Shown here piece by piece: positions 1 to 64,000 of a stretch of DNA of 64,000 nt. The position numbers and the translations under genes were made by a program. Position 1 is the stretch's first letter; each line of letters opens with the position of its first letter. The stretch lies in the NCBI RefSeq assembly GCF_900155395.1, contig NZ_LT699728.1:62001-126000 (forward strand), read 5' to 3'. The DNA comes from Merdibacter massiliensis. Lineage in GTDB: Bacteria; Bacillota_I; Bacilli_A; Erysipelotrichales; Erysipelotrichaceae. A model generated the notes under the pieces. The model was not told where the DNA came from, ran no database searches, and was given only the letters and a program-made list of their open reading frames with translations.

Positions 1-261
1 ATGCTGGAAATAGTTAGCATCCAATGTACCATCTACAACTGCTTCATTCGGGGTATTATAGTCACTGAATTCAGTAATTTCTACTGTATAGCCCATTTCT
101 TCCAGATCTGGTTTGATATTATTCAAGATCTCTGCATGCGGTGTAATGCTGGCACCGATCTTTAATGTCTTATCTTCTCCATCTCCTGCATTGCTGCTGC
201 CGCATCCGGCTAAACTTGCACATAAAGCCAAAGCCAATGCGCTGCTTAATAATTTTTTCAT
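1..261 (-). CDS. metQ: Methionine ABC transporter substrate-binding lipoprotein MetQ (partial)
   Basis: The gene runs off the left edge of the window; 87 codons from the start are visible. It begins with a lipoprotein signal peptide: MKK, a hydrophobic stretch, then the lipobox-like LAGC, so the protein would be tethered to the outer membrane leaflet by the cysteine. After the linker comes KIGASITPHAEIL, typical of the NlpA/MetQ family that captures L- or D-methionine and delivers it to MetNI. It is third in a metN-metI-metQ operon, 56 bp after metI. An AGGAAGAAG-type ribosome site precedes the ATG. Family assignment is firm; the substrate is inferred from the family and the T-box. Confidence 0.93.
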   Translation of the reverse strand, partial: MKKLLSSALALALCASLAGCGSSNAGDGEDKTLKIGASITPHAEILNNIKPDLEEMGYTVEITEFSDYNTPNEAVVDGTLDANYFQH

Positions 262-317
262 ATCTTCTTCCTCTCTTTCTTATAGTTTTATTTCACATCT
301 AAGATGTTGAAACCATA

Positions 318-998
318 TTAATGGGTCGTCTTGCGTGCAAGATAATTTCCGATACTTTGAATGATGATCGTCATCAAGACCAAAGAAATGACACAAGCCC
401 ACATGACATCAAACTGATTTTTTGTAAATCCATAGTTATAACAGAAGGCACCGACACCTCCGCCGCCAATCGTTCCTACGACTGCAGTTAAACCGATCAA
501 AGCAATCAAAGTAATGGATGTACCGCGGATGATGCTAGGAATGCTCTCTCTTAAATACACACGGATGATGATCTGGAATGGCGTCAGTCCCATCGCTTCG
601 CTGGCCTCTACCAAACCTTGATCCACTTCTGCAATAGCTTGTTCGATCTGCCGTGCAAAGAATGGCACGGTCCCTACGATCAGCGGGAACAAGGATCCCT
701 GAAAACCAATATAGGTTCCGGAAACAAATTTTGTCACATCCCGCAAGATCATGATCAAGATGACACCCGGTACTGCACGAAACAGATCGATGATCTTTCC
801 TAAAACGATATAGATGATCTTGTTTTCCAAGATATCTCCCGGACGGGTCACGACCAGGATGACTCCGAACAGAATACCAAATACCAATGAAACAAATCCG
901 CAGAACACGATCATGATCAATGTCTGAATATTTGATTCAATAAATTGCGGCATCAATTGGATCAGATTAGGGATCCATTGATTCAATATATCCATCAT
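318..998 (-). CDS. metI: Methionine ABC transporter permease MetI
   Basis: A 226-residue inner-membrane permease with about five hydrophobic helices. The EAA coupling loop (EASEAMGLTPFQI, from about residue 131) is the segment that contacts the MetN ATPase. Length and sequence fit MetI, the membrane half of the methionine importer. Its start overlaps the metN stop by 4 bp (ATGA), implying translational coupling. The second codon is also ATG, so the start may be one codon later. Regulation comes from the T-box upstream of metN. Confidence 0.95.
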   Translation of the reverse strand: MMDILNQWIPNLIQLMPQFIESNIQTLIMIVFCGFVSLVFGILFGVILVVTRPGDILENKIIYIVLGKIIDLFRAVPGVILIMILRDVTKFVSGTYIGFQGSLFPLIVGTVPFFARQIEQAIAEVDQGLVEASEAMGLTPFQIIIRVYLRESIPSIIRGTSITLIALIGLTAVVGTIGGGGVGAFCYNYGFTKNQFDVMWACVISLVLMTIIIQSIGNYLARKTTH

Positions 999-2026
999 CT
1001 TTTGATCACCTCCGTTTCAACACCATGGGATTTGATGCATTCAAAAGCAGCCTTACGCTTTTGGCTCTCCCCCTTCAAGATGACGATCAAGGTGCCGATC
1101 GGCGTATCTTTGACGACTTCGATATTGCCAAAGATGATATTGCAATCGACATCATAGGTACGGGAAATTTCAGAAATCAAGGATTGAGATGCATTCTTTG
1201 CATCGTATTTCAGCGATACGATCACTTCATCCTCGCCCAGTTCTGTCAAAGCATGCCCTTCTTCGATCAGATCGTAGATGCGGTCCGTTGTAGAAGTACT
1301 GGCAATAAAGTTCTTCGTTACTTTTGCCTGCGGATGTGTAAATACATCAACGATGCTGCCTTCCTCTACGACACGGCCTTCTTCCATGACAGCGACGCGA
1401 TCACAGATTTCTTTGACCACGCCCATCTCATGTGTGATCAACACAACAGTCAGATTTAATTTCTGATTGATATCCTTGATCAGTTTTAAGATGCTGTGGG
1501 TCGTCTGCGGATCCAAGGCACTTGTTGCTTCATCGCAAAGCAATACTTTTGGATCATTGGCCAAGGCACGGGCAATCGCCACACGCTGTTTCTGACCGCC
1601 GCTCAGCTGGCTTGGATACACATTGGCTTTTTCGCTCAGATCAACTAATTCCAACAATTCTCTGACTTTATGATCGATTGCATCTTTGCTCAACCCGCTC
1701 TTTTTTAACGGGAAAGCCACATTTTGTGCAACTGTACGAGAGCGCATCAAATTGAAATGCTGAAAGATCATCCCGATTTTTTTACGTGTCTCGCGTAACT
1801 GGGAAGGGGTTAATTTTAACAGTTCCTTTCCATCTACGATCACATTTCCTTCTTCCGGACGCTCCAGTAAATTGATACAGCGGACCAAGGTCGATTTGCC
1901 GGCACCGCTGAAACCAATGATACCGTAGATTTCTCCATCCTGGATCTGCAAGGACACATCTTTTACTGCGTGTACATACCCACTTTTTGTTGTAAATGTC
2001 TTTGAGACATGTTCCAACTGAATCAT
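995..2026 (-). CDS. metN: Methionine ABC transporter ATP-binding protein MetN
   Basis: A 343-residue ATPase that powers methionine import. Walker A GFSGAGKST is at about residues 38-46, the signature LSGGQKQRV at about 141-149, and Walker B VLLCDEATSA at about 161-170. The C-terminal 80 residues correspond to the NIL domain, which in MetN binds methionine and inhibits transport. I chose the ATG at 2026 because AAGGAGGAAGG ends 4 bp before it; an in-frame ATG six codons upstream has no better site and adds residues outside the family alignment. First gene of the metNIQ operon. Confidence 0.96.
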   Translation of the reverse strand: MIQLEHVSKTFTTKSGYVHAVKDVSLQIQDGEIYGIIGFSGAGKSTLVRCINLLERPEEGNVIVDGKELLKLTPSQLRETRKKIGMIFQHFNLMRSRTVAQNVAFPLKKSGLSKDAIDHKVRELLELVDLSEKANVYPSQLSGGQKQRVAIARALANDPKVLLCDEATSALDPQTTHSILKLIKDINQKLNLTVVLITHEMGVVKEICDRVAVMEEGRVVEEGSIVDVFTHPQAKVTKNFIASTSTTDRIYDLIEEGHALTELGEDEVIVSLKYDAKNASQSLISEISRTYDVDCNIIFGNIEVVKDTPIGTLIVILKGESQKRKAAFECIKSHGVETEVIKR

Positions 2027-2045
2027 TGTTCCTTCCTCCTTCAAT

Positions 2046-2314
2046 AAAAAAACCTTCCTCCTGAATAGGACGAAGGTTACCTCGCGTTACCACCTATCTT
2101 TACAAAAACATCACTGTTTCTGCCTCATCAAGTACGTCTGTTTCCAGATTATACTCTATCGCTGTAACGGGCGAACACGTCGTAGCCTTAAGATTCTCTC
2201 TCGACCACGCAACTCCAAGACCATTTTCAACAGTGCATTCTTTATTCCCTTTCACCATACGGGAACTCTCTTTGAAAGACCTTCCTGCCTACTCTTCTTT
2301 TCATCGTCGATTTA
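2046..2314 (-). promoter_or_regulatory. Methionine-type T-box leader of metNIQ
   Basis: Read on the minus strand, the leader carries the T-box sequence AGGTGGTAACGCGAG (2081-2095), followed by an intrinsic terminator with arms near 2051-2057 and 2072-2078 and a T-run. Upstream, a purine-rich Stem I region contains GGTGAAAGGG and then AAAGAATGCAC, where ATG sits in the usual specifier context, so uncharged tRNA-Met is the likely effector. T-boxes let transcription continue when the matching tRNA is uncharged, which fits a methionine importer. The full Stem I fold was not computed. Confidence 0.9.
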
Positions 2315-2321
2315 TGTTTCA

Positions 2322-2350
2322 ATCATACACAACGCGAAAGCGTTTGTCAA
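2322..2350 (-). promoter_or_regulatory. Promoter of the metNIQ T-box transcript
   Basis: The minus strand reads TTGACA (2345-2350), a 17-bp spacer, then TATGAT (2322-2327). This is a near-consensus vegetative promoter placed about 10 bp before the start of the T-box leader. Confidence 0.85.
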
Positions 2351-2408
2351 CAATTATTTTATTTTTTTCATAGAATTACATTTGTTTACATTTTCTTCAT
2401 GTATTTTT

Positions 2409-2876
2409 TCACTTTAACACATATCGCAACCGATATGTCTTGCCGGGATCTTCTTCATCAACATACTCTTGATATGTGAATAAGATCTGCGAGGCGCTTT
2501 GCGGAATCAAAAAGATCAGACAGCCCTCTAAAGCACGATCTCCCTCTATTTCCATGATATCAGGCAATTGTTGGGGTACACCAAAATAATCTTCCGCTTC
2601 AAAAAAGAATTTTTTCTTGTCATAACTCAATAAAAAATCATCTTTATAAATGATGATCTTTTCTTGCAATACATTGCGCAATGTCAAAAATACTTTCAAA
2701 AAACAAGCAGGCTCCTCTACTTCATACCCTTGCAAACTTCTTCCGCACAGCTCCATCTTTTCCATCTTGCAATCAAAAAAGGCAGTTTGAAATTCATTGA
2801 GCATAGCCTGATTGGGCTGATGATCTTTTAATAAACGCACTTTGACTTCACCATTGATCGTTTCATATAATTGCAT
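2409..2876 (-). CDS. Hypothetical protein, 155 aa
   Basis: I do not recognise a family. The product is soluble, without signal peptide or membrane segment, mixed alpha/beta, rich in aromatic and acidic residues (for example KKFFFEAEDYFGV and YQEYVDEEDPGKTY). The ATG at 2876 is preferred: AGGAGG lies 7 bp upstream, whereas the GTG one codon earlier would leave only 4 bp. It stands alone between the metNIQ promoter region and the HutI-like gene. No clear terminator follows it; the approximately 60 bp after the stop are AT-rich. Existence as a gene is well supported by the ribosome site and codon content; function is unknown. Confidence 0.7.
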   Translation of the reverse strand: MQLYETINGEVKVRLLKDHQPNQAMLNEFQTAFFDCKMEKMELCGRSLQGYEVEEPACFLKVFLTLRNVLQEKIIIYKDDFLLSYDKKKFFFEAEDYFGVPQQLPDIMEIEGDRALEGCLIFLIPQSASQILFTYQEYVDEEDPGKTYRLRYVLK

Positions 2877-2964
2877 CACATTCCCTCCTTTTCCTTCATA
2901 CTATATGAACGAAAAAGTAAAATCTGTCGCATTTTGTAAAATTGAATCAAAAAAAACCGCTGTC

Positions 2965-3696
2965 TCATACGATGACATGCGGATAGATATGAACGCCATG
3001 ATGAATGATCCGATGCAGGCGGGGACGTCCAAATGAATGAAATAATTCATGCAGATCACTTGCATGAAAGATCAGCAGGTCGGCAATTGCTCCTTTGCGA
3101 ATTCCATTTTTTTTCGTAAGATGCAGTACCCTGGCCCCTCGTAAGGTCATTGCCGCTAACACTTCCCATTCACTTGCTTTTCCTTCTATGCATAATAAAC
3201 TGGCTAAAGGAAGCAGATCATAATACGGTTTTGTATCATAAGCAAAGGAAGTCGTTAACAAAAAATTAGGAGGCAATGCTGAAATTTGCAGATCTTCATA
3301 GTCGATCAAGGGAGGCATGCGCTTACGCGTGCATGGATACAGCTGATAAAAAGGGGTACTGGCCATCTCCGGCAGTTTTTTGCTTGCGACACCCGTAATT
3401 CCATTTTTATAAAAGAGTTCCATGGTCTCATGATTGATACGTACATTATCGCCGCTGCGCCGATCGAAACTGAAAGTCACATTCGTGTCGATAAAGGCTG
3501 GGACAACGATCTCATTGGTCGCATCGATGATTCGTGTATCCTTATCTACCCAGCATTGATATGCGTGATTTCCAAGATCGATGATCGTATCATGATGAAT
3601 AGCGACAAATGCATGATCGATGCACATAAATGCATCTTTTCCCTGTATGGTCGCATATAATTTATGAATATCTTTGATCAGTAAAGTTGCTTTCAT
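2965..3696 (-). CDS. Shrunken amidohydrolase, imidazolonepropionase-like, metal motif lost
   Basis: The C-terminal end (GARVLHLTKKNGIRKGA.ADLLIF...HSFGRPRLHRIIHHG) matches the end of HutI/amidohydrolase proteins. The N-terminal part has the family entry strand VVPAFIDTNVTF. In active enzymes that strand reads PGFVDTHTH, with a metal-binding HxH; here the histidines are replaced (TNVTF). The protein is 243 residues, against about 400 for HutI, so much of the barrel is missing. The start at 3696 follows AGGTAGG; the longer ORF start at 3774 has no ribosome site. It is probably not a metal hydrolase; role unknown. A TATAAT at 3719-3724 may be its -10. Confidence 0.7.
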   Translation of the reverse strand: MKATLLIKDIHKLYATIQGKDAFMCIDHAFVAIHHDTIIDLGNHAYQCWVDKDTRIIDATNEIVVPAFIDTNVTFSFDRRSGDNVRINHETMELFYKNGITGVASKKLPEMASTPFYQLYPCTRKRMPPLIDYEDLQISALPPNFLLTTSFAYDTKPYYDLLPLASLLCIEGKASEWEVLAAMTLRGARVLHLTKKNGIRKGAIADLLIFHASDLHELFHSFGRPRLHRIIHHGVHIYPHVIV

Positions 3697-3818
3697 GTAT
3701 CCTACCTTTTCTGTAATTATTATAATGGAATCCAATGAAAAAAACCATGTCTTCTCCATGAATTTTATCTCCAAGAGATAAGAGTTCCTATGCTATAATG
3801 GCAATAGGAGGGATTCGC

Positions 3819-4598
3819 ATGAAACAAAGAAAACTATTTTCTTTTTTTCGTCCGCATCCACGTCCTGTGATCATCACGATTCACGGATATGGAAGACGCC
3901 GTTCCCATGAAATGGATAACATCGTTGCTTGGGCCGAGAAAGAGAACTTTGATATCATTCAATTTGACTTATATGATCTATTCGATGAAAAAGACTGTGA
4001 TCCAAAACAATGGCTGTCACGGGCACGCAAACAAGTCGATATCTATATTGCACAGAAACGGCCGATTTATCTGCTTGGTTTTTCAATGGGCGGAGTCATT
4101 GCCAGTTATCTCGCCTCGCTTTATCCAGTAGAAAAATTAGTACTGGTTGCGCCGGCTTTCATTTATCTGGATATGTCCAAAACAGCAGGCTATGTAAAGA
4201 AAGGAACGCGTTCGCTCTTTCATTCAGACGGCAAAGAAAAAGATGTTCATGTACCAAAGAGCTTTTATCCTGCATTTGTAGAGATCATCCGCAATTGCCG
4301 TGAGAGCATTGCCCATGTCGATTGTCCTGTTCTCTTTCTGCATGGCGATGCAGATGAAGTCATTCCTTTGAAAAGCAGCCTCTCTGCTTATGAAAAAGTG
4401 ACTCATGAAGAAAAACGCTTGTTTATCTTGCATGAAGGACATCATCACTTGCTCAGCGAACCCAAAACGGCAAATGAATGTTACCAGCTGATCTTACTGT
4501 TCTTCAAAGGAGAGATCGTTACGAAAAAGCGTACATTTGCCCCGGATATCTTAGATGCCTTACGCAGACAAAAGCAAAAAAAGATCACTGACCAATAA
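3819..4598 (+). CDS. Alpha/beta hydrolase (lysophospholipase/esterase-like)
   Basis: A 259-residue soluble alpha/beta hydrolase. The oxyanion strand is IITIHGYG, the nucleophile elbow is GFSMGG with the catalytic Ser, the acid is in LHGDADEVIP and the His in HEGHHH near the end. The start is the ATG at 3819, 8 bp after GGAGGG; the upstream in-frame ATG at 3798 overlaps a TATAAT (3794-3799) that is probably the promoter -10. The stop codon lies inside the 8-bp target duplication of the neighbouring ISL3 element, which therefore landed right at the 3' end without truncating the protein. Substrate unknown. Confidence 0.85.
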   Translation: MKQRKLFSFFRPHPRPVIITIHGYGRRRSHEMDNIVAWAEKENFDIIQFDLYDLFDEKDCDPKQWLSRARKQVDIYIAQKRPIYLLGFSMGGVIASYLASLYPVEKLVLVAPAFIYLDMSKTAGYVKKGTRSLFHSDGKEKDVHVPKSFYPAFVEIIRNCRESIAHVDCPVLFLHGDADEVIPLKSSLSAYEKVTHEEKRLFILHEGHHHLLSEPKTANECYQLILLFFKGEIVTKKRTFAPDILDALRRQKQKKITDQ

Positions 4599-4670
4599 AA
4601 CGGGGTAATTTAAATTATCGTGGATTTGGCCCCCACCTTTAAATTATCATGTGGGTGGTCATTTCTATAC

Positions 4671-4731
4671 AAAAAACTCCTTTCCTTGTATGATTTGTTT
4701 AGTCTATATCATCAAAAGAAAGGAGTTTTTT
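4671..4731. terminator. Terminator inside the ISL3 left end
   Basis: AAAAAACTCCTTTC (4671-4684) pairs with GAAAGGAGTTTTTT (4718-4731), ending in a T-run. It would stop read-in transcription before the transposase. Confidence 0.75.
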
Positions 4732-4745
4732 TCTGGTACTATTAT

Positions 4746-6026
4746 ATGATGTTGTTCACTAAATTAAAAGATTCTGATTTCATCATCCATCGTGATTTTT
4801 TCTCTCATGGTATTCATTTCATTGAACTTTCTACCATCAATCATGGGATCCGCTGCCCTTCCTGCCACACTTTCATAACTAAAGTAAAGGAATATCGTTT
4901 AAAACAGATCGTTCACGATATTTATGAACATTCCCATACGATGATCCTCTTTCGCCGCCGTCGCTTCATCTGCCCTCATTGCCGGCATACCATCATGGAA
5001 GAGAATCCTTTTTCTTCTGTTGATTCTAATATCAGTGACTTCACCATCTTGGCTATCCTGGATGAATTGAAACGTTATAACGTCCCTTTCCTTCAGGTTG
5101 CCTGCAGGCATGATCTCTCTGTTACCAAGATCCAAACTATCTTTGATTCCTATGTCGATCTTCCAAGAAATCCATTGCCGGATGTTCTATGCATGGATGA
5201 GTTCTATTTCTCCAGAAAACGAGATAAGAAATATTGTCTCATCATGATCGATTTCTATAATCATGCCATCATCGATATTCTGAAAGATCGTACGAAATAT
5301 ACCATGCTTGCTTATTTTCGTTCGATTGATCTCCAGGAGCGATCCTATGTTCGTTATCTGATCATCGATATGAATGATATTTATAGGGATATTGCTTCTT
5401 ATTGTTTTCCAAAAGCGATCCTCGCCGTCGATTCTTTTCATGTTATCAAGAACATTTCGGATGCAGTGGACCGGATACGAAAGAAAGTCATGCGCAGGTT
5501 TAAGGAGAATCCTAGATCGAATGAATATTATCTGTTGTTTATTGAAGATATCCATTGTGACCGATATACAAAAGTTGAATATAACCATCACTTTCATTAT
5601 GAGATATCCGATCTGAGAAAACTGGAGATGATGCTTTCGATTGATTCAGAGCTGAACAATGGTTATGATCTTTATCATCGCTATCTCCAGTTCAATAAGA
5701 GATCATATAAAGATCCTGATAATGCTCGAAAGGATCTGGATATGATCATCCAGGAATTTTGGTTAGCCAAAAGTGAAGAGCTGCATAGGATTGGAGAAAT
5801 GCTAGATCATTGGGAAGAAGAAATCATTCATTCTTTCATCGTGTATAGGGGCAAACGTTTATCAAATGGACCTATAGAGAAAAAGAACGAGATGATAAAA
5901 AAGATATTGAAAATTGCAAATGGATATGGAAATTTCAAACGATTCAGGAACAGAGTAATGTACACATTAAACAAACGATCTACACATACATACCCTGTAA
6001 CCTTAGAAGATTTAAAAGATGATTAG
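4746..6026 (+). CDS. ISL3-family transposase
   Basis: About 426 residues from the ATG at 4746. The N-terminal zinc-binding region (CPSCHTF and CPHCRHT) is the ISL3 pattern, followed by a helix-turn-helix (ACRHDLSVTKIQTIFD). The DDE core includes VLCMDEFYF and ILAVDSFHVIKN, and the end (SNGPIEKKNEMIKKILKIANGYGNFKRFRNR) is the family's glutamate region. The ORF remains open to a GTG at 4620 inside the terminal repeat, but that extension lies in the end sequence and terminator and is unlikely to be translated. No strong ribosome site is close to 4746 (the nearest AAGGAG is 20 bp away), consistent with low expression. Confidence 0.93.
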   Translation: MMLFTKLKDSDFIIHRDFFSHGIHFIELSTINHGIRCPSCHTFITKVKEYRLKQIVHDIYEHSHTMILFRRRRFICPHCRHTIMEENPFSSVDSNISDFTILAILDELKRYNVPFLQVACRHDLSVTKIQTIFDSYVDLPRNPLPDVLCMDEFYFSRKRDKKYCLIMIDFYNHAIIDILKDRTKYTMLAYFRSIDLQERSYVRYLIIDMNDIYRDIASYCFPKAILAVDSFHVIKNISDAVDRIRKKVMRRFKENPRSNEYYLLFIEDIHCDRYTKVEYNHHFHYEISDLRKLEMMLSIDSELNNGYDLYHRYLQFNKRSYKDPDNARKDLDMIIQEFWLAKSEELHRIGEMLDHWEEEIIHSFIVYRGKRLSNGPIEKKNEMIKKILKIANGYGNFKRFRNRVMYTLNKRSTHTYPVTLEDLKDD

Positions 6027-6033
6027 TGACCAT

Positions 6034-6083
6034 AAAAAAAGAGATGCGTTCTACTGCACATGCAGCGAATTCATCTCTTTTTG
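6034..6083. terminator. Terminator at the ISL3 right end
   Basis: AAAAAGAGATG (ending about 6046) pairs with CATCTCTTTTT (from 6072), just after the transposase stop, and ends in a T-run. Confidence 0.75.
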
Positions 6084-6136
6084 TTCCTATCACCCACACG
6101 ATAATTTAAATTACCTAAAACGGCAGTGATCTTTTC

Positions 6137-7609
6137 TTATTTCGGTACTTCTTCTAACATCTTCATCTTGAGCTCTAACAGCTTCTTGCTGAGGTCCACA
6201 TAATACGTCTGCGGATAAGTAAAACGTTTGATCTCGTCCCATAAATGTGTCAGTTCTTTTTCACTATAGGCACGGATCTGTGTAAGCGTAGGGCAATCAT
6301 AAACCAGCTGTCCATTGACAAAGACAGGTACTAACAGGTCGCGCAGTTCATATGTACCGCCGGGAATCGTTTTATTTTTCCAATAATTCATCTGGTGATA
6401 GATCGTCAGATCTTGTGCAGGATCGATGGTTTCATCGACCAAGGTCATAATATCGCCTAGTGCCATTCCGCTTTCCTTATCATAGATCCGATACAAATTT
6501 TTCATGCCTGGATTGGTAACTTTTTCAATATTTTCACTGACTTTGATCTTTGGAATCATCTCTCCATCTTTGATGACAGCCGACATCTTGTAAACTCCGC
6601 CAAATACAGGCGAGCTCTTGCTGGTCACTAGATTCTCACCAACCCCCATGCTGTCGATCTGTGCACCTTGTGACAATAACGATTCGATCAAAAATTCATC
6701 CAGCGAATTGGATACGACGATCTTGCAATCTTTCATATCGGCGTCATCCAATGCTTTCCGGATCTTCTTAGATAAATACGCCATATCACCGCTGTCGATA
6801 CGTACTCCCTGCAGGCGATAGCCGTTTGGCTCTAAATATTCTTTGGCAACACGAATCGCATTCGGCAGTCCGCTCTTCAATGTATTATATGTATCCAATA
6901 AGACCGTACAGCTGTCAGGATACGTTTGTGCATAATTCAAAAAAGCATCATACTCGCTGTCAAAGCTTTGAATGAAAGAATGGGCCATCGTACCGAGTGC
7001 AGGAATTCCATATTCTTTACCGGCATAGGTCGTTGCTGTCCCCAATACACCGCCGATATAAGCCGCACGTGCCCCAAAATTAGCCGCATCAAAATTATGG
7101 GCACGACGTGCTCCAAATTCCATGACCGTACGGCCATTAGCAGCTTGCACGATCCTTCTTGCTTTGGTTGCAATCAGTGTCTGATGATTCATGGACAACA
7201 ACAAAGCTGTTTCCAACAGCTGTGCATCGATGATCTTTGCTTTGACCCGGATCAATGGTTCATAAGGAAATACCGGCGTCCCTTCCGGTATGGCATAGAT
7301 ATCGCCTGTAAAGATAAAATGACGCAGATATTCCAAAAATTCTTCCGAAAATTTATTCAATGAACGCAGATAGGCAATATCTTCTTCTTCAAAGTGCAGA
7401 TTTTGGATATAACCAATCACCTCTTCAAGGCCGGCACAGATGCAATAGCCGCCTCCATTGGGGTTGCTGCGATAAAACATGTCAAAAACGACTTCTTCAT
7501 TTTTATCACGGTTAAAATAGCACTGGCTCATGGTCAGTTCGTAAAAATCCATCACTAATGACAAATTTCGTTTATCACGAAAATCAAATTTTGAATCATA
7601 TGTCTTCAT
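6137..7609 (-). CDS. pncB: Nicotinate phosphoribosyltransferase
   Basis: A 490-residue NAPRTase that joins nicotinate and PRPP, with ATP use, to give nicotinate mononucleotide in the Preiss-Handler pathway. Recognisable blocks are the N-terminal DFYELTMSQCYF, the TALLLSMNHQT region, FGARRAHNFDAANFGARAA, and the PRPP-side stretch YRLQGVRIDSGDMAYLSKK. It follows pncA by 3 bp, so the two salvage steps (nicotinamide to nicotinate to NaMN) are coexpressed; NadD further on (20302-21327) makes the next step. Its old terminator was split by the ISL3 insertion, but the right arm lies immediately after the stop. Confidence 0.96.
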   Translation of the reverse strand: MKTYDSKFDFRDKRNLSLVMDFYELTMSQCYFNRDKNEEVVFDMFYRSNPNGGGYCICAGLEEVIGYIQNLHFEEEDIAYLRSLNKFSEEFLEYLRHFIFTGDIYAIPEGTPVFPYEPLIRVKAKIIDAQLLETALLLSMNHQTLIATKARRIVQAANGRTVMEFGARRAHNFDAANFGARAAYIGGVLGTATTYAGKEYGIPALGTMAHSFIQSFDSEYDAFLNYAQTYPDSCTVLLDTYNTLKSGLPNAIRVAKEYLEPNGYRLQGVRIDSGDMAYLSKKIRKALDDADMKDCKIVVSNSLDEFLIESLLSQGAQIDSMGVGENLVTSKSSPVFGGVYKMSAVIKDGEMIPKIKVSENIEKVTNPGMKNLYRIYDKESGMALGDIMTLVDETIDPAQDLTIYHQMNYWKNKTIPGGTYELRDLLVPVFVNGQLVYDCPTLTQIRAYSEKELTHLWDEIKRFTYPQTYYVDLSKKLLELKMKMLEEVPK

Positions 7610-7612
7610 ACT

Positions 7613-8233
7613 CTAATCCTCAATGGAAGAAACAACTTCGATTCCATTTCCTTTCATCATTTCAAATGCCATGGCATTCATCTGTTTTGCATCATGCACA
7701 CCATCCATATGATAGGTCTCTGCACAGTCTGTAACGACAATGATCTTTTGGCCGGCTGCATTATGCTCATTAAGATATGCATTCAGCGTCAAAGCAAACT
7801 GCAGAATACAAATATCGGAACAGCAGCCGGTGATGATGATCTCCTTATACGAATCCAGATCCTCTTTCAAAAATTGCTGAAAATCAGGAGCGAAGAATGC
7901 ATTGGTACTGTTCTTGCGCATCAATTGATGAATATATGGCTGTAATTCCTCTACTACACGATCTTCTCCGCTGCCGATCACACAATGCTGCGGATAAGAA
8001 ATAAACTCTCTTGTTTTCGGCGGATGCGAATCTGCCACAAAGATCGTACGACACTGCAGACGATCAATCAAATCTTGTATTGGCACCACGATTTCTCCGA
8101 TTGCTTCATCATGCAAAGCACCCTCTTTTACAAAGCCATTGATCATATCAATGACAAAATGAACAGGATGCAAAAGCTCCTCTTTTTTCAAAACAGGATA
8201 TCGTTGACTTGCATCAAAGTCCAATCTACCCAT
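7613..8233 (-). CDS. pncA: Nicotinamidase (isochorismatase-like cysteine hydrolase)
   Basis: A 206-residue hydrolase converting nicotinamide to nicotinate. The catalytic triad is visible as Asp in HFVIDMINGF, Lys in RKNSTNAFF and Cys in ITGCCSDICI. The metal-site residues fall in FVADSHPP and YPQHC. Position directly before pncB supports nicotinamidase over other isochorismatase-family activities. A TATAAT at about 8265-8270 with TTGAAA about 17 bp upstream is the probable promoter of the pair, and AGAGGGGA precedes the ATG. Confidence 0.92.
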   Translation of the reverse strand: MGRLDFDASQRYPVLKKEELLHPVHFVIDMINGFVKEGALHDEAIGEIVVPIQDLIDRLQCRTIFVADSHPPKTREFISYPQHCVIGSGEDRVVEELQPYIHQLMRKNSTNAFFAPDFQQFLKEDLDSYKEIIITGCCSDICILQFALTLNAYLNEHNAAGQKIIVVTDCAETYHMDGVHDAKQMNAMAFEMMKGNGIEVVSSIED

Positions 8234-8264
8234 AGGTTTTCCCCTCTTTTCGTCTATTAGATAT

Positions 8265-8293
8265 ATTATAGCGCGATTGCATACATTTTCAAG
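8265..8293 (-). promoter_or_regulatory. Promoter of pncA-pncB
   Basis: The minus strand shows TTGAAA, about 17 bp, then TATAAT (near 8265-8270), roughly 30 bp before the pncA start. Coordinates may be off by one. Confidence 0.65.
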
Positions 8294-8308
8294 AATCGCA
8301 GTAAAAAT

Positions 8309-8335
8309 AAAACAGCGTACGCTACGCTGTTTTCG
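8309..8335 (-). terminator. Terminator of the rodZ-pgsA-cinA-recA operon
   Basis: AAAACAGCGTA and TACGCTGTTTT form a tight hairpin that contains the recA stop codon and is followed by T residues on the minus strand. Confidence 0.75.
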
Positions 8336-9362
8336 TATCTTCTTTAGCTGTTTCTGCGACCGGATTCATCTTTTCCTTCAGCTTTGCAGATAATTCTTCC
8401 ATCAGTTCCGGGTTAGACTTAAGGAAATTTTTCGCTGCTTCTTTTCCCTGTCCGATCTTTTCTCCATTGTAAGAGAACCATGCGCCGCTTTTCTTGACAA
8501 TCTCATGATCCACACAGAGATCCAGCAATTCTGCTACATAAGAAATGCCCTCTCCATACATGATCTCGATTGAAGCTGTTTTAAAAGGAGGTGCGACTTT
8601 GTTTTTGACAACTTTCACATTGACCTTGTTGCCGATGATCTCGGTTCCATTTTTAATAGCCTCGCTGCGGCGGATATCCAAACGCACGCTGGCGTAAAAT
8701 TTCAATGCACGTCCACCAGGCGTCGTTTCCGGGTTTCCAAACATGATTCCTACTTTTTCACGCAGCTGGTTGATAAAAATAGCTGTACATTCGCTGCGAT
8801 TCATGACACCGCTTAATTTACGCATCGCTTTTGACATCATGCGCGCCTGTAATCCCACTTGCGAATCGCTCATTTCTCCATCCAGCTCTGCCTGCGGTAC
8901 CAATGCGGCTACTGAGTCAATGACGATGATATCGATTGCACCGCTTTTGATCAGCATCTCTGCAATCTGCAATCCCTGTTCCCCGCTGTCTGGCTGAGAG
9001 AGGATCAATTCATCGATATTGACACCTAAATTCTTAGCATAATGAGGATCGATCGCATTTTCTGCATCGATGTAAGCTGCTCGCCCGCCTTTTTTTTGTA
9101 CCTCGGCAATAGCATGCAGCGCCAGTGTCGTTTTACCACTGGACTCCGGTCCATAAATCTCAATGATACGTCCTTTTGGATATCCGCCAATTCCTAAAGC
9201 TTCATCGATCTTGATCGAACCGGAACTGATGGCATCCACATCAACTGCTGCACGCTCGCCCAGCTTCATGATCGAGCCTTTGCCATATTGTTTTTCAATC
9301 TGTTTGATCGCATCTTCCAACAATGCATCTTTCTTTTCGTTTTTCACTACTTTCTCATCCAT
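8322..9362 (-). CDS. recA: Recombinase RecA
   Basis: A 346-residue recombinase that coats single-stranded DNA, pairs homologous strands and promotes LexA-type cleavage. Walker A GPESSGKT is at about residues 71-78, the Walker B region is [13 protein letters not shown]2 is around [18 protein letters not shown]. The start overlaps the cinA stop by a few bases. Last gene of the rodZ-pgsA-cinA-recA operon, the same order as in Bacillus. No LexA-type box was recognised near it. Confidence 0.98.
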
Positions 9363-9837
9363 TTTCTATCTCCTGTTCTTTCTTCAGAAACAAAATGACC
9401 TGATCACGCATCGCCTGTACTACACGTTCTCGCACTTCATTGCGATCCGCATGATCGATCTGAAAATGATAGCTCTGGCAGCCTTTTGCACTGGCCAATG
9501 CACAATAGACACTGCCTGCAGGTTGTTCCTCCATGCACGCAGGTCCGGCATTTCCCGTAAAAGAAACACACAAATCAGCCTGTAATAATTTTCTTGTGTT
9601 TTCAGCCATTGCCTTTGCACATGCCGCACTGACAACACCTTCTTGTTCGATGATCTTAGGGTCGACATGTACGATTTCTTCTTTGATCCTTGTTGCATAA
9701 GTAACGATTGCGCCTACCAGCACGTTCGATGCACCTGGTATTTCTGCGATGCGGCTGCTAAAGAGGCCGGCTGTCAAGCTCTCGCAACTGGCAATCGTTA
9801 ATTTTTTTTCTTTTAATAATTCCACTAGTTCTTTCAT
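9355..9837 (-). CDS. cinA: CinA C-terminal domain protein (nicotinamide-nucleotide amidase-like)
   Basis: A 160-residue stand-alone CinA_C domain: [24 protein letters not shown] and the SFTGNAGP loop are hallmarks. In well-studied homologues this domain deamidates nicotinamide mononucleotide (PncC), recycling NMN to NaMN, which fits the NAD genes nearby; the link is inference. Full-length CinA has an extra N-terminal molybdopterin-like domain, absent here. The ATG at 9837 overlaps the pgsA stop (TAATG). The ORF extends upstream to 9951, but that part lies inside pgsA. Confidence 0.9.
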
Positions 9838-10427
9838 TACATTGTTTCCATCACGATATCTTTCAATTGCCAAAAGTAAACAAATCCTGCATATAAAGAT
9901 ACGGCAGTTGCGACCCAGATCAAGAATGTGCTTACCGTTATACCAAACCATGCAAAAGGCAGATCGTGCAGCAGCACAAAGATGATCGTCAACATTTGCA
10001 ATACCGTTTTCAATTTACCGGCATAGCCGGCAGCTACCACTTTTCCACTGGCTGCTGCATTCATGCGCAGTCCATCCACGATCGTATCCCGCATGATCAT
10101 CAGCAATACCGCTATGATCGATACCCGCGACGACCAGGCGAACAAGAGAAACAGCGTATTCACCAGCAATTTGTCGGCAATCGGATCAATAAACTTGCCA
10201 AAAGAGGTAATTAAATGATCACGCCGGGCAATATGGCCGTCAAAGTAATCCGTAATAGATGCAATGGCGAATAACACAAATACAAGCAGATCGCTGTAAG
10301 GCAGCGCTACATTTGCTAAAATGACCGTCCCTGATAAAAAGCCCGTCATTTCTGCCGCAAGATAGATCACTGCTATCAATGGTACCAGCGCCATGCGCAT
10401 CAAAGATAATTTGTTTGGTAAATTCAT
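9837..10427 (-). CDS. pgsA: CDP-diacylglycerol--glycerol-3-phosphate 3-phosphatidyltransferase
   Basis: A 196-residue membrane enzyme making phosphatidylglycerol phosphate, the first committed step to acidic phospholipids. The CDP-alcohol phosphotransferase motif is clear: DYFDGHIAR followed by GKFIDPIADK, carrying the conserved aspartates. About five or six membrane helices surround it. It starts 2 bp after rodZ and overlaps cinA by one base. Confidence 0.94.
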   Translation of the reverse strand: MNLPNKLSLMRMALVPLIAVIYLAAEMTGFLSGTVILANVALPYSDLLVFVLFAIASITDYFDGHIARRDHLITSFGKFIDPIADKLLVNTLFLLFAWSSRVSIIAVLLMIMRDTIVDGLRMNAAASGKVVAAGYAGKLKTVLQMLTIIFVLLHDLPFAWFGITVSTFLIWVATAVSLYAGFVYFWQLKDIVMETM

Positions 10428-10429
10428 TC

Positions 10430-11353
10430 TTATTCCACCATTTCTATTTGGATCGTATATTCAGCAGAACTTCCCTGCTTAATTGAAGAATCGATTTCCA
10501 GAGTTTGGTCATTGATCTTGATCACATTGTTATACATGTAGCCATCATTGATCGTTACCTGGCAGCTCTTTTCTACCGTCAATTCATATTCGTATGGCTG
10601 ACTGCTGTAATAGATCTGTTTTTCTGCTACGGCTTTACCATCGACCTGCAATTCCACTGCACTGCCTCCGCCTGGAATCACCGTAAATTTTAAGACGTCT
10701 CCCTTATATACATTACTTACGGTATACGTCGTTGTTCCCGTTTTTTCAATTTTCATTTCCTTTTTCTCAGTTGGTGTTTCCGCATCTGTACCCGTATCCG
10801 CATTTCCTACATCTTGATTTTCTTGGATCGGCGGTGTGGTGTCCAGATTCGAGTCGTTTTGCGGCGCCTGGCCTCTCGAATTCAAGAAGACAATCAATGC
10901 AAAAACAATGACGATCAAAACAACCAAAACGATTGCGACAAAAGAAAGGAAAGATGCATCCATCCGGTTATAACCATGTTGCGTCATCGAAGAAAGATTG
11001 CGCTGCTTGCGTTCTTTCTGGTTCTTGTCCACTTTTGTCAATGACTCTGCCTGCTGAATATGATTTTCGATATCCGTATGCGTCTGCGTCAATGCTATTT
11101 CTTTTTCTTGTGCAAATGCTTCCACTGCTTCCTGCACATCCTCTCTTACTGTATCGTAAGAGATATCTACAGCGTCGCAATAAGAGCGCACAAAATAACG
11201 AAGATAGGATAAGTCATTTTCAAATGACTGGATATCTCGATTTTCCAAAGCAATGATGTAGCGTTCAGTCAGTCGGGTACGTTTGCTGATATCCGCAATG
11301 CTCAAGCCAAGTTCTTCTCTTTTACTTTTTAATACTTCATTAAATTTTGCCAT
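10430..11353 (-). CDS. rodZ: RodZ-like cell-shape protein (HTH, membrane helix, extracellular domain)
   Basis: 307 residues. Residues 1-70 form an Xre-type helix-turn-helix (FNEVLKSKREELGLSIADISKRTRL), the part of RodZ that binds MreB. A polar linker leads to one membrane helix (about residues 133-160, AIVLVVLIVIVFALIVFL), then a Thr/Asp-rich linker and a beta-rich external domain of the DUF4115 type. Equivalent to YmfM of Bacillus by order and architecture. First gene of the operon ending in recA. AGGTAGTGATGGT precedes the start, a moderate ribosome site. Confidence 0.88.
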   Translation of the reverse strand: MAKFNEVLKSKREELGLSIADISKRTRLTERYIIALENRDIQSFENDLSYLRYFVRSYCDAVDISYDTVREDVQEAVEAFAQEKEIALTQTHTDIENHIQQAESLTKVDKNQKERKQRNLSSMTQHGYNRMDASFLSFVAIVLVVLIVIVFALIVFLNSRGQAPQNDSNLDTTPPIQENQDVGNADTGTDAETPTEKKEMKIEKTGTTTYTVSNVYKGDVLKFTVIPGGGSAVELQVDGKAVAEKQIYYSSQPYEYELTVEKSCQVTINDGYMYNNVIKINDQTLEIDSSIKQGSSAEYTIQIEMVE

Positions 11354-11365
11354 ACCATCACTACC

Positions 11366-11497
11366 TCACATGCATTTCGTTTTTTTATATAAGAGTATAT
11401 TTAAAATTGCAGCTATAAATAACCATGATAATTGTACCAAAAACAAGCAAAAAAGAAAATGATTTTTAACTGAATTCTCATTTCTATCGAAATTCAT
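11366..11497 (-). CDS. Small membrane protein, 43 aa (candidate)
   Basis: From the ATG at 11497 a 43-residue protein with one clear hydrophobic helix (FLFCLFLVQLSWLFIAAIL) and a basic end (YKKTKCM) is encoded. A weak purine-rich site (AGGCAGGGTG) precedes the ATG, and TATAAT (11537-11542) lies upstream after the rnpB terminator. The open frame continues upstream into rnpB, but that part cannot be protein-coding. It is 12 bp before rodZ and could be cotranscribed with it. No family recognised; it may be only leader sequence. Confidence 0.4.
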   Translation of the reverse strand: MNFDRNENSVKNHFLFCLFLVQLSWLFIAAILNILLYKKTKCM

Positions 11498-11542
11498 AAA
11501 ACATTCACCCTGCCTTCTTTTTCTGTCTACAACTTTATTATA

Positions 11543-11573
11543 TAAAAAAAGAGAGGTTCTATCCCTCTCTTTA
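11543..11573 (-). terminator. Terminator of rnpB
   Basis: On the minus strand AAAGAGAGGG, a short loop, CCTCTCTTTTTTT: a strong stem with a T-run right after the 3' end of rnpB. Confidence 0.88.
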
Positions 11574-11574
11574 C

Positions 11575-11924
11575 ATGCTGCATACTGTAAGCCATGTTCT
11601 GTTCCCTTGCGGGCGACAGCCATTTATCTACACATTGCTGTGTCCTGCCTCCACTTCAATTTGTTTTGGCAAGCTCCCCTACCAAATTTGGGTTTCTCGC
11701 TTGTGGGGTTTACCCGTTCCACCTCCTATGTTTCCATAGGAGCTCGTCTCTGTGGCACTTTTACAGCATCTTTCACCTTAGCAAAGCCGTAGGCAAGATG
11801 CAGCCGTCAAGCATACGCCTGCCCGGATTTATTTTTTCATCCGGCACAAACACTACGATCATCGCAGATCGTGCGAGCATGGACTTTCCTCTGACACATC
11901 GTCAGCGGCTGTCCGCATCCAGCA
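11575..11924 (-). ncRNA. rnpB: RNase P RNA (bacterial, B-type)
   Basis: The minus strand contains the universally conserved P4 element GAGGAAAGTCCATGCTC near the 5' end and its partner ACAGAACATGGCTTACAG near the 3' end. The two ends form P1 (ATGCTG with CAGCAT). The length of about 350 nt and the GAGCTCCTATGG / CATAGGAGG internal hairpin fit the Firmicutes type-B ribozyme, which matures tRNA 5' ends. It lies directly after the gpsB stop, the gpsB-rnpB order known from Bacillus and relatives. Ends are inferred from P1, within a few bases. Confidence 0.95.
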
Positions 11925-12245
11925 TTATTTTTTAAAGACCTCGTATTCCAAGCGTGATAAACGTTTCAGAATATCGATCTGCGAAGAAGATGCAACTTCT
12001 TGTACAGTCTGATCTCCTTGTGAGCGAAGCTGATTGATTTCCTCTTTCAACTGGTCGATCTGATTTTCATAAGCACGCAGCTGCTTGCCCAATTCTTGTA
12101 TCGTTTCTTCATACAGCTGATAATCACTGATGACCATGTCTAAAAATTCATCCACTTCTTGTGGAGAATACCCCTTCAGATCAATATGAAACTCCTTATC
12201 CAGGATCTTGTTTGCATTTAATTGATATTGTGGCATTTCTTTCAC
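11925..12245 (-). CDS. gpsB: Cell-division regulator GpsB (DivIVA family)
   Basis: 106 residues. The N-terminal membrane-binding/DivIVA motif (ILDKEFHIDLKGYSPQEVDEFLD) is followed by a long coiled coil (LGKQLRAYENQIDQLKEEINQLRS) and a short C-terminal helix. In other Firmicutes GpsB moves between septum and side wall and binds PBP1A-type synthases; here a PBP1A gene lies divergently about 700 bp away. AGGTGAAAG precedes the ATG. The stop abuts rnpB. Confidence 0.92.
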   Translation of the reverse strand: MKEMPQYQLNANKILDKEFHIDLKGYSPQEVDEFLDMVISDYQLYEETIQELGKQLRAYENQIDQLKEEINQLRSQGDQTVQEVASSSQIDILKRLSRLEYEVFKK

Positions 12246-12330
12246 CTCGCTTAAATAATTTTCGCATTTTTATGAAAAAAAATCAAGTGTTCCAGGTGAG
12301 AAGTGACGAATTCCAGGGTACGGATAAAGA

Positions 12331-12359
12331 TTGAATAATCATTTTCTTTACGCTATAAT
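12331..12359 (+). promoter_or_regulatory. Promoter of recU-PBP1A
   Basis: TTGAAT (12331-12336), 17-bp spacer, TATAAT (12354-12359). The position rules out the ATG at 12358 as the recU start, because it lies in the -10 box. Confidence 0.85.
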
Positions 12360-12375
12360 GAGAAAGGTGATAACT

Positions 12376-12981
12376 GTGATTGGATACCCAAATGGACATG
12401 GTGGATCAATGCGTTCCTGCACCAAGCAAACAAAAGGAATTTCGGCTGCTAATCGCGGCATGAGCTTAGAAAAAGATCTAAATGATTCTAATCAGTATTA
12501 TTTGCAAAGCGGGCGCGCGCTGATCCATAAAAAGCCAACACCTATTCAAGTAGTGAAAGTTGATTATCCGGCAAGAAATGCCGCTAAGATCACGGAAGCA
12601 TATTATAAGGTGCCAAGTACTACCGATTATAATGGAATCTATCGCGGCCGTCCGATTGATTTTGAAGCAAAAGAGACTGTCAACAAGACCAGTTTTCCTT
12701 TCAAAAGCATCCATCCCCATCAGATCGAACATCTGCGTCTTGTCAAACAACACGGGGGGATCGGCTTCTTTATCATCCGTTTCCGTGCCTATGGTGAAAC
12801 GTATCTGATCGATGCAGCGGAGATCATCGATCGCTATCAACATTCTAAGCGAAAATCTATTTCTTATGAAGAGGTCCGTACAATCGGTTCTTTGATCAGG
12901 GAAGGATTGACGCCGCGCTTATGTTATTTAGATAATGTAGATGCGCTCTATTTCAAGGAGGTAACGCACCATGAAAAATAA
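12376..12981 (+). CDS. recU: Holliday junction resolvase RecU
   Basis: About 201 residues from the GTG at 12376, which follows AAAGGTGAT and gives MIGYPNG, matching the usual RecU beginning MIRYPNG. Conserved features: the NRGMSLEKDLNDSN segment, the nuclease core TDYNGIYRGRPIDFEAKET with acidic residues and lysine, and FKSIHPHQIEHL. RecU cuts four-way junctions and helps chromosome segregation. Its end overlaps the PBP1A start by 11 bp, the recU-ponA arrangement of Bacillus. Confidence 0.94.
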   Translation: MIGYPNGHGGSMRSCTKQTKGISAANRGMSLEKDLNDSNQYYLQSGRALIHKKPTPIQVVKVDYPARNAAKITEAYYKVPSTTDYNGIYRGRPIDFEAKETVNKTSFPFKSIHPHQIEHLRLVKQHGGIGFFIIRFRAYGETYLIDAAEIIDRYQHSKRKSISYEEVRTIGSLIREGLTPRLCYLDNVDALYFKEVTHHEK

Positions 12982-15451
12982 AGAAAAGAAAGAACAAAAT
13001 GCTGTACAGAAGAAAAGTAAATGGAAACGATTAGATGCCTGGAACAAGGCAGCAATCTTTGTATTGACGCTCGTATTGGTCGGATGTGTCTGTGTATTTA
13101 CTTTGCTGGTCAACGTCATCAGTGAAGCGCCCAATTTCAATCCAGAGCAATTAGTCGCCGGTACTTCTTCCCGCGTATATGATAAAGACGGCAATGTCAT
13201 TGCCGAATTGGGAAGCGAGCATCGTGACAACATTACATATGAAGATCTGCCGCAGGATCTCATTGATGCATTTTTAGCTATTGAAGATTCCCGTTTCTTC
13301 AAACACAACGGTTTCGATTTGCCCCGTTTCTTAAGTTCAGCTATCAATAACTTAAGCAGCGGCTCGCTTTCGCAGGGCGGTTCTACTTTGACGATGCAAT
13401 TAGTGGATAACACATGGATCGCCAATGCCAAAACGCAGGTAGTAGAAAGCGGCGGCAGCGTTTCTGCCATCGATAACATTAAATATAAGATACAGGAAAT
13501 TTATTTAAGCTTATTAACGGAACAAAGCATGGATAAAAAGCAGATCCTGGTGAATTATTTGAACATGATCTGGTTTGGAAGCGACGGCGGTACACGTGGT
13601 GTACAAAATGCGGCACTCTATTATTTTGGAAAAGATGTCAATGAACTAAATCTGTCGGAATGTGCTTTTCTTGCCGGTGTCATCAATGCGCCAGGTGCCT
13701 ATACCCCTTACAATTTAGCCGGTGATGATATTGACCATTATTCAGCTGCGACAAAACGCCGCAATGAAACGTTGGCCTTGATGTTACAGCACGGTTATAT
13801 CAGTAAAGAAGAATACAATTTATCAAAATCTACGAATCTGGCCTTCCAGCTGGAAAAGAGCGATACTTTTACAGAAGATCCATATCAAAGTATCGTTGAG
13901 CTTGCTGTAAAAGAAACAAGAGAGCTGACAGGCTTAGATCCTTATACGACCGAAATGGATATTTACACCGGTATCGACAGTGAGGCGCAAAAACTAGCTT
14001 ATGAACTTTCGACAGGCAAGGTATATTCCTTCCCAAATCAATATTTCAATGTCGGTCTGACATTATTAAACAATAAAACCGGTGAGATCGTTGCAATCGG
14101 TCCAGGAAGAGAATATACAGGAGATTCGTCCAGCCGAAATGCAGCTACCGAAGATCAGCAGCCAGGATCTACGATGAAACCGATATTGGACTATGCGCCA
14201 ACCTTTGAATATCTTGGGTGGTCTACATCGCATACTGTCGATGACAAAGCAGATGATTATTTCCATATCGGGCGCGATCTGCAAAACTCAGATGGCAAAT
14301 ATATGGGGAAAATGTCTTTGGCTGACGCATTAGGTTTATCACGAAACACAACTGCAGCAGCTACATTGCAATTGCTGATCGATTCACAGGGCAGCAATTT
14401 CTGGGTATCCTACTTAAAAAATCTAGGCTTCCGCGACAGTGTGGCAGAAGCATTTGATATTCAATACAGTATCGGCGGCGGCAACATGCGTTGTTCTACG
14501 ATCGAGCTTGCCAATGCATATTCTACATTGGCAAATGGCGGTACGCGAGAAGATGCACATGTCATTCGAAGCGTCAGTGTCCGTAACGGAAAAACTTATG
14601 AATATAAGACTAAAAGCACAGAAGTATTGAGTGAAGGAGCAGCCTACATGATGTCCACCATTTTGGAGAAAGTAGTCAATGGCGGATATGCTTCCTTTAA
14701 CTACATCCTGGACGGTGACGGCAGTTATACGGTATATGGTAAATCAGGAACGACCGATTGGGGTACTTCTGGTGCACAATATGGCATTCCTACGACCGCA
14801 ATGAAAGATGAGTGGTCTGTCAGCTACACCAGCGAGTATACTGTAACGGTATGGAGCGGTTATACAAGCACCGGTATCGAACATGGATATTACATTACAG
14901 AACAGGTATTGTATGAAGCGCTTGCCTCTCATATCAACCGCGCCATGCTGGACAGCGTCAGCGACAGCAATACAGCTCCTCTAAGCAAACCAAGCAGTGT
15001 CGTGAGCACAGCAAGCGGCGACGGCGGTCTGATCCTTTCTAAATACTATGATACAGAAGAGAGCAAGACAAATGGCATGGCAGATGATCCTAGCGGTACA
15101 AAACGCGAGGAAGAACAGAAAAAACAAGAAAAATGCAAGGATGATCCATTATCAGATGAAAGCTGTGATGGATATGAAGAGGCAATGAAACAGCTGCAAA
15201 CTAAATGTCAAGCAGATCCTACGATCGATAAACGTTGTGATGGATATGAAGATGCGATGAAGAAAAAACAAGAACAGCAAAGCTGTGAAGCCAGTGGCGG
15301 TACGTATCAAAATGGACAGTGTATCACAACGGTACCGCCGACCACACAAACACCTTCTACGGACGGCAGTACATCGGCACCGCCATCTTCTGACGATAGT
15401 ACGTCAGCACCGCCATCTTCTGACGATAGTACGTCAGCACCTTCTGCATAA
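12971..15451 (+). CDS. ponA: Class A penicillin-binding protein (PBP1A-like)
   Basis: 826 residues: short cytoplasmic tail, one membrane helix (about 27-50), a GT51 glycosyltransferase domain (catalytic Glu in AIEDSRFFKHNGFD, about residue 105; later QGGSTLTMQL), then a transpeptidase with PGSTMKP (Ser about 400), SRNT and KSGTT (about 591). It polymerises and crosslinks peptidoglycan. The last about 130 residues are unusual: a highly charged tail with two CDGYE repeats, five regularly spaced cysteines, then STSAPPSSDD repeats encoded by a 30-bp tandem DNA repeat. AAGGAGG lies within the recU end, before the ATG. Confidence 0.95.
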   Translation: MKNKEKKEQNAVQKKSKWKRLDAWNKAAIFVLTLVLVGCVCVFTLLVNVISEAPNFNPEQLVAGTSSRVYDKDGNVIAELGSEHRDNITYEDLPQDLIDAFLAIEDSRFFKHNGFDLPRFLSSAINNLSSGSLSQGGSTLTMQLVDNTWIANAKTQVVESGGSVSAIDNIKYKIQEIYLSLLTEQSMDKKQILVNYLNMIWFGSDGGTRGVQNAALYYFGKDVNELNLSECAFLAGVINAPGAYTPYNLAGDDIDHYSAATKRRNETLALMLQHGYISKEEYNLSKSTNLAFQLEKSDTFTEDPYQSIVELAVKETRELTGLDPYTTEMDIYTGIDSEAQKLAYELSTGKVYSFPNQYFNVGLTLLNNKTGEIVAIGPGREYTGDSSSRNAATEDQQPGSTMKPILDYAPTFEYLGWSTSHTVDDKADDYFHIGRDLQNSDGKYMGKMSLADALGLSRNTTAAATLQLLIDSQGSNFWVSYLKNLGFRDSVAEAFDIQYSIGGGNMRCSTIELANAYSTLANGGTREDAHVIRSVSVRNGKTYEYKTKSTEVLSEGAAYMMSTILEKVVNGGYASFNYILDGDGSYTVYGKSGTTDWGTSGAQYGIPTTAMKDEWSVSYTSEYTVTVWSGYTSTGIEHGYYITEQVLYEALASHINRAMLDSVSDSNTAPLSKPSSVVSTASGDGGLILSKYYDTEESKTNGMADDPSGTKREEEQKKQEKCKDDPLSDESCDGYEEAMKQLQTKCQADPTIDKRCDGYEDAMKKKQEQQSCEASGGTYQNGQCITTVPPTTQTPSTDGSTSAPPSSDDSTSAPPSSDDSTSAPSA
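15373..15447 (+). repeat. 30-bp tandem repeat in the PBP1A tail
   Basis: Two nearly identical 30-bp units plus a partial third encode the Ser/Thr/Pro/Asp-rich STSAPPSSDD repeats at the C-terminus. In-frame units can change number by slippage without breaking the gene. Confidence 0.8.
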
Positions 15452-15491
15452 AAAAAGCAGATGCGATCAGTTATGATCGTATCTGCTTTTC
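15449..15491. terminator. Bidirectional terminator between PBP1A and aspartate kinase
   Basis: AAAAGCAGATGCGATCA and TGATCGTATCTGCTTTT form a long stem with A/T tails between two convergent genes. Confidence 0.88.
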
Positions 15492-15502
15492 ATTTATTTA
15501 GC

Positions 15503-16717
15503 TTACTTTTTTTGTACGCCTAGATCAAAAGCGTCTCCCAATACACGAATGGCTTTTTCGCGATCTTTTTTCTCGATCGTCAAAGAAATGGATATTTCAC
15601 TTGATGTGATCATATAATAACGGATCCCATTTGCATTTAAAGTATCAAACACCTTGCTGGCGATACCGCTGTGCGTAGAAATGCCGACACCGATCAATGA
15701 TAATTTGATAAAACCTAACATGCGTGTAATAGAATATTCTTCACCCAATTCTTCACTATGTTCCAAGATCTGTTCACTTTGTTCTTCATTGCAATAGAAA
15801 GAGAAATTGACCCTGCCTTCTTCGCTGAGCTGTTGGGAAATCGTATCCAGATTAATATTGAGACGTGCGATCATTGCAAATAAGCGCGCAATGAATACCC
15901 CGTCAGTAGGCAGATCATTGATCCGCATGATCGCATAATCATCTTTGATGCTGATTCCTGTGATCGGCATATCTTCTAGATGTTTTGTTTTTTCCATAAT
16001 CCATGTCCCCCTGCTCTTATCTTTTTCTAACGCTCTGCCAAGAAATAACGGTACATTGTATTTACTGGCCAGTTCAACACTGCGTGTTTCCAAGACACCG
16101 GCACCTAAACAAGCCATCTGCATCATCTCATCATATGTAATTTCTTTTAATAATCTTGCTTTAGGATACAGCCTTGGATCGATCGTATAGACACCATTTA
16201 CATCGGTGTAGATATGACATTCCCAGCCTAATTTTGCCGCTAAAGCTACTGCAGTAGTATCACTTCCGCCACGGCCTAGTGTCGTGATCTCTCCATTTTC
16301 CGTAGCACCTTGAAAACCGGCAACCACTACCACTTTGCCATCATCCAGATGATGCCGCAAGTTGGTGATATCGATATCTTTGATACGTGCATGAGCATGA
16401 TGATGACTTGTGATAAACCCGCACTGATAACCGGTCAAAGAGATGGCCGGCACCCCTAATGCACCGATAGCCATTGCCAATAAAGTGACGGTCTTCTGTT
16501 CACCGGTAGATAATAAAGAATCCAGTTCCCGCTTATTCACATGATCCGAAATCTGATTGGCCAAAGCAATCAATTGATTGGTAGTCTTCCCCATCGCACT
16601 CGCTACAATGATCAAATGATGACCTTGTTCATACATCTCTTTCACGTGTTGGGCAATCGCAGAAATCTGTTCAAGCGTACCAACACTCGTTCCTCCATAT
16701 TTCTCTACAATATTCAT
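15503..16717 (-). CDS. lysC: Aspartate kinase
   Basis: About 404 residues. The kinase domain starts with VEKYGGTSVGT and includes FQGATENGEITTLGRGGSDTTA, the aspartate/ATP site. Two ACT domains occupy the last 150 residues and normally bind lysine or threonine as inhibitors. It makes aspartyl-phosphate for lysine, diaminopimelate, threonine and methionine. The ATG at 16717 is favoured: AGGGG lies 7 bp upstream; two earlier in-frame ATGs are too close to or before that site. Single-gene transcript; no lysine riboswitch was recognised in its leader. The symbol is tentative among the aspartate kinase isozymes. Confidence 0.93.
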   Translation of the reverse strand: MNIVEKYGGTSVGTLEQISAIAQHVKEMYEQGHHLIIVASAMGKTTNQLIALANQISDHVNKRELDSLLSTGEQKTVTLLAMAIGALGVPAISLTGYQCGFITSHHHAHARIKDIDITNLRHHLDDGKVVVVAGFQGATENGEITTLGRGGSDTTAVALAAKLGWECHIYTDVNGVYTIDPRLYPKARLLKEITYDEMMQMACLGAGVLETRSVELASKYNVPLFLGRALEKDKSRGTWIMEKTKHLEDMPITGISIKDDYAIMRINDLPTDGVFIARLFAMIARLNINLDTISQQLSEEGRVNFSFYCNEEQSEQILEHSEELGEEYSITRMLGFIKLSLIGVGISTHSGIASKVFDTLNANGIRYYMITSSEISISLTIEKKDREKAIRVLGDAFDLGVQKK

Positions 16718-16774
16718 GTTCATTCCCCTGTTCATCTTGATAAAACGAAATTGACGCAGATAAAAATCGTGATT

Positions 16775-16803
16775 ATCATACCACTAACTTTCATTCTTCT
16801 CAA
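16775..16803 (-). promoter_or_regulatory. Promoter of aspartate kinase
   Basis: The minus strand has TTGAGA (16798-16803), 17-bp spacer, TATGAT (16775-16780), leaving a leader of about 50 nt. Confidence 0.7.
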
Positions 16804-16821
16804 TAAATTTCTATTTTTTCT

Positions 16822-16848
16822 AAAAAAAAGCAGAACATCTGCTTCTTT
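16822..16848 (-). terminator. Terminator after nth
   Basis: AAGCAGATGTTCTGCTT followed by T8 on the minus strand, at the very end of nth. Confidence 0.8.
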
Positions 16849-17507
16849 CATTTCTTCTTTTTGGACTTGGCAATCTGGTCCAGTTTTGCTTTCTTGCAAA
16901 GCGTCGTCTGAAAAGGACAGCCTTCACATTTTGGATTGCGTGCCGTACATTGATAGCGCCCAAAGAAAATGAGGAGATGGTGCGCACGATTCCAGCGATT
17001 GCGATCAAGTTTTCGCCTCAATTTTTCTTCCACTTTCTCTACATCATCCTGCGGCTTTGCTAATCCAAGCCGTTTGGAAACACGCTCCACATGTGTATCA
17101 ACCGCAATGCTGGGGATATCAAAAGAGACGCTGCGTACCACGTTTGCCGTCTTTCTGCCTACACCAGCCAAAGACATCAGCTCTTTACGCGAGCTGGGGA
17201 CGACACCATCAAACTGCGAGACCAAAGACTCGCTTAACGCTTTTAATGAGCGGGCCTTATTGCGATACAATCCTATGCTTTTGATATAAGAACTGATTTC
17301 ATCGACGGAAGCAGCAGCCATTGCCTGCGGTGTAGGATATTTAGCAAACAATGCCGGTGTTACACGATTAACAGAAGCATCCGTCGCTTGAGCACTCAAT
17401 ACGACAGCAACTAACAGCTCAAACGGATTGCGGTGAACAAGCTCGCATTGTGCTTGCGGAAATAAGATTTCTAACTCATCCAAAATTGCATTTGTGTCAA
17501 TGCTCAT
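16848..17507 (-). CDS. nth: Endonuclease III
   Basis: A 219-residue base-excision repair glycosylase/AP lyase for oxidised pyrimidines. The helix-hairpin-helix LAGVGRKTANV carries the catalytic Lys (about 119), the catalytic Asp is in AVDTH (about 137), and a 4Fe-4S cluster is formed by four cysteines (about 187, 194, 197, 204). The basic tail LDQIAKSKKKK may aid DNA binding. Start overlaps the dnaD stop (ATGA). The dnaD-nth pairing is conserved in Bacillus. Confidence 0.96.
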   Translation of the reverse strand: MSIDTNAILDELEILFPQAQCELVHRNPFELLVAVVLSAQATDASVNRVTPALFAKYPTPQAMAAASVDEISSYIKSIGLYRNKARSLKALSESLVSQFDGVVPSSRKELMSLAGVGRKTANVVRSVSFDIPSIAVDTHVERVSKRLGLAKPQDDVEKVEEKLRRKLDRNRWNRAHHLLIFFGRYQCTARNPKCEGCPFQTTLCKKAKLDQIAKSKKKK

Positions 17508-18049
17508 CGTTTTCCCTCCTCATACTCCTGTGCTGTAAAACCTCTGCGTTTCCATTCTGCTAATATGCGTTCAATATAATCCAGACTTCGTTTATCATAG
17601 ACGCCTGCTTCATACAAGGCATACAAGATCATCTGTTGCTCATACACATCCAGCCATGAGGCGATACGCTGCATTTCTGCTGAACTCAAAGGACGCGCAA
17701 ATTCCGTTTCAAACTCATCAAACAATGATACGGTCTGTACATTTTGTTCAATTTCATGTACAGAAGCATAGACACCGCTGATATCAAAAACAAGCTTGCC
17801 TTCTTTCAATTCAATTTTCAGATATCCTTTTGCACTCAAAGAAGAAAAGATCTCGTCGACATGTTCATTATCGCTTTGCAATTTGGCAGCAATCACATCA
17901 TGGGTGATCAATTGCCCTAAGCCATTGAAATAATCGATCAACAGCAATGTCAATGTTTCTTCAGGAAGCAGATTCAGTGACGCAAGTTCACTCAAGATCC
18001 ACGTGCGCCGATCAAAATAGGGCGCATTCCATGTCGTATCATGCTTCAT
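17504..18049 (-). CDS. dnaD: DnaD-domain replication protein
   Basis: 181 residues. The N-terminal winged helix (about 10-90) ends with LSAKGYLKIELKEGKLVFDIS; the C-terminal DnaD domain is seen in FARPLSSAEMQRIASWLD and YIERILAEWKRRG, the latter being the family's DNA-binding end. In Bacillus DnaD acts in primosome assembly at origins. It overlaps the preceding ypmB-like gene by 11 bp and nth by 4 bp, so the three form one operon. Confidence 0.9.
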   Translation of the reverse strand: MKHDTTWNAPYFDRRTWILSELASLNLLPEETLTLLLIDYFNGLGQLITHDVIAAKLQSDNEHVDEIFSSLSAKGYLKIELKEGKLVFDISGVYASVHEIEQNVQTVSLFDEFETEFARPLSSAEMQRIASWLDVYEQQMILYALYEAGVYDKRSLDYIERILAEWKRRGFTAQEYEEGKR

Positions 18050-18506
18050 CGCTCATCACTTCCCTTTCATAGATCACTTCTTTGCTGTCATAATCCACTA
18101 ATACGATGCGATCCGTACATTGTGCCACATACGCCGGATTTTCATAACCGTAGCCCAGCGTGATCTTTTCAACCGTATAGCCTTGTTTGGTCAATTCTTG
18201 TTGGACCCCTGCATCATCTCTTGTCGTTTTTGTACGCGTCGTAATGACCTGGGCATCTTCATTGAACCAATAATAAGAGGAATCATCTTCCCCTACATAA
18301 GTGATATAACGAAATACATGCCGCTCTATTTGACCGATCGCTGTATGTGTATCCTTGATCTGTTGAATCTGATCCGTAATTTTTTTCTCATATGCTCGGG
18401 ATGGTCCGCTGATGTTCAAGGCCCATAAAACAGCAATGATAAACAATAATAGAATAAATAGCGCACCGCTAAACGCAATCTGCGCTGGATTGATCTTTTG
18501 TTTCAT
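18039..18506 (-). CDS. YpmB-like membrane-anchored protein
   Basis: 155 residues from the ATG at 18506, 8 bp after AAGGAGG; the upstream in-frame ATG at 18551 has no such site. One N-terminal membrane helix (FSGALFILLLFIIAVLWAL) and an external domain with the pattern YTVEKITLGYGYENPAYVAQC. Position directly before dnaD-nth matches ypmB of Bacillus, and size and topology agree (DUF5590-type). Function is unknown in the family. The operon promoter was not identified; a terminator for the upstream operon ends about 45 bp before it. Confidence 0.75.
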   Translation of the reverse strand: MKQKINPAQIAFSGALFILLLFIIAVLWALNISGPSRAYEKKITDQIQQIKDTHTAIGQIERHVFRYITYVGEDDSSYYWFNEDAQVITTRTKTTRDDAGVQQELTKQGYTVEKITLGYGYENPAYVAQCTDRIVLVDYDSKEVIYEREVMSDEA

Positions 18507-18551
18507 CTTTGGATCCTCCTTCCTCATGTTTTTAATTATACACGAATTCAT

Positions 18552-18582
18552 ATAAAAAGAACAAGTGAATACCTGTTCTTAA
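18552..18582 (-). terminator. Terminator of the yqeG-mtnN operon
   Basis: AAGAACAGGTATTCACTTGTTCTTTTT on the minus strand, directly after the mtnN gene. Confidence 0.75.
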
Positions 18583-18588
18583 TAAAAG

Positions 18589-19272
18589 CTATGCTTTAGG
18601 CAAAGCTGCCATAAATTGTGCACAAAATTGTGCGCTTCTTTCACTTGCCACTTCCTTATATTTCTCAAAGGAAAGTGCATTTTCCTCTTTCCATGCAACA
18701 TCGCTCAAAGAGCGTAAGATCACATAAGGCACTTGATAATGCGTGCATACCTGGGCAACGCTGCCTGCTTCCATCTCTGCACAAATTGCTTGTGGATAAC
18801 ATTGGAGAAGCCCTTTTGCATAAGTTTTGTCAACGAAACGATCTCCGCTGACGATCAAACCGACATGGGAGGATAGTGACATTTTTTCACTGACTTGTTT
18901 AGCCAAAGCAATAAAGTCTGCGTCAGCGCTAAACCATAATCCTTTTCCTTCTTCTCCATCTAATGCACTGGTATCATAGTCATATTGTACGATCTGTTCA
19001 CTGATCACAATGTCCAGCACATCCGCTGTGGAAGCGAGCCCGCCGGCTGTTCCAATATTGAGCACGGCATCAATGGCGAAATGTTCCAAGGCAATCGTTG
19101 TCGTCATAGCACTGGCACCTTTCCCGATACCGCTTTTCATCACGACGACATCCTGTCCCTGTAACTGGCCGCATACAAAATAAACACCTGCATACGTTAC
19201 TTCTTGTACCTGGTGCATCGTATCTATGATGGCACTCACTTCTTCCTGCATCGCTGCAACGATCAAGATCAT
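18589..19272 (-). CDS. mtnN: 5'-methylthioadenosine/S-adenosylhomocysteine nucleosidase
   Basis: About 227 residues from the ATG at 19272, which overlaps the methyltransferase stop (ATGA). The beginning MILIVAAMQEEVSAI and the blocks KSGIGKGASAMTTTIALE, NIGTAGGL, VSGDRFV and CAEMEAGSVAQVC are diagnostic; the Asp in LRSLSDVA is the catalytic acid. It removes adenine from MTA and SAH, clearing by-products of methylation. Placement beside a SAM-dependent methyltransferase is coherent. The longer upstream reading belongs to another frame of the methyltransferase. Confidence 0.95.
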   Translation of the reverse strand: MILIVAAMQEEVSAIIDTMHQVQEVTYAGVYFVCGQLQGQDVVVMKSGIGKGASAMTTTIALEHFAIDAVLNIGTAGGLASTADVLDIVISEQIVQYDYDTSALDGEEGKGLWFSADADFIALAKQVSEKMSLSSHVGLIVSGDRFVDKTYAKGLLQCYPQAICAEMEAGSVAQVCTHYQVPYVILRSLSDVAWKEENALSFEKYKEVASERSAQFCAQFMAALPKA

Positions 19273-19973
19273 TGTATTTTCCTCCTGCAAATATAAAACT
19301 GTTTCTCTCCGGGAACGATTCCCTCCTGTGTAAAATCCGTTTTGACCTGTACGCTGAACTGGCACTTGTGTAATTCTTCCAGGATCCATTCAGGGTCATA
19401 TACACGCTGTACATGCTGTTCTAACTGATAGTTTCCATCACCGTCATAGAAAGCAAAGGTCTGATAGATGCGGTCATCCTCGCTTTCAATGCTCCATTGA
19501 TAATCGTGTCCGTCAATGCAGCCCGTTTCATTGTATTCTTCCATGAATTCCTGTAAGCGATCCATGCTGTGCATATCTACGATCAATGTTCCACCAGGTA
19601 CCAGATGAGCATAGCACTGAATAAAAAACTGCCGTACTTCTTCTTTGGTCAACAAATAATTAAAGCTGTCGCAAAGACAGAGAATGGCATCATAGCTGCC
19701 ATTGGGCAGCGTGCGCATATCGCCGCAGGACCACTCTACCAGTTCACTGCCTGCTTTTTGTTTTGCCTGCTGGATCATTTGTTCGCTCAGATCAAAAGCT
19801 TTGATCTGATATCCCTCTTTGGCTAATGCGATCGTGATCTCTCCGCTGCCGCACGCAGCTTCCAGGATCTTTTTGCCATGCACATTCTCATCAATCAATT
19901 TGACCCAGGCTTTGGTTGCCGTTTCATCTTTGACCAGAGCATCGTAATACGATGCCAATACCTCATACATCAT
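19269..19973 (-). CDS. Class I SAM-dependent methyltransferase
   Basis: 234 residues. The SAM-binding motif ILEAACGSGEITIALAKEG is at about residues 36-54, with the acidic motif AFDLSEQMI after it and the post-motif DAILCLCDSFNYLL. The substrate is not evident. Common in this position in Firmicutes, after rsfS and (in some lineages) next to ribosome-biogenesis genes; in Bacillus the equivalent is YqeM. Start may be the first or second ATG. It overlaps rsfS by 11 bp. Confidence 0.85.
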   Translation of the reverse strand: MMYEVLASYYDALVKDETATKAWVKLIDENVHGKKILEAACGSGEITIALAKEGYQIKAFDLSEQMIQQAKQKAGSELVEWSCGDMRTLPNGSYDAILCLCDSFNYLLTKEEVRQFFIQCYAHLVPGGTLIVDMHSMDRLQEFMEEYNETGCIDGHDYQWSIESEDDRIYQTFAFYDGDGNYQLEQHVQRVYDPEWILEELHKCQFSVQVKTDFTQEGIVPGEKQFYICRRKIQ

Positions 19974-20301
19974 AACGGCTCACCGGCAGATCTGCATACA
20001 GCTTCTCTAAATGATATACATTGCGTTCTTTCTGCTCAAAAATATGAACAATGATCTCATCTGCATCGATCAAGATCCAGCGGCTGTCGCGGTTTCCTTC
20101 CATATGATTGATCCGCATACCAGCTTCCGCTAATCGATCCCGTACATTATCAGCAATGGCAAATGTCTGACGTACATTGGATCCGCTCGCAATGACGACT
20201 TTATCCACCGAAGGATTCAGCTGAGAAAAAGCGTAGATCAAAATATCTTCTCCCTTTTTCTCATCGATTGCTTTTAAAATGATTTCTAGCTTCTCTTTCA
20301 T
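19963..20301 (-). CDS. rsfS: Ribosomal silencing factor RsfS
   Basis: 112 residues of the Iojap/RsfS family, which binds L14 and blocks subunit joining when nutrients are scarce. The conserved stretches KVVIASGSNVRQTFAIADNV and GNRDSRWILIDADEIIVHIF are present. It abuts nadD (start right next to its stop) and overlaps the methyltransferase. Confidence 0.95.
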   Translation of the reverse strand: MKEKLEIILKAIDEKKGEDILIYAFSQLNPSVDKVVIASGSNVRQTFAIADNVRDRLAEAGMRINHMEGNRDSRWILIDADEIIVHIFEQKERNVYHLEKLYADLPVSRYDV

Positions 20302-21327
20302 TTATTTCTCCTTTTTCAGATACGTTTGTTGTTCATGTTTGACGCGTAAGAAACCTTGATATAGATCACGTTTGCATAAAGCAATTTGTTCGCTTGTATC
20401 GTAGCCTCTGCCTCGTTCCAGCTTGTCAGCACAAAATATGATCATGGCATAGGGCGCCGTGCTTTCTCCTTTGACATGATGATAAATGGCATGCAGAATG
20501 CGACGGTCATTGACCCCGTACCAGCGTTTGGCTAAAATACTGCCAACATAGCCGTGCCAGACAGCAGGTGATTCTTCACATAGAGAAGGAAAAAACTGAT
20601 GCATCCATACAGACAGTCCCTCTTTTCCAAATTCTTTGCAGATGTCGTGCAGCAGCCCGATCTGATAGGCAATCTTTGGATCATTTCCACTTGCCAAAGC
20701 TAATTCTACTGACAGCTCAGCAACACGTACACAATGAGCATAGCGTTTTTCTGAAAGATGCGCAGCAACCACACTTTCCAAATATAAGCCGTGCTGTGCA
20801 ATGTATGAGCGAACACCACGATGCAATGCATACCATTTTTTCCCTTGACGAATCTCGCTCGAGCTGACATCTACCAATTTCATCTTATGATAGCATAACG
20901 GATAAACACTTTCTAACGGATTGCCTTTTCTAGAAAAAACGATCATCGTCACACGTCTGGTCAGCTCTTCTGCATCTTTCCAATCAGCCAGTTGCGCAGC
21001 CTGATCCGAACCGATCAGCCAGTAAAAATGAAAATCCGGATAGTTTGCCTGCAAAGCGCGCACCGTATCGATCGTGTATGACTTGCCTTCCCTGTGTAAT
21101 TCCAATTCGCAGCAGCGTATATGACGATAAGGGGCAATCGCTCTTTTCACCATGGCCGCGCGATGGCTTGCCGGGGTCAGTTTTCGATCTTTTAAAGGCG
21201 TATCCTTTGCAACCATCAGCCAAACTTCATCCATCCCCATATGCAGCGCTTCCTTGGCTATCTGCATATGCCCGGCATGGATCGGATCAAAGCTGCCGCC
21301 TAAAATGGCTATTTTTTTCTTTCTCAT
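20302..21327 (-). CDS. nadD: NadD-YqeK fusion: NaMN adenylyltransferase plus HD-domain hydrolase
   Basis: 341 residues. The N-terminal about 195 residues are NadD (AILGGSFDPIHAGHMQIA with the nucleotidyltransferase GxFxPxHxGH, and SSSEIRQG), which converts NaMN and ATP to NaAD. The remaining about 145 residues form an HD domain equivalent to YqeK (HCVRVAELSVELA, LLHDICKE, WHGYVGSILA), whose relatives hydrolyse diadenosine tetraphosphate. In Bacillus these are adjacent separate genes; here one open frame joins them with no stop. It lies in the yqeG-yqeH-yhbY-nadD-rsfS operon and overlaps yhbY by 4 bp. Confidence 0.93.
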   Translation of the reverse strand: MRKKKIAILGGSFDPIHAGHMQIAKEALHMGMDEVWLMVAKDTPLKDRKLTPASHRAAMVKRAIAPYRHIRCCELELHREGKSYTIDTVRALQANYPDFHFYWLIGSDQAAQLADWKDAEELTRRVTMIVFSRKGNPLESVYPLCYHKMKLVDVSSSEIRQGKKWYALHRGVRSYIAQHGLYLESVVAAHLSEKRYAHCVRVAELSVELALASGNDPKIAYQIGLLHDICKEFGKEGLSVWMHQFFPSLCEESPAVWHGYVGSILAKRWYGVNDRRILHAIYHHVKGESTAPYAMIIFCADKLERGRGYDTSEQIALCKRDLYQGFLRVKHEQQTYLKKEK

Positions 21328-21608
21328 AGACCCATCAGATTCTTTTTGCTGCGGCGGTACAATACAAACGTATGTCCGACGATATGTACGATCTCGCTTC
21401 CTGTTTCATTTGCCAAGATCTCGGCTGCTTCTTTCGTCGTAATCGGCGCCGTTTTTAATAAATTCAATTTGACCAGCTCATGGGCAGTTAAAGAATCTTC
21501 TAATGTATTGACCAGGTTATCTTGGATCCCGTCTTTTCCAATCTGAAACAAAGAACGGTAACTCTGCGCTTCTTTGCGCAGCATTTTTTTATCTTTTGCA
21601 TTTAACAT
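21324..21608 (-). CDS. yhbY: Ribosome-associated RNA-binding protein YhbY (CRM domain)
   Basis: 94 residues forming one CRM domain: KKMLRKEAQSYRSLFQIGKDGI, the KLNLLKTAP strand and VGHTFVLYRRSKK are typical. The family associates with pre-50S particles. Located between the YqeH GTPase and NadD as in Bacillus, but without the aroE gene that often separates yqeH and yhbY there. Confidence 0.93.
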   Translation of the reverse strand: MLNAKDKKMLRKEAQSYRSLFQIGKDGIQDNLVNTLEDSLTAHELVKLNLLKTAPITTKEAAEILANETGSEIVHIVGHTFVLYRRSKKNLMGL

Positions 21609-21609
21609 A

Positions 21610-22692
21610 TTAAATCATCGCCTTTCTAAATGTTACATTGATATCTGCATTGACAAATACATGCACTTCCTGGATGTTCCCGCTGATGCAGAACCAGCCT
21701 AGTCCATGTATGACCACATCCATCTTCGCTTCTTTTTTTACACAGTCAAAGCGTTTCATCTGATGGAAATCATGATCTAACGAAGGAGCTAGCAATTCTC
21801 CCAGATGTTTCTCCCATAAAGCGTCCGCTTTTGCCTGCTTTCCTCGATGGATCTTTAATTGTTCGCTAAAATATGCTACTACGGTTGCCTCTCCGCGTAC
21901 CATCACATCCAAACGTACCATGCCGCCTAACGCATAGCTTTGATTTTCATATAGCTGAAAAACTCTTGGTTTGAGCGTGCGGAAAGGAATGATCGTCTTC
22001 AACAATGCATCTGGCACATGTGTCAACAGTGAATCATTTCGAGTAAGTCCCGGTGTATCGAAGATCTTATAGCCCTCCATCTGTATTTCTACAAAATCTA
22101 AGGTCGTTCCCGGATGTGCCGATGTCGTTAGATCGCTGTGTTCGCAAAGAGCATTCAACAAAGTGCTTTTCCCGGCATTGGCCATTCCCATGACAATGAC
22201 ATCCCGCTCATTGCGATAAAGTTCGATCGCATGTTTCACTTCATCAACAGAATGATTCAATGGATCATTTGCACCTTTGACCAAGTTCCCGCAGAATACG
22301 ATCCCTTCTACGCGAATGCCTTCTTCTTTTAAACGGCGCATGACAAATTGTGCCAGTTTTTCATCTGCCAAGGTATGCGGCAGTAAATCACGTTTCGTAG
22401 CAACCAGAATGATATCTTTATTTGGAAGATGACGCGTGATCCCCGGCAGCAGGTTTGCTTCAAAGTCAAAAAGGTCCACTACCCACAAGATCAAGGCATC
22501 CTGCTGTGCGATCTTCTGCAGTACCTTATTGGGATCAATTCCGCGCTGCATCGAGATCATCACATCATCATAATGACGAATCCGAAAACAACGCTGACAG
22601 AACTGCGCATCCTCTTTGGGCGTATAGCCGATAGCCTCTTTATTCTCGCTTTGCAAAGCAGCTCCGCAGCCTTTACAATATCTTGTCATCAT
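21610..22692 (-). CDS. yqeH: Ribosome-biogenesis GTPase YqeH
   Basis: 360 residues. An N-terminal zinc finger (CKGCG, later FCQRCF) precedes a circularly permuted GTPase: the TKRD base-recognition motif comes first, then GMANAGKST (P-loop) and DTPGL. The C-terminal about 140 residues are the RNA-binding region. YqeH helps mature the 30S subunit. The start overlaps the yqeG end by 20 bp; two successive ATGs, with GGGGGAA just upstream. Confidence 0.95.
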   Translation of the reverse strand: MMTRYCKGCGAALQSENKEAIGYTPKEDAQFCQRCFRIRHYDDVMISMQRGIDPNKVLQKIAQQDALILWVVDLFDFEANLLPGITRHLPNKDIILVATKRDLLPHTLADEKLAQFVMRRLKEEGIRVEGIVFCGNLVKGANDPLNHSVDEVKHAIELYRNERDVIVMGMANAGKSTLLNALCEHSDLTTSAHPGTTLDFVEIQMEGYKIFDTPGLTRNDSLLTHVPDALLKTIIPFRTLKPRVFQLYENQSYALGGMVRLDVMVRGEATVVAYFSEQLKIHRGKQAKADALWEKHLGELLAPSLDHDFHQMKRFDCVKKEAKMDVVIHGLGWFCISGNIQEVHVFVNADINVTFRKAMI

Positions 22693-23209
22693 AGTTCCCC
22701 CGTTTCAACTTTCCTTGTTTTTCTAACAGCTGAAAGATCATATTCTCAAAAATACGATTGATTTTGGTACATTTCAGGTCACGTTTAGCGACCGGTTTGG
22801 TCAAGATCGTATAAAATCCCATACGGTTTGCTCCTAACATATCGGTTAACAACTGATCGCCTAATACGGCAATCTGCTGTGGAGCGTACCCCAGTTCTTT
22901 CACCATTTTGCGATAAGTCAACTTCAATGGTTTTTTGGCAAATGGATAACATGGCGCATGGAATTCTTTTGCGAAGGTCTCCACGCGCTCTTTTACATTG
23001 TTGGAAACAAACGCTATCTGCATGTCATTTTGTTTCACTTTCTGAATGAAGGTACGTACATCATCATCTGGATGTGCACAATCATGTGCGACCAATGTAT
23101 TATCGATATCACATACTAATAGACTGATCCCTCGTTGTTTCAGCTTTTCCACATCGATGGCACGATAGCTTTCCACATAATAGTCTGGTGTAAACAGCTT
23201 CATGAACAC
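22673..23209 (-). CDS. yqeG: YqeG-family HAD phosphatase
   Basis: 178 residues of HAD subfamily IIIA. Motif I is VCDIDNTLVAHD, motif II is in AFVSNN, the Lys in FAKKPLKLTYRK, motif III in VLGDQLLTDML. First gene of the operon with yqeH, yhbY, nadD-yqeK, rsfS, methyltransferase and mtnN. GGAGGGTG precedes the ATG and a TATAAT (23230-23235) is the probable -10. Substrate unknown in the family. Confidence 0.93.
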   Translation of the reverse strand: MFMKLFTPDYYVESYRAIDVEKLKQRGISLLVCDIDNTLVAHDCAHPDDDVRTFIQKVKQNDMQIAFVSNNVKERVETFAKEFHAPCYPFAKKPLKLTYRKMVKELGYAPQQIAVLGDQLLTDMLGANRMGFYTILTKPVAKRDLKCTKINRIFENMIFQLLEKQGKLKRGNYDDKIL

Positions 23210-23348
23210 CCTCCTTTTTCGTAAAAAATATTATAACATAAGGAATGTACAATGGTAAAGAATCCATACAGCTCCTTTTTCACATACAAGGAACCAACTA
23301 TGTTATAGTATAGTTGACAACCAATATAACAGAAAGAAGGGATACAGC

Positions 23349-24371
23349 ATGCAGCAATTAAAGATCCTCTTGATTGGAGGAACCGGAACCATATCGACAC
23401 CGATCTCTGCATCATTGAGCAAAATGGAGAATGTCGATCTCTATGTATTGAACCGCGGACATCGGCCGCTGCCGGCAAATGTGCACCAGATCGTATGTGA
23501 TGTACATGATTTTGCAAAGATGAAAGAGCTTCTTGCCCCGTATCATTTTGACATCGTATGTAATTTTTTAGTGTACCATCCGCAAGAAGCACAAGAACAA
23601 ATAGCACTCTTCAAGGATAAGATCAAACAATATATCTTCATTTCTACCGTTGTTACCTATGATCATGAAACAGCGGTCATGATCAACGAAGATCATGTAC
23701 AAGGAAATAAATATTCTTTATATGGAAGAGAGAAAGCACAATGTGAGAAAATCTTTCTTGATGCTTATGCACGTTTTGGTTTTCCGATCACGATCGTTCG
23801 TCCTTCACAAACTTATGGATATGACCGCATCCCGCTCAGCGTAAAAGGAAAAACATGCTGGAGCGTCATAGACCGGATCCTGAATGACAAGCCGGTGATC
23901 GTTCACGGGGATGGAAAGAGCACCTGGCATTGTACCCATACTTTAGATTTTGCACATAATTTCATCCAACTGATCAACAATGAAAAGGCAATCGGTCAAG
24001 CAGTCCATAACATCCATCCCGATGTCGTAAACTGGGATATCATCTATCACTCTATCTATCAGTATGTACACAAACGCCCGCAGATCATCCATATTGCTTC
24101 TGACACCTTGGCATTGTCACAAGTGTATGATATTCGATCTTCCATATTAGGGGACAAGCAGTATTCCAACCTCTTTGACACATCAAAGATCCATAAATTG
24201 ATTCCAGATCCCCGTTATGAGATCACCATCACCAAAGGAATCGAACAATATTTTTCCTATATGCAGCAGCACCCGGAAAAGCAGCTCAAGGATGAACAAT
24301 ATGACCAATGGTGCGATTCCTTGATCCATCATTATTTGACGTTTTGCAAACAGCTGGATGGAAAGATATGA
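23349..24371 (+). CDS. NAD-dependent epimerase/dehydratase (extended SDR)
   Basis: 340 residues. The Rossmann entry is ILLIGGTGTIS, and the Tyr-Lys pair is in YSLYGREKAQ, with IVRPSQTYG after it. Similar proteins act on nucleotide-sugars or as RNA-binding SDRs; the substrate cannot be read here. It is a single gene with AGAAGGG before the ATG, divergent from the yqeG operon and convergent with the deacetylase gene with which it shares a terminator. Codon composition resembles the core neighbours. Confidence 0.85.
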   Translation: MQQLKILLIGGTGTISTPISASLSKMENVDLYVLNRGHRPLPANVHQIVCDVHDFAKMKELLAPYHFDIVCNFLVYHPQEAQEQIALFKDKIKQYIFISTVVTYDHETAVMINEDHVQGNKYSLYGREKAQCEKIFLDAYARFGFPITIVRPSQTYGYDRIPLSVKGKTCWSVIDRILNDKPVIVHGDGKSTWHCTHTLDFAHNFIQLINNEKAIGQAVHNIHPDVVNWDIIYHSIYQYVHKRPQIIHIASDTLALSQVYDIRSSILGDKQYSNLFDTSKIHKLIPDPRYEITITKGIEQYFSYMQQHPEKQLKDEQYDQWCDSLIHHYLTFCKQLDGKI

Positions 24372-24372
24372 T

Positions 24373-24416
24373 AAAAAGCAATGGCATCTGATCATCAGAT
24401 AACCATTGCTTTTTTA
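24373..24416. terminator. Bidirectional terminator between the SDR and deacetylase genes
   Basis: AAAAAGCAATGG and CCATTGCTTTTTT arms enclose an ATCTGATCATCAGAT inner palindrome between convergent genes. Confidence 0.85.
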
Positions 24417-25706
24417 TGTGATATGATCGACCGTATCAAAACGATAGCCTAATCTTTTCATCTCTTTTATAAAATCATCAAGTGCCAGATAATTTCCTTT
24501 ATTGGTAGGATGCAGCAAATAAATTGCGCCATTATGATAATGTGCCAGCATCGTATCCAATGCTTCTTCTTTGCTTACATCACTGCCGTAATCATAATAT
24601 GCATGGCTCCAGAAGAACGTCCGATATCCGAGATCATGGACCATTTTCAAAGCACGTTCACTGCATGCTCCCCTGGGAAAACGAAAGATCTTCTCCATTG
24701 GTTCCCCAACCACCTCCAGATATGTTTTTTCTTCCTGCGTCAGTTCTTCGACAAAAGCATCCACGCTTTCAGCATTGGCCAAAGTCGTCATATCGTAATG
24801 ATTCCATGTATGATTGCCGATGATATGTCCATTGTCTACCAATGCATTAACAAATTCACTTTCATCGCGAATATAATTTCTTGTTAAGAAAAAGGTTGCT
24901 TTTACATCATTGGCATCGAGCACTTCCGCGATTTCTTTGATATAGGTCGTATCATTTCCACCTTCATCAAACGTCAGGTATAGGACCTTTTCGTCCTTTC
25001 CTTGATAATATGCTGCATAATTTGCTAACCATTCTGCACTTTTTGCGGCCGTGGTTCGCTGATGATCCTTTGACTTGTTGAACCACCATTCAAACATGGT
25101 GTTGTCAAACATATCGTGATGATAGGCTAGTTTCGTATTCAGCGGATTTTCCAAGATCTCAACTTTGCGAGTTGCTGTAGCTTTGTTTCCATGCCGATCT
25201 TGTACTTGATAATGTACTTCATAACTCCCGCTTTGATTAAAATTGATCGTAGAAGAACTCTTGACTTGATCGCTGATATCTCCGTCACAATTGTCATACG
25301 CCAGATATCCTGGTTCCTCATAATCTTCCCCGATGAAGATCCGCATGGATTCGTCTCCTTTTAAGCGCAGATCCGGCGCTTTTTTATCCGTGACGATCAC
25401 TTTCCTTCTGACTTCTTTATCTGCATTATCTAAACGGTATACGACCTCATACGTCCCCATCTTTTCCGTATCTACCTGATTGTCTATTTGAATATGCGCT
25501 CCATTGTCCATGAAACGATATGTGCTTTTTGCCCCCGGATCTTGATAGGTCTCATTTACGTTGATCGTCATTTCTTTTGCCCCGATCAACTCTAAAGTCG
25601 GGATAAAGAGTCCGCTGAAAAACAACAAGCGAATAAGCAATCCGAGAAACAGGGCAATGATAGCTGCTATGATCGTATATACGATGATGCGACAGCGTTT
25701 GCTCAT
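24414..25706 (-). CDS. Membrane-anchored polysaccharide deacetylase with two DUF5011-type Ig-like domains
   Basis: 430 residues. One N-terminal membrane anchor (about 8-34), two tandem Ig-like domains of the DUF5011 type (about 45-105 and 112-185; each contains TYxDPGAKS/YEEPGYLAYD and a GxYEVxYxV strand), then a NodB domain. Catalytic motifs are LTFDEGGND, GNHTWNH and RFPRGA. The E in FDEG instead of FDDG resembles PdaA-type muramic-acid deacetylases, so a peptidoglycan substrate is likely. It lies 45 bp after the FAD oxidoreductase and may end the murF operon. Confidence 0.87.
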   Translation of the reverse strand: MSKRCRIIVYTIIAAIIALFLGLLIRLLFFSGLFIPTLELIGAKEMTINVNETYQDPGAKSTYRFMDNGAHIQIDNQVDTEKMGTYEVVYRLDNADKEVRRKVIVTDKKAPDLRLKGDESMRIFIGEDYEEPGYLAYDNCDGDISDQVKSSSTINFNQSGSYEVHYQVQDRHGNKATATRKVEILENPLNTKLAYHHDMFDNTMFEWWFNKSKDHQRTTAAKSAEWLANYAAYYQGKDEKVLYLTFDEGGNDTTYIKEIAEVLDANDVKATFFLTRNYIRDESEFVNALVDNGHIIGNHTWNHYDMTTLANAESVDAFVEELTQEEKTYLEVVGEPMEKIFRFPRGACSERALKMVHDLGYRTFFWSHAYYDYGSDVSKEEALDTMLAHYHNGAIYLLHPTNKGNYLALDDFIKEMKRLGYRFDTVDHIT

Positions 25707-25751
25707 ACGTCCACCTCAATGTATACGTATGTGGCAAGACAAGAGAATATG

Positions 25752-27335
25752 CTAATCACATGGGGCAAATTGTTCGATCAGTGCGCAGGCACAGCGAATG
25801 CCATCCACCGCGCTGGTAACGATCCCCCCTGCATAGCCGGCTCCTTCTCCGCAAGGATAGATTCCCTGCAAGTTGGATTGCAGGTTTTGTGGATCACGCA
25901 GCATGCGCAAGGGGGCGCTGCTTCGGCTTTCTACACCAGTCAGGATCCCCAGTTTGGCAAAGCCGTGGATCTGTTTGTCAAACTGGCGAATTCCTTGTGC
26001 CAGTGCTGCATTGATTTCTGCATCAAATAACGCATGCAGGTCGCACAAATGCACACCTCTTGCATAGCTGGGCAATACTTCTTGGAAAGTCGCAGATGCT
26101 CTTCCTGCAAGGAAATCTTTTGTATACTGCGCCGGAGCACAGCCATTGCGGCCGCCTAACTCATAGGCCTTTTGTTCTAATGTCTGCTGATAATGAATGC
26201 CATCCAGCGGATGTTCTCCAAAATCTTTCGGTGTGACCTGCACCAGTAAAGCACTGTTCGCATTGATCTGATCTCTTGCATGTTCGCTCATGCCATTGAC
26301 GACAACTTCCCCTTCTTTGCTGGCTGCAGGAACGACAACACCGCCGGGACACATACAAAATGTGTAGACACCGCGTCCATTGTCTGCACGGCAGGTCAAT
26401 CGATAGCTGGCCGCACCTAATCGCGGATGTCCGGCATACGCTCCATACATCTGTTCATCGATCAGAGTTTGGGGATGTTCAACACGGACTCCTACCGCAA
26501 AGGCTTTTGCCTGCATCTCCATGGAATGTCCATAAAGACATTCCATCGTATCCCTGGCACTGTGTCCGATGGCCAAGATGGCCTGCTCGCAATCGATGCG
26601 TTTTCCATTGACGATCAGCCCTTTCAGTTTTCCTTCCTCCAAGCAGAAGTCTTCGACCGTCGACTCAAAATGGATCTCTCCACCATATCGGATCACTTCT
26701 TCTCGCAGTGCACGTACGACATCTACCAGGATATCTGTACCGATGTGTGGGTGTGCCTGATAAATGATTTCTTTCGGCGCACCAAAATGAACCAATTCTT
26801 TTAATACTTGATGACAGCGTGGATCTTTGGATCTCGTTGTTAATTTTCCATCTGAAAAAGTACCGGCTCCTCCTTCTCCAAATTGCACATTTCCTTTTGG
26901 ATCCAAAGGACCTCCCTGCCAGTAGCGGCGTACGCTTTCGATGCGCGGATCCAAAGACTGGCCGCGCTCCAATACGATGGGACGATAGCCCGCTCTTGCC
27001 AATAACAATGCCGCAAACATTCCACCAGGTCCAAACCCGATCACAACAGGACGATGCTGTAGTTTTGTTTCACCTTTTTGCGGAAGAGAAAAAGCAACAT
27101 CCTCCACCAGATGCACATCCGCCAGTTTCTTTCTTAAGATCTGTTTTTCACAAGCAACCTCGCAATCGACCACATACGAAAACTGGATCGGTCTGCGACG
27201 GGCATCGATGCTTTCTCGATAGATAGAAAAACGGATCAGATCACGTTCTCTGATCCGCAATTTTTTGCAGATATGCTTTGGCAGTTGTTCAATTGGCTCC
27301 TCGATGGATTGTTTTACTTGCGATACTCGAAGCAT
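25752..27335 (-). CDS. FAD-dependent oxidoreductase (COG2509-type dehydrogenase)
   Basis: 527 residues. A ferredoxin-like N-terminal part (about 1-90) precedes the FAD-binding VIGFGPGGMFAALLLARAG (about 98-116), then GNVQFGEGGAGTFSDGKLTTR and the terminal YPCGEGAGYAGGI. This family is widespread and uncharacterised. It begins 10 bp after the acyltransferase-like gene, with AGGAGG before its ATG, and so appears to be fifth in a murF-ddl-alr operon. Why it travels with D-amino-acid genes is unknown; an amino-acid or quinone oxidoreductase role is conceivable but not shown. Confidence 0.88.
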   Translation of the reverse strand: MLRVSQVKQSIEEPIEQLPKHICKKLRIRERDLIRFSIYRESIDARRRPIQFSYVVDCEVACEKQILRKKLADVHLVEDVAFSLPQKGETKLQHRPVVIGFGPGGMFAALLLARAGYRPIVLERGQSLDPRIESVRRYWQGGPLDPKGNVQFGEGGAGTFSDGKLTTRSKDPRCHQVLKELVHFGAPKEIIYQAHPHIGTDILVDVVRALREEVIRYGGEIHFESTVEDFCLEEGKLKGLIVNGKRIDCEQAILAIGHSARDTMECLYGHSMEMQAKAFAVGVRVEHPQTLIDEQMYGAYAGHPRLGAASYRLTCRADNGRGVYTFCMCPGGVVVPAASKEGEVVVNGMSEHARDQINANSALLVQVTPKDFGEHPLDGIHYQQTLEQKAYELGGRNGCAPAQYTKDFLAGRASATFQEVLPSYARGVHLCDLHALFDAEINAALAQGIRQFDKQIHGFAKLGILTGVESRSSAPLRMLRDPQNLQSNLQGIYPCGEGAGYAGGIVTSAVDGIRCACALIEQFAPCD

Positions 27336-27345
27336 ATAGAACCTC

Positions 27346-28374
27346 CTAATACAATATTTTCAGCCAGGAAATACGGTTGCTGAGGGCAATGATCAGCATT
27401 GCCAACAATTGCGATGCAATCACTGTGATCACATAGACCAACAGATGCTGTTGCGGAAAATGATGCAGCAGCGGCATTGCAAACAAGATATGCGATACAT
27501 AGATCAAGGAAGATGACTGGCGGAAAAACCGGCTGAGATACGAAGGTGAGCGCTGGATCTGCAACAAGGCCCCTACCAGAAAATAGACCAGCGGGATCAA
27601 AAATAAATACATGCTGGTCAGATCCTGCATCATCCCGGAGAAATAAGCCAGACCTTCTTCCAGTAATAAAGCAATATAACAGACGCTGATCCCCAGTGCA
27701 TATTCTTTTTTCGTATACATGCCGGGAAATTCTTTCAAATAAATCCCGATATAAAGAAAGATCGGCGTAAAGAAGATACCGTTGCGCGCTGTTGTGAAGA
27801 TGAGCATATATGTTTGGTAAAGCGTTTGAACAACAGGGATGGCTGCCAGCATATCCCCGTATACATTCATCAGCATGCCTATCACATACAGCAAAAAGGT
27901 AAGAAGCAGTCCTTTTTTCAAACGTAAATTGGTATACAGCACATAGACGATCACTGTTCCCAGCATCAGCGATGGCAAAAACCATAAATGATAATAACTG
28001 CCATTGAAGAAAAGATCAAAGATCCACCGTGCCAAATAGCTCAGTGAAAACCCGTCTGAACGCCACAGCAGAAAAGTATAGGGAAGATACAGAATCGTCC
28101 AAACACCGTATAGAACAGCTAAACGATGTAAATAATGTTTTAATTGCGCTACATTGACCGTTTCTTTCATCCCTTTGGATGGATCGATCTTTCGAAAGAA
28201 CAAGAAGGCGGATACAGCAAAGAAAAATGGTACTGCAATGCGGCAAACTGCTTGAATCCAGACCATGTTGGCCGTTTGAGATAAATCATACAACGGAAAT
28301 GTATGGATACATACGACCAGCAGTGCACTGATGTATTTAGCGATATCAATTGCAGTATAATTTTTCATTTTCAT
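27346..28374 (-). CDS. Acyltransferase-3 family membrane protein (VanT N-domain-like)
   Basis: About 342 residues with roughly ten membrane helices. The opening YTAIDIAKYISALLVVCIHTFP and the following CRIAVPFFFAVSAFLFF are the acyltransferase-3 signature with its conserved His. I favour the ATG at 28374: GTAGGGG lies about 7 bp upstream, whereas the ATG at 28380 is adjacent to it. It follows alr by a few bases. Membrane serine racemases of VanT type consist of such a membrane domain fused to an alanine-racemase domain; here the two halves are separate neighbours. An O-acyltransferase for wall polymer is the other option. Confidence 0.8.
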   Translation of the reverse strand: MKMKNYTAIDIAKYISALLVVCIHTFPLYDLSQTANMVWIQAVCRIAVPFFFAVSAFLFFRKIDPSKGMKETVNVAQLKHYLHRLAVLYGVWTILYLPYTFLLWRSDGFSLSYLARWIFDLFFNGSYYHLWFLPSLMLGTVIVYVLYTNLRLKKGLLLTFLLYVIGMLMNVYGDMLAAIPVVQTLYQTYMLIFTTARNGIFFTPIFLYIGIYLKEFPGMYTKKEYALGISVCYIALLLEEGLAYFSGMMQDLTSMYLFLIPLVYFLVGALLQIQRSPSYLSRFFRQSSSLIYVSHILFAMPLLHHFPQQHLLVYVITVIASQLLAMLIIALSNRISWLKILY

Positions 28375-28383
28375 TTCCATCCC

Positions 28384-29535
28384 CTACTTTTTATAAATTC
28401 TTGGTAAACGCACGCTGAAGCGTGTTAATGTCTCATTATTGATCGTATGGGAAGCACGGCTCATTGCATCTACTGTTACTGCTTCTCCATCTTCTTCTCC
28501 AATCAAAGTAACAACGTCCCCTTCTTTTACATCATCAAGCCCGCTGACATCTAACATGAGCTGATCCATGCACAAATTTCCGATGATCGGTACACGTTTT
28601 CCATGCAAGAGCACTTCAAATCCCTGATTGGATAATAGGCGCGGGATCCCATCCGCATAACCGATCGACACAGTTGCGACCTTCGTTTCCCGCAAAGTGC
28701 GAAAATGGCGCCCGTAACTGACTGTATCGCCTGCCTTTAACCATTTGACCATGGTTACATTGGCTTTCAAAGACAAGATCGGCAAAAAGTCAGGTTTGGT
28801 ATTGATCGGAATCGTGTCATCGCTTGTTACCCCCATATACAAGAGACCCGGACGAACATAATCATATGTTAGATCTGGATAATTCAAGATACCATAACTG
28901 TTCTGCAGGTGTGTTGTTCCCGGATCAAAACCTGCTGCACGTATATCTTGCAATACCCGGTCAAACAGCTCTATCTGATGTTTTGTAAACGCAAGATCAT
29001 CCTTGCTGTGTGAATCACTTACGCTGAAATGGGAAAAAATACCACATACATGAACATTTTTCATTGCATACATCGCCAACAATTCCTCTATGTGATATTC
29101 GTCATCCTGTACCGTGACTCCGATTCGATTCATTCCTGTATCCGCTTTGGCATGTGCCTGTATGATACACTGGTGTTCTTTCGCAAAAGCATCTAATTTC
29201 TTTGCATATGCAAGATCGACCAGCGTTTGGATCAAATCGTATTTGGTTAAATAGGCAAAATGTTCCGGCGGTGTATAACCCAAGATCAAGATCTTGGAAG
29301 TAATCCCATTGTTGCGCAGATGTAAAGCCTCATCAATACTGCTTACGCCAAAAAAGTCAACGCCGCATGCTTCCAGCGCACGAGTACATTCCACATCTCC
29401 ATGACCATAGGCATTTGCTTTTACGATTCCCATGATCTTGCTTTTCTTTGGGATCAGTTTACGAATTTCTTCTACATTGTGGGCAATCTTTTTTAAATCA
29501 ATTTCTGCCCATGCCCTTGTTTCACACTCCAACAC
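28384..29535 (-). CDS. alr: Alanine racemase (possible serine racemase)
   Basis: 383 residues. The PLP lysine is in GIVKANAYGHG (Lys39), and the catalytic Tyr is in DTVSYGRHF (about 274). It interconverts L- and D-alanine for peptidoglycan. Position between ddl and a VanT-like membrane protein raises the possibility that it also or instead acts on serine; the sequence alone does not decide. It starts 15 bp after ddl and is third in the apparent murF operon. Confidence 0.95.
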   Translation of the reverse strand: MLECETRAWAEIDLKKIAHNVEEIRKLIPKKSKIMGIVKANAYGHGDVECTRALEACGVDFFGVSSIDEALHLRNNGITSKILILGYTPPEHFAYLTKYDLIQTLVDLAYAKKLDAFAKEHQCIIQAHAKADTGMNRIGVTVQDDEYHIEELLAMYAMKNVHVCGIFSHFSVSDSHSKDDLAFTKHQIELFDRVLQDIRAAGFDPGTTHLQNSYGILNYPDLTYDYVRPGLLYMGVTSDDTIPINTKPDFLPILSLKANVTMVKWLKAGDTVSYGRHFRTLRETKVATVSIGYADGIPRLLSNQGFEVLLHGKRVPIIGNLCMDQLMLDVSGLDDVKEGDVVTLIGEEDGEAVTVDAMSRASHTINNETLTRFSVRLPRIYKK

Positions 29536-29550
29536 AATGATCTCTCCTTT

Positions 29551-30600
29551 TTATTTCTCCATTGCTAAATCAACTAAACGATCGATCAATTCTGGAAAAT
29601 CGATTCCGATTTCCTTCATCATGGAAGGATAACGGGAAGTAGCTGTAAAACCAGGAATCGTATTCAATTCATTAAATACGATCGTATGCTGCGGTGTCAC
29701 AAACATATCTACACGTGTCATTCCTTTACAGTTCATCGCCCGATACGCTTTGGCTGCCAATGCACGTGCTTGTTCAAAAAGTTCTTGATCGATGCGTGCC
29801 GGACAATGAATGGCTGCATCTTTCATCTCATATTTTCCTTCATAATCAAAGAAGGCCCCTTTGATATCGATCTCATCCACGCTGCCAACAGTCAAGGTGC
29901 GATTTCCCATTACCGCACAGCCGATCTCAAAACCTTCAATGGTTTTTTCTAAGATGATCTTGCCTTTTCCATCCTGTACAAAAGCGTCTTTGATGCCTTC
30001 TTCAAAATCTTCAAAGCTCTTTACACAGTGTACGCCGTAGCTGCTGCCGGCATTACAAGGTTTGATAAACAAAGGCAATCCTAATGCAGCGCTTGCTTCA
30101 TCATAGATGTCTTTTAAGCTTCGAGGATCGTCTTCATAAATACAGCGGTAAGGAGCACATGGAATGCCTGCATGTTCAGCAATGATATGCATCATTTCTT
30201 TATCCATGCAGATAGCGCTGCTTAAATGGTCACATCCTACGTAAGGAATATCTAAGATTTCCAACATTCCCTGCAGTGTCCCATCTTCACCATTCTTTCC
30301 GTGAAGAACCGGGAACACACAATCAACGGCAATCGTTGTGTAGCTTCCATCTTGTAGTTTTAACAGACCTTGTTTGCTTAATACACAAGGCATGCAGTTT
30401 TCTTCCATCCAACGATCATGTTCGATGTGATCGATATCGCCTTCATACAAGTACCAGTCTCCCTGCTTTGAGATCCCGACCGTGATCACTTCATAGCGTT
30501 CATTGTTGATTTGCCGCAGCAGTGAGCTGACTGAATGTAATGATACTCCATATTCACTTGATTTACCGCCAAAAATGACGCACAATTTCATCTTATTCAT
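29551..30600 (-). CDS. ddl: D-alanine--D-X ligase, VanG/VanC-like branch
   Basis: 349 residues of the ATP-grasp D-Ala ligase family: CVIFGGKSSEYGVSLHS at the start, IDIKGAFFDYEGKYEM in the substrate loop, FNELNTIPGFTATSRYP near the end. Stretches such as FEIGCAVMGN, GxVDEI and TRVDMFVTP recall the VanC/VanE/VanG group that makes D-Ala-D-Ser, more than Bacillus-type Ddl; this is memory-based comparison, not alignment. Its start overlaps the murF end by 8 bp. It is the only ligase in the window, so it may simply be the housekeeping enzyme. Confidence 0.9.
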   Translation of the reverse strand: MNKMKLCVIFGGKSSEYGVSLHSVSSLLRQINNERYEVITVGISKQGDWYLYEGDIDHIEHDRWMEENCMPCVLSKQGLLKLQDGSYTTIAVDCVFPVLHGKNGEDGTLQGMLEILDIPYVGCDHLSSAICMDKEMMHIIAEHAGIPCAPYRCIYEDDPRSLKDIYDEASAALGLPLFIKPCNAGSSYGVHCVKSFEDFEEGIKDAFVQDGKGKIILEKTIEGFEIGCAVMGNRTLTVGSVDEIDIKGAFFDYEGKYEMKDAAIHCPARIDQELFEQARALAAKAYRAMNCKGMTRVDMFVTPQHTIVFNELNTIPGFTATSRYPSMMKEIGIDFPELIDRLVDLAMEK

Positions 30601-31990
30601 GGTGTTTACTACCTCTTTCTTTTAAATATGTAACAATTGTATCCATCTGCATGCCTCGTGAACCTTTGACCAGAACAATGCATGGAGATGCAAATTCTTT
30701 TTCAATGTCTGCCTGCAATGCTTCTTTTGTCTCATAGTGCGTAACATCTTTTATGCCTGCATTGATTGCGCCTTGTGCAATAAAGCGGGACATCTCTCCA
30801 TAAGTACATACCCGGTCAATGGGATAAGAACCCAGGGCTTTTCCAACTTCATAATGGATCTGCATCGCTTTTTCACCCATATCTAACATGTCTGACAATG
30901 CAACGATCTTACGCGGCAGATCAAATTCACATAACGTATCCAATGCCGCCAGCACGCTTTGCCGATTCGATTTATAAGAATCATCTAACAAATATCCTTC
31001 TCCTAAAGGCATCAGATCGCAGCGAAGACCGGTTTGTTCAATGTTTGCAAGGCCTTCTAAGATTTCATCTTCCTGCATGCCCAGTGCTCGAGCGATGTAA
31101 ATGCAAGGCAAAGCATTCATGACCTGATGTTTCCCATAGATATTCATGAATGCAATTTCTGATAATAAATTTGTCATGAAATAAATGCCGTTGGCATCTT
31201 GCTGTACTTGGCCATAGCAAAATAAATCGCTTCTCTCATCATGGCCAAAGCTCTTGATCCGCACACCATATGGGAAATCCTCATTCCATAAAGCTTTTTT
31301 CAATACATCCTGTTCCCCGTTGAACAGCAAAACTCCGTTCTCTTTTAACCCGTGAACGATTTCTGCTTTTGCTTTGGCTATATTTTCTATCGATCCCAAG
31401 TTTTCCAGATGTGCCTCTCCCACATTTGTGATGATAGCGATATCCGGTTGTGTGATTTTTGTTAAAGCATCGATCTCATATCGGTTTTCCATTCCCATCT
31501 CAACGATAGCGACCTGTGTAGCATCGCTCAATCCTAAGATGGTCAAAGGAACGCCAATTTCATTATTCATATTGCCTTTGGTCTTCTGCGTCACATATTT
31601 GCGTTTTAACAAAGAACCCAAAATATCTTTCGTACTGGTCTTTCCATTGCTGCCTGTAATTCCGATCATCACCAGATCTAATGACTCACGATATTTTTTG
31701 GCCAGCTTTTGTAATGCTTTGGTCGTATCCTCCACAAAGATTACCACAACATCTTTGGGCGGATTGGGATGATCTTTCTGCCACAATACAGCAACGGCAC
31801 CTTGTTCCACAGCCTGTTGTGCAAAATCATGCCCGTCGAAACGCTCCCCGATGATCGGTATATACAAATTTCCTAATGTCACTTTGCGTGAATCAATGCA
31901 TACCCCGCTCACCATGCGTTCCATATCCTTATATTCTATATAGTCCGCATCCAACATCTGGATGATCGTTTCTATACTTCTCAATATCAT
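30593..31990 (-). CDS. murF: UDP-MurNAc-tripeptide--D-Ala-D-X ligase MurF
   Basis: 465 residues. The N-terminal domain ends near residue 100, the P-loop is IGITGSNGKTSTKD (about 109-122), the central domain has GTKGNMNNEIGVP-like sequence and IVEMGM, and the C-terminal domain has DDSYKSNRQSVLAAL. It adds the dipeptide made by the neighbouring ligase. First gene of the operon; GAGGTGGAACG precedes the ATG and TATAAT (32042-32047) is the likely -10. No clear -35 was seen. Confidence 0.95.
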   Translation of the reverse strand: MILRSIETIIQMLDADYIEYKDMERMVSGVCIDSRKVTLGNLYIPIIGERFDGHDFAQQAVEQGAVAVLWQKDHPNPPKDVVVIFVEDTTKALQKLAKKYRESLDLVMIGITGSNGKTSTKDILGSLLKRKYVTQKTKGNMNNEIGVPLTILGLSDATQVAIVEMGMENRYEIDALTKITQPDIAIITNVGEAHLENLGSIENIAKAKAEIVHGLKENGVLLFNGEQDVLKKALWNEDFPYGVRIKSFGHDERSDLFCYGQVQQDANGIYFMTNLLSEIAFMNIYGKHQVMNALPCIYIARALGMQEDEILEGLANIEQTGLRCDLMPLGEGYLLDDSYKSNRQSVLAALDTLCEFDLPRKIVALSDMLDMGEKAMQIHYEVGKALGSYPIDRVCTYGEMSRFIAQGAINAGIKDVTHYETKEALQADIEKEFASPCIVLVKGSRGMQMDTIVTYLKERGSKHHE

Positions 31991-32128
31991 CGTTCCACCT
32001 CATCCAACATGACTCTTTTTATTTCATGGTCATGCTTTTATATTATAGCATAGTTTCAAGTGGACGGAAGAACTTATATGAGAATTGTGAAAACAAATTC
32101 AGTTTCATTTTCAAGATCAAATAAACCA

Positions 32129-32193
32129 TTTACATTTTTTACATCAACGCCGATTTTACATGCTTCTTGAATCATCTTACATAAATTTTACAT
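32129..32193 (+). promoter_or_regulatory. Cluster of five TTTACAT-type boxes (candidate Pho box)
   Basis: TTTACAT occurs at 32129-32135, 32138-32144, 32155-32161 and 32187-32193, and CTTACAT at 32176-32182. The last two are 11 bp apart, the spacing of PhoP/PhoB direct repeats in Bacillus (TTNACA type). They lie just upstream of the phosphate-transporter promoter. Binding is inferred. Confidence 0.55.
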
Positions 32194-32211
32194 TCAGATC
32201 GAAATTTTGCA

Positions 32212-32240
32212 TTGTTTTTTGTCTGTTTTTTAATTATATT
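32212..32240 (+). promoter_or_regulatory. Promoter of the Na/Pi transporter
   Basis: TTGTTT (32212-32217), 17-bp spacer, TATATT (32235-32240), with a leader of about 33 nt before the start. Confidence 0.6.
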
Positions 32241-32279
32241 TAACTTGTGATAATTTTGTGAACAAAAAGGGGTGTCTTT

Positions 32280-33917
32280 ATGTCAATAGCCAATTTTCTG
32301 AGTCTGCTGGGCGGACTTGCCCTCTTCCTTTACGGAATGCAGATGATGAGTCACGGTTTAGAAGCCGCTGCGGGAGACCGTATGAAAGATATTTTAGAGA
32401 AATTAACGTCAAATCGAATCTTGGGCGTCATCGTGGGTGCAGTCATCACCGCTGTCATCCAATCTTCCAGCGGAACCACCGTCATGGTCGTCGGGTTCGT
32501 AAATGCCGGAATGATGAATTTGAAACAAGCTGTTTGGATCATCATGGGTGCCAATATCGGTACCACGATCACCGGTCAGCTCATTGCCCTGGATATCGGT
32601 ACGATCGCACCGCTCATTGCTTTTATCGGTGTAGCCATGGTCGTTTTTGTAAAAAAACCGATGGCCCATTATATCGGTACGATCTTAGCCGGCCTCGGTA
32701 TGTTGTTCATCGGCATGGATATGATGAGCACGGCCATGTTGCCGTTGCGTGATGAACCAGCATTCGTTTCATTAATGACTTCTTTCTCCAATCCGCTGTT
32801 AGGAATCTTAGCCGGCGCACTCTTCACTGCAGTGATCCAATCTTCCAGTGCCTCTGTCGGTATCTTACAGGCACTTGCCAGAAGCGGATTGATCGGATTA
32901 GATGGTGCTGTGTATGTACTGTTTGGTCAAAACATCGGTACTTGCATCACTGCTGTTTTAGCAAGTATCGGCACTAGCAGAGAAGCCAAACAGACTACTG
33001 TCATTCACTTATCTTTTAACTTGATCGGTACATTCATCTTTACTGTGTTATGTATCGTAACGGCCAATACCGCATTCTCTTTAACAGATTTTGTTGCTTC
33101 CTGGACGCCGACAACGCCGGATGCACAAATTGCCAATATGCATACTTTATTTAATGTTGTTACTACATTATTATTATTGCCGTTTGGTACATACTTGGCA
33201 GAATTTGCACAGAAAGTACTGCCTTTCAAAGAAGAAAAGAGAAGTACCGTATTGCAATACCTCAAACCATTCCCTTCTTCTACACGTTCCCTTGGTACAT
33301 CAGCCATGTCCATCCAGCAAGTAGATGAAGAAATCAATCACATGTTAAAGCTGGCCTATGAAAATGTGGAAAACGGCTTTAAGCAGCTGCTCAAATATGA
33401 TAAAAAGATGGGCGAGAAGATCGTTCAAAGAGAAGAACTGGTCGATACATTAAATAAAGAAATCGGCGACTATATCACCAATGCGCTCAGTTTAGAGCTC
33501 AACAATGATGTCAGCAATGCACTCAGCATCTACTATCATCAAATTACCGATATCGAACGTCTCAGCGATTATGCAGTCAAGATGGAAACTTACAGCAAAG
33601 AACATCTGCAGGGACGACTTAATGAAGAAGAAAAAGATACGATCAAAACGATGTATGACATGTGCATGGAAATGCGAAATGCTCTGCATGATATCAATAA
33701 ATCGAAGTTGCTGCGCTCTCAAAGCGACGACGTTTGCAGGAATTTAAGAAAACGGCAAATGCAGCGCATGAAAGAAAAGAGCATCTCCAGCGAGATCAGC
33801 ATGATGTTCTCACAATTATTGACCGACTTTGAACGTATCAACGGTCATGCCATCAACATTGCAGAAGATTATGACATGATCAGCCACTGCGTACAGTTGC
33901 AGCCGGAACAAGCATAA
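32280..33917 (+). CDS. Na+/phosphate cotransporter with PhoU domain
   Basis: 545 residues. Two inverted-topology repeats carry the family signature: AVIQSSSGTTVMVVGFVNAG (about residue 58) and AVIQSSSASVGILQ (about 182), with GANIGTTITG and GQNIGTCITA after them. About eight helices are followed by a cytoplasmic PhoU-like helical domain (about 340-545). It imports (or exports) inorganic phosphate with sodium, as NptA/PNaS. AAAAAGGGG precedes the ATG. Upstream TTTACAT boxes suggest control by phosphate. Monocistronic: a strong terminator follows. Confidence 0.94.
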   Translation: MSIANFLSLLGGLALFLYGMQMMSHGLEAAAGDRMKDILEKLTSNRILGVIVGAVITAVIQSSSGTTVMVVGFVNAGMMNLKQAVWIIMGANIGTTITGQLIALDIGTIAPLIAFIGVAMVVFVKKPMAHYIGTILAGLGMLFIGMDMMSTAMLPLRDEPAFVSLMTSFSNPLLGILAGALFTAVIQSSSASVGILQALARSGLIGLDGAVYVLFGQNIGTCITAVLASIGTSREAKQTTVIHLSFNLIGTFIFTVLCIVTANTAFSLTDFVASWTPTTPDAQIANMHTLFNVVTTLLLLPFGTYLAEFAQKVLPFKEEKRSTVLQYLKPFPSSTRSLGTSAMSIQQVDEEINHMLKLAYENVENGFKQLLKYDKKMGEKIVQREELVDTLNKEIGDYITNALSLELNNDVSNALSIYYHQITDIERLSDYAVKMETYSKEHLQGRLNEEEKDTIKTMYDMCMEMRNALHDINKSKLLRSQSDDVCRNLRKRQMQRMKEKSISSEISMMFSQLLTDFERINGHAINIAEDYDMISHCVQLQPEQA

Positions 33918-33930
33918 ACAACCGATAAAT

Positions 33931-34023
33931 CAAAACCTCTTTCTCTATGGATACATGAAGTGAACCTCCTTCGTTTGGTTGTCCAAACGTTGGGATTCTC
34001 TTCAACATAGGAAAGAGGTTTTT
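33931..34023 (+). terminator. Terminator after the Na/Pi transporter
   Basis: AAAACCTCTTTC (from about 33931) pairs with GAAAGAGGTTTT (ending about 34022) around a large inner stem-loop that includes CGTTTGG / CCAAACG. Ends in T residues. The remaining bases to 34121 are AT-rich leader of the next gene. Confidence 0.75.
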
Positions 34024-34121
34024 ATTTTCTTTTTCTTATGTGACAAAAGAAAGACAAAGCATTTTTTATTATTTGAAACACAAAGAATTACAAATCATTT
34101 ATTATAAATAATGGTGATCGT

Positions 34122-35657
34122 ATGCGTATCTTACAAAAAAACAAATCATCAGATCAAAGTCTGCTCGCAAATGGTTATATCATTTGTATGTTCTGTCTCT
34201 ATTTATTTGTATTCCATAATTATTATTTTGATATAACCTATACAAAATATCAGTTTTTTATGTGGTCCACGATCATTTTTTTTAGTATCTTTATTTATAA
34301 AAAACTTACAAACTCAACAAAAAAAACATTTACCATACCGGCAAAAGTTGAACAATGTCTGCTTATGTGGATCGGTGTACAAACCATTTCAGCAGTTTTA
34401 TCAGACTATCCATCAGAAGCATTTTGGGGCAGTGCAGGCAGGAATACCGGTCTTCTTTTTTCAATCCTATGTTTTTGCGGCTATCTTATCTTATCCAGAA
34501 ACAAGATCCACTTAAAAAAAATGATCGATCTATTTTTGATCAGCTGCACTATATTGCATGTCCTTGCCTTTCTCAACTTCTTTTCAATTGATTTGATGGG
34601 ATTTTATACGCATTTGTCTGACTATCAGTCCGCCTTCTATATTTCTACGACCGGCAACATCAACTTTTATGCTTCTATTATTTGTTTCAGTTTACCTATC
34701 AGTACCTATTTATTTTTAACAGCTAAGAAACAAAAAAGATTTTATTATATCATTTCCATTTTTGGTTTCATTGGTTTGATCATCAGCAATAGTGACAGCG
34801 GTTTTTTAGGTATCGGCTGTATGTTTCTGGTTCTTTTCATGTTTAGCATAAAAGATATCCGCCTGTTTCAGCATTGGCTATTGCTCGTCTTCTCTTTTCT
34901 GACTTGTGCAAAACTAATCTATGTTTTATCCCTATTTGCCCCAGTAGCCAGCCGTCCTTTTATTACTTTATCGAATCTTTTTGTAAATGAAAGTATTTCC
35001 TGGCTTTTGTGGCTGCTTTCTTTCCTGCTGCTTCTGCTTGCTATACTTAGAGAAGAAACCATGCAGTCTTTTCTTCCTTTTCTCAAAAAGAGAGTACTTA
35101 TCACGGTTAGCATCGCTATTGTTTGTATAGTATTGCTCTTTCTTTATTTTAGTTTCATCGATCAAACAACAAAGCTGGGTTATTTTTCAAATTATCTTCG
35201 CTGGGACGACAACTGGGGAACAGGACGTGCCTATGCTTGGAAAAATATCTTTCATGCGTACAATTCCTTTCCTCTAGCACAAAAACTATTCGGGTTCGGA
35301 CCTGATACAACGCATTTATTGATGTTAAGATACTATGCGAACGATCCAATATTGATCAGCTATGATAATGCACATAATGAATATTTGCAATATCTGGTAA
35401 CGACCGGCATCATTGGAATCTGCTCTTATTTATTTATATGGTTCACTTTTTTCAAACAAATACTGCAAAACAAATACAATTGTTCAACGTATACCAAAGC
35501 GATTTCGTTAGCAATTGCTGTCTACCTTTTACAATCAATCGTTAACATCAACCAGCCAATTTCCACTCCGTTATTATTTCTGTTGCTTGGAGTATGTCAA
35601 TCAGAAGTCCTGCATTCACAAAACAGCAAAATTAAAAAGGTAATTCCGCCTCAATAA
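34122..35657 (+). CDS. O-antigen ligase/polymerase-like membrane protein
   Basis: 511 residues with about eleven membrane helices, cytoplasmic basic N-terminus, and the family hallmark near the end: FGFGPD, then DNAHNEYLQYLVTTGIIG. Members (Wzy/WaaL/O-Ag_ligase) polymerise or attach polysaccharides on the outer face. In a Gram-positive it would act on capsule or wall polysaccharide. No glycosyltransferases lie beside it, so it is orphaned. Base composition is clearly more AT-rich than the core genes, pointing to transfer. GGTGATC before the ATG is a weak ribosome site. Confidence 0.85.
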   Translation: MRILQKNKSSDQSLLANGYIICMFCLYLFVFHNYYFDITYTKYQFFMWSTIIFFSIFIYKKLTNSTKKTFTIPAKVEQCLLMWIGVQTISAVLSDYPSEAFWGSAGRNTGLLFSILCFCGYLILSRNKIHLKKMIDLFLISCTILHVLAFLNFFSIDLMGFYTHLSDYQSAFYISTTGNINFYASIICFSLPISTYLFLTAKKQKRFYYIISIFGFIGLIISNSDSGFLGIGCMFLVLFMFSIKDIRLFQHWLLLVFSFLTCAKLIYVLSLFAPVASRPFITLSNLFVNESISWLLWLLSFLLLLLAILREETMQSFLPFLKKRVLITVSIAIVCIVLLFLYFSFIDQTTKLGYFSNYLRWDDNWGTGRAYAWKNIFHAYNSFPLAQKLFGFGPDTTHLLMLRYYANDPILISYDNAHNEYLQYLVTTGIIGICSYLFIWFTFFKQILQNKYNCSTYTKAISLAIAVYLLQSIVNINQPISTPLLFLLLGVCQSEVLHSQNSKIKKVIPPQ

Positions 35658-35672
35658 GGGAATTACCTTTTT
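35634..35672. terminator. Bidirectional terminator shared by the ligase-like and S11-like genes
   Basis: AAAAAGGTAATTCC (35634-35647) and GGAATTACCTTTTT (35659-35672) form a stem; both convergent genes end in or at it. Confidence 0.88.
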
Positions 35673-36826
35673 TTCTTTTGGCGATATATAATTTTAAATA
35701 CAACTGGCATGCATACAATCCCAACTAAGAAGATCCATTCATTGCTCACATAGAAATTGTCAGAATAAATTTCTTTTGAACATAAAAGCTGTCCATCATG
35801 ATAAATTTGTACGCTTCCTAAAGATTGATTTGGCAAAATAACAAATGGATGATGACATGAAACAAAACGATAGGATAAAGTATCATAAGTCTTGTCACTG
35901 TCTACTAGCAGTGTGATATCCTTTTGCATTTGGATCGGTATTTGTTTCTTCCATAAAAGTCCTAATTCATCATAAGCAATCACACTATTTTTTTCAAAAG
36001 GAATCAGCGAATGATACGTATCGTTCATATCCTGATACAAATTAGCTATGCTGTTGGCACATGCTTGTCTGGTATCACCCGTCCCGATGGTCAAAAACTT
36101 TTTCTGCTGGATGGTTGCGATGCTGAAAGCACTGTATGTCTGTTCATTCATCGCTAACATAAAACAAGAATCGATCGTCTCTTGTTCCAATGGATACCAG
36201 TTTTCATTCTCTAATGTATGCTGCTTCCGATTAGAGGTAAATGTATAAGTATGCTTTGAAATGATTTCTTGAAACGTTTGATCCTGCAAAATCGCTTGAA
36301 TGAAAATCGTTAGATCGGATAATGTTGTCTTCTGTCCTGGTTCGACATCTCCTGTTATATTTGTGAAATAGGTGTCTTTCATTCCCAAACTTGCCGCTTT
36401 TTGATTCATCAAACGGATAAATTCATTTTTATCGCCTGTCATATGTTTTGCTGCTGCATTTGCCATTTCCCCGCTGTTGCAAAATAATATTGCAAATAAT
36501 GCATCCTGGACAGTGACTTGCTCCTGCATATCAAACCCATAATAATATTTGCTGCCAAAATCATCGAACCCAACCGTTAAAACCTTATCAAAATGCCGTG
36601 TATTTTCAATGATGATCCATGCCGTCATCCATTGTGTATAAATACCTGGATCTACCGAATTGTCAGCAAAACGCTGCTGATCCACATATTGATCACTTAA
36701 ATTATAAAGTATGTACGCTTGGTCTTTAAAGAAAGAGTCCTTTGCAGAAATACTCCACAAAGGACAACAACTATATACCAGATATAAAAGAGCAAATCCT
36801 ATTTTAAATGTTCTTTTCATATCCAT
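35663..36826 (-). CDS. Degenerate D,D-carboxypeptidase-like (peptidase S11) membrane protein
   Basis: 387 residues with signal peptide, S11 fold, and a C-terminal membrane helix plus KKKR. The fold is recognisable from LFCNSGEMANAAAKH, FIRLMNQKAASLGMKDTYF and GDVEPGQKTTLSDLTIF. But active S11 enzymes have SxxK in PASTTKIMTA; here that site reads DPGIYTQWMTA, with neither Ser nor Lys. SGN is SGE, and the KTG strand reads TIGTGDT. It is probably catalytically dead and may act as a binding or regulatory protein. It starts 9 bp after the surface protein 36836-38338, so the two are likely coexpressed. AT-rich. Confidence 0.82.
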   Translation of the reverse strand: MDMKRTFKIGFALLYLVYSCCPLWSISAKDSFFKDQAYILYNLSDQYVDQQRFADNSVDPGIYTQWMTAWIIIENTRHFDKVLTVGFDDFGSKYYYGFDMQEQVTVQDALFAILFCNSGEMANAAAKHMTGDKNEFIRLMNQKAASLGMKDTYFTNITGDVEPGQKTTLSDLTIFIQAILQDQTFQEIISKHTYTFTSNRKQHTLENENWYPLEQETIDSCFMLAMNEQTYSAFSIATIQQKKFLTIGTGDTRQACANSIANLYQDMNDTYHSLIPFEKNSVIAYDELGLLWKKQIPIQMQKDITLLVDSDKTYDTLSYRFVSCHHPFVILPNQSLGSVQIYHDGQLLCSKEIYSDNFYVSNEWIFLVGIVCMPVVFKIIYRQKKKR

Positions 36827-36835
36827 TATCCGGAA

Positions 36836-38338
36836 TTATACAGTTTCTTTCCCGCGTCTACGCATAACTCCTGCTGTCAAGATAACAGCACCCGAAACCA
36901 AGAAGACTGCCAGCATCGGCATCATTGCAGAAGCAACACCTGTATCTGGTGTATTCTTATCTGTTAAATTCACATCTGCACTATCCTCTTTAGAAATGGA
37001 AGGCTTTGTCGTATCTTCGTTTGGAGTAGATGGTTTTATTGTTTCTGCTGTATTTTCATCATCGGTATTTCCATCCGTCGATGGAGAAACAATGGCATCT
37101 GGAATCTCTTTCGTTGAAACAACATAAGATGAACAGTGATCGATCGTAAACTCTGCATAACCTAATTCAATTTTTGCAGAAGTTGCTTGTTTTTCTAATT
37201 TACCATCTTCATTGACATAATAAAGGTAAGCTGATTGCGTATTGTATTCGCCGCCTACAAAAACACGCACTTTCATAGGACCTGGAAGAACACCGCTATG
37301 TTTAAAATAAAACGTAACAGCAGGAACCCCTTTGATATCCTCTTTCTTGATTTCTAATTGTGGATTAAAGTTCTTGCTTTCAGTGATTTGATCAAACTGC
37401 AAAGTATAACTTTGTCCAGTGGATGTCATTCCATTGAATCGTATTTGTTTATTTCCTTCTTTCACTACCTCAAAAACTGAATCTGGAATGTTATCAATAC
37501 TTGGATTGACATTAAAACTAAGCAGCTCTTCATCGCTGTTTTCCAAAACATCTTTTACTTCATCTGGATTGGTTGGATCTTTTGTTGAAATAATGACAGG
37601 ATCATCATTTTTTGATCCATCATATCTTTGATTTGCAATGAAGAAATTAGAGTTATCCTCATAGATGCTGATGAATGTTACATCCTCTCTTTGATAAACG
37701 GATGTGACTCCTTTGTCTTTGAAATAATAATGTACAAAATAAGCGTCTCCTAATTTAGAGAAATCGAGCGCCCCATTTCCAACAGTGATAAAGCTGTAAC
37801 CAGTTTGATTGGAATCACGTAAAGAATCCGGATAACTAAAAGCGTAATATTTTGTTCCAGAAATGACCAATCCGTTAATTACTTCATCATTCTCTGTAAC
37901 AAAATCTTCAAGTTTTGGCATTGTCACATCAATTGTACCAACATTGGAATAGTATAGACTTGAAATATATTTATATGTATTATCATTGCCCCCAACATAC
38001 ACATTAATACTTGGATACGTCCACTCACCCTTGTCATTTACTAAATTCAAATGGAAACCTTCTGGAACATTATATAATTCAACATTCATGCTAGAACCGC
38101 TATCCAGCACTTCCACGATACGATCTTTAAACTTTTCCTCGTCTCCATTATAATCGTCATAATTAACCAAGACCTGGCCTGTTTGTTCCGTATTAGAAGC
38201 AGCTTCAATGTTTACACCCTCTTCTTGTGCAAATACTGGTACTTTTGATACGAATGGTGTCAATACAGCCAATGCTACAGCAAACGCTAAACATAGAGTC
38301 AATATTCTGTTATTCCCTAAATTTCTTCTTTTCCTCAT
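36836..38338 (-). CDS. Secreted surface protein with sortase-like C-terminal signal
   Basis: 500 residues. Signal peptide about 1-37 (ending PVFAQ), then a beta-rich ectodomain of about 400 residues with no family I recognise, a Thr/Pro/Asp-rich spacer, and a C-terminal sorting-like tail: NTPDTG, hydrophobic helix (MLAVFLVSGAVILTAGV), MRRRGKE. NTPDTG departs from LPxTG at the first position, so it may be served by a variant sortase or by none; no sortase is in the window. AAAGGAGG precedes the ATG and TATAAT lies upstream with TTGTTC 16 bp before it. First gene of a pair with the S11-like gene. Confidence 0.82.
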   Translation of the reverse strand: MRKRRNLGNNRILTLCLAFAVALAVLTPFVSKVPVFAQEEGVNIEAASNTEQTGQVLVNYDDYNGDEEKFKDRIVEVLDSGSSMNVELYNVPEGFHLNLVNDKGEWTYPSINVYVGGNDNTYKYISSLYYSNVGTIDVTMPKLEDFVTENDEVINGLVISGTKYYAFSYPDSLRDSNQTGYSFITVGNGALDFSKLGDAYFVHYYFKDKGVTSVYQREDVTFISIYEDNSNFFIANQRYDGSKNDDPVIISTKDPTNPDEVKDVLENSDEELLSFNVNPSIDNIPDSVFEVVKEGNKQIRFNGMTSTGQSYTLQFDQITESKNFNPQLEIKKEDIKGVPAVTFYFKHSGVLPGPMKVRVFVGGEYNTQSAYLYYVNEDGKLEKQATSAKIELGYAEFTIDHCSSYVVSTKEIPDAIVSPSTDGNTDDENTAETIKPSTPNEDTTKPSISKEDSADVNLTDKNTPDTGVASAMMPMLAVFLVSGAVILTAGVMRRRGKETV

Positions 38339-38370
38339 TATTTTACCTCCTTTGACTCATTTTCTTTTAT

Positions 38371-38417
38371 TATAAAACAACAGGAACTTTGAACAACTGT
38401 GGGACAAAAGAGGGACA
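38371..38417 (-). promoter_or_regulatory. Promoter and GGGACA direct repeat of the surface-protein gene
   Basis: On the minus strand, TTGTTC, 16-bp spacer, TATAAT. Immediately upstream, on the plus strand, GGGACA occurs at 38401-38406 and 38412-38417, an 11-bp direct repeat (one helical turn), a plausible regulator site. Confidence 0.5.
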
Positions 38418-38521
38418 CAATATTTTAATAAAAATAAGCAATAAATAATATAATTCCATATATAAAAATTGTATACTTAAGCCAGTACGAGGGAAAAGTT
38501 GTTTTATAGGGGATGAATAAG

Positions 38522-39820
38522 ATGTCGAGTTTTTCAAATTTGCTTTCATATCACATACATAATAGCGGAAAAAGTAAAATTCAGATTGCAGAAGCAATCG
38601 GTATGCCAAGAACAAATTTTCAAAAAATTTCGACTGGTGCCAGAAAGTTACAAAATGAACACGTTTTAGAAAAAATCATGAATGAATTAATTTTGTCTGT
38701 AAAAGAGAAAAATGAATTATGGGAAGAATTTCATAAAGATACCAGCGGTAAAGAACGATACGAAGAGTATTTGGAATGCATCAATTTATTAAATGAAATC
38801 ATTTTAGGTCCTAAAACACAAATCAAGGCAAAAATACCTCCTCTTCAAATAGACAGCCAGAAGGAAACATTTACCTTTCATTCACAGGACAGCTTAGTGC
38901 AGGCATTATCTATACTGCTCTCTTCCACTGAAGAAGCTAGCAAAAAAACAATACGTTTGTTATTACAGCCAGAAAACAGTTTTGTTCTGAAATTACTGAT
39001 TCCTTTCCTAAAAAATAATCCAGACGTCCACATGCAGCATATCATATGTTTCGATCATCATTCATATCCAGGGACCAATTATTCCCAAAAAAATGTATGC
39101 AGATTAAAAAATACGATTCGTTTGTTATTAGCATCCCAAAACTATGCAGCTTCATATTATTATGATAATAGTGATGTTCATTTTCAAAAAGCTACTCTTT
39201 TTCCTAATATTATATTAACCAGTAATTATTTATTATCTTTTGATAATCAAGAAAACAGAGGATTTCTTACCAAAAATAAAGATCTGATTGCATTATATGC
39301 AGATCAATATGCTGATATTTTTAAACAGACCTCGCCTATATTTCTCCACCATGCAATTTGGAACAATACAAATAATGCAACTGCTCTCATAGCCTATCAA
39401 CCGCAAGATGACCTCTTTATGAAAAACAATAATCAAAAAAATCTTCTATTCTTTATAGAAAACGGTTTTTGTCGCTACATAAAAAAAAGTATTACTGATA
39501 CTAAGCAATCAAAAAATACGATCATCGCTTTTTTGGAAGAAATCAAACACAATATTTTAACGCAGGATACTTTTTTTCTTCTAAAGGAAAATTACATCAA
39601 TTTACCTACACAAATGATTTTCGTTCTAGAAACAAAAAGTGCGATTATCAAAAATATGTTTGAAAACAAAATAGATACTGACTGGACGCTGCAGATTCAA
39701 GAACAAAGCATCATTGAAGCATTTCATCGGCTTTTTCAATATATGCCGCAAAGTTTGCTCTGTTACTCGAAAGAAGAAACTCTGCAGATCATCAATCATT
39801 TATTGGCAAATTTGCTATAG
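38522..39820 (+). CDS. HTH-domain regulator with unknown C-terminal region
   Basis: 432 residues from the ATG at 38522, 9 bp after AGGGG; an in-frame ATG at 38513 is directly against that site. Residues 1-55 form an Xre/Cro-like helix-turn-helix (KIQIAEAIGMPRTNFQKIS). The remaining about 375 residues are helical, rich in Asn/Gln/Lys, and I recognise no family. Divergent from the surface-protein gene, it is the obvious candidate regulator of that pair. AT-rich like its neighbours. No membrane segments are seen. Confidence 0.75.
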   Translation: MSSFSNLLSYHIHNSGKSKIQIAEAIGMPRTNFQKISTGARKLQNEHVLEKIMNELILSVKEKNELWEEFHKDTSGKERYEEYLECINLLNEIILGPKTQIKAKIPPLQIDSQKETFTFHSQDSLVQALSILLSSTEEASKKTIRLLLQPENSFVLKLLIPFLKNNPDVHMQHIICFDHHSYPGTNYSQKNVCRLKNTIRLLLASQNYAASYYYDNSDVHFQKATLFPNIILTSNYLLSFDNQENRGFLTKNKDLIALYADQYADIFKQTSPIFLHHAIWNNTNNATALIAYQPQDDLFMKNNNQKNLLFFIENGFCRYIKKSITDTKQSKNTIIAFLEEIKHNILTQDTFFLLKENYINLPTQMIFVLETKSAIIKNMFENKIDTDWTLQIQEQSIIEAFHRLFQYMPQSLLCYSKEETLQIINHLLANLL

Positions 39821-39890
39821 TCTGATGCATGGAATGAATCCGTTTTCATTTCATGCAATACACTTCACATATTTTCCCTTAATTTAAACA

Positions 39891-40046
39891 TTGTTTACCT
39901 ATAGATTTTCGATATACTATAGCCAGCAAGGAGGTAAACCCTTGCGTGTATGACATTCATTCCCCTAATGATAATTCATACAATTTTCTATCCCCTTAAT
40001 AATATTTGAGAAAAGACCGGTCCCCCCCTTAACCGGTCTTTTCTCT
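39891..40046 (+). ncRNA. Candidate short transcript with small peptide
   Basis: A TTGTTT, 16 bp, TATACT promoter is followed by AAGGAGG, short open frames (a GTG-initiated 17-codon frame and an ATG-initiated 19-codon hydrophobic one), and then the strong terminator at 40012-40046. The whole unit is about 120 nt. The perfect Shine-Dalgarno sequence, TTG/GTG context and hydrophobic peptide recall small type I toxin-like genes, but no family match is claimed. The rest of the 39821-40028 gap shows nothing else. Confidence 0.35.
40012..40046. terminator. Terminator, probably bidirectional
   Basis: AAAAGACCGG and CCGGTCTTTT flank a C-rich loop, after the short transcript and after the VanZ gene on the other strand. 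Confidence 0.85.
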
Positions 40047-40490
40047 TTTTCTAATGTTTTGAATGAGCAGATCCAGCATTCTTGCAAATAGGCTTCCGGC
40101 CATGGAACCGCAAGTATCTAACAGTACATCTGAAAACTGTCCCGATCGTCCATTGGAAAGCAGCTGATGGACTTCATCACTGCATGCATAACAGAAACAA
40201 AAGAAGATCGTGATCCAGCATGCCTGTTTCCAGGATCGTGATCGTAAAGATACAAAATGAAAGACACAAAACCCCAATGCAGCATAAATAGAGAAATGTG
40301 CCGTCTTGCGTATCAAAAAAGTAAACGCATCGACAGAAAGCAGGCTCTGTACTAGCGGATACAGATGATCAACGATAAAGGAACTTTTCGCATCGGAAGC
40401 CGCTGCCGTGTCTGCGGAAAAATAAAAGATCAGCAACATGATCATGATGCTCAAGAAACCCCATACTAATTGTTTGTGTTTTGTCTGCAT
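40029..40490 (-). CDS. VanZ family membrane protein
   Basis: About 153 residues from the ATG at 40490, which follows GGAGGAAAGG. Four hydrophobic helices and the VanZ blocks LIFYFSADTAAASDAKS, KTAHFSIYAALGF and CSDEVHQLLSNGRSGQFSDVLLDTCG. VanZ proteins give low teicoplanin or lipoglycopeptide tolerance in some hosts; most are of unknown role. It lies 25 bp after the MocR-like regulator gene and may be cotranscribed. Confidence 0.9.
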   Translation of the reverse strand: MQTKHKQLVWGFLSIMIMLLIFYFSADTAAASDAKSSFIVDHLYPLVQSLLSVDAFTFLIRKTAHFSIYAALGFCVFHFVSLRSRSWKQACWITIFFCFCYACSDEVHQLLSNGRSGQFSDVLLDTCGSMAGSLFARMLDLLIQNIRKREKTG

Positions 40491-40515
40491 AAGCCTTTCC
40501 TCCAACTGTCTTATT

Positions 40516-41814
40516 CTAGCGAAGCTTTGCTAATTGTGTCAATGCTTTTGACAATTGATCATAGGGCAAAGCGGCAAATGAGATGATAAATGTATCCGAA
40601 GTAAATCCATCAATCGCAATCCCCTGCTTTTGCAAGCGTTGCAAAAAAGCATCGATATCCCTTTCATATGCAAAATGATAACGTGTCAAGGATTCTTCGA
40701 TCCGTACGCAGTGCAAGTGCAAATGCGCTGCTTCTTCCAGCATCAACTGGTGTTTTTGATGATACTGCCGTTTTAAACGTGTGATCCTTCTGCGCAAATG
40801 ACCATCCGCAATATACGATGCAAACGCCAGCTGTTCTAGTTTCGATGCGCTGGGGGAATAGGACGGTTCTCTTTCCTGATATTTTTTTGCCAGCGGCTGC
40901 GGCAGGATCATATAACTGATACGCAAAGCCGGAAGCAGGATCCGGGAAAAAGACCCCATATACAGACAGGATCGTGATGGATCCATTGCCGCAAGTGCAC
41001 GGCTGCCTTCCCGCAAATAATTGAGCTCTCCGTTATGATCATCTTCGATCAACAAGATATTTTCTTTCTGTACATACTCCATCAGTTCTTTCCTTGCCTG
41101 TTCATCAAATTTTTCTTTTTCAAACAGACTGGGTGAATGAAGGAATAAGATCGTTGGATGCAATCGTTTCAGTTCCTGCATGCTAAAGATTTTCTCTCCC
41201 AATGAAACATCCGCTACTTCCATTCCATAATCTTCAAATACACGGCGTGCCTGCAGGTAGATATCTTTTTGAATTGCTACTTTAGCCGGTTTATCTAACA
41301 ATCCGCAAACTTGATACAACAGGGACTGCACGCTGGCACCAATGATCAATTGTTCTTCGTGCGCCAACACACCGCGTACCTGTGAAGCATGTTTCATCAA
41401 GGAAACACGCAGTGCATATTCTCCACGCGCCTCCCCATAAGAAGAAATCGCCGTGTGATTCATTGCTTGTTTCAGATATTGCTTCCAGATGACCAGCTCG
41501 TTTTCTTCTGTCAAGATGGATTGGGAACGCAGATCAAATTGAATCTGCGGTTCTTCTGCTACAGGGGACAGTTCTTGCATAGCAGCATGCAGTCGACGAT
41601 TTTCTTCGCTTAACGCTACATAATAGCCGCTTTGCGGCCGTGCACGAATATAACCCTCCAGCTGCAATTGTGCATATGCATGCTCCACACTGGTCTGTGA
41701 GACATGAAATTGCCTGACACAGTAGCGAATGCTCGGCATTTTCTCTCCCTGCCGGCGATAACCTTGCAAGATTTCCTCTTTCAGTTGGAAATAGATCGTT
41801 TCATACTTTTTCAT
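40516..41814 (-). CDS. MocR-type regulator (GntR HTH plus aminotransferase-like domain), PLP lysine replaced
   Basis: 432 residues. A GntR winged helix fills residues 1-70 (MPSIRYCVRQFHVSQTSVEHAYAQL), followed by a linker and a fold-type-I aminotransferase domain. In MocR proteins the PLP-binding Lys sits in GTFSKTL; here the same place reads MGSFSRILLPALRISYM, with Arg. Other active-site parts (IEDDHNGEL) remain. Such regulators usually sense PLP or PLP-amino-acid adducts. Divergent from the ECF S-component gene, it probably controls that gene. Whether it still binds PLP non-covalently is unknown. Confidence 0.87.
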   Translation of the reverse strand: MKKYETIYFQLKEEILQGYRRQGEKMPSIRYCVRQFHVSQTSVEHAYAQLQLEGYIRARPQSGYYVALSEENRRLHAAMQELSPVAEEPQIQFDLRSQSILTEENELVIWKQYLKQAMNHTAISSYGEARGEYALRVSLMKHASQVRGVLAHEEQLIIGASVQSLLYQVCGLLDKPAKVAIQKDIYLQARRVFEDYGMEVADVSLGEKIFSMQELKRLHPTILFLHSPSLFEKEKFDEQARKELMEYVQKENILLIEDDHNGELNYLREGSRALAAMDPSRSCLYMGSFSRILLPALRISYMILPQPLAKKYQEREPSYSPSASKLEQLAFASYIADGHLRRRITRLKRQYHQKHQLMLEEAAHLHLHCVRIEESLTRYHFAYERDIDAFLQRLQKQGIAIDGFTSDTFIISFAALPYDQLSKALTQLAKLR

Positions 41815-41841
41815 TGGATCACCTTATCCAGTATAGCATAA

Positions 41842-41901
41842 CTGTCCTCTTTTTTTATTCATTTTCTGTCTATTTATTATGATACAGTATTCTTTTATAA
41901 T
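41842..41901. promoter_or_regulatory. Divergent control region between the MocR and ECF genes
   Basis: CTGTC occurs twice as a direct repeat (41842-41846 and 41866-41870), 24 bp apart, and a TATAAT for the ECF gene is at 41896-41901. A TATACT on the minus strand precedes the regulator gene. MocR regulators often bind direct repeats; assignment is inference. Confidence 0.4.
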
Positions 41902-41922
41902 CAATACAGGAGGAAATCATAT

Positions 41923-42420
41923 ATGAAACATGACTATACAAGAGAACTCGTTTTTGGTGCTTTAGGAATTGCTCTGGTCTTTATTTCGACCCTTTTTTTG
42001 AAACTGCCAAATTCGATCGGCGGTTATCTGAATCTGGGAGACGGCTTTATCTTATTATTTTCAGGATTTTTAAGTCCTTTTGCCTCTTTCATGGTTGGCG
42101 GAGCCGGCAGTGCATTTGCTGATATTGCCGGAGGTTACGGTACGTATGCCATTGCTACGATCTTGATCAAGGGAATAGAAGGTCTCTTGATTTCAGTTCT
42201 GATTCATAAAAATATGCGTCTACGAATACCGGCTTTTCTATTGGGATCGATCTGGATGATCGCCGGTTATTATGTCACGGATTCCATTTTAAATGCATCT
42301 TGGATCGTCGGTCTTGGCGGCATTATCGGCAATGTCATTCAAGCTGCGGTCGGTATCGTCATCGCACTTGCGGCAGCTCCTTTCATCACACGATTAAAGG
42401 AAGATCCAAAAGAATTTTAA
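41923..42420 (+). CDS. ECF transporter S-component (vitamin uptake)
   Basis: 165 residues, about five membrane helices, beginning YTRELVFGALGIALVFIS, with NLGDGFILLFSGFLSPFASFMVGGAGSAFADI in the second and third helices: the ECF-type S subunit pattern of the YpaA/HmpT group. It captures a vitamin and needs a shared EcfAAT module, not in this window. The divergent MocR-type regulator suggests vitamin B6, because PdxR-type regulators control B6 genes, and a pyridoxamine kinase lies at 55049. That substrate is inference. AGGAGG precedes the ATG. Confidence 0.85.
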   Translation: MKHDYTRELVFGALGIALVFISTLFLKLPNSIGGYLNLGDGFILLFSGFLSPFASFMVGGAGSAFADIAGGYGTYAIATILIKGIEGLLISVLIHKNMRLRIPAFLLGSIWMIAGYYVTDSILNASWIVGLGGIIGNVIQAAVGIVIALAAAPFITRLKEDPKEF

Positions 42421-42424
42421 AAAG

Positions 42425-42462
42425 AACGGTATGATCTTTCACATGGATCCTACCGTTTTTTT
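42425..42462. terminator. Bidirectional terminator between ECF and MgtA-like genes
   Basis: AACGGTA (42425-42431) pairs with TACCGTT (42451-42457), followed by T residues; an inner GATC palindrome extends the stem. Confidence 0.8.
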
Positions 42463-42469
42463 ATGCCGA

Positions 42470-45232
42470 TCATAGAAATTCCTTGTATCGGCAAATATAG
42501 AGTTTTTTCAAAACCGTTGTCAGCACCATATACAACAAGATACATGGAAGCAAATAAGCAAAGTAAGCTGCAGGCAAAGCGATAAAACCCAAGGCTGCGC
42601 CAAAGGCAGTAAACGGAATGATCGTTAATAGTACGATACCGCTTAATGTCAAGAAGGTGACAGGAGTCGAAGCATAGCTTTGAATGAACGGCAATTTGGA
42701 AGTACGGATCATATGGATGACTAATGTCTGGCTCCACATGGATTCTACGAACCATCCTGCCTGGAACAGACCGATATACTTCGCCTGCAACAACAATAAC
42801 TGTGCACCGCTGAAATGCTGTGGAAGATCATGGAAGACAACTCCATTTGAAATAAAGAGCGGACATAAAATAAAATACATGAATAAATAGGTCGTGATAT
42901 CGAATATAGAACTTACCGGACCGATCCATAACATAAATTTTCCTACGCTGGAAGCATCCCATTTACGCGGTTTCTTGATGTATTCTTCATCCACATTATC
43001 CCATGGGATAGCAGTACAGGATAAATCATAAATTAAATTCAAAATGATCAGGTGCACGCTCATCATCGGCAAGAAGGGCAGCAAAGCACTGGCAATGAGG
43101 ACAGAGAACATATTTCCAAAATTCGAAGAAGCTGTCATCTTGATATATTTGATCATATTTGCGTACGTTTTGCGGCCTTCGATGATCCCTTGTTCCAATA
43201 CCCGTAAATCTTTTTGCAGCAAGATCACATCTGCCGATTCTTTGGCAACATCTACTGCCGTATCGACAGAAATGGCAATATCTGCACTTTTCATGGCGGC
43301 CGCATCGTTGATCCCGTCTCCCATAAATCCAACAACATGTCCATTTTTCCGCAATACAGCAACGATCTTAGCCTTCTGCGACGGTGTCAGTTTGGCAAAG
43401 ACATCTGTGATCTCTGCTGCTTTTGCTAACTGGGCATCGCTCATATTTTCCAGATCGGAACCTAACAACATCGTTTGCACTTGTAAACCAACCTGCTTGC
43501 AGATCGTACGCGTTACTTTCTCATTGTCGCCAGTCAAGATCTTGGTATTGACGCCGTGTTCCTGTAAAGCTTTGATTGCAGCAGCAGTGGATTCTTTCGG
43601 CGGATCCAAGAATGCCAGATACCCCAAAAGAACCATCTCGCATTCATCCTTCTTTCCAAAAGTATCTGTTTGTGAAGGATTGCTTTTTTGTGCGATTGCT
43701 AATATCCGAAATCCTTTCTCATTCAAATCCTCTACCGTTTTTAAGATCCGTTTACAGATCTTTTCATTCAATGGCCGCACAATGCCGTCACATTCCACAA
43801 AGGTACAGATCGAAAGCATTTCTTCGACAGCACCTTTGGTCACCATTTGCCTTTTTCCCATCTGATCTTGTACGACGACGCTCAAGCGGCGTCGGTCAAA
43901 ATCAAACGGGATCTCATCGATCTTTGTATATTTCATTGACAGTTCCATAAATTCAAGTACCTGTCCACCGATCTCGTCACATTTCTGAATGATTGCCAGA
44001 TCCATCAAATTCTTATAGCCTGTTTGAAAATAACTATTGAGATACGCATGACGCAATACCCGCAGATCTTCTTCGCCGTTGACATTTAAATGATACTCCA
44101 GCACAACTTTGTCTTGTGTCAGTGTACCGGTCTTATCTGTGCATAAAATATCCATGGCGCCAAAATTTTGAATGGAATTCAAATTTTTGACGATGGTTTT
44201 CTTTTTGCTCATGGATACAACACCTTTTGCTAAACAAGTCGTTACGATCATCGGCAGCATTTCCGGTGTGAGCCCTACGGCAATGGAAATACCGAATAAG
44301 AAAGCATTCAGCCAGTCTCCCTTTGTCACTCCGTTGACGATAAATACCAGGGGAACCATGACCAGCATAAAACGGATCAACACCCAGGAAACGGCATTGA
44401 CCCCTTTGGTAAAACTCGTTTCTGGCGTTTCTTGAGCTATGGAACTTGTCATGGATCCAAATAAGGTATCATTTCCCACACAGATGGTAACAGCAACGGC
44501 ACTGCCTGAGATCACATTGCTGCCCATGAAAGCAATATTGGTATAATCCGTCAAGCTTTTCTTTCGCTCACTGATCATTGCTGTTTTTTCGATCGGCTCA
44601 CTTTCACCTGTCAAGCTGGATTGACTGACAAACAGGTCCTTGGCTTCCACGATCCGCACATCGCCCGGAATCATATCGCCGGCACAAAGATGCACCAGAT
44701 CCCCCACGACCAGCTCTTCCATCAAGATCTCGATCTTCTCTTTATTCTTGCGTGTTACACTGCAGGTAGTTGTGATCATCTTCAATAATTTTTCTGTTGC
44801 ATTTCCGCTTCGGGATTCCTGGACAAAACGAAGCAGACCGGAAATGGCAACCATCGTAACAATGATGATCACCGTTACGCAGTCAAAATCATCCGGTGTG
44901 CTTCCAAAAAGCGAAAAGAACGGAAACAACATATCTGTCATCATGGACACGATGGCCAGACAATACAAAATAATAGTAAAGGGGTTGATAAATGCCTGCC
45001 ATATTTGTTTTCTCAGTGATTTTTTCTGTTCGCGGGTCACGGTATTTGCACCATATGCCTCCCGGTTTGCAACTACTTCTTCATTGCTCAATCCGCGAAA
45101 TGTCGTATGATACTTTTTAAAAACAGATGGGACAGGGTGCATGGCCGCATATGCAATGGCTTCCTTCTGTTTTTGATGGACCATATTTTCTTTTTCTAAA
45201 ACATCTTTCATCTGATCATGGTTCCTGTTCAT
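42470..45232 (-). CDS. mgtA: Magnesium-type P-type ATPase (MgtA/MgtB-like), copy 1
   Basis: 920 residues of the P3B subfamily. The actuator TGES is in LTGESEPIE, the phosphorylation site DKTGTLT is at about residue 363, and the hinge is [14 protein letters not shown]. About ten helices. The family imports Mg2+ at low external Mg. It is preceded by GGAGG 8 bp before the ATG. The hairpin ending at about 45299 lies between it and the upstream regulator gene, so it may have its own promoter or be attenuated. No Mg-sensing M-box leader was recognised. Confidence 0.92.
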
Positions 45233-45298
45233 TTTTCATACCTCCTTTGAAAACATACTTTGCATAGGCAACGTATTGGTTTCCTTTTGCAGTATAAA

Positions 45299-45349
45299 AA
45301 AATCGCAAGAACAATCACATGAAACAATTCTTGCAATTTTCTTGCGATA
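45299..45349 (-). terminator. Hairpin between the regulator and MgtA copy 1
   Basis: TCGCAAGAA and TTCTTGCGA arms followed by a T7 run on the minus strand. It either ends the regulator transcript or acts as an attenuator for the downstream ATPase. Confidence 0.7.
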
Positions 45350-45363
45350 AAATCAGATTTTCT

Positions 45364-45861
45364 TTAAATCTGATCATTAAATTTATAACCAATGCCCCAA
45401 ATCGTCAAAATATAGTTAGGTGCATCCGGATCAAGTTCTATTTTCTTTCGCAGCTTCCGGATAAATGCCATGATATTGCTGTCATCAAATAAATAATCAT
45501 TTTCCCATACCGCTTGATAAATCTGTTCTTTCGTGAATACCTCTCCGCGGTGATACGCCAAGAAATACAAAATATCGAACTCTTTCGGAGTCAATGAGAG
45601 TTCTATTCCATCACGGATCACCTTGCGGTTCTTCCGGTCAATCACAAGGGAGCCGCAATAGATTCGATCTTGTATATCCCGATTTCTTTCCTGGTCTTCT
45701 CTTTCTAACATCAGCGAGTGAATATGTCCATTATCCAGATCATAAAAAGCCTCCAGCAATTCTTTTGCCGATGGCGTATAAGGAGCCTGTGTGCGAAGCT
45801 GTTCACAGAGCCATTCAATCAAAGAGGAATCCAGGGAGACCAATCCGATATGTTGTTTCAT
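45364..45861 (-). CDS. OmpR/PhoB-type winged-helix regulator lacking a receiver domain
   Basis: 165 residues. The last about 100 are a full OmpR-type winged helix: LTPKEFDILYFLAYHRGEVFTKEQI, then IMAFIRKLRKKIELDP and IWGIGYKF. The first about 65 keep only a trace of a receiver start (HIGLVSLDSSLIEWLCEQL) and no phosphorylation Asp or Lys in place, about half the length of a receiver. No histidine kinase is adjacent. It lies between two Mg ATPase genes (17 bp after copy 2), suggesting that it regulates them without phosphorylation. Confidence 0.83.
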   Translation of the reverse strand: MKQHIGLVSLDSSLIEWLCEQLRTQAPYTPSAKELLEAFYDLDNGHIHSLMLEREDQERNRDIQDRIYCGSLVIDRKNRKVIRDGIELSLTPKEFDILYFLAYHRGEVFTKEQIYQAVWENDYLFDDSNIMAFIRKLRKKIELDPDAPNYILTIWGIGYKFNDQI

Positions 45862-45878
45862 AGTTGCATTCCCCTTTC

Positions 45879-48530
45879 TTATAAAAGTTCATGATAGCGT
45901 TTGTTATAGCGTATTTTGGCAAGCGAGACCAAAAATAGATATGCCATCACGACAAACAGCAAAAAGATAAAGTAAACAGGTGGAAGCGATGTCAGTCCTA
46001 AACAGCTGCCAACCGGTGTAAATGTGACTAATGTGAATATGAAAGTACCGAATACAGTCACCAGAATCAAGAAATGTGACGGTCTGCTTTGTACGAAAGG
46101 AAGTTTTGCACTGCGTAAAAGATGCAAGATCAACACCTGGGTCCACATAGATTCCAGAAACCATCCGGTTTGAAAAAGCGCAATGAAGCGAACCTGCATG
46201 ATATCGGAGAGAGAAGCAAAAGGACCTCCGCAAATAGAGGGACATAACATAAAGAACAAATACAAAAAAGTCAGAATATCAAAAAAAGAACTGATGGGGG
46301 CAAAGAAACGCATGAAGCGGCTCAATGTTTTTCCCGACCACTCCAGCGGCTGCAGGCACATCTCTTCATCGACATGATCCCATGGCAGAGAAAGACACAA
46401 TACATCATACAAAAGGTTTAACAGCAAAATCTGTAATGAGGTCATTGGAAGAAATGGCAGACAGGCACCGGCAATCACGATAGAAAAGATATTCCCAAAA
46501 TTGGATGAAGCAGTGATCTTGATATACTTCATTACATTTGCAAATGCTTTTCTTCCTTCTTTGATACCTTCTTCTAATACATTCAGATCTTTTTTCAGCA
46601 AAATCACGTCAGCTGCTTCTTTCACTGCCTCTGCAGCCGTATCGATCGAGATGCCGACATCCGAAGTGACAATGGCTGGCAGATCATTCAATCCATCCCC
46701 TAAAAAGCCTACCGTATGACCATTCTCTTTTAAGATCTGGACAATCTGTGCTTTTTGTTTCGGAGACAATTCCGCGAATATGCTGGTATATTCAATTTTG
46801 ACAGAAAGTTCTTCTTCACTGATGGCTGCCAATTCACTGCCTGTCAAAGTCTTGGTCGTATCCACGCCCAATCTGCGGCAGATCGAAACAGCGACTGCTT
46901 GCTGATCACCTGTGAGTACACGCACGCCTACATGCAGCTTTTGCAATTGTTCCATTGCTTTTGCCGCACTTTGTTTCGGTGCATCAAAAAAAGCCAAATA
47001 GCCTAATAAGGTAAAATGCTGTTCTGTTTCTGCTGTCAGCTGTTGTGTTTTTTCGCTCTTGTAAGCAATGGCCAGCACCTTCATGCCATCTTCCAGCATC
47101 TCGTCCACGATCGCATGCATGCTTTTTCTTTGAGCATCGTCGATCACGTATCGTTTTCCTTTGTATTCTACATGCGTACAACGCGCACAGACAGCATCCA
47201 TGTTGCCTTTGATGATCATCAACGAATCTGCTTCATTCTCCACCAATACATCAACGAATTTACGTTGGTAGTCAAAAGGCAGTTCATCTATTTTTTTATG
47301 CATCTGCAACAGACGCTGAAACCGTGTGCGATGATCTGGTATCGTCTGATAACGCAGGATCGCCTTGTCTAACGGATTGACGACCCCTGTGTGATAATAA
47401 CTGTTGATATAAGCATAATCCAATACTTTTTGACACTCATTGCCAAAGATATCCATATAATATTCCAAAGTGATCTCTTCTCCGGTCAAAGTACCTGTTT
47501 TATCTACGCATAATACATCCATGCTGCCAAATCCCTGCATTGCATTGATATTCTTCACGACCGTCTGTTTATGCTCCATTGCCACGCTGCCTTTGGCCAA
47601 ACAGGCATTGATGACCATTGGAAGAAGTTCCGGTGTAAGGCCAACAGCAACCGATAAAGCAAATAAGAAAGCAGACAGCCAGTTACCATTGCTCAAAGCA
47701 CAGACAATAAAAACGATCGGTATCAAGACCATCATGAAACGAATCAAAACGCGTGCGATGGAGATTGCCCCTTTATCAAATTCATTTTTTTCATTTGTCC
47801 CTTTGGCAGCAAGTCCGCCATACACTGTATCTTCACCAACGGCCAAAACAATGCCTTCTCCATTACCGCCAATGATCGAACATCCCATAAAAGCGATATT
47901 GGTATACTGCGCAAAATCCTGCAAGTGCTCCTTTGACAAGATATCGGTCTTTTTTTCCAAGATCATGCTTTCTCCTGTTATGAGCGCTTGTGAGAGAAAA
48001 AGATCATTTGCTGCTATAATACGAATATCTGCCGGCACACGATCCCCGGCAAGCAGACGCACCTGGTCGCCAACGACCAGATCCTGCACTGCCACCTGTT
48101 TCCATTCTCCGTTTCTGCGTACAAGTACAGCAGCACTTACCATCTGATCCAAAAAATCAGCAATGCGTTTGGACCGTAATTCTTGTATGAAACGAATGAT
48201 GCCGCTGATAAGGAGCATGCATAAGATGATCAGAAAAGTGGTCGGATTGCGCGTATAATGCGAAGCCAATACGATGTTCATCATAAAATCAATGATTGCC
48301 AGCACGAATAAAATGATCGTAAATGGATTCACAAAAGCTCTTCGCAAGCGATAAAGAACTGTATCCGATGTCTTATTTGTCACGCTGTTCTTTCCAAAAT
48401 GCAAGCGGCTTTCTTCTACTTCCTCATCCGTATACCCGGATGAAGACAGATGAAAATCACGGTACAAAGCATGTATATCCAGATAGGCATAATCCAATAC
48501 ACGCCGATGCGCAAGTGTATGTTTTTTCAT
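45879..48530 (-). CDS. Magnesium-type P-type ATPase (MgtA/MgtB-like), copy 2
   Basis: 883 residues, same architecture as copy 1: LITGES, DKTGTLT at about residue 341, FLGDGLNDLPAIVTSD. The GDGLNDLPA hinge differs from the GDGINDAAA of copy 1, as do several membrane parts, so ion preference or affinity may differ. It is the first gene of ATPase-regulator-ATPase, all on the minus strand. GGAGGAAAAATA precedes the ATG, and TATGAT about 40 bp upstream is a plausible -10. Confidence 0.9.
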   Translation of the reverse strand: MKKHTLAHRRVLDYAYLDIHALYRDFHLSSSGYTDEEVEESRLHFGKNSVTNKTSDTVLYRLRRAFVNPFTIILFVLAIIDFMMNIVLASHYTRNPTTFLIILCMLLISGIIRFIQELRSKRIADFLDQMVSAAVLVRRNGEWKQVAVQDLVVGDQVRLLAGDRVPADIRIIAANDLFLSQALITGESMILEKKTDILSKEHLQDFAQYTNIAFMGCSIIGGNGEGIVLAVGEDTVYGGLAAKGTNEKNEFDKGAISIARVLIRFMMVLIPIVFIVCALSNGNWLSAFLFALSVAVGLTPELLPMVINACLAKGSVAMEHKQTVVKNINAMQGFGSMDVLCVDKTGTLTGEEITLEYYMDIFGNECQKVLDYAYINSYYHTGVVNPLDKAILRYQTIPDHRTRFQRLLQMHKKIDELPFDYQRKFVDVLVENEADSLMIIKGNMDAVCARCTHVEYKGKRYVIDDAQRKSMHAIVDEMLEDGMKVLAIAYKSEKTQQLTAETEQHFTLLGYLAFFDAPKQSAAKAMEQLQKLHVGVRVLTGDQQAVAVSICRRLGVDTTKTLTGSELAAISEEELSVKIEYTSIFAELSPKQKAQIVQILKENGHTVGFLGDGLNDLPAIVTSDVGISIDTAAEAVKEAADVILLKKDLNVLEEGIKEGRKAFANVMKYIKITASSNFGNIFSIVIAGACLPFLPMTSLQILLLNLLYDVLCLSLPWDHVDEEMCLQPLEWSGKTLSRFMRFFAPISSFFDILTFLYLFFMLCPSICGGPFASLSDIMQVRFIALFQTGWFLESMWTQVLILHLLRSAKLPFVQSRPSHFLILVTVFGTFIFTLVTFTPVGSCLGLTSLPPVYFIFLLFVVMAYLFLVSLAKIRYNKRYHELL

Positions 48531-48659
48531 TATTTTTCCTCCATGAAGCCAATTTCATCATAACATACAAAAGCAAATGGAAACCTTGCTTTTTTCTTGT
48601 TTTTCCCCATTTTGCATCGCAATGCATGCAAACTCTTATCCGCACAGAAATCAAAAACA

Positions 48660-48701
48660 AGAAAAACCTCTTTGCCTGCATACGAACAAAGAGGTTTTTA
48701 T
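48660..48701. terminator. Terminator upstream of MgtA copy 2
   Basis: AAAAACCTCTTTG and CAAAGAGGTTTTT form the hairpin, after the IS3 OrfA-like gene. Nothing else is seen in 48531-48749. Confidence 0.8.
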
Positions 48702-48749
48702 CTTCTTTTTCATTTTCAATCAAGAGATCTGATGTAATCTGCTAACATC

Positions 48750-49124
48750 TTAATTAGAAACTTTATGAAAAGTGTGTGCCGGACGACCACGTTTTTTTTC
48801 AACTACATGATAATCATTCTGTATATAACTTTTTATCCAATTCGTCAATGCTGTCTTACTGGATAAACCGTATTTGATTGCCGTTTCTCCAATGCTTTTG
48901 TTTTGCTCTAATACTTCTAAAATAGCCTTTTCCTTTTCTTCTTTGCTGTAACGGCGGCAATAGCCTTCATGTAAAATATCATAACCATGCTGATCAATCA
49001 AACGCAATAAATATTTGATACTTTCTTTGCGCAATGAATACTCATTTGCCAATGCATTGATCGTTGCTCCGGCCTTTCTTTTTTTGTAGATATTGATTTT
49101 CTGCTCTTTTGTTAATTTTCTCAT
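48750..49124 (-). CDS. IS3-family OrfA-like helix-turn-helix protein, orphan
   Basis: About 124 residues with two helix-turn-helix units (KLTKEQKINIYKKRKAGATINALANEY; AILEVLEQNKSIGETAIKYG) and an AT-hook-like KKRGRPA: the OrfA arrangement of IS150-type IS3 elements. There is no OrfB (DDE) gene after it, no terminal repeats were seen, and a terminator closes it. It is therefore an IS remnant or a domesticated DNA-binding protein. The ATG at 49124 follows AAGGATC. Confidence 0.75.
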   Translation of the reverse strand: MRKLTKEQKINIYKKRKAGATINALANEYSLRKESIKYLLRLIDQHGYDILHEGYCRRYSKEEKEKAILEVLEQNKSIGETAIKYGLSSKTALTNWIKSYIQNDYHVVEKKRGRPAHTFHKVSN

Positions 49125-49188
49125 CAATATGTGATCCTTTTTCGAAAAGGCAGCCAGATGGATCCGACTGCTCTTTTTTTATTGACAA

Positions 49189-51587
49189 TTAATTACTCAT
49201 TTTTCTTTTGAGCAGAAAAGCAACAGTCAATAAGGAGGATGCACCCAACAGAATCATCCATGATACTACATTATCGGATGTACTTGTATCTGGAGCTGCA
49301 TCTGTAGTTTCCGTTGATGTGGTTGGTTTTTGTATATCTGTCGGTTTCTGAGGGTCACTTGGTTGTGCTGGTTCTTGTTTTTCATTGTTTGCGTAAGCCA
49401 ATACAAATGGTGAGAAACTAGAAGTTTCAAATACGAAGTATTGATTTCCATTGATCGTTTCCAATGTAGGGATGATCGTAATGAGTTCATCGATATTTCC
49501 CTCAACATCGCCAGTATTATAATCTCTGTCTACACCGCTGAAATGGTAAATATAGACATCGTTTCCTTCAACGTAATCTTCAGGTACTGGCCAGTATACG
49601 GTCGTTGTTTCTCCTTCACCCATTGTCAGATACGCATCACCATTATTGGTATCTACCAGATCCATATATTTTTGTTCAAATGTAAGATTGTCACCTTCCG
49701 GTAATGTAACCTTATCATTATTCATCAAATAGTCTACCAATACATCCTCATCCAGCAATTCATCTACCATGAGTCTGACACCGGAAATATCGGCAACCTG
49801 TACATTGTTATCATTCACGAAGTAAGTCGGATTTTCAACAGATACACCGGCAAAATCGCCAGAAGCGATTTTGCTTTCATCATTTACGATTGGTGCATGC
49901 ACTTCATCAATATTTGCACGTACGGTCAATGTTGCACTTGTACTTTGTTCTACCGGATATGTATATGTTTTTCCATTGACCGTGATCTCTGCCGTAATAT
50001 AGCCAACATCCAATGCGCCGCTGTAAATCGACATTTCATATTGTTTATACTGCTCATTTACAGATGCATTAAAATCATCTGAAACAATTGCATTTCCTTG
50101 TTCATCTTCCAGCAGCATACGAACCGGATCTTGGCCCTCTAATGCCGGAACCAGCTTATAAACATAACCAACTTTATCATTGCTGTGGTCTGGCACACCA
50201 TACAATTCCAGATTCCATGCACGTGTCGTTCCTTTGCCATCATCATATTTAAACGTTACCAGATTGGACAGATCTTGAATGGATCCTAATTTTTCTTGTA
50301 ACTCTTCCGGCAATGTCAAATGGAAACCTGGTGTTGGGAATCCTTCACTTTCCGTTGTGCTGCCATCTACACCAGAAATGACTCCATCATATCCATTACC
50401 GCCTGTATAAATCGTAATATCAGCAGGTTCCACACTGATCGGCTGTACTTGTTCTAGTTCAATCGTATTATAAAAAGAAAATGAATAGTATTGATAACTA
50501 TTACCTGTTGCAGGACCGTCAAGACCAAAACCAGACCATAATTCGATCGTATCCCCGTCTTTGAAGCCATCCTCTGTCAGATTTTCAAAATAAGCATCTG
50601 TCTCTTCATACAGATCGGTACCAGGCAAATAATCTCCTACCGCATGTGCTCTAGAGAATGTAGTACCTTTGACTGGATCCAATGCATCTACATTTTCTTT
50701 TCCGTAAACAATACTGAACAATTCAGAATAAAATCCATTATAACTTGCTGTAGATAATGCTGTTTCCGGCCATTTGATCTGCACATCTAATTTGTTGCCT
50801 TTTGGTGTAACATAAACATACTGATTGATCCATGGATATTCTTCAATGTATTTGAGAAGATCATCTTCTGTCATAGTCCAAATGCCATTGTCTGTCCAAT
50901 GTTTTTCATTTAACCAATCCGGATGTTCTGCAAAAAGAACAGTTAGTGATTCATAATTTGCATTATGAAGATTATTAAAGTAATTGAGCATATAATCCGT
51001 AATTGCAGTGTCTCCTGTATACCCTTTCTCTGCCAAATAATCATAAATCTGGCACATCATTTCAAAGGTAACGTTTCCACAGCTGCTGACGCCAAATACA
51101 TCTTTATAAAAATAATATGGAATCATGGATCCGCTTAACATGATCGGCATATATTGTCCATCGTAAGTCAGCAACGGCAACAAGCTGCCTTCTTCCAAGC
51201 TGCCAAATTGACTTGTATCTTCTGGAGCCAATACAAAACTATTTTCTTTGTAACGATATTCATTTCCCGATTCATTCTTTATTCGAATCACATATTTTGC
51301 TGAAATTCCTGGCAACGTTGGTGTAGCATTAGCTAATGTATCTAGTACACCATGCGCTAAATCAATTACTACATCTTCTCCAGCTCCATCAAGAATAGTG
51401 TACTGTAAAATGATTGTATCATCTTCTTCAAATGATTTAAAAGTTACGCTGTCCGATTGACGTTTTGAGTAATCAACGAAGGTTGTCTCTTCGACTCCAC
51501 GGTTTCGTTTGCTTCAATAGACGAGATTGGCAGTATGCTCAAAAGTGTGAGCAATGCTACACTGCATACCAGTATTCGCTTTTTCAT
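49189..51587 (-). pseudogene. Large secreted surface protein, frameshifted after the signal peptide
   Basis: The long body frame (49189 to about 51500) has no proper start: its first in-frame start is a TTG at 51315, but coding sequence continues upstream for about 60 more codons. A signal peptide (MKKRILVCSVALLTLLSILPI...SSIEA) with AAGGAGG begins at 51587 in another frame. The two frames join between about 51490 and 51510, consistent with loss of one G (GAGTCG for GAGGTCG would give VEVEETTF). The ectodomain is beta-rich, with a Pro/Thr spacer and a C-terminal helix plus KRK, but no LPxTG. Either a pseudogene, a phase-off variant or a sequencing error. Confidence 0.8.
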
Positions 51588-51922
51588 AGCAATCCTCCTT
51601 AAAAACCTCTGGAATTGCATGACAAAAAAAACTACCCATTATGAAAAGAATCCAATATGAATGATCATTTTTTCATTTCTCAAAGGAATGTTCATTGATT
51701 TGGATTAGCCATCAACTAAAGTAATCATTTAGCATGCTATCCATTGTATTGGTATAGTTATTATATACATCTATTGGAAAATATTGTCAACGAATACACC
51801 CCTCCCAAAAAGAACACATTTTGTTAAAAAAACGCGATATTTATCAGCATATTGAACATTTTAAAAAAAAGAGGACACCCTCTTTCGGCAAACGAAAAGG
51901 GTTTCTCTTTCTTATAGAAAAA
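51588..51922 (-). promoter_or_regulatory. Intergenic region: promoter, long leader and ppk terminator
   Basis: For the surface gene, TTGACA (51785-51790), 17-bp spacer, TATATA (51762-51767), leaving a leader of about 170 nt. The leader contains AATGAACATT and AATGATCATT, near-palindromic repeats. At the other end (51866-51912) the ppk terminator forms: ACCCTTTTCG / CGAAAGAGGGT followed by CTCTTTTTTTT. No other gene seen. Confidence 0.65.
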
Positions 51923-54055
51923 TTATTTTTGCTTATGATGTAACCAGTGTTGGACACGAGCTTTGAATGAGGGTTTTGTTACGGCTTGATTCAACAATGC
52001 TTCTCTGGCACGTTCTTTTGCTTCCTGCATCAATACTTCCTGAGAGTTGATGGTTTCTCCTACTTGCGGCAAAGGTAGATAGCTGCCGTCGCATTGTAAA
52101 CAACGGGCTTTGACATTGTCATGCCACATGATCGAAAGATCATGCAAAATGCGTTTTTTCAGTTGTTCATCATAGATCGGACAGGCAACTTCGACTCGTT
52201 TTTCGGTATTACGGGTCATCATATCAGCGCTGGAAATATAAATTCTTTGATATGGGGCAACCCCAAAACAATAGACACGGGCATGTTCCAAGAAGCGTCC
52301 CACGATGCTGTGTACTTCGATATTCTCTGTATAGCCGCTCACATTCGGCAATAAGCAGCAGATTCCGCGTACGATCAATTCCACACGCACCCCGGAATCA
52401 CTGGCCGCCTGCAGCTTGTCGATGATCTTGCGATCGGTGATCGAATTCAGCTTCATCATGATATATGCAGGTTTGCCCTGGTTTGCTTTTTCGATCTCGG
52501 CATCGATCATCTCTAAGATCGAAGATTTTAAAGAAGAAGGTGCCACTAACAAGTTTTGATATTCTCCTTGTAGATTGCCGATCGCCATGTTCTGAAAGAA
52601 ATTCACTGCATCGATGCCGATTTCCTGCCGTGCCGTCAGATAGCTGTAATCCGTATATTGTTCACTTGTTTTTTCATTGTAATTGCCTGTACCGATCTGC
52701 GTAAAATATTGAATCTGATTTTTCTTTTTCCGTGTGATCAAGCATAATTTCGAATGTACCTTATAGTTTTCGATTCCATATAAAACAGTACAGCCGCTGT
52801 TTTCAAGCAGTTCCGCATAATTGATGTTATTCTGCTCATCAAAGCGTGCACGCAGTTCCATCAATACGGTTACTTCTTTTCCATTTTCTGCCGCAGCCAT
52901 CAGATGACGGATGATCTTCGAATTTTTTGCTAAACGATATACCGTGATCTTGATGGAGATAACATCTTTATCTTTAGATGCTTCTTTCAGCAGGTGTAAA
53001 AATGGATCGATTGAATCGTATGGATAAAACAGCAAGACATCTTTCTGCAACAGCTGATCCATGATCGGTTTATCTTTGCGCAGCATCGGTGTTGGCTGCG
53101 GTCGAAATGCGGGATAGAGAAATGGCTGCAGGGATTGTTCCTGCGGTTTAGCCAATGCAAACACATAGGACAGATCCAATGGTGTCTTGCTGACAAAGAC
53201 TTGTTCTTCACTTAAATGCAGTTGTTTGCAAATATAACTGATGAAGGATTTATCGCTGTGGCGGAACAATTCCAGACGGATCGGTGCCATACGGCGGCGT
53301 TTTTTTAAGATGTTTTTCATCTGTTCACGGTAATCTTCATCATCATCGATCTGTGCTTCATTCAAATTCACATCCGCATTGCGTGTTACCGCGATCACCG
53401 TATGAAATTCAATGGCATACCCGGAGAACAGCTGTCCTAGATTCGCACCGATCAGATCTTCTAACAGCAGCAGACGCCGCTGTTCCTCATCGATGTAATA
53501 ACAGCGATCGATGCTTTGCGGAACGGGAACCAGTCCATACAATTCTTTGTTTTTGATCTTCAAACGGGCCATGACATACAAAGCTTTATTGAGCAAGTGT
53601 GGAAAAGGATGATGAAAATCGATCACCTGCGGTGACAATAACGGCAAGACATCATTATCAAAATGGGCCTGTACTTTCGCCTGCTCTTTTGGCGTCAGAT
53701 TCCGATAGGAAACCCGGTGTACATACGGTTTCAATTCCTGACGCAGATTTTTATAGATCGTATCGCGCAGCAGATACAGTTTGCGGGTTGCCCGATAAAT
53801 GGCCTGCAACTGTTCTTGTGCAGACATCCCGCTCTTGCTGTCGATATAATCTTCATCTAGTATGCTGATATCATATAAACTGCCGCAACGGATCATATAG
53901 AATTCATCCAGATTGCTGGTAAAGATCGATACAAATTTAAACCGTTCCAGCAATGGTACGCTGCGGTCACCCGCTTCTTCCAAAACGCGCTCATTAAAGC
54001 GGAGCCAAGATAATTCACGATTTTGTGTATATGCATAATTTTTATTGTTTCCCAT
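51923..54055 (-). CDS. ppk: Polyphosphate kinase 1
   Basis: 710 residues. All PPK1 parts are visible: N-terminal RELSWLRFNERVLEEA, the head domain, and the two catalytic phospholipase-D-like domains with SIKITVYRLAKNS, MELRARFDEQNNI, YKVHSKLCLITRKK (phosphorylated His) and IYISSADMMTRNTEKRVEVACPI. It makes polyphosphate from ATP. It starts 13 bp after ppx, so synthesis and degradation genes are coexpressed. Confidence 0.97.
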   Translation of the reverse strand: MGNNKNYAYTQNRELSWLRFNERVLEEAGDRSVPLLERFKFVSIFTSNLDEFYMIRCGSLYDISILDEDYIDSKSGMSAQEQLQAIYRATRKLYLLRDTIYKNLRQELKPYVHRVSYRNLTPKEQAKVQAHFDNDVLPLLSPQVIDFHHPFPHLLNKALYVMARLKIKNKELYGLVPVPQSIDRCYYIDEEQRRLLLLEDLIGANLGQLFSGYAIEFHTVIAVTRNADVNLNEAQIDDDEDYREQMKNILKKRRRMAPIRLELFRHSDKSFISYICKQLHLSEEQVFVSKTPLDLSYVFALAKPQEQSLQPFLYPAFRPQPTPMLRKDKPIMDQLLQKDVLLFYPYDSIDPFLHLLKEASKDKDVISIKITVYRLAKNSKIIRHLMAAAENGKEVTVLMELRARFDEQNNINYAELLENSGCTVLYGIENYKVHSKLCLITRKKKNQIQYFTQIGTGNYNEKTSEQYTDYSYLTARQEIGIDAVNFFQNMAIGNLQGEYQNLLVAPSSLKSSILEMIDAEIEKANQGKPAYIMMKLNSITDRKIIDKLQAASDSGVRVELIVRGICCLLPNVSGYTENIEVHSIVGRFLEHARVYCFGVAPYQRIYISSADMMTRNTEKRVEVACPIYDEQLKKRILHDLSIMWHDNVKARCLQCDGSYLPLPQVGETINSQEVLMQEAKERAREALLNQAVTKPSFKARVQHWLHHKQK

Positions 54056-54068
54056 GCAAACCCCTTCT

Positions 54069-54962
54069 TTATTTGTCTCGCAGTTTTTTTGTTACTTTCA
54101 TCAAATAGCCTTCACGAATGCCGTAACGTCCTACTTTGAGGACCGCGCACTGACAGTGCTGCATCACGCCCATCAAGATCAATAATCCAGGAATCAGCGT
54201 ATGGATACGCTCTGGTTTATTTCTCAATAACAAATGCGACCCTTTTGCCGAACATAGATAAGACAGCAGATATTCTAATGCCTCCATCGATATTGCTTCC
54301 CCTTTATGTTCCACTTGTCCTAATTTCAAAAGTAGTTTTTCGATTGCGCGTGCACTGCCGCCTGCTGCAAACAACAACGTTTCCTGTGCATGGACATAGG
54401 CATGCAGCTCCCGCTCGATATGTTTGCGCATCGAATCAATTTCCTGCTGGGTCGGTAAGATGCCATTCACGTGTAAGTTGAATAGATTCAAAGAACCGAT
54501 CGGCATGCTGCAGGCGGAGATGATTGTCTTACGTTCAAAGGAAACGACTTCACTGCTTCCTCCTCCTATGTCCACGAAGACGCCGTCTTCTTCCTGCAAT
54601 TGCAAAGAAGCTCCATAGAAGCTCAACAATGCCTCTTGACGTCCTTCAATGACATTGACTTTTCTGCCTGTCTTTTTTTCTACTGCCAGCAAAACTTCTT
54701 TGGTATTGTCGATATTGCGTAAAGAAGCCGTCGCAAACGCGAAGCAGTGTTCGATCTGCAATTGCTGCAAGACTTTATTAAAGCTATCCAATGTAGAACA
54801 AAGAATGCTGATCCCCTCTTTGTTCAATCGTCCCTCCTGTACATAAGAAACGATACCTGCGGTCGCTTTTTTCGAAAACAGCAGGCGGAATTTTCCATTT
54901 CGCACACGATAGACATTCATTCGTATCGTGTTGGAGCCTATATCGATGATTGCGATGATCAT
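54069..54962 (-). CDS. ppx: Exopolyphosphatase / Ppx-GppA phosphatase
   Basis: 297 residues of the actin-like ASKHA phosphatase fold: IIDIGSNTIRMNVY (phosphate-1 motif) and GVFVDIGGGSSEVVSF (phosphate-2). The length is short, without the HD domain of long Ppx enzymes, so it is of the PPX1/GppA-short type. It hydrolyses polyphosphate or pppGpp. AGAGGAGG precedes the ATG. First gene of the ppx-ppk operon. Confidence 0.92.
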   Translation of the reverse strand: MIIAIIDIGSNTIRMNVYRVRNGKFRLLFSKKATAGIVSYVQEGRLNKEGISILCSTLDSFNKVLQQLQIEHCFAFATASLRNIDNTKEVLLAVEKKTGRKVNVIEGRQEALLSFYGASLQLQEEDGVFVDIGGGSSEVVSFERKTIISACSMPIGSLNLFNLHVNGILPTQQEIDSMRKHIERELHAYVHAQETLLFAAGGSARAIEKLLLKLGQVEHKGEAISMEALEYLLSYLCSAKGSHLLLRNKPERIHTLIPGLLILMGVMQHCQCAVLKVGRYGIREGYLMKVTKKLRDK

Positions 54963-55016
54963 AGTACATTCCTCCTCTGTTCACATCCATCAAAATACCA
55001 TACTCAATGGATCGGC

Positions 55017-55046
55017 AATATCCGATTTATGTAAAATATTGTAAAA
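55017..55046 (-). promoter_or_regulatory. ppx-ppk promoter with TTTTACA direct repeat
   Basis: On the minus strand TTTTACA occurs twice with a 10-bp period (55040-55046 and 55030-55036). The first TTTACA, 17 bp, GATATT (55017-55022) would also serve as promoter. The repeat has the shape of a Pho box (TTNACA, 4-5 bp gap); compare 32129-32193. Confidence 0.45.
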
Positions 55047-55048
55047 CT

Positions 55049-55885
55049 CTAGTTTAGTTGTTCCCACAGCGTATGCAGCAGCGGTTCAAAACATAGTCCA
55101 TAGGCATGCGGGGTCTGCTGCTGAAGCGTCAATTCCATGCTTTCTTTAACAAACATAGCCGCCATCGTTACGCTCTCTTTCAATGATTTTCCCTGCAGCA
55201 AAGCACCGCTCACCACTGCCGCAAACACATCGCCGCTGCCCGGACGGCCGATCCCCACTTTGGGATTGTATACTTCCGTATACTTGCCCTGTTCATAGAT
55301 AAACGTACACATCTGTTCGCCTTCTTCCATGCCGGTCACCACGACCTGTCGGACACCCTGTGCACAGAGCTGTTCACAGCATCTGCATAAAAATGTGGCA
55401 GATGGCCGCTGAGAAGGATAATCCTCGTCACACAGCAAGCACAGCTCGGTCAAATTGGGCAATACTACTTGGGCATAGGGAATGATGGTCTTCATCTTCT
55501 GGACGATGGCCGCATCGATCGTCGGATAACAATGTCCATGATCGCCCATCACCGGGTCTACAATGATCATGGTACCCGTATTTGCCTGTTTTAACCAATC
55601 AATCAAGAGGTCTGCTTGTTGTTCGCTTCCTAAAAAGCCGGTACAGATCGCATCAAACGTGATTTTTTCCTGTGTAAAGCTTTGCAGATAAGCAGGCAGA
55701 TCTTTTGTAAAATCTTTCATATAGTAATGCGGAAATTCGGTATGCATAGATAAAATGGCCGTCGGTATGGCTACGCCTTGATGTCCCATGACAGACAAGA
55801 TCGGTAACATGACAGAAATCGAACACCGTCCAAAACCGCTCAGATCATTGAAGATCGCTACTTTTTTTTGTCTTTCCATCCTCAT
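55049..55885 (-). CDS. Pyridoxamine/pyridoxal kinase (PfkB-fold)
   Basis: 278 residues of the PdxK/ThiD-like group: AIFNDLSGFGRCSISVMLPIL, SMHTEFPHYYMKDFT, IIVDPVMGDHG, VLPNLTELCLL and the catalytic GRPGSGDVFAAVVSGALL, with the Asp as base. It phosphorylates B6 vitamers (or hydroxymethylpyrimidine) with ATP. The start overlaps the 97-aa gene upstream by 4 bp (ATGA). Together with a predicted vitamin ECF S-component elsewhere in the window, B6 salvage is plausible. Confidence 0.9.
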   Translation of the reverse strand: MRMERQKKVAIFNDLSGFGRCSISVMLPILSVMGHQGVAIPTAILSMHTEFPHYYMKDFTKDLPAYLQSFTQEKITFDAICTGFLGSEQQADLLIDWLKQANTGTMIIVDPVMGDHGHCYPTIDAAIVQKMKTIIPYAQVVLPNLTELCLLCDEDYPSQRPSATFLCRCCEQLCAQGVRQVVVTGMEEGEQMCTFIYEQGKYTEVYNPKVGIGRPGSGDVFAAVVSGALLQGKSLKESVTMAAMFVKESMELTLQQQTPHAYGLCFEPLLHTLWEQLN

Positions 55886-56175
55886 GCCTCATTAATGATG
55901 CGATATTGTTCTTTTAGATACTCTATATCTTCTTTAGCCAAAGATGCAATGATCGTTTCATCCACATTTTCTAATGTTCCTAAGCGCTGAATCACTCTGC
56001 TCAGCAAGATGATCAGGCCAAATCCTTCCTGCTGGCGTGAACGCGGGTCCAACATAGCAAGGACCTCGTCTTGTGGTGTTCCTTTACGCATCTCTCCTGC
56101 ACGATGCATTTCTCCCTTTCCATCCTGATATCCCTTTGGCAATAAGATCGGGTATGTCTTCTCTTGTTGCTGCAT
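55882..56175 (-). CDS. Small conserved-looking protein, 97 aa, unknown
   Basis: The ATG at 56175 is favoured: AAAGGA lies 9 bp before it; the longer frame from 56193 has no ribosome site. The sequence PILLPKGYQDGKGEMHRAGEMRKGT...DEVLAMLDPRSRQQ...LLSRVIQRLG...EDIEYLKEQYRIIN has the look of small phage tail-assembly/chaperone proteins (LPxGYxDxxGxxHRxxxMR), but this is an impression. No other phage gene is nearby. It is translationally coupled to the kinase. Confidence 0.65.
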   Translation of the reverse strand: MQQQEKTYPILLPKGYQDGKGEMHRAGEMRKGTPQDEVLAMLDPRSRQQEGFGLIILLSRVIQRLGTLENVDETIIASLAKEDIEYLKEQYRIINEA

Positions 56176-56256
56176 TTTATCCATTCCTTTCATGTGAGAA
56201 AAGCGAAACGTTATTCATCGCTGAATACTGCCTCGCTTTCCTTCCTCTATGTTATT

Positions 56257-56285
56257 AGTATACTGGAAAATTGCTTTTTTTACAA
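56257..56285 (-). promoter_or_regulatory. Promoter of the 97-aa gene and kinase
   Basis: The minus strand has TTGTAA (56280-56285), 17-bp spacer, TATACT (56257-56262), leaving a leader of about 75 nt. Confidence 0.75.
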
Positions 56286-56338
56286 TGAACACGATGTTTC
56301 TATGAACACACGATGTTTCTATGAACACGATGTTTCCT
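56284..56338. repeat. Three tandem 17-19-bp repeats over the end of the Crp/Fnr gene
   Basis: The unit ATGAACACGATGTTTCT occurs three times (the middle copy two bases longer). The third copy encodes the end of the Crp/Fnr protein (ETSCS and stop); the other two lie beyond it. Confidence 0.85.
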
Positions 56339-56993
56339 GTTCTTTCTCTAAACGGTGAAGATAAAATTGATTTTTATGAAATGTCAAGATCCCTTCTTTT
56401 TGCATTTTTCCCAGTTCTTTGGAAAGCGCACTACGCTCTACATTGAGATAATCAGCCATCTGCTGGCGGTCAAAGGGAATCGTGATTTGCATGGATCCCT
56501 GCTGCATGGCTTGTGCGGATAAATAGGTCATGACACGGCTGCGGATGCTTTTTGCACAGATGCATAAGACACGGGCTGACCATGCTAAATTTTTGTTGGT
56601 CGATAAGATCAATAAGCTTTGGATCAGTTTGGCATACCAGCTGCGATCTTGGTAAGGAGGCGACAATAAGATGCCGATATCGATGAACAGTACTGTACTT
56701 TTTTGCATGGCAATAACATCGACCATCAACGGTGTATTGGTAAACGCATATGTTTCCGCAAAGACCCCTCCGCTTTCCATCTGATGCAGGATCGTACGGT
56801 TGCCCCATAGATCACTGCTTTCGATATAGATCTCGCCTGACAATACGATGCCGAACCGCTTTGTCTGTTCACCTGAACGAAAGATCATTTCCTCTTTTTC
56901 ATACGTTTGATTCCACAAACAGCCGCACGCATACATTTGTTCATACTCTTCTTTGGTGATTTGCTGAAAAACCGGATGTTGCAAAGGATCCAT
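56319..56993 (-). CDS. Crp/Fnr family regulator
   Basis: 224 residues: N-terminal cyclic-nucleotide-binding-type beta barrel (FGIVLSGEIYIESSDLWGNRTILHQMESGGVFAETYAF) and C-terminal winged helix (FDRQQMADYLNVERSALSKELGKMQKEGIL). No N-terminal cysteine cluster like FNR, although CGC occurs near residue 18. Ligand unknown. Divergent from the Fe-S/cupin pair; its promoter, TTGTTT-17 bp-TACAAT (57038-57066), overlaps theirs. The C-terminal codons lie in a tandem repeat, so the tail may vary between strains. Confidence 0.9.
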   Translation of the reverse strand: MDPLQHPVFQQITKEEYEQMYACGCLWNQTYEKEEMIFRSGEQTKRFGIVLSGEIYIESSDLWGNRTILHQMESGGVFAETYAFTNTPLMVDVIAMQKSTVLFIDIGILLSPPYQDRSWYAKLIQSLLILSTNKNLAWSARVLCICAKSIRSRVMTYLSAQAMQQGSMQITIPFDRQQMADYLNVERSALSKELGKMQKEGILTFHKNQFYLHRLEKEQETSCS

Positions 56994-57022
56994 AAAAAAT
57001 CTCCTTTCGTTGTTTTAACCAC

Positions 57023-57066
57023 ATCAATTTGTGTTTGATTGTACTATACTCAATAATGGAAAACAA
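57023..57066. promoter_or_regulatory. Overlapping divergent promoters with ATCAA-N7-TTGAT palindrome
   Basis: The palindrome ATCAA (57023-57027), 7 bp, TTGAT (57035-57039) sits just upstream of the TATACT (57045-57050) of the Fe-S gene and overlaps the minus-strand TACAAT (57038-57043) of the regulator gene. It is a likely Crp/Fnr-family operator, controlling both directions. Confidence 0.6.
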
Positions 57067-57078
57067 GGAGGAATCCCA

Positions 57079-57765
57079 ATGATTCGTAAAATTATTCAAA
57101 TAGATGAAGAAAAATGCAACGGCTGTGGTGCCTGTGCAGTAGCTTGCCATGAAGGAGCCATCGGTATGGTCAATGGCAAAGCCAAGCTGCTGCGTGATGA
57201 TTACTGTGACGGCTTAGGTGATTGTTTGCCTGCTTGTCCAACCAATGCCATCACTTTCATAGAAAGAGAAGCAGCTCCTTATGATGCACAGGCAGTCTTG
57301 GAAAATCAACAAAAGAAACAAGGTCCCGGCTGTCCTTCCCAACAGGCACGCCTCTTCCAACGAGAAGAACCACAGCGCCCTGCACCAATCTCCCATCCAA
57401 CATCTGCCCTTCGCCAATGGCCTTGTCAGATCAAACTGGCACCGGTGCAGGCACCTTACTATCAAGGAGCTAAATTATTGATCGCGGCAGATTGCAGTGC
57501 TTACGCCTATGCACAGATGCATGATACCTTCATGAAAGGCAAGATCACTTTGATTGGATGCCCAAAGCTGGATCAAGTAGATTATAGTGAAAAGCTGACA
57601 ACGATCATTCAGGCAAATGCTATTCAAAGCGTAACGATCGTGCGCATGGAAGTACCTTGCTGCGGCGGTCTGGAGATGGCAGTGAAAAAAGCATTGCAGG
57701 CAAGCGGCAAATTTATCCCATGGCAGGTGGTCACTATTTCCACAAACGGCACGATACTCGATTAA
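57079..57765 (+). CDS. 4Fe-4S ferredoxin-domain protein
   Basis: About 228 residues from the ATG at 57079 (AAGGAGG upstream). Residues 1-65 are a two-cluster ferredoxin: CNGCGACAVAC and GLGDCLPACPTNAI. The rest (about 110-228) contains LIGCPKLDQVDYSEKL and MEVPCCGGLEMAVKKAL, with further cysteines, a pattern common in anaerobe redox proteins next to Crp/Fnr genes and cupins. Role unknown; probably redox or nitrosative-stress related. It precedes the cupin by 15 bp. Confidence 0.87.
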   Translation: MIRKIIQIDEEKCNGCGACAVACHEGAIGMVNGKAKLLRDDYCDGLGDCLPACPTNAITFIEREAAPYDAQAVLENQQKKQGPGCPSQQARLFQREEPQRPAPISHPTSALRQWPCQIKLAPVQAPYYQGAKLLIAADCSAYAYAQMHDTFMKGKITLIGCPKLDQVDYSEKLTTIIQANAIQSVTIVRMEVPCCGGLEMAVKKALQASGKFIPWQVVTISTNGTILD

Positions 57766-57780
57766 GCAGGAGGAACACAA

Positions 57781-58110
57781 ATGGAAAAATTAAAAAATAT
57801 CAGCCAATCGGAAGTATTGGTATTAAAAGAACAAGTCGCTTATCAAAACGGCCAGGTAGTCAGCAAGACACTGGCGCAAAATGAGGCACTCAGCATTACT
57901 CTATTTGCATTTGACAAAGGAGAAGAAATCAGTACCCACCAATCTGGCGGAGATGCATTTGTCACCTGCCTGGATGGCGTTGGCAAGATCACGATCGATG
58001 GTCTCCCTTATACTTTAAAAGAGGGAGAATCGATCGTCATACCTGCTAAGCATCCCCACGCAGTCTATGCAGCGGAACCATTTAAGATGCTGCTGGTCGT
58101 CGTATTTTAA
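57781..58110 (+). CDS. Cupin-domain protein
   Basis: 109 residues forming one small beta barrel: motif 1 STHQSGGDAFVTCLDGVG, motif 2 EGESIVIPAKHPHAV, with His and Glu in the metal positions. Small single-domain cupins bind metals and various ligands. AGGAGG precedes the ATG; it is the second gene after the ferredoxin protein, under the Crp/Fnr-type control region. Confidence 0.88.
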   Translation: MEKLKNISQSEVLVLKEQVAYQNGQVVSKTLAQNEALSITLFAFDKGEEISTHQSGGDAFVTCLDGVGKITIDGLPYTLKEGESIVIPAKHPHAVYAAEPFKMLLVVVF

Positions 58111-58132
58111 TGCAGGATGATCTTCACAAATG

Positions 58133-58170
58133 AAAAGACAATTGGAAACGCTCTTTTCCAATTGTCTTTT
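58133..58170. terminator. Bidirectional terminator after the cupin gene
   Basis: AAAAGACAATTGGAAA (58133-58148) pairs with TTTCCAATTGTCTTTT (58155-58170), a perfect 16-bp stem, shared with the cohesin-like gene on the other strand. Confidence 0.93.
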
Positions 58171-58173
58171 ATT

Positions 58174-58905
58174 TTATCTTTGTTTCTTTTGTCTTATTGC
58201 TAATACGATAGCGAAACTGGCAATGATGCCGATGATCGCATAGGATAACAAATAGCGTGCAGTACCCGTTTCTACATCGGTTGATGACTGCTCTTGCCCA
58301 TTTGTTGGTGTTTCACCAACAGAAGGATCCTGTTGTGGTGAAAGTGGTGAGTCAGCTCCTTGATTTTCCTCTGCAACCGTATCATTTTCTGTATCCGGCT
58401 GTTTTTGAGGCGCATTTACGACCAGCTGTGTGCTTAATGAAGCTGTCATCACTTCCTGATCCAGGTTTTCATTGCCATCTACATAAGAAAGTCCGTCTTC
58501 TGCGATGGTGATGGTGAAGGATTGGGTTGCATCTGTATTTGTATGCAACTCGATCGTGCCTAAATGAAAGTCATTTTTATCGATGATCATCGTCGGATCT
58601 GATAGATAGATCGTATAGGTATGATTCGTTGAATCATACCTTGTATCTATGTAGTCCGCTTTGATTGCGCTATCCAATTGTAACGTAATCGGTCCTTTTG
58701 TATCAAGTTGATCGACATCCCCTTCCAAGCGCATCCGCAGCGAAAGTGTGGTGACTTTCTCTACAGTGGATGGCAATTGCAGAGTAATATCCACTTTATT
58801 ATTTTCACTTGTGAGGATGATTGATTTTTGCGATGCGGCTTGCACATGCTGCATAGGCAGCAGCATGATCATCAATAAAGCCCATACGATTGTTATTTTC
58901 TTCAT
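58174..58905 (-). CDS. Membrane-anchored protein with cohesin-like ectodomain
   Basis: 243 residues. Signal peptide (about 1-23, ending VQA), then about 140 residues of beta-rich domain whose pattern (VDITLQLPSTVEKVTTLSLRM, ITLQLDSAIKADYIDTRYD, HLGTIELHTN, TITIAEDGLSYVDGNE) resembles cohesin-type modules. A Pro/Gln/Asp-rich spacer follows, then a C-terminal membrane helix and RQKKQR; DVETG before the helix is not a normal sortase motif. It begins 16 bp after the dockerin-bearing M60 protease gene, so they form a pair. The cohesin assignment is structural inference, of moderate strength. Confidence 0.6.
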   Translation of the reverse strand: MKKITIVWALLMIMLLPMQHVQAASQKSIILTSENNKVDITLQLPSTVEKVTTLSLRMRLEGDVDQLDTKGPITLQLDSAIKADYIDTRYDSTNHTYTIYLSDPTMIIDKNDFHLGTIELHTNTDATQSFTITIAEDGLSYVDGNENLDQEVMTASLSTQLVVNAPQKQPDTENDTVAEENQGADSPLSPQQDPSVGETPTNGQEQSSTDVETGTARYLLSYAIIGIIASFAIVLAIRQKKQR

Positions 58906-58921
58906 ATGGTTTCCCCCTTTC

Positions 58922-61900
58922 TTATTTCTCTATCACGATATCTTCCAGCTGTGCAGGAACATCGATATACAGCGTATCGCTGGTCAAACGCTCTCCTTCA
59001 TTGGTCCATGCGTTATCCACACGGTACAGCTCCGCTTTGATCTGTGAAGGAAGCGTCGTCGCATGTTCTGGTTCGATCCAGTAGATCCAAGTTCCTTTGG
59101 ATACTTCCCCTAGTAGGGCATTGCCTGGATCTGGTGCCAAAATGATCTGTTGAGCCACCAGTTCTCCTTGGGCATTGGTTCCGCCTACGATGCTGCCATC
59201 AGCATCATAGAGCACAACGACATTGTAAGCGGGATTTCCTTTGTAGCTGCCCGCAAATACGATCGATCCGGCAGGAATCGATAGATCATTTTCCTGATCA
59301 TAAACAAACTCGGCTGCTAATTTGCCGATCGTCACTCTGCCTTGATCATCGCTGAACTCAATATTGTCTCCGGAAGGGCCTAAGATATCCAATTCAGTGA
59401 TGCCGATCGTTTGTTTTGCCTGTCCTTTGGCTGTCAGCTTGATGTAGCGGATATCATACGTTGTCACCCATGGATCACTGCCATTTTGGAAGTACACCGT
59501 ATCGCTGCCCTCTTCCATGTCAAAAGTACCGGTCGCAACACTTGTATATTGTTTTCCATCCACGCTGACTTCGATTACATAATCGCTGATCAAATTTGAC
59601 TTGGCATGATAGCGCAGAGCGCTCACTTCCAAGGTTTGTTTGAGATCGATCAATACATACGGATCTTTTTGTGCTTCTCCGCTGTATTCTTCACTATGAT
59701 CGCCATCAAGCACCATATGGATCGCTGCATGCGTTTCCGGCGCACATGGATCTTGCGGTGTTGCCTCCTGTGCATGGTCTTGCTGGGAAACCATGTTCGT
59801 ACTTACTGTGAATTGATCTTTTTCATAACTGCCGTCACTGATGACCTTGAGCGCATCCGTTGTCGCAACCGCACCGCGATTGGTCAGCTGATCGATCGGA
59901 TACACTTCATAATGCACTGCGCGGCTGCCCATCGTGATCGTATCTGTAAAAGTCGTTTGTCTGGTAAATCCGACCACTTCTTTTTCAATATTGCCTTTTT
60001 GTGTCGTCACACGTACGATCTCATAACCCAGGATCTGATCCTGATATGCCTCATTTGGATGGATCGTAAGAGTCACATTTCCATTTTTTACGCTGCTGTC
60101 GACATTTGTGATGACAGAGAGGCCTGCAAGAGAGCTTGCTTTTCCTTCCAGATCAAATGTTTTGGCGTCATCACTGATATAGTAAATAGCTCTCGTTTCT
60201 TCCGGGAACTGGTTCATGAAAGCAGCCGTCTCTTCATTTGGCACAAATCCCCAGCGGGTAAAGAAACTCGTCAGATCTTTGCATGCTGCTGCTGATACCA
60301 GACGCATCAGATCTTGATCTTTATCCCCGGATAAAACAAGTTTTCTTTCCCACTCTCCATTATTAAAGAGTGCACTATTTCTTGCATAGCTGTCCACACG
60401 GGCAAATAAACGATGTGCAAATATATCTTGATAATCGGCATACATCTTTTGTGCATATCCCTCATCATACGCCAGATGCAACTGCCAGTACATGCCCAGC
60501 TGGGTAAAGACATTCGAAGAATAGCCTAACGCATTGGATGTAACTTTGTCATATACATCTGCATAGTCAAAACGCACCCCGCCATTGGTACCATCTGCCT
60601 GCGCAACCAGAGCAAAATAGTTGTTCGTGATCTCATTGATCGCATAAGCCCCTTGATTGATCTGATGTCCGATCTCATGGGCAATGCCCCAGCCAAAATA
60701 AGAACCTTCAACTAATTTTCCGTTTTCATCGATGATTGGTTCTTGTTTTAGGATCAGTTCTTTGACCGAATCCCATTCAATACCGATATGATTGCCTGCC
60801 GCATACATAAAGGCACCAGAGAACATCTTCATGTAACGAATATTCAGGTGCTGACTTGGCAGGCGATTACCGCTGATCAGCGAAGGATCGCTTTCCTGGG
60901 CAAATGTATCGCTCAAGCCTTTATGCTGGTAAAACAGTTCCAGCATGGCATCCATTGCATCAGCTGTATATTGGATCTGCTCTTCTTCCTGTCCGCTTGT
61001 CAATGCGTCGAACACCTGACTTGCCGGCACGGAGATCATCATGTGATCCAACAGGATATCGGTCATGTTGTTCACACATGTTTTTTCATCATAGCTCTCT
61101 AATGAAAAGAATAAGAATTTACGACTATGTTCCTCATGTTTTGCCTGCAGCTGTTCTACATAAGCGCTTAATTCTTCCACATAGCTTTGGATGCGCTGTT
61201 GACGCTCTCCTTCTTCCGTGATGCCGACCAAGTCTAATACCGGGATCGGATTGCCGCCGTTGACACGCACTGCATAGCTGTCGCTTGTTTGACTGCCGGT
61301 ATATTGAATATACAATGCACCGCCTTTTTCTACATCTGTTGTTGTCAAAGCAGGAATGGTGATCACATTGCGTCCTACATTCAACGCAATCGTTTTCGAA
61401 AGCTGATCATATTCTCCATGCTGCTGGGTGACAACTAACTGCAGTTTGGATTTGCTGCCGCGGCTGCCGTTGTTCGTTCCTACATAGATCACGATTTCAT
61501 CTTCTGCTTTTGCTGTGATGCCTAACGGCTGCCAGGCATTTAGACCGGACAATTTTAAAGCAGAATCGTAGGAGGCACTGATATTGGTATGCACATGCAG
61601 CACATCATGAAGTTCCTTTTGTTCTGCATACAATTGTCTTGCCGCATCCAACTCTGCCTGCAAGGCTGCACGCTGAGGATGATAGTCACCATTGATCGTT
61701 GTATCGATGCGTGTCTGCAAAGCTGCAAAATCACTTTCATCCACCTGTTTGTTCAAAGATAAATACAGGTCATCTTGATACAATGCCCGAATATCGTCCG
61801 CTAATGAATCATATTCATATAATCTAACTTCTGCTACTTGAATACGACGCGTTCCATAATAGCTGACCTGCAGTCCCAACTGAATCTGATCACTTTCAAT

Positions 61901-64000
61901 TGGCTGTGCCAGATTGATCTCATAATAAGAACGTCCGTTTGGATCGCTTTTTCTTTGCAGAGAAAGACCTTGTGCCTTTTGTTTGACACCATCTTTCCAA
62001 TAGTAGACGGCCGCATCCGTATAATAAGTGGAATCATCCGGTGCCGCAACGGCAAAGCGATCCATCTGAAAACTCTGATCCAGCTGGATCGTCAGTCCCC
62101 ATCCTTCATTTCCGGTATGGTACGTGACCGCATCATCCCAGTCATTGATCTGATAATAAGAAGAAAAGTCATTGTCGGCGATACCGAGTGCACTGACATC
62201 ATGATCAAGAGGGCTATTGTACATCATCGTGCCTGCACGGCGTGTAACGCTGACGATATGATCGCTTAATTCGCCTTCTTCCTTTGTGCCATTGATAATG
62301 CGGTACTGAGAGAAGATCACCGGCTGATTTCCTTTGGTCTGGACCGTTGCTTCTAATGATGCAGGACCCTCTCCATGTTCATTGACGGCCGTTACATAAA
62401 TGTGATACGTTGTTTGATCTTCCAAGTCATACAGCGTATGGTTGGTCTTTGTGATCCCGGTCACAGTTTGATACTGTGTATCTCCTTGTTTTTTATAATA
62501 CAAGTTATAACTGTCCGCTGCCTGCCCTTTTGGTGCGCTCCATGTTGCCTGAATGATCTTGTAATCGCTGCTTAATTTTAAAGAATCTGGTGCATCCGGG
62601 ATCGAATCATATCTTGGCGTGGCCTGATACGTTTTTTCATAGCCGCTTTTCCAGTTTCCATTGACCGACTGTACCGCGATCGTATATGTTTTCTTATTTT
62701 CCAAAGAACGATTGCGGAAATTTTTGATTTCGATCTTCGTATTTTTTGTATCGATGACTTCTGTATAACCGTCCAAAGTGATCAATACCTGATATCCGGT
62801 AATGTTCGTTGTTTTTTTCCAGGCGATTGCAATCGTTTGATTTCCGGCAGTCACTTCAATGACTTCCGGTATGTCCAGTGTCGGTGCAGGAATATAGTTT
62901 TCCATCTTGTTGACAAACTCGACGCTGGTGATCTCCGCCAAAGTTGCATCTTTTTGCGCCATTGAGGTAATCGTAATGGTAACTTTTTTCACCGCCAGCT
63001 GGCCGTTTAATTTGATCGTCAACTGTCCATTGGCATCCGTCTGCGCGCTACCGATCACATTCGTCATGCGCAAACGTGATGCGCCGATGATGATCTGTCC
63101 GGTTTTTTCCACGCCGTTTTCCATATAGGTGATTTCAACCGTTCCCGTGTCGATCGGATTATTTGCCGGTGTCTGCAAAACCAGACCATCCATTTCGATT
63201 TGTTCCTGAGATGCAGGCAATGTAAACGAAATCGCTACTGGATTTTCTTCACTGATCACCGTTTGCTCTCCTGCCGGCCGCAGAGATACGGAACCGGTAC
63301 CAGATAACAGATCAGAAATACTGCCTTCCTGCACTGTATCTTGTCCTACTTCTCCTTGAATGATGCCCGGAGCGATCGTAGAAACGATATTTCCCTGCTT
63401 CACAGTATAAGAAAGATCATCTACGTACAGCATGCGTACCGCTTTTTCCAGATCCAGCAAATTGATGACCCCATTGCCATCTACATCGCAGTTAGCATCA
63501 TAGACGCCTGTTTCGATTGCATCCGTCACTGCGTTAACATCCTCTTTGTTCACTGTTCCATCCTGATTGAAGTCGCCATATGGCATGTTTCCGATTCCTT
63601 CCATCTCCATGGAACCGGCGGCAACCGTGATGCTGTAGTCATACCCCTTTTCAATTGTCACATTTTGTTCATAAGCTGCAAAACCAGCCGCTTCGATGCA
63701 CAAAACATAGACACCTGGAGCAAGTGCATCAAAGTTCGCCGATACCAGATCACTTTGCTGCTCATCAAAATTCAGGGTCTTTCTTTGATCCGTGTCTTTC
63801 AAGTACACTTGAAAAGATCGTGTTTGTTCCCCCATCCATGTATCTTGCAAAGTTACTTTCAAAGAACTCGTATAATCTACAGTTTCTGTAATAGCAATAT
63901 TGTCTTCCACATGTTCTGATTTATCGCTGTTTTCCTGCGAATCAACTGTTTCTGTTAATGTTTCCTCATTGCCGTTTTCGGCATGTAAGGTAAACATTCC
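58922..64000 (-). CDS. Giant secreted M60-like (enhancin) metalloprotease with dockerin, Fn3 and discoidin domains (5' partial)
   Basis: At least 1691 residues; the start lies beyond the window (the visible GMFTLHA|EN looks like the end of a signal peptide). In order, numbered from the codon at 63997: a carboxypeptidase-like beta domain (about 43-128), a type I dockerin (about 140-191, with two calcium loops DFNQDGTVNKEDVNAV and DVDGNGVINLLDLEKAV), a beta region, two Fn3 domains (about 380-560), a discoidin-like domain, the M60 gluzincin core with HEIGHQ (about 1107-1112) and downstream ITNNYFAL, and a second discoidin near 1480-1600. M60 proteases cleave mucins. No membrane anchor of its own. 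Confidence 0.88.
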   Translation of the reverse strand, partial: GMFTLHAENGNEETLTETVDSQENSDKSEHVEDNIAITETVDYTSSLKVTLQDTWMGEQTRSFQVYLKDTDQRKTLNFDEQQSDLVSANFDALAPGVYVLCIEAAGFAAYEQNVTIEKGYDYSITVAAGSMEMEGIGNMPYGDFNQDGTVNKEDVNAVTDAIETGVYDANCDVDGNGVINLLDLEKAVRMLYVDDLSYTVKQGNIVSTIAPGIIQGEVGQDTVQEGSISDLLSGTGSVSLRPAGEQTVISEENPVAISFTLPASQEQIEMDGLVLQTPANNPIDTGTVEITYMENGVEKTGQIIIGASRLRMTNVIGSAQTDANGQLTIKLNGQLAVKKVTITITSMAQKDATLAEITSVEFVNKMENYIPAPTLDIPEVIEVTAGNQTIAIAWKKTTNITGYQVLITLDGYTEVIDTKNTKIEIKNFRNRSLENKKTYTIAVQSVNGNWKSGYEKTYQATPRYDSIPDAPDSLKLSSDYKIIQATWSAPKGQAADSYNLYYKKQGDTQYQTVTGITKTNHTLYDLEDQTTYHIYVTAVNEHGEGPASLEATVQTKGNQPVIFSQYRIINGTKEEGELSDHIVSVTRRAGTMMYNSPLDHDVSALGIADNDFSSYYQINDWDDAVTYHTGNEGWGLTIQLDQSFQMDRFAVAAPDDSTYYTDAAVYYWKDGVKQKAQGLSLQRKSDPNGRSYYEINLAQPIESDQIQLGLQVSYYGTRRIQVAEVRLYEYDSLADDIRALYQDDLYLSLNKQVDESDFAALQTRIDTTINGDYHPQRAALQAELDAARQLYAEQKELHDVLHVHTNISASYDSALKLSGLNAWQPLGITAKAEDEIVIYVGTNNGSRGSKSKLQLVVTQQHGEYDQLSKTIALNVGRNVITIPALTTTDVEKGGALYIQYTGSQTSDSYAVRVNGGNPIPVLDLVGITEEGERQQRIQSYVEELSAYVEQLQAKHEEHSRKFLFFSLESYDEKTCVNNMTDILLDHMMISVPASQVFDALTSGQEEEQIQYTADAMDAMLELFYQHKGLSDTFAQESDPSLISGNRLPSQHLNIRYMKMFSGAFMYAAGNHIGIEWDSVKELILKQEPIIDENGKLVEGSYFGWGIAHEIGHQINQGAYAINEITNNYFALVAQADGTNGGVRFDYADVYDKVTSNALGYSSNVFTQLGMYWQLHLAYDEGYAQKMYADYQDIFAHRLFARVDSYARNSALFNNGEWERKLVLSGDKDQDLMRLVSAAACKDLTSFFTRWGFVPNEETAAFMNQFPEETRAIYYISDDAKTFDLEGKASSLAGLSVITNVDSSVKNGNVTLTIHPNEAYQDQILGYEIVRVTTQKGNIEKEVVGFTRQTTFTDTITMGSRAVHYEVYPIDQLTNRGAVATTDALKVISDGSYEKDQFTVSTNMVSQQDHAQEATPQDPCAPETHAAIHMVLDGDHSEEYSGEAQKDPYVLIDLKQTLEVSALRYHAKSNLISDYVIEVSVDGKQYTSVATGTFDMEEGSDTVYFQNGSDPWVTTYDIRYIKLTAKGQAKQTIGITELDILGPSGDNIEFSDDQGRVTIGKLAAEFVYDQENDLSIPAGSIVFAGSYKGNPAYNVVVLYDADGSIVGGTNAQGELVAQQIILAPDPGNALLGEVSKGTWIYWIEPEHATTLPSQIKAELYRVDNAWTNEGERLTSDTLYIDVPAQLEDIVIEK
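63425..63580 (-). other. Dockerin coding segment in the M60 protease
   Basis: Two duplicated EF-hand-like loops separated by about 17 residues: YGDFNQDGTVNKEDV and NCDVDGNGVINLLDL. Asp/Asn residues fall at the calcium positions of both loops. Most dockerins are C-terminal; this one is near the N-terminus. Confidence 0.85.

Follow-up and report, generated by a model that had tools for sequence, protein, structure and literature searches.

How might a secreted protease that carries a docking module, but has no visible anchor of its own, be kept on the surface of a gut bacterium? This question is raised by two adjacent genes at the end of the window, the 64,000-nucleotide stretch of Merdibacter massiliensis DNA that was analysed (contig NZ_LT699728.1, positions 62,001 to 126,000). 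A preliminary description of this locus proposed that an M60 protease with a dockerin is held on the cell surface by a dedicated receptor, a small cohesin-like membrane protein encoded 16 bp later, and named cohesin identity as the weak point of the proposal. We confirmed the observation itself. Both genes lie on the minus strand, and the true start of the protease gene, which follows gggagg, is located at 64063, 63 bases outside the window, so that the whole gene spans 58922-64063 (C23:120922-126063 of the genome) and encodes 1,713 aa beginning with a signal peptide, MKKRFIRILCGLLALQIAMGNG..HA. The features of the locus are as follows.

58922..64000, minus strand: M60 protease gene, with its start codon outside the window
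63599..63886, minus strand: X-module-like beta domain of the protease (residues about 60-155)
63425..63580, minus strand: dockerin (residues 162-213), with loops D164-D175 and D193-D204, 29 residues apart
62324..62851, minus strand: two FN3 domains of the protease (about residues 405-580)
60194..60856, minus strand: M60 catalytic domain region (about residues 1070-1290)
59414..59719, minus strand: F5/8 type C (CBM32-like) domain (residues 1449-1550)
58925..59356, minus strand: conserved C-terminal domain of the protease without a Pfam name (about residues 1570-1713)
58174..58905, minus strand: membrane-anchored cohesin-like protein, 243 aa, 16 bp after the protease
58837..58905, minus strand: signal peptide of the small protein (residues 1-23)
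58417..58830, minus strand: predicted cohesin-fold domain (residues about 26-163)
58258..58416, minus strand: disordered spacer
58195..58254, minus strand: C-terminal membrane helix (residues 218-237) followed by RQKKQR
58133..58170, no strand assigned: terminator-like hairpin with a 16-bp stem, U-rich on both strands (-21.3 kcal/mol, z -7.2)

Pfam Peptidase_M60 (PF13402) was matched at residues 1124-1272 with 42.6 bits against a cut-off of 25.8, HEIGH at residues 1129-1133 and E1144 are invariant in our alignment of the protease, and the region matched the PDB entries 5kdj, 7jfs and 6xsz (ZmpC). Pfam also recognized the fn3 pair (50.6 bits), the F5/8 type C domain (35.7 bits) and Dockerin_1 at residues 162-206 (23.6 bits; cut-off 22.9), whereas the C-terminal domain, although conserved in the alignment, gave no Pfam match. 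No C-terminal membrane helix was found in the protease relatives scanned, and none is visible in this protein. The small protein, by contrast, has a signal peptide in which A23 is shared by 63 of 68 aligned relatives, a beta domain, a Pro/Thr/Glu-rich spacer that varies in length and sequence between relatives, and a hydrophobic helix near its C-terminus, but no Pfam, NCBIfam or PDB-sequence match.

The docking region of the protease was examined next. Dockerin (PF00404) matches were of 23.6-30.1 bits against 22.9, and all calcium ligands are kept in loop 1 in 68 of 75, in loop 2 in 74 of 75, and in both loops in 67 of 75 aligned proteases. In the AlphaFold2 model of the region (pLDDT 92.6), a beta domain is packed directly before the dockerin; this domain matches Pfam CarboxypepD_reg in 40 of 69 relatives. 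The best Foldseek and VIA matches of the model are X-dockerin tandems; in the latter comparison, the only matches above Z 10 are eight type II X-dockerin (XDoc) entries (Z 10.5-11.5, about 140 residues), the next being 8.5, and the dockerin 2vn5_B was aligned at Z 8.3 with an rmsd of 1.7 over 56 residues. The predicted region thus resembles the tandem that tethers cellulosomes to cells, although it is internal to an enzyme (residues 60-213 of 1,713) and not placed at the C-terminal end of a scaffoldin, and we therefore call it XDoc-like.

Intriguingly, the cohesin identity of the small protein holds up by predicted fold but not by sequence. Its AlphaFold2 model (pLDDT 90.6, pTM 0.84) has nine strands; Foldseek matched it to 6kgf_C with an E of 5.9e-7, and the best 44 solved matches by VIA are all cohesins, with Z from 12.5 (3.2 A over 134 residues) down to 8.9, the first unrelated entry being at 8.5. 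No sequence-level link to cohesins was detected, however: Pfam PF00963 missed the domain, a profile search of the PDB gave only one weak hit to a designed protein, and hhalign against Pfam-type cohesins of the same family gave a probability of 0.3%. We accordingly refer to the domain as cohesin-like.

A scan of genome contigs with the small protein as a single sequence found no relatives, and the family was reached through the protease instead. All 76 relatives with enough downstream sequence carry the cohesin-like domain, 73 in the next gene and 3 (loci L064, L069 and L073) fused to the protease. The neighbour is an anchored protein by a strict rule in 53 of 67 protease relatives, against 27 of 534 other genes nearby, which is more than chance. 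In 196 family genomes, the domain occurs in 10, all among the 11 with M60; nine sit beside the protease, and in the tenth (genome G204) both lie at contig edges. The 11 M60 proteases appear to be of this same type or lie at contig edges, leaving no M60 protease without dockerin as a negative control. Notably, the same layout recurs for other dockerin enzymes: 32 of 33 C-terminal-dockerin genes are followed within 60 bp by a signal-peptide gene, 23 of 26 complete ones with a membrane helix, and 8 of 10 tested partners pass the Pfam cohesin cut-off. In two of the partners (loci L168 and L186), tandem cadherin-like domains dominated the scan of the whole protein, and the cohesin was recovered by scanning the N-terminal 210 residues. 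The other two dockerin genes of this genome are also followed at once by anchored proteins.

These findings together support the interpretation of the preliminary description, of which the expectations of a cohesin fold and of a recurring adjacency both came out in its favour; the notion of a dedicated receptor that holds the protease on the surface is well supported but, in the absence of a modelled or measured complex, still inferred. Its suggestion of a possible mini-cellulosome is too strong, since there is a single cohesin-like domain per enzyme and no scaffoldin was found in the genome; this is a 1:1 tether. We consider it likely, although not certain, that the two genes form a private docking pair. 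The two proteins are probably made from one message and meet outside the cell, where the helices of the dockerin, most likely the second loop and its helix, are inferred to bind the 8-3-6-5 face of the cohesin-like domain, probably in a calcium-dependent manner, and to keep the protease on the cell surface, where it might cut O-glycosylated (mucin-type) proteins. Certain observations do not fit this view easily. Co-evolution of distances does not single out the dockerin (partial r 0.23 for X and for Doc, 0.26 for the C-terminal domain and 0.22 for FN3); in Amedibacillus (genome G007, locus L028) and in genome G008, the first calcium loop is lost while the partner stays; and some partners (loci L024, L038, L063, L087 and L092) end in FN3-like or Ig-like tails with no membrane helix, so anchoring in the membrane is not universal.

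Among the alternatives, the one that survives best, although unlikely, is that the small protein grips another part of the protease, such as the unnamed C-terminal domain or the FN3 pair, while the X-dockerin serves another cohesin or only stiffens the N-terminal region. These domains covary with the partner as much as X and Doc do, and the dockerin lies far from the shared gene border and, as noted above, has lost loop 1 in Amedibacillus. However, the partner has the very predicted fold that binds dockerins, no Pfam-visible cohesin exists in the genome for the dockerin to use, and other dockerin enzymes without this C-terminal domain have the same kind of neighbour. It is less likely still that the small protein is a folding helper, stabiliser or activity regulator of the protease, with any tethering being secondary. 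The partners without a membrane helix and the three fusions indicate that the pairing is kept where the anchor is not, but most partners keep stalk and membrane helix, and the fused versions end in a second dockerin-like module, that is, another attachment device. We regard as very doubtful the possibility that the domain is an adhesin for host glycans or glycoproteins, positioned beside the protease through joint regulation for mucus colonisation; jelly-roll folds are shared with collagen-binding and Als adhesins, which appear lower in the Foldseek list, but these align with TM 0.33-0.42 against about 0.6 for cohesins, and a general adhesin would be expected without the protease at least sometimes, but among 196 family genomes the domain occurs only in those that have it. 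Finally, a multi-enzyme scaffold (a true mini-cellulosome or mucinolysome), in which the protease docks on a multi-cohesin scaffoldin and the small protein receives other dockerin enzymes, is highly improbable despite the two further dockerin enzymes in the genome and the dockerin peptidases on multi-cohesin scaffoldins of Limousia (PMC12997984), because the genome has no Pfam cohesin, each of its three dockerin genes has its own anchored neighbour, and the cohesin-like domain is single copy and tracks only the M60 protease.

Cohesin-dockerin attachment is itself well known, and in the open-licence literature that we searched, no description of this gene pair was found. In C. thermocellum, the XDocs of CipA/CipB pair with ScaF, ScaH and SdbA-type cohesins, and XDocs bind single-cohesin anchoring proteins such as ScaF and ScaH (PMC5141474). 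As in that system, an X-module of carboxypeptidase-D-like Ig fold directly precedes a dockerin, and the partner is a predicted cohesin-fold domain on a cell-bound protein; here, however, the XDoc-like region sits near the N-terminus of a protease, one enzyme is tethered instead of a complex, and the cohesin-like model lacks the helix between strands 6 and 7 described for type II cohesins (none is seen between strands 75-81 and 91-99 of the model) and is closest to type I cohesins. Single-cohesin proteins with a C-terminal membrane helix, classed as non-SLH anchoring scaffoldins, occur for example in Lachnoclostridium sp. MSJ-17 (PMC11557425), but those were found by cohesin profiles and are not described as fixed partners encoded beside one enzyme. 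In Clostridium perfringens, glycoside hydrolases make non-cellulosomal pairwise cohesin-dockerin contacts, and ZmpA/B/C have related M60 catalytic domains (PMC12997984; PDB 5kdn, 6xsz, 2vo8); the cohesin 2vo8 is among our fold matches, but there the cohesin is carried by another enzyme, giving enzyme-enzyme pairs, and not by a small anchor protein. The Limousia mucinolysome (PMC12997984) likewise has dockerin-bearing peptidases for mucin and a surface-anchored cohesin protein, but it uses several scaffoldins with up to 12 cohesins, and nothing of that kind was found here. The survey of M60-like peptidases of mucosal microbes (PMC3267712; OgpA, BT4244 and SslE relatives) describes the same catalytic domain with CBM32-type and FN3 modules and lists Dockerin type 1 in two M60-like proteins, but mentions no cohesin partner.

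We speculate, as a reading only somewhat more likely than not, that gut Erysipelotrichaceae and related Clostridia use dockerins mainly in private pairs, in which each dockerin-bearing surface enzyme (mucin protease, lysozyme, glucosaminidase, glycosidase) is co-transcribed with its own membrane-anchored cohesin-type receptor. If many of these receptors are invisible to cohesin profiles, then much of the excess of orphan dockerins in gut genomes would be a detection artefact. A recent survey of human gut genomes counts 26,894 genomes with dockerin proteins but only 6,562 with cohesin proteins (PMC12997984), so most gut dockerins have no visible partner. This locus gives one concrete, although still inferred, answer, in which the partner is the next gene and has the predicted cohesin fold but not the sequence profile, and this makes the orphan-dockerin question testable locus by locus. 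In addition to offering new candidate docking pairs for protein display, the locus places a predicted XDoc-like module, the cell-attachment module of the cellulosome, in a mucin-type protease, which changes how surface mucin degradation in common gut bacteria should be drawn.

In a genome of 2.47 Mb (99.9% complete) that belongs to the same family as Amedibacillus dolichus (contig C6 of genome G007 and NZ_DS483473.1 have the same length and the same locus), the window corresponds to positions 62001-126000 of contig C23. Two genes of interest were found on the minus strand, together with a conserved domain inside the first of them:

58922-64063, minus strand: gene for a 1,713-aa protease, whose start codon lies 63 bases beyond the window end, after a gggagg ribosome site
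58925-59356: C-terminal domain of the protease of about 145 aa, highly conserved in relatives, without a Pfam name
58174-58905, minus strand: gene for a 243-aa product, which begins sixteen bases after the protease stop with its own ribosome site

A 16-bp hairpin with U-rich flanks ends the unit. The protease carries Peptidase_M60 with HEIGH...E, Dockerin_1, FN3 and F5/8C domains, whereas the 243-aa product has a signal peptide, a beta domain, a spacer and a membrane helix, and matches nothing by sequence. A LysR-type regulator gene (L001:8153-9094, in the extracted locus L001) lies 89 bp upstream of the protease on the same strand and is a candidate regulator of the pair. Additionally, the same start, MWDLLMKYLCPRDFRRGEMEE or close to it, precedes unrelated ORFs (L001:9200-11240, L019:1-966 and L019:13134; L019 is the locus of a lysozyme gene described below) beside IS110-like transposase genes (L001:11475-12731, L019:1202-2458), and looks like an insertion-element end.

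To examine the identity of the small beta domain, we collected relatives through the protease; a scan of genome contigs gave 80 loci out of at least 495 relatives, and their next genes were aligned with the window protein (64 sequences, 11-36% identity to it). AlphaFold2 prediction of residues 22-172 gave a model with pLDDT 90.6 and pTM 0.84 with nine strands. Foldseek ranked cohesins first (6kgf_C, E 5.9e-7, TM about 0.6), and VIA-align ranked 44 cohesin entries first, with Z from 12.5 to 8.9, ahead of the first unrelated entry at 8.5. By its predicted fold, the domain is a cohesin, although by sequence it is not detectable as one. Conserved residues include R89-Y90 in strand 5, Y100 (66 of 68) in strand 6 and G116 (68 of 68). 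Strands 5 and 6 belong to the dockerin-binding sheet 8-3-6-5 of known cohesins (PMC5141474), but the placement of these residues on that face in the present protein is an inference. The helix between strands 6 and 7 that has been described for type II cohesins (PMC5141474) is missing from the model.

The region that precedes the dockerin in the protease is not filler. When residues 60-236 were predicted with 69 sequences, a model with pLDDT 92.6 was obtained, and the only strong structural matches were type II X-dockerin (XDoc) tandems of cellulosome scaffoldins; these were the first ten hits of Foldseek and eight VIA entries at Z 10.5-11.5, with the next entry at 8.5. The X-module was reported to be similar to a carboxypeptidase D domain (PMC5141474), and the Pfam matches to CarboxypepD_reg (40 of 69) agree with this description. 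The calcium ligands are kept in loop 1 in 68 of 75 and in loop 2 in 74 of 75 aligned proteases. Loop 2 and its helix are the more conserved half (L at position 10 in 71, D12 in 75 and L13 in 74 of 75), which hints that this half dominates binding. Intriguingly, Amedibacillus dolichus (L028 / L014:10530-15704) and genome G008 (L013:3953-9064) have lost loop 1 but keep loop 2 next to an intact cohesin-like partner, and might represent a one-calcium dockerin.

The pairing of the two genes is conserved. An HMM of the cohesin-like domain, run on all six frames, found the domain in 76 of 76 relatives with at least 400 bp of downstream sequence, in the next gene in 73 cases and fused into the protease ORF in 3; the HMM was built from most of these loci, but at least 13 of the 76 were not in its alignment, and the loci were chosen on the protease alone. 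In the fused cases (L064:288-6344, L069:6941-13270 and L073:2221-8313), the order is protease with XDoc, cohesin-like domain, and then a second dockerin (31.4 bits in L069; 17-18 bits, and so below the cut-off, in the other two) in place of the membrane helix, which predicts a further cohesin in those genomes. In 196 genomes of the window's own family, the domain occurs in 10, in single copy, and all 10 are among the 11 genomes with an M60 protease; the two lie side by side in nine, and in the tenth (genome G204) both sit near contig edges on separate contigs. Under independence the chance of this distribution is 6e-16, a value that overstates the case because the genomes are related.

Notably, the genome contains two more dockerin genes, for a glucosaminidase (C20; locus L018) and a GH25 lysozyme (C23:185 kb; locus L019), each of which is followed within about 20 bp by a gene for a membrane-anchored beta protein. 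In these two pairs (L018:8300-11405 and L019:8630-11527), the partners have a short N-terminal beta domain of about 90 aa, which has no named family, a cadherin-like domain (PF12733) and a membrane helix. A second, partial copy of the rpoC end and of the glucosaminidase start lies beside a run of N (L018:6164-8130) and is probably an assembly duplication. We then took 40 dockerin loci from the family; of 33 genes with a C-terminal dockerin and room downstream, 32 are followed within 60 bp by a signal-peptide gene, and 23 of 26 complete ones carry a membrane helix. In 8 of 10 tested partners, the first domain passes the Pfam cohesin cut-off, with up to 62 bits, and one such domain matches solved cohesins directly (5nrm, E 6e-6). 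Thirteen Pfam dockerin/cohesin pairs lie 99-206 bp apart, in consecutive genes where this was inspected. These pairs are natural positive controls for the layout seen in the window.

To date, single-cohesin proteins with membrane helices (PMC11557425), pairwise non-cellulosomal cohesin-dockerin contacts in C. perfringens (PMC12997984), dockerin peptidases in Limousia (PMC12997984) and rare dockerins in M60 proteins (PMC3267712) have all been described. The published precedent for the interaction proposed here is direct, since X-dockerins bind single-cohesin anchoring proteins in C. thermocellum (PMC5141474). Among the open-licence papers searched, however, we found no account of an enzyme-borne XDoc with a dedicated, profile-invisible cohesin encoded next door and conserved across gut Clostridia and Erysipelotrichaceae. 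The new points are that the XDoc sits inside a protease, that the receptor is encoded by the next gene, and that it is dedicated to one enzyme. This interpretation calls for caution, as it rests on predicted folds and gene linkage rather than on a modelled complex, and a distance-covariation test did not single out the dockerin. Moreover, some partners lack a membrane helix; the next genes in the relatives L024, L038, L063, L087 and L092 encode cohesin-like partners that end in FN3-like or Ig-like tails, and how they attach to the cell is unclear. With these reservations, we infer that the secreted protease is caught by its dockerin on the anchored cohesin-like receptor and is thereby kept at the cell surface.
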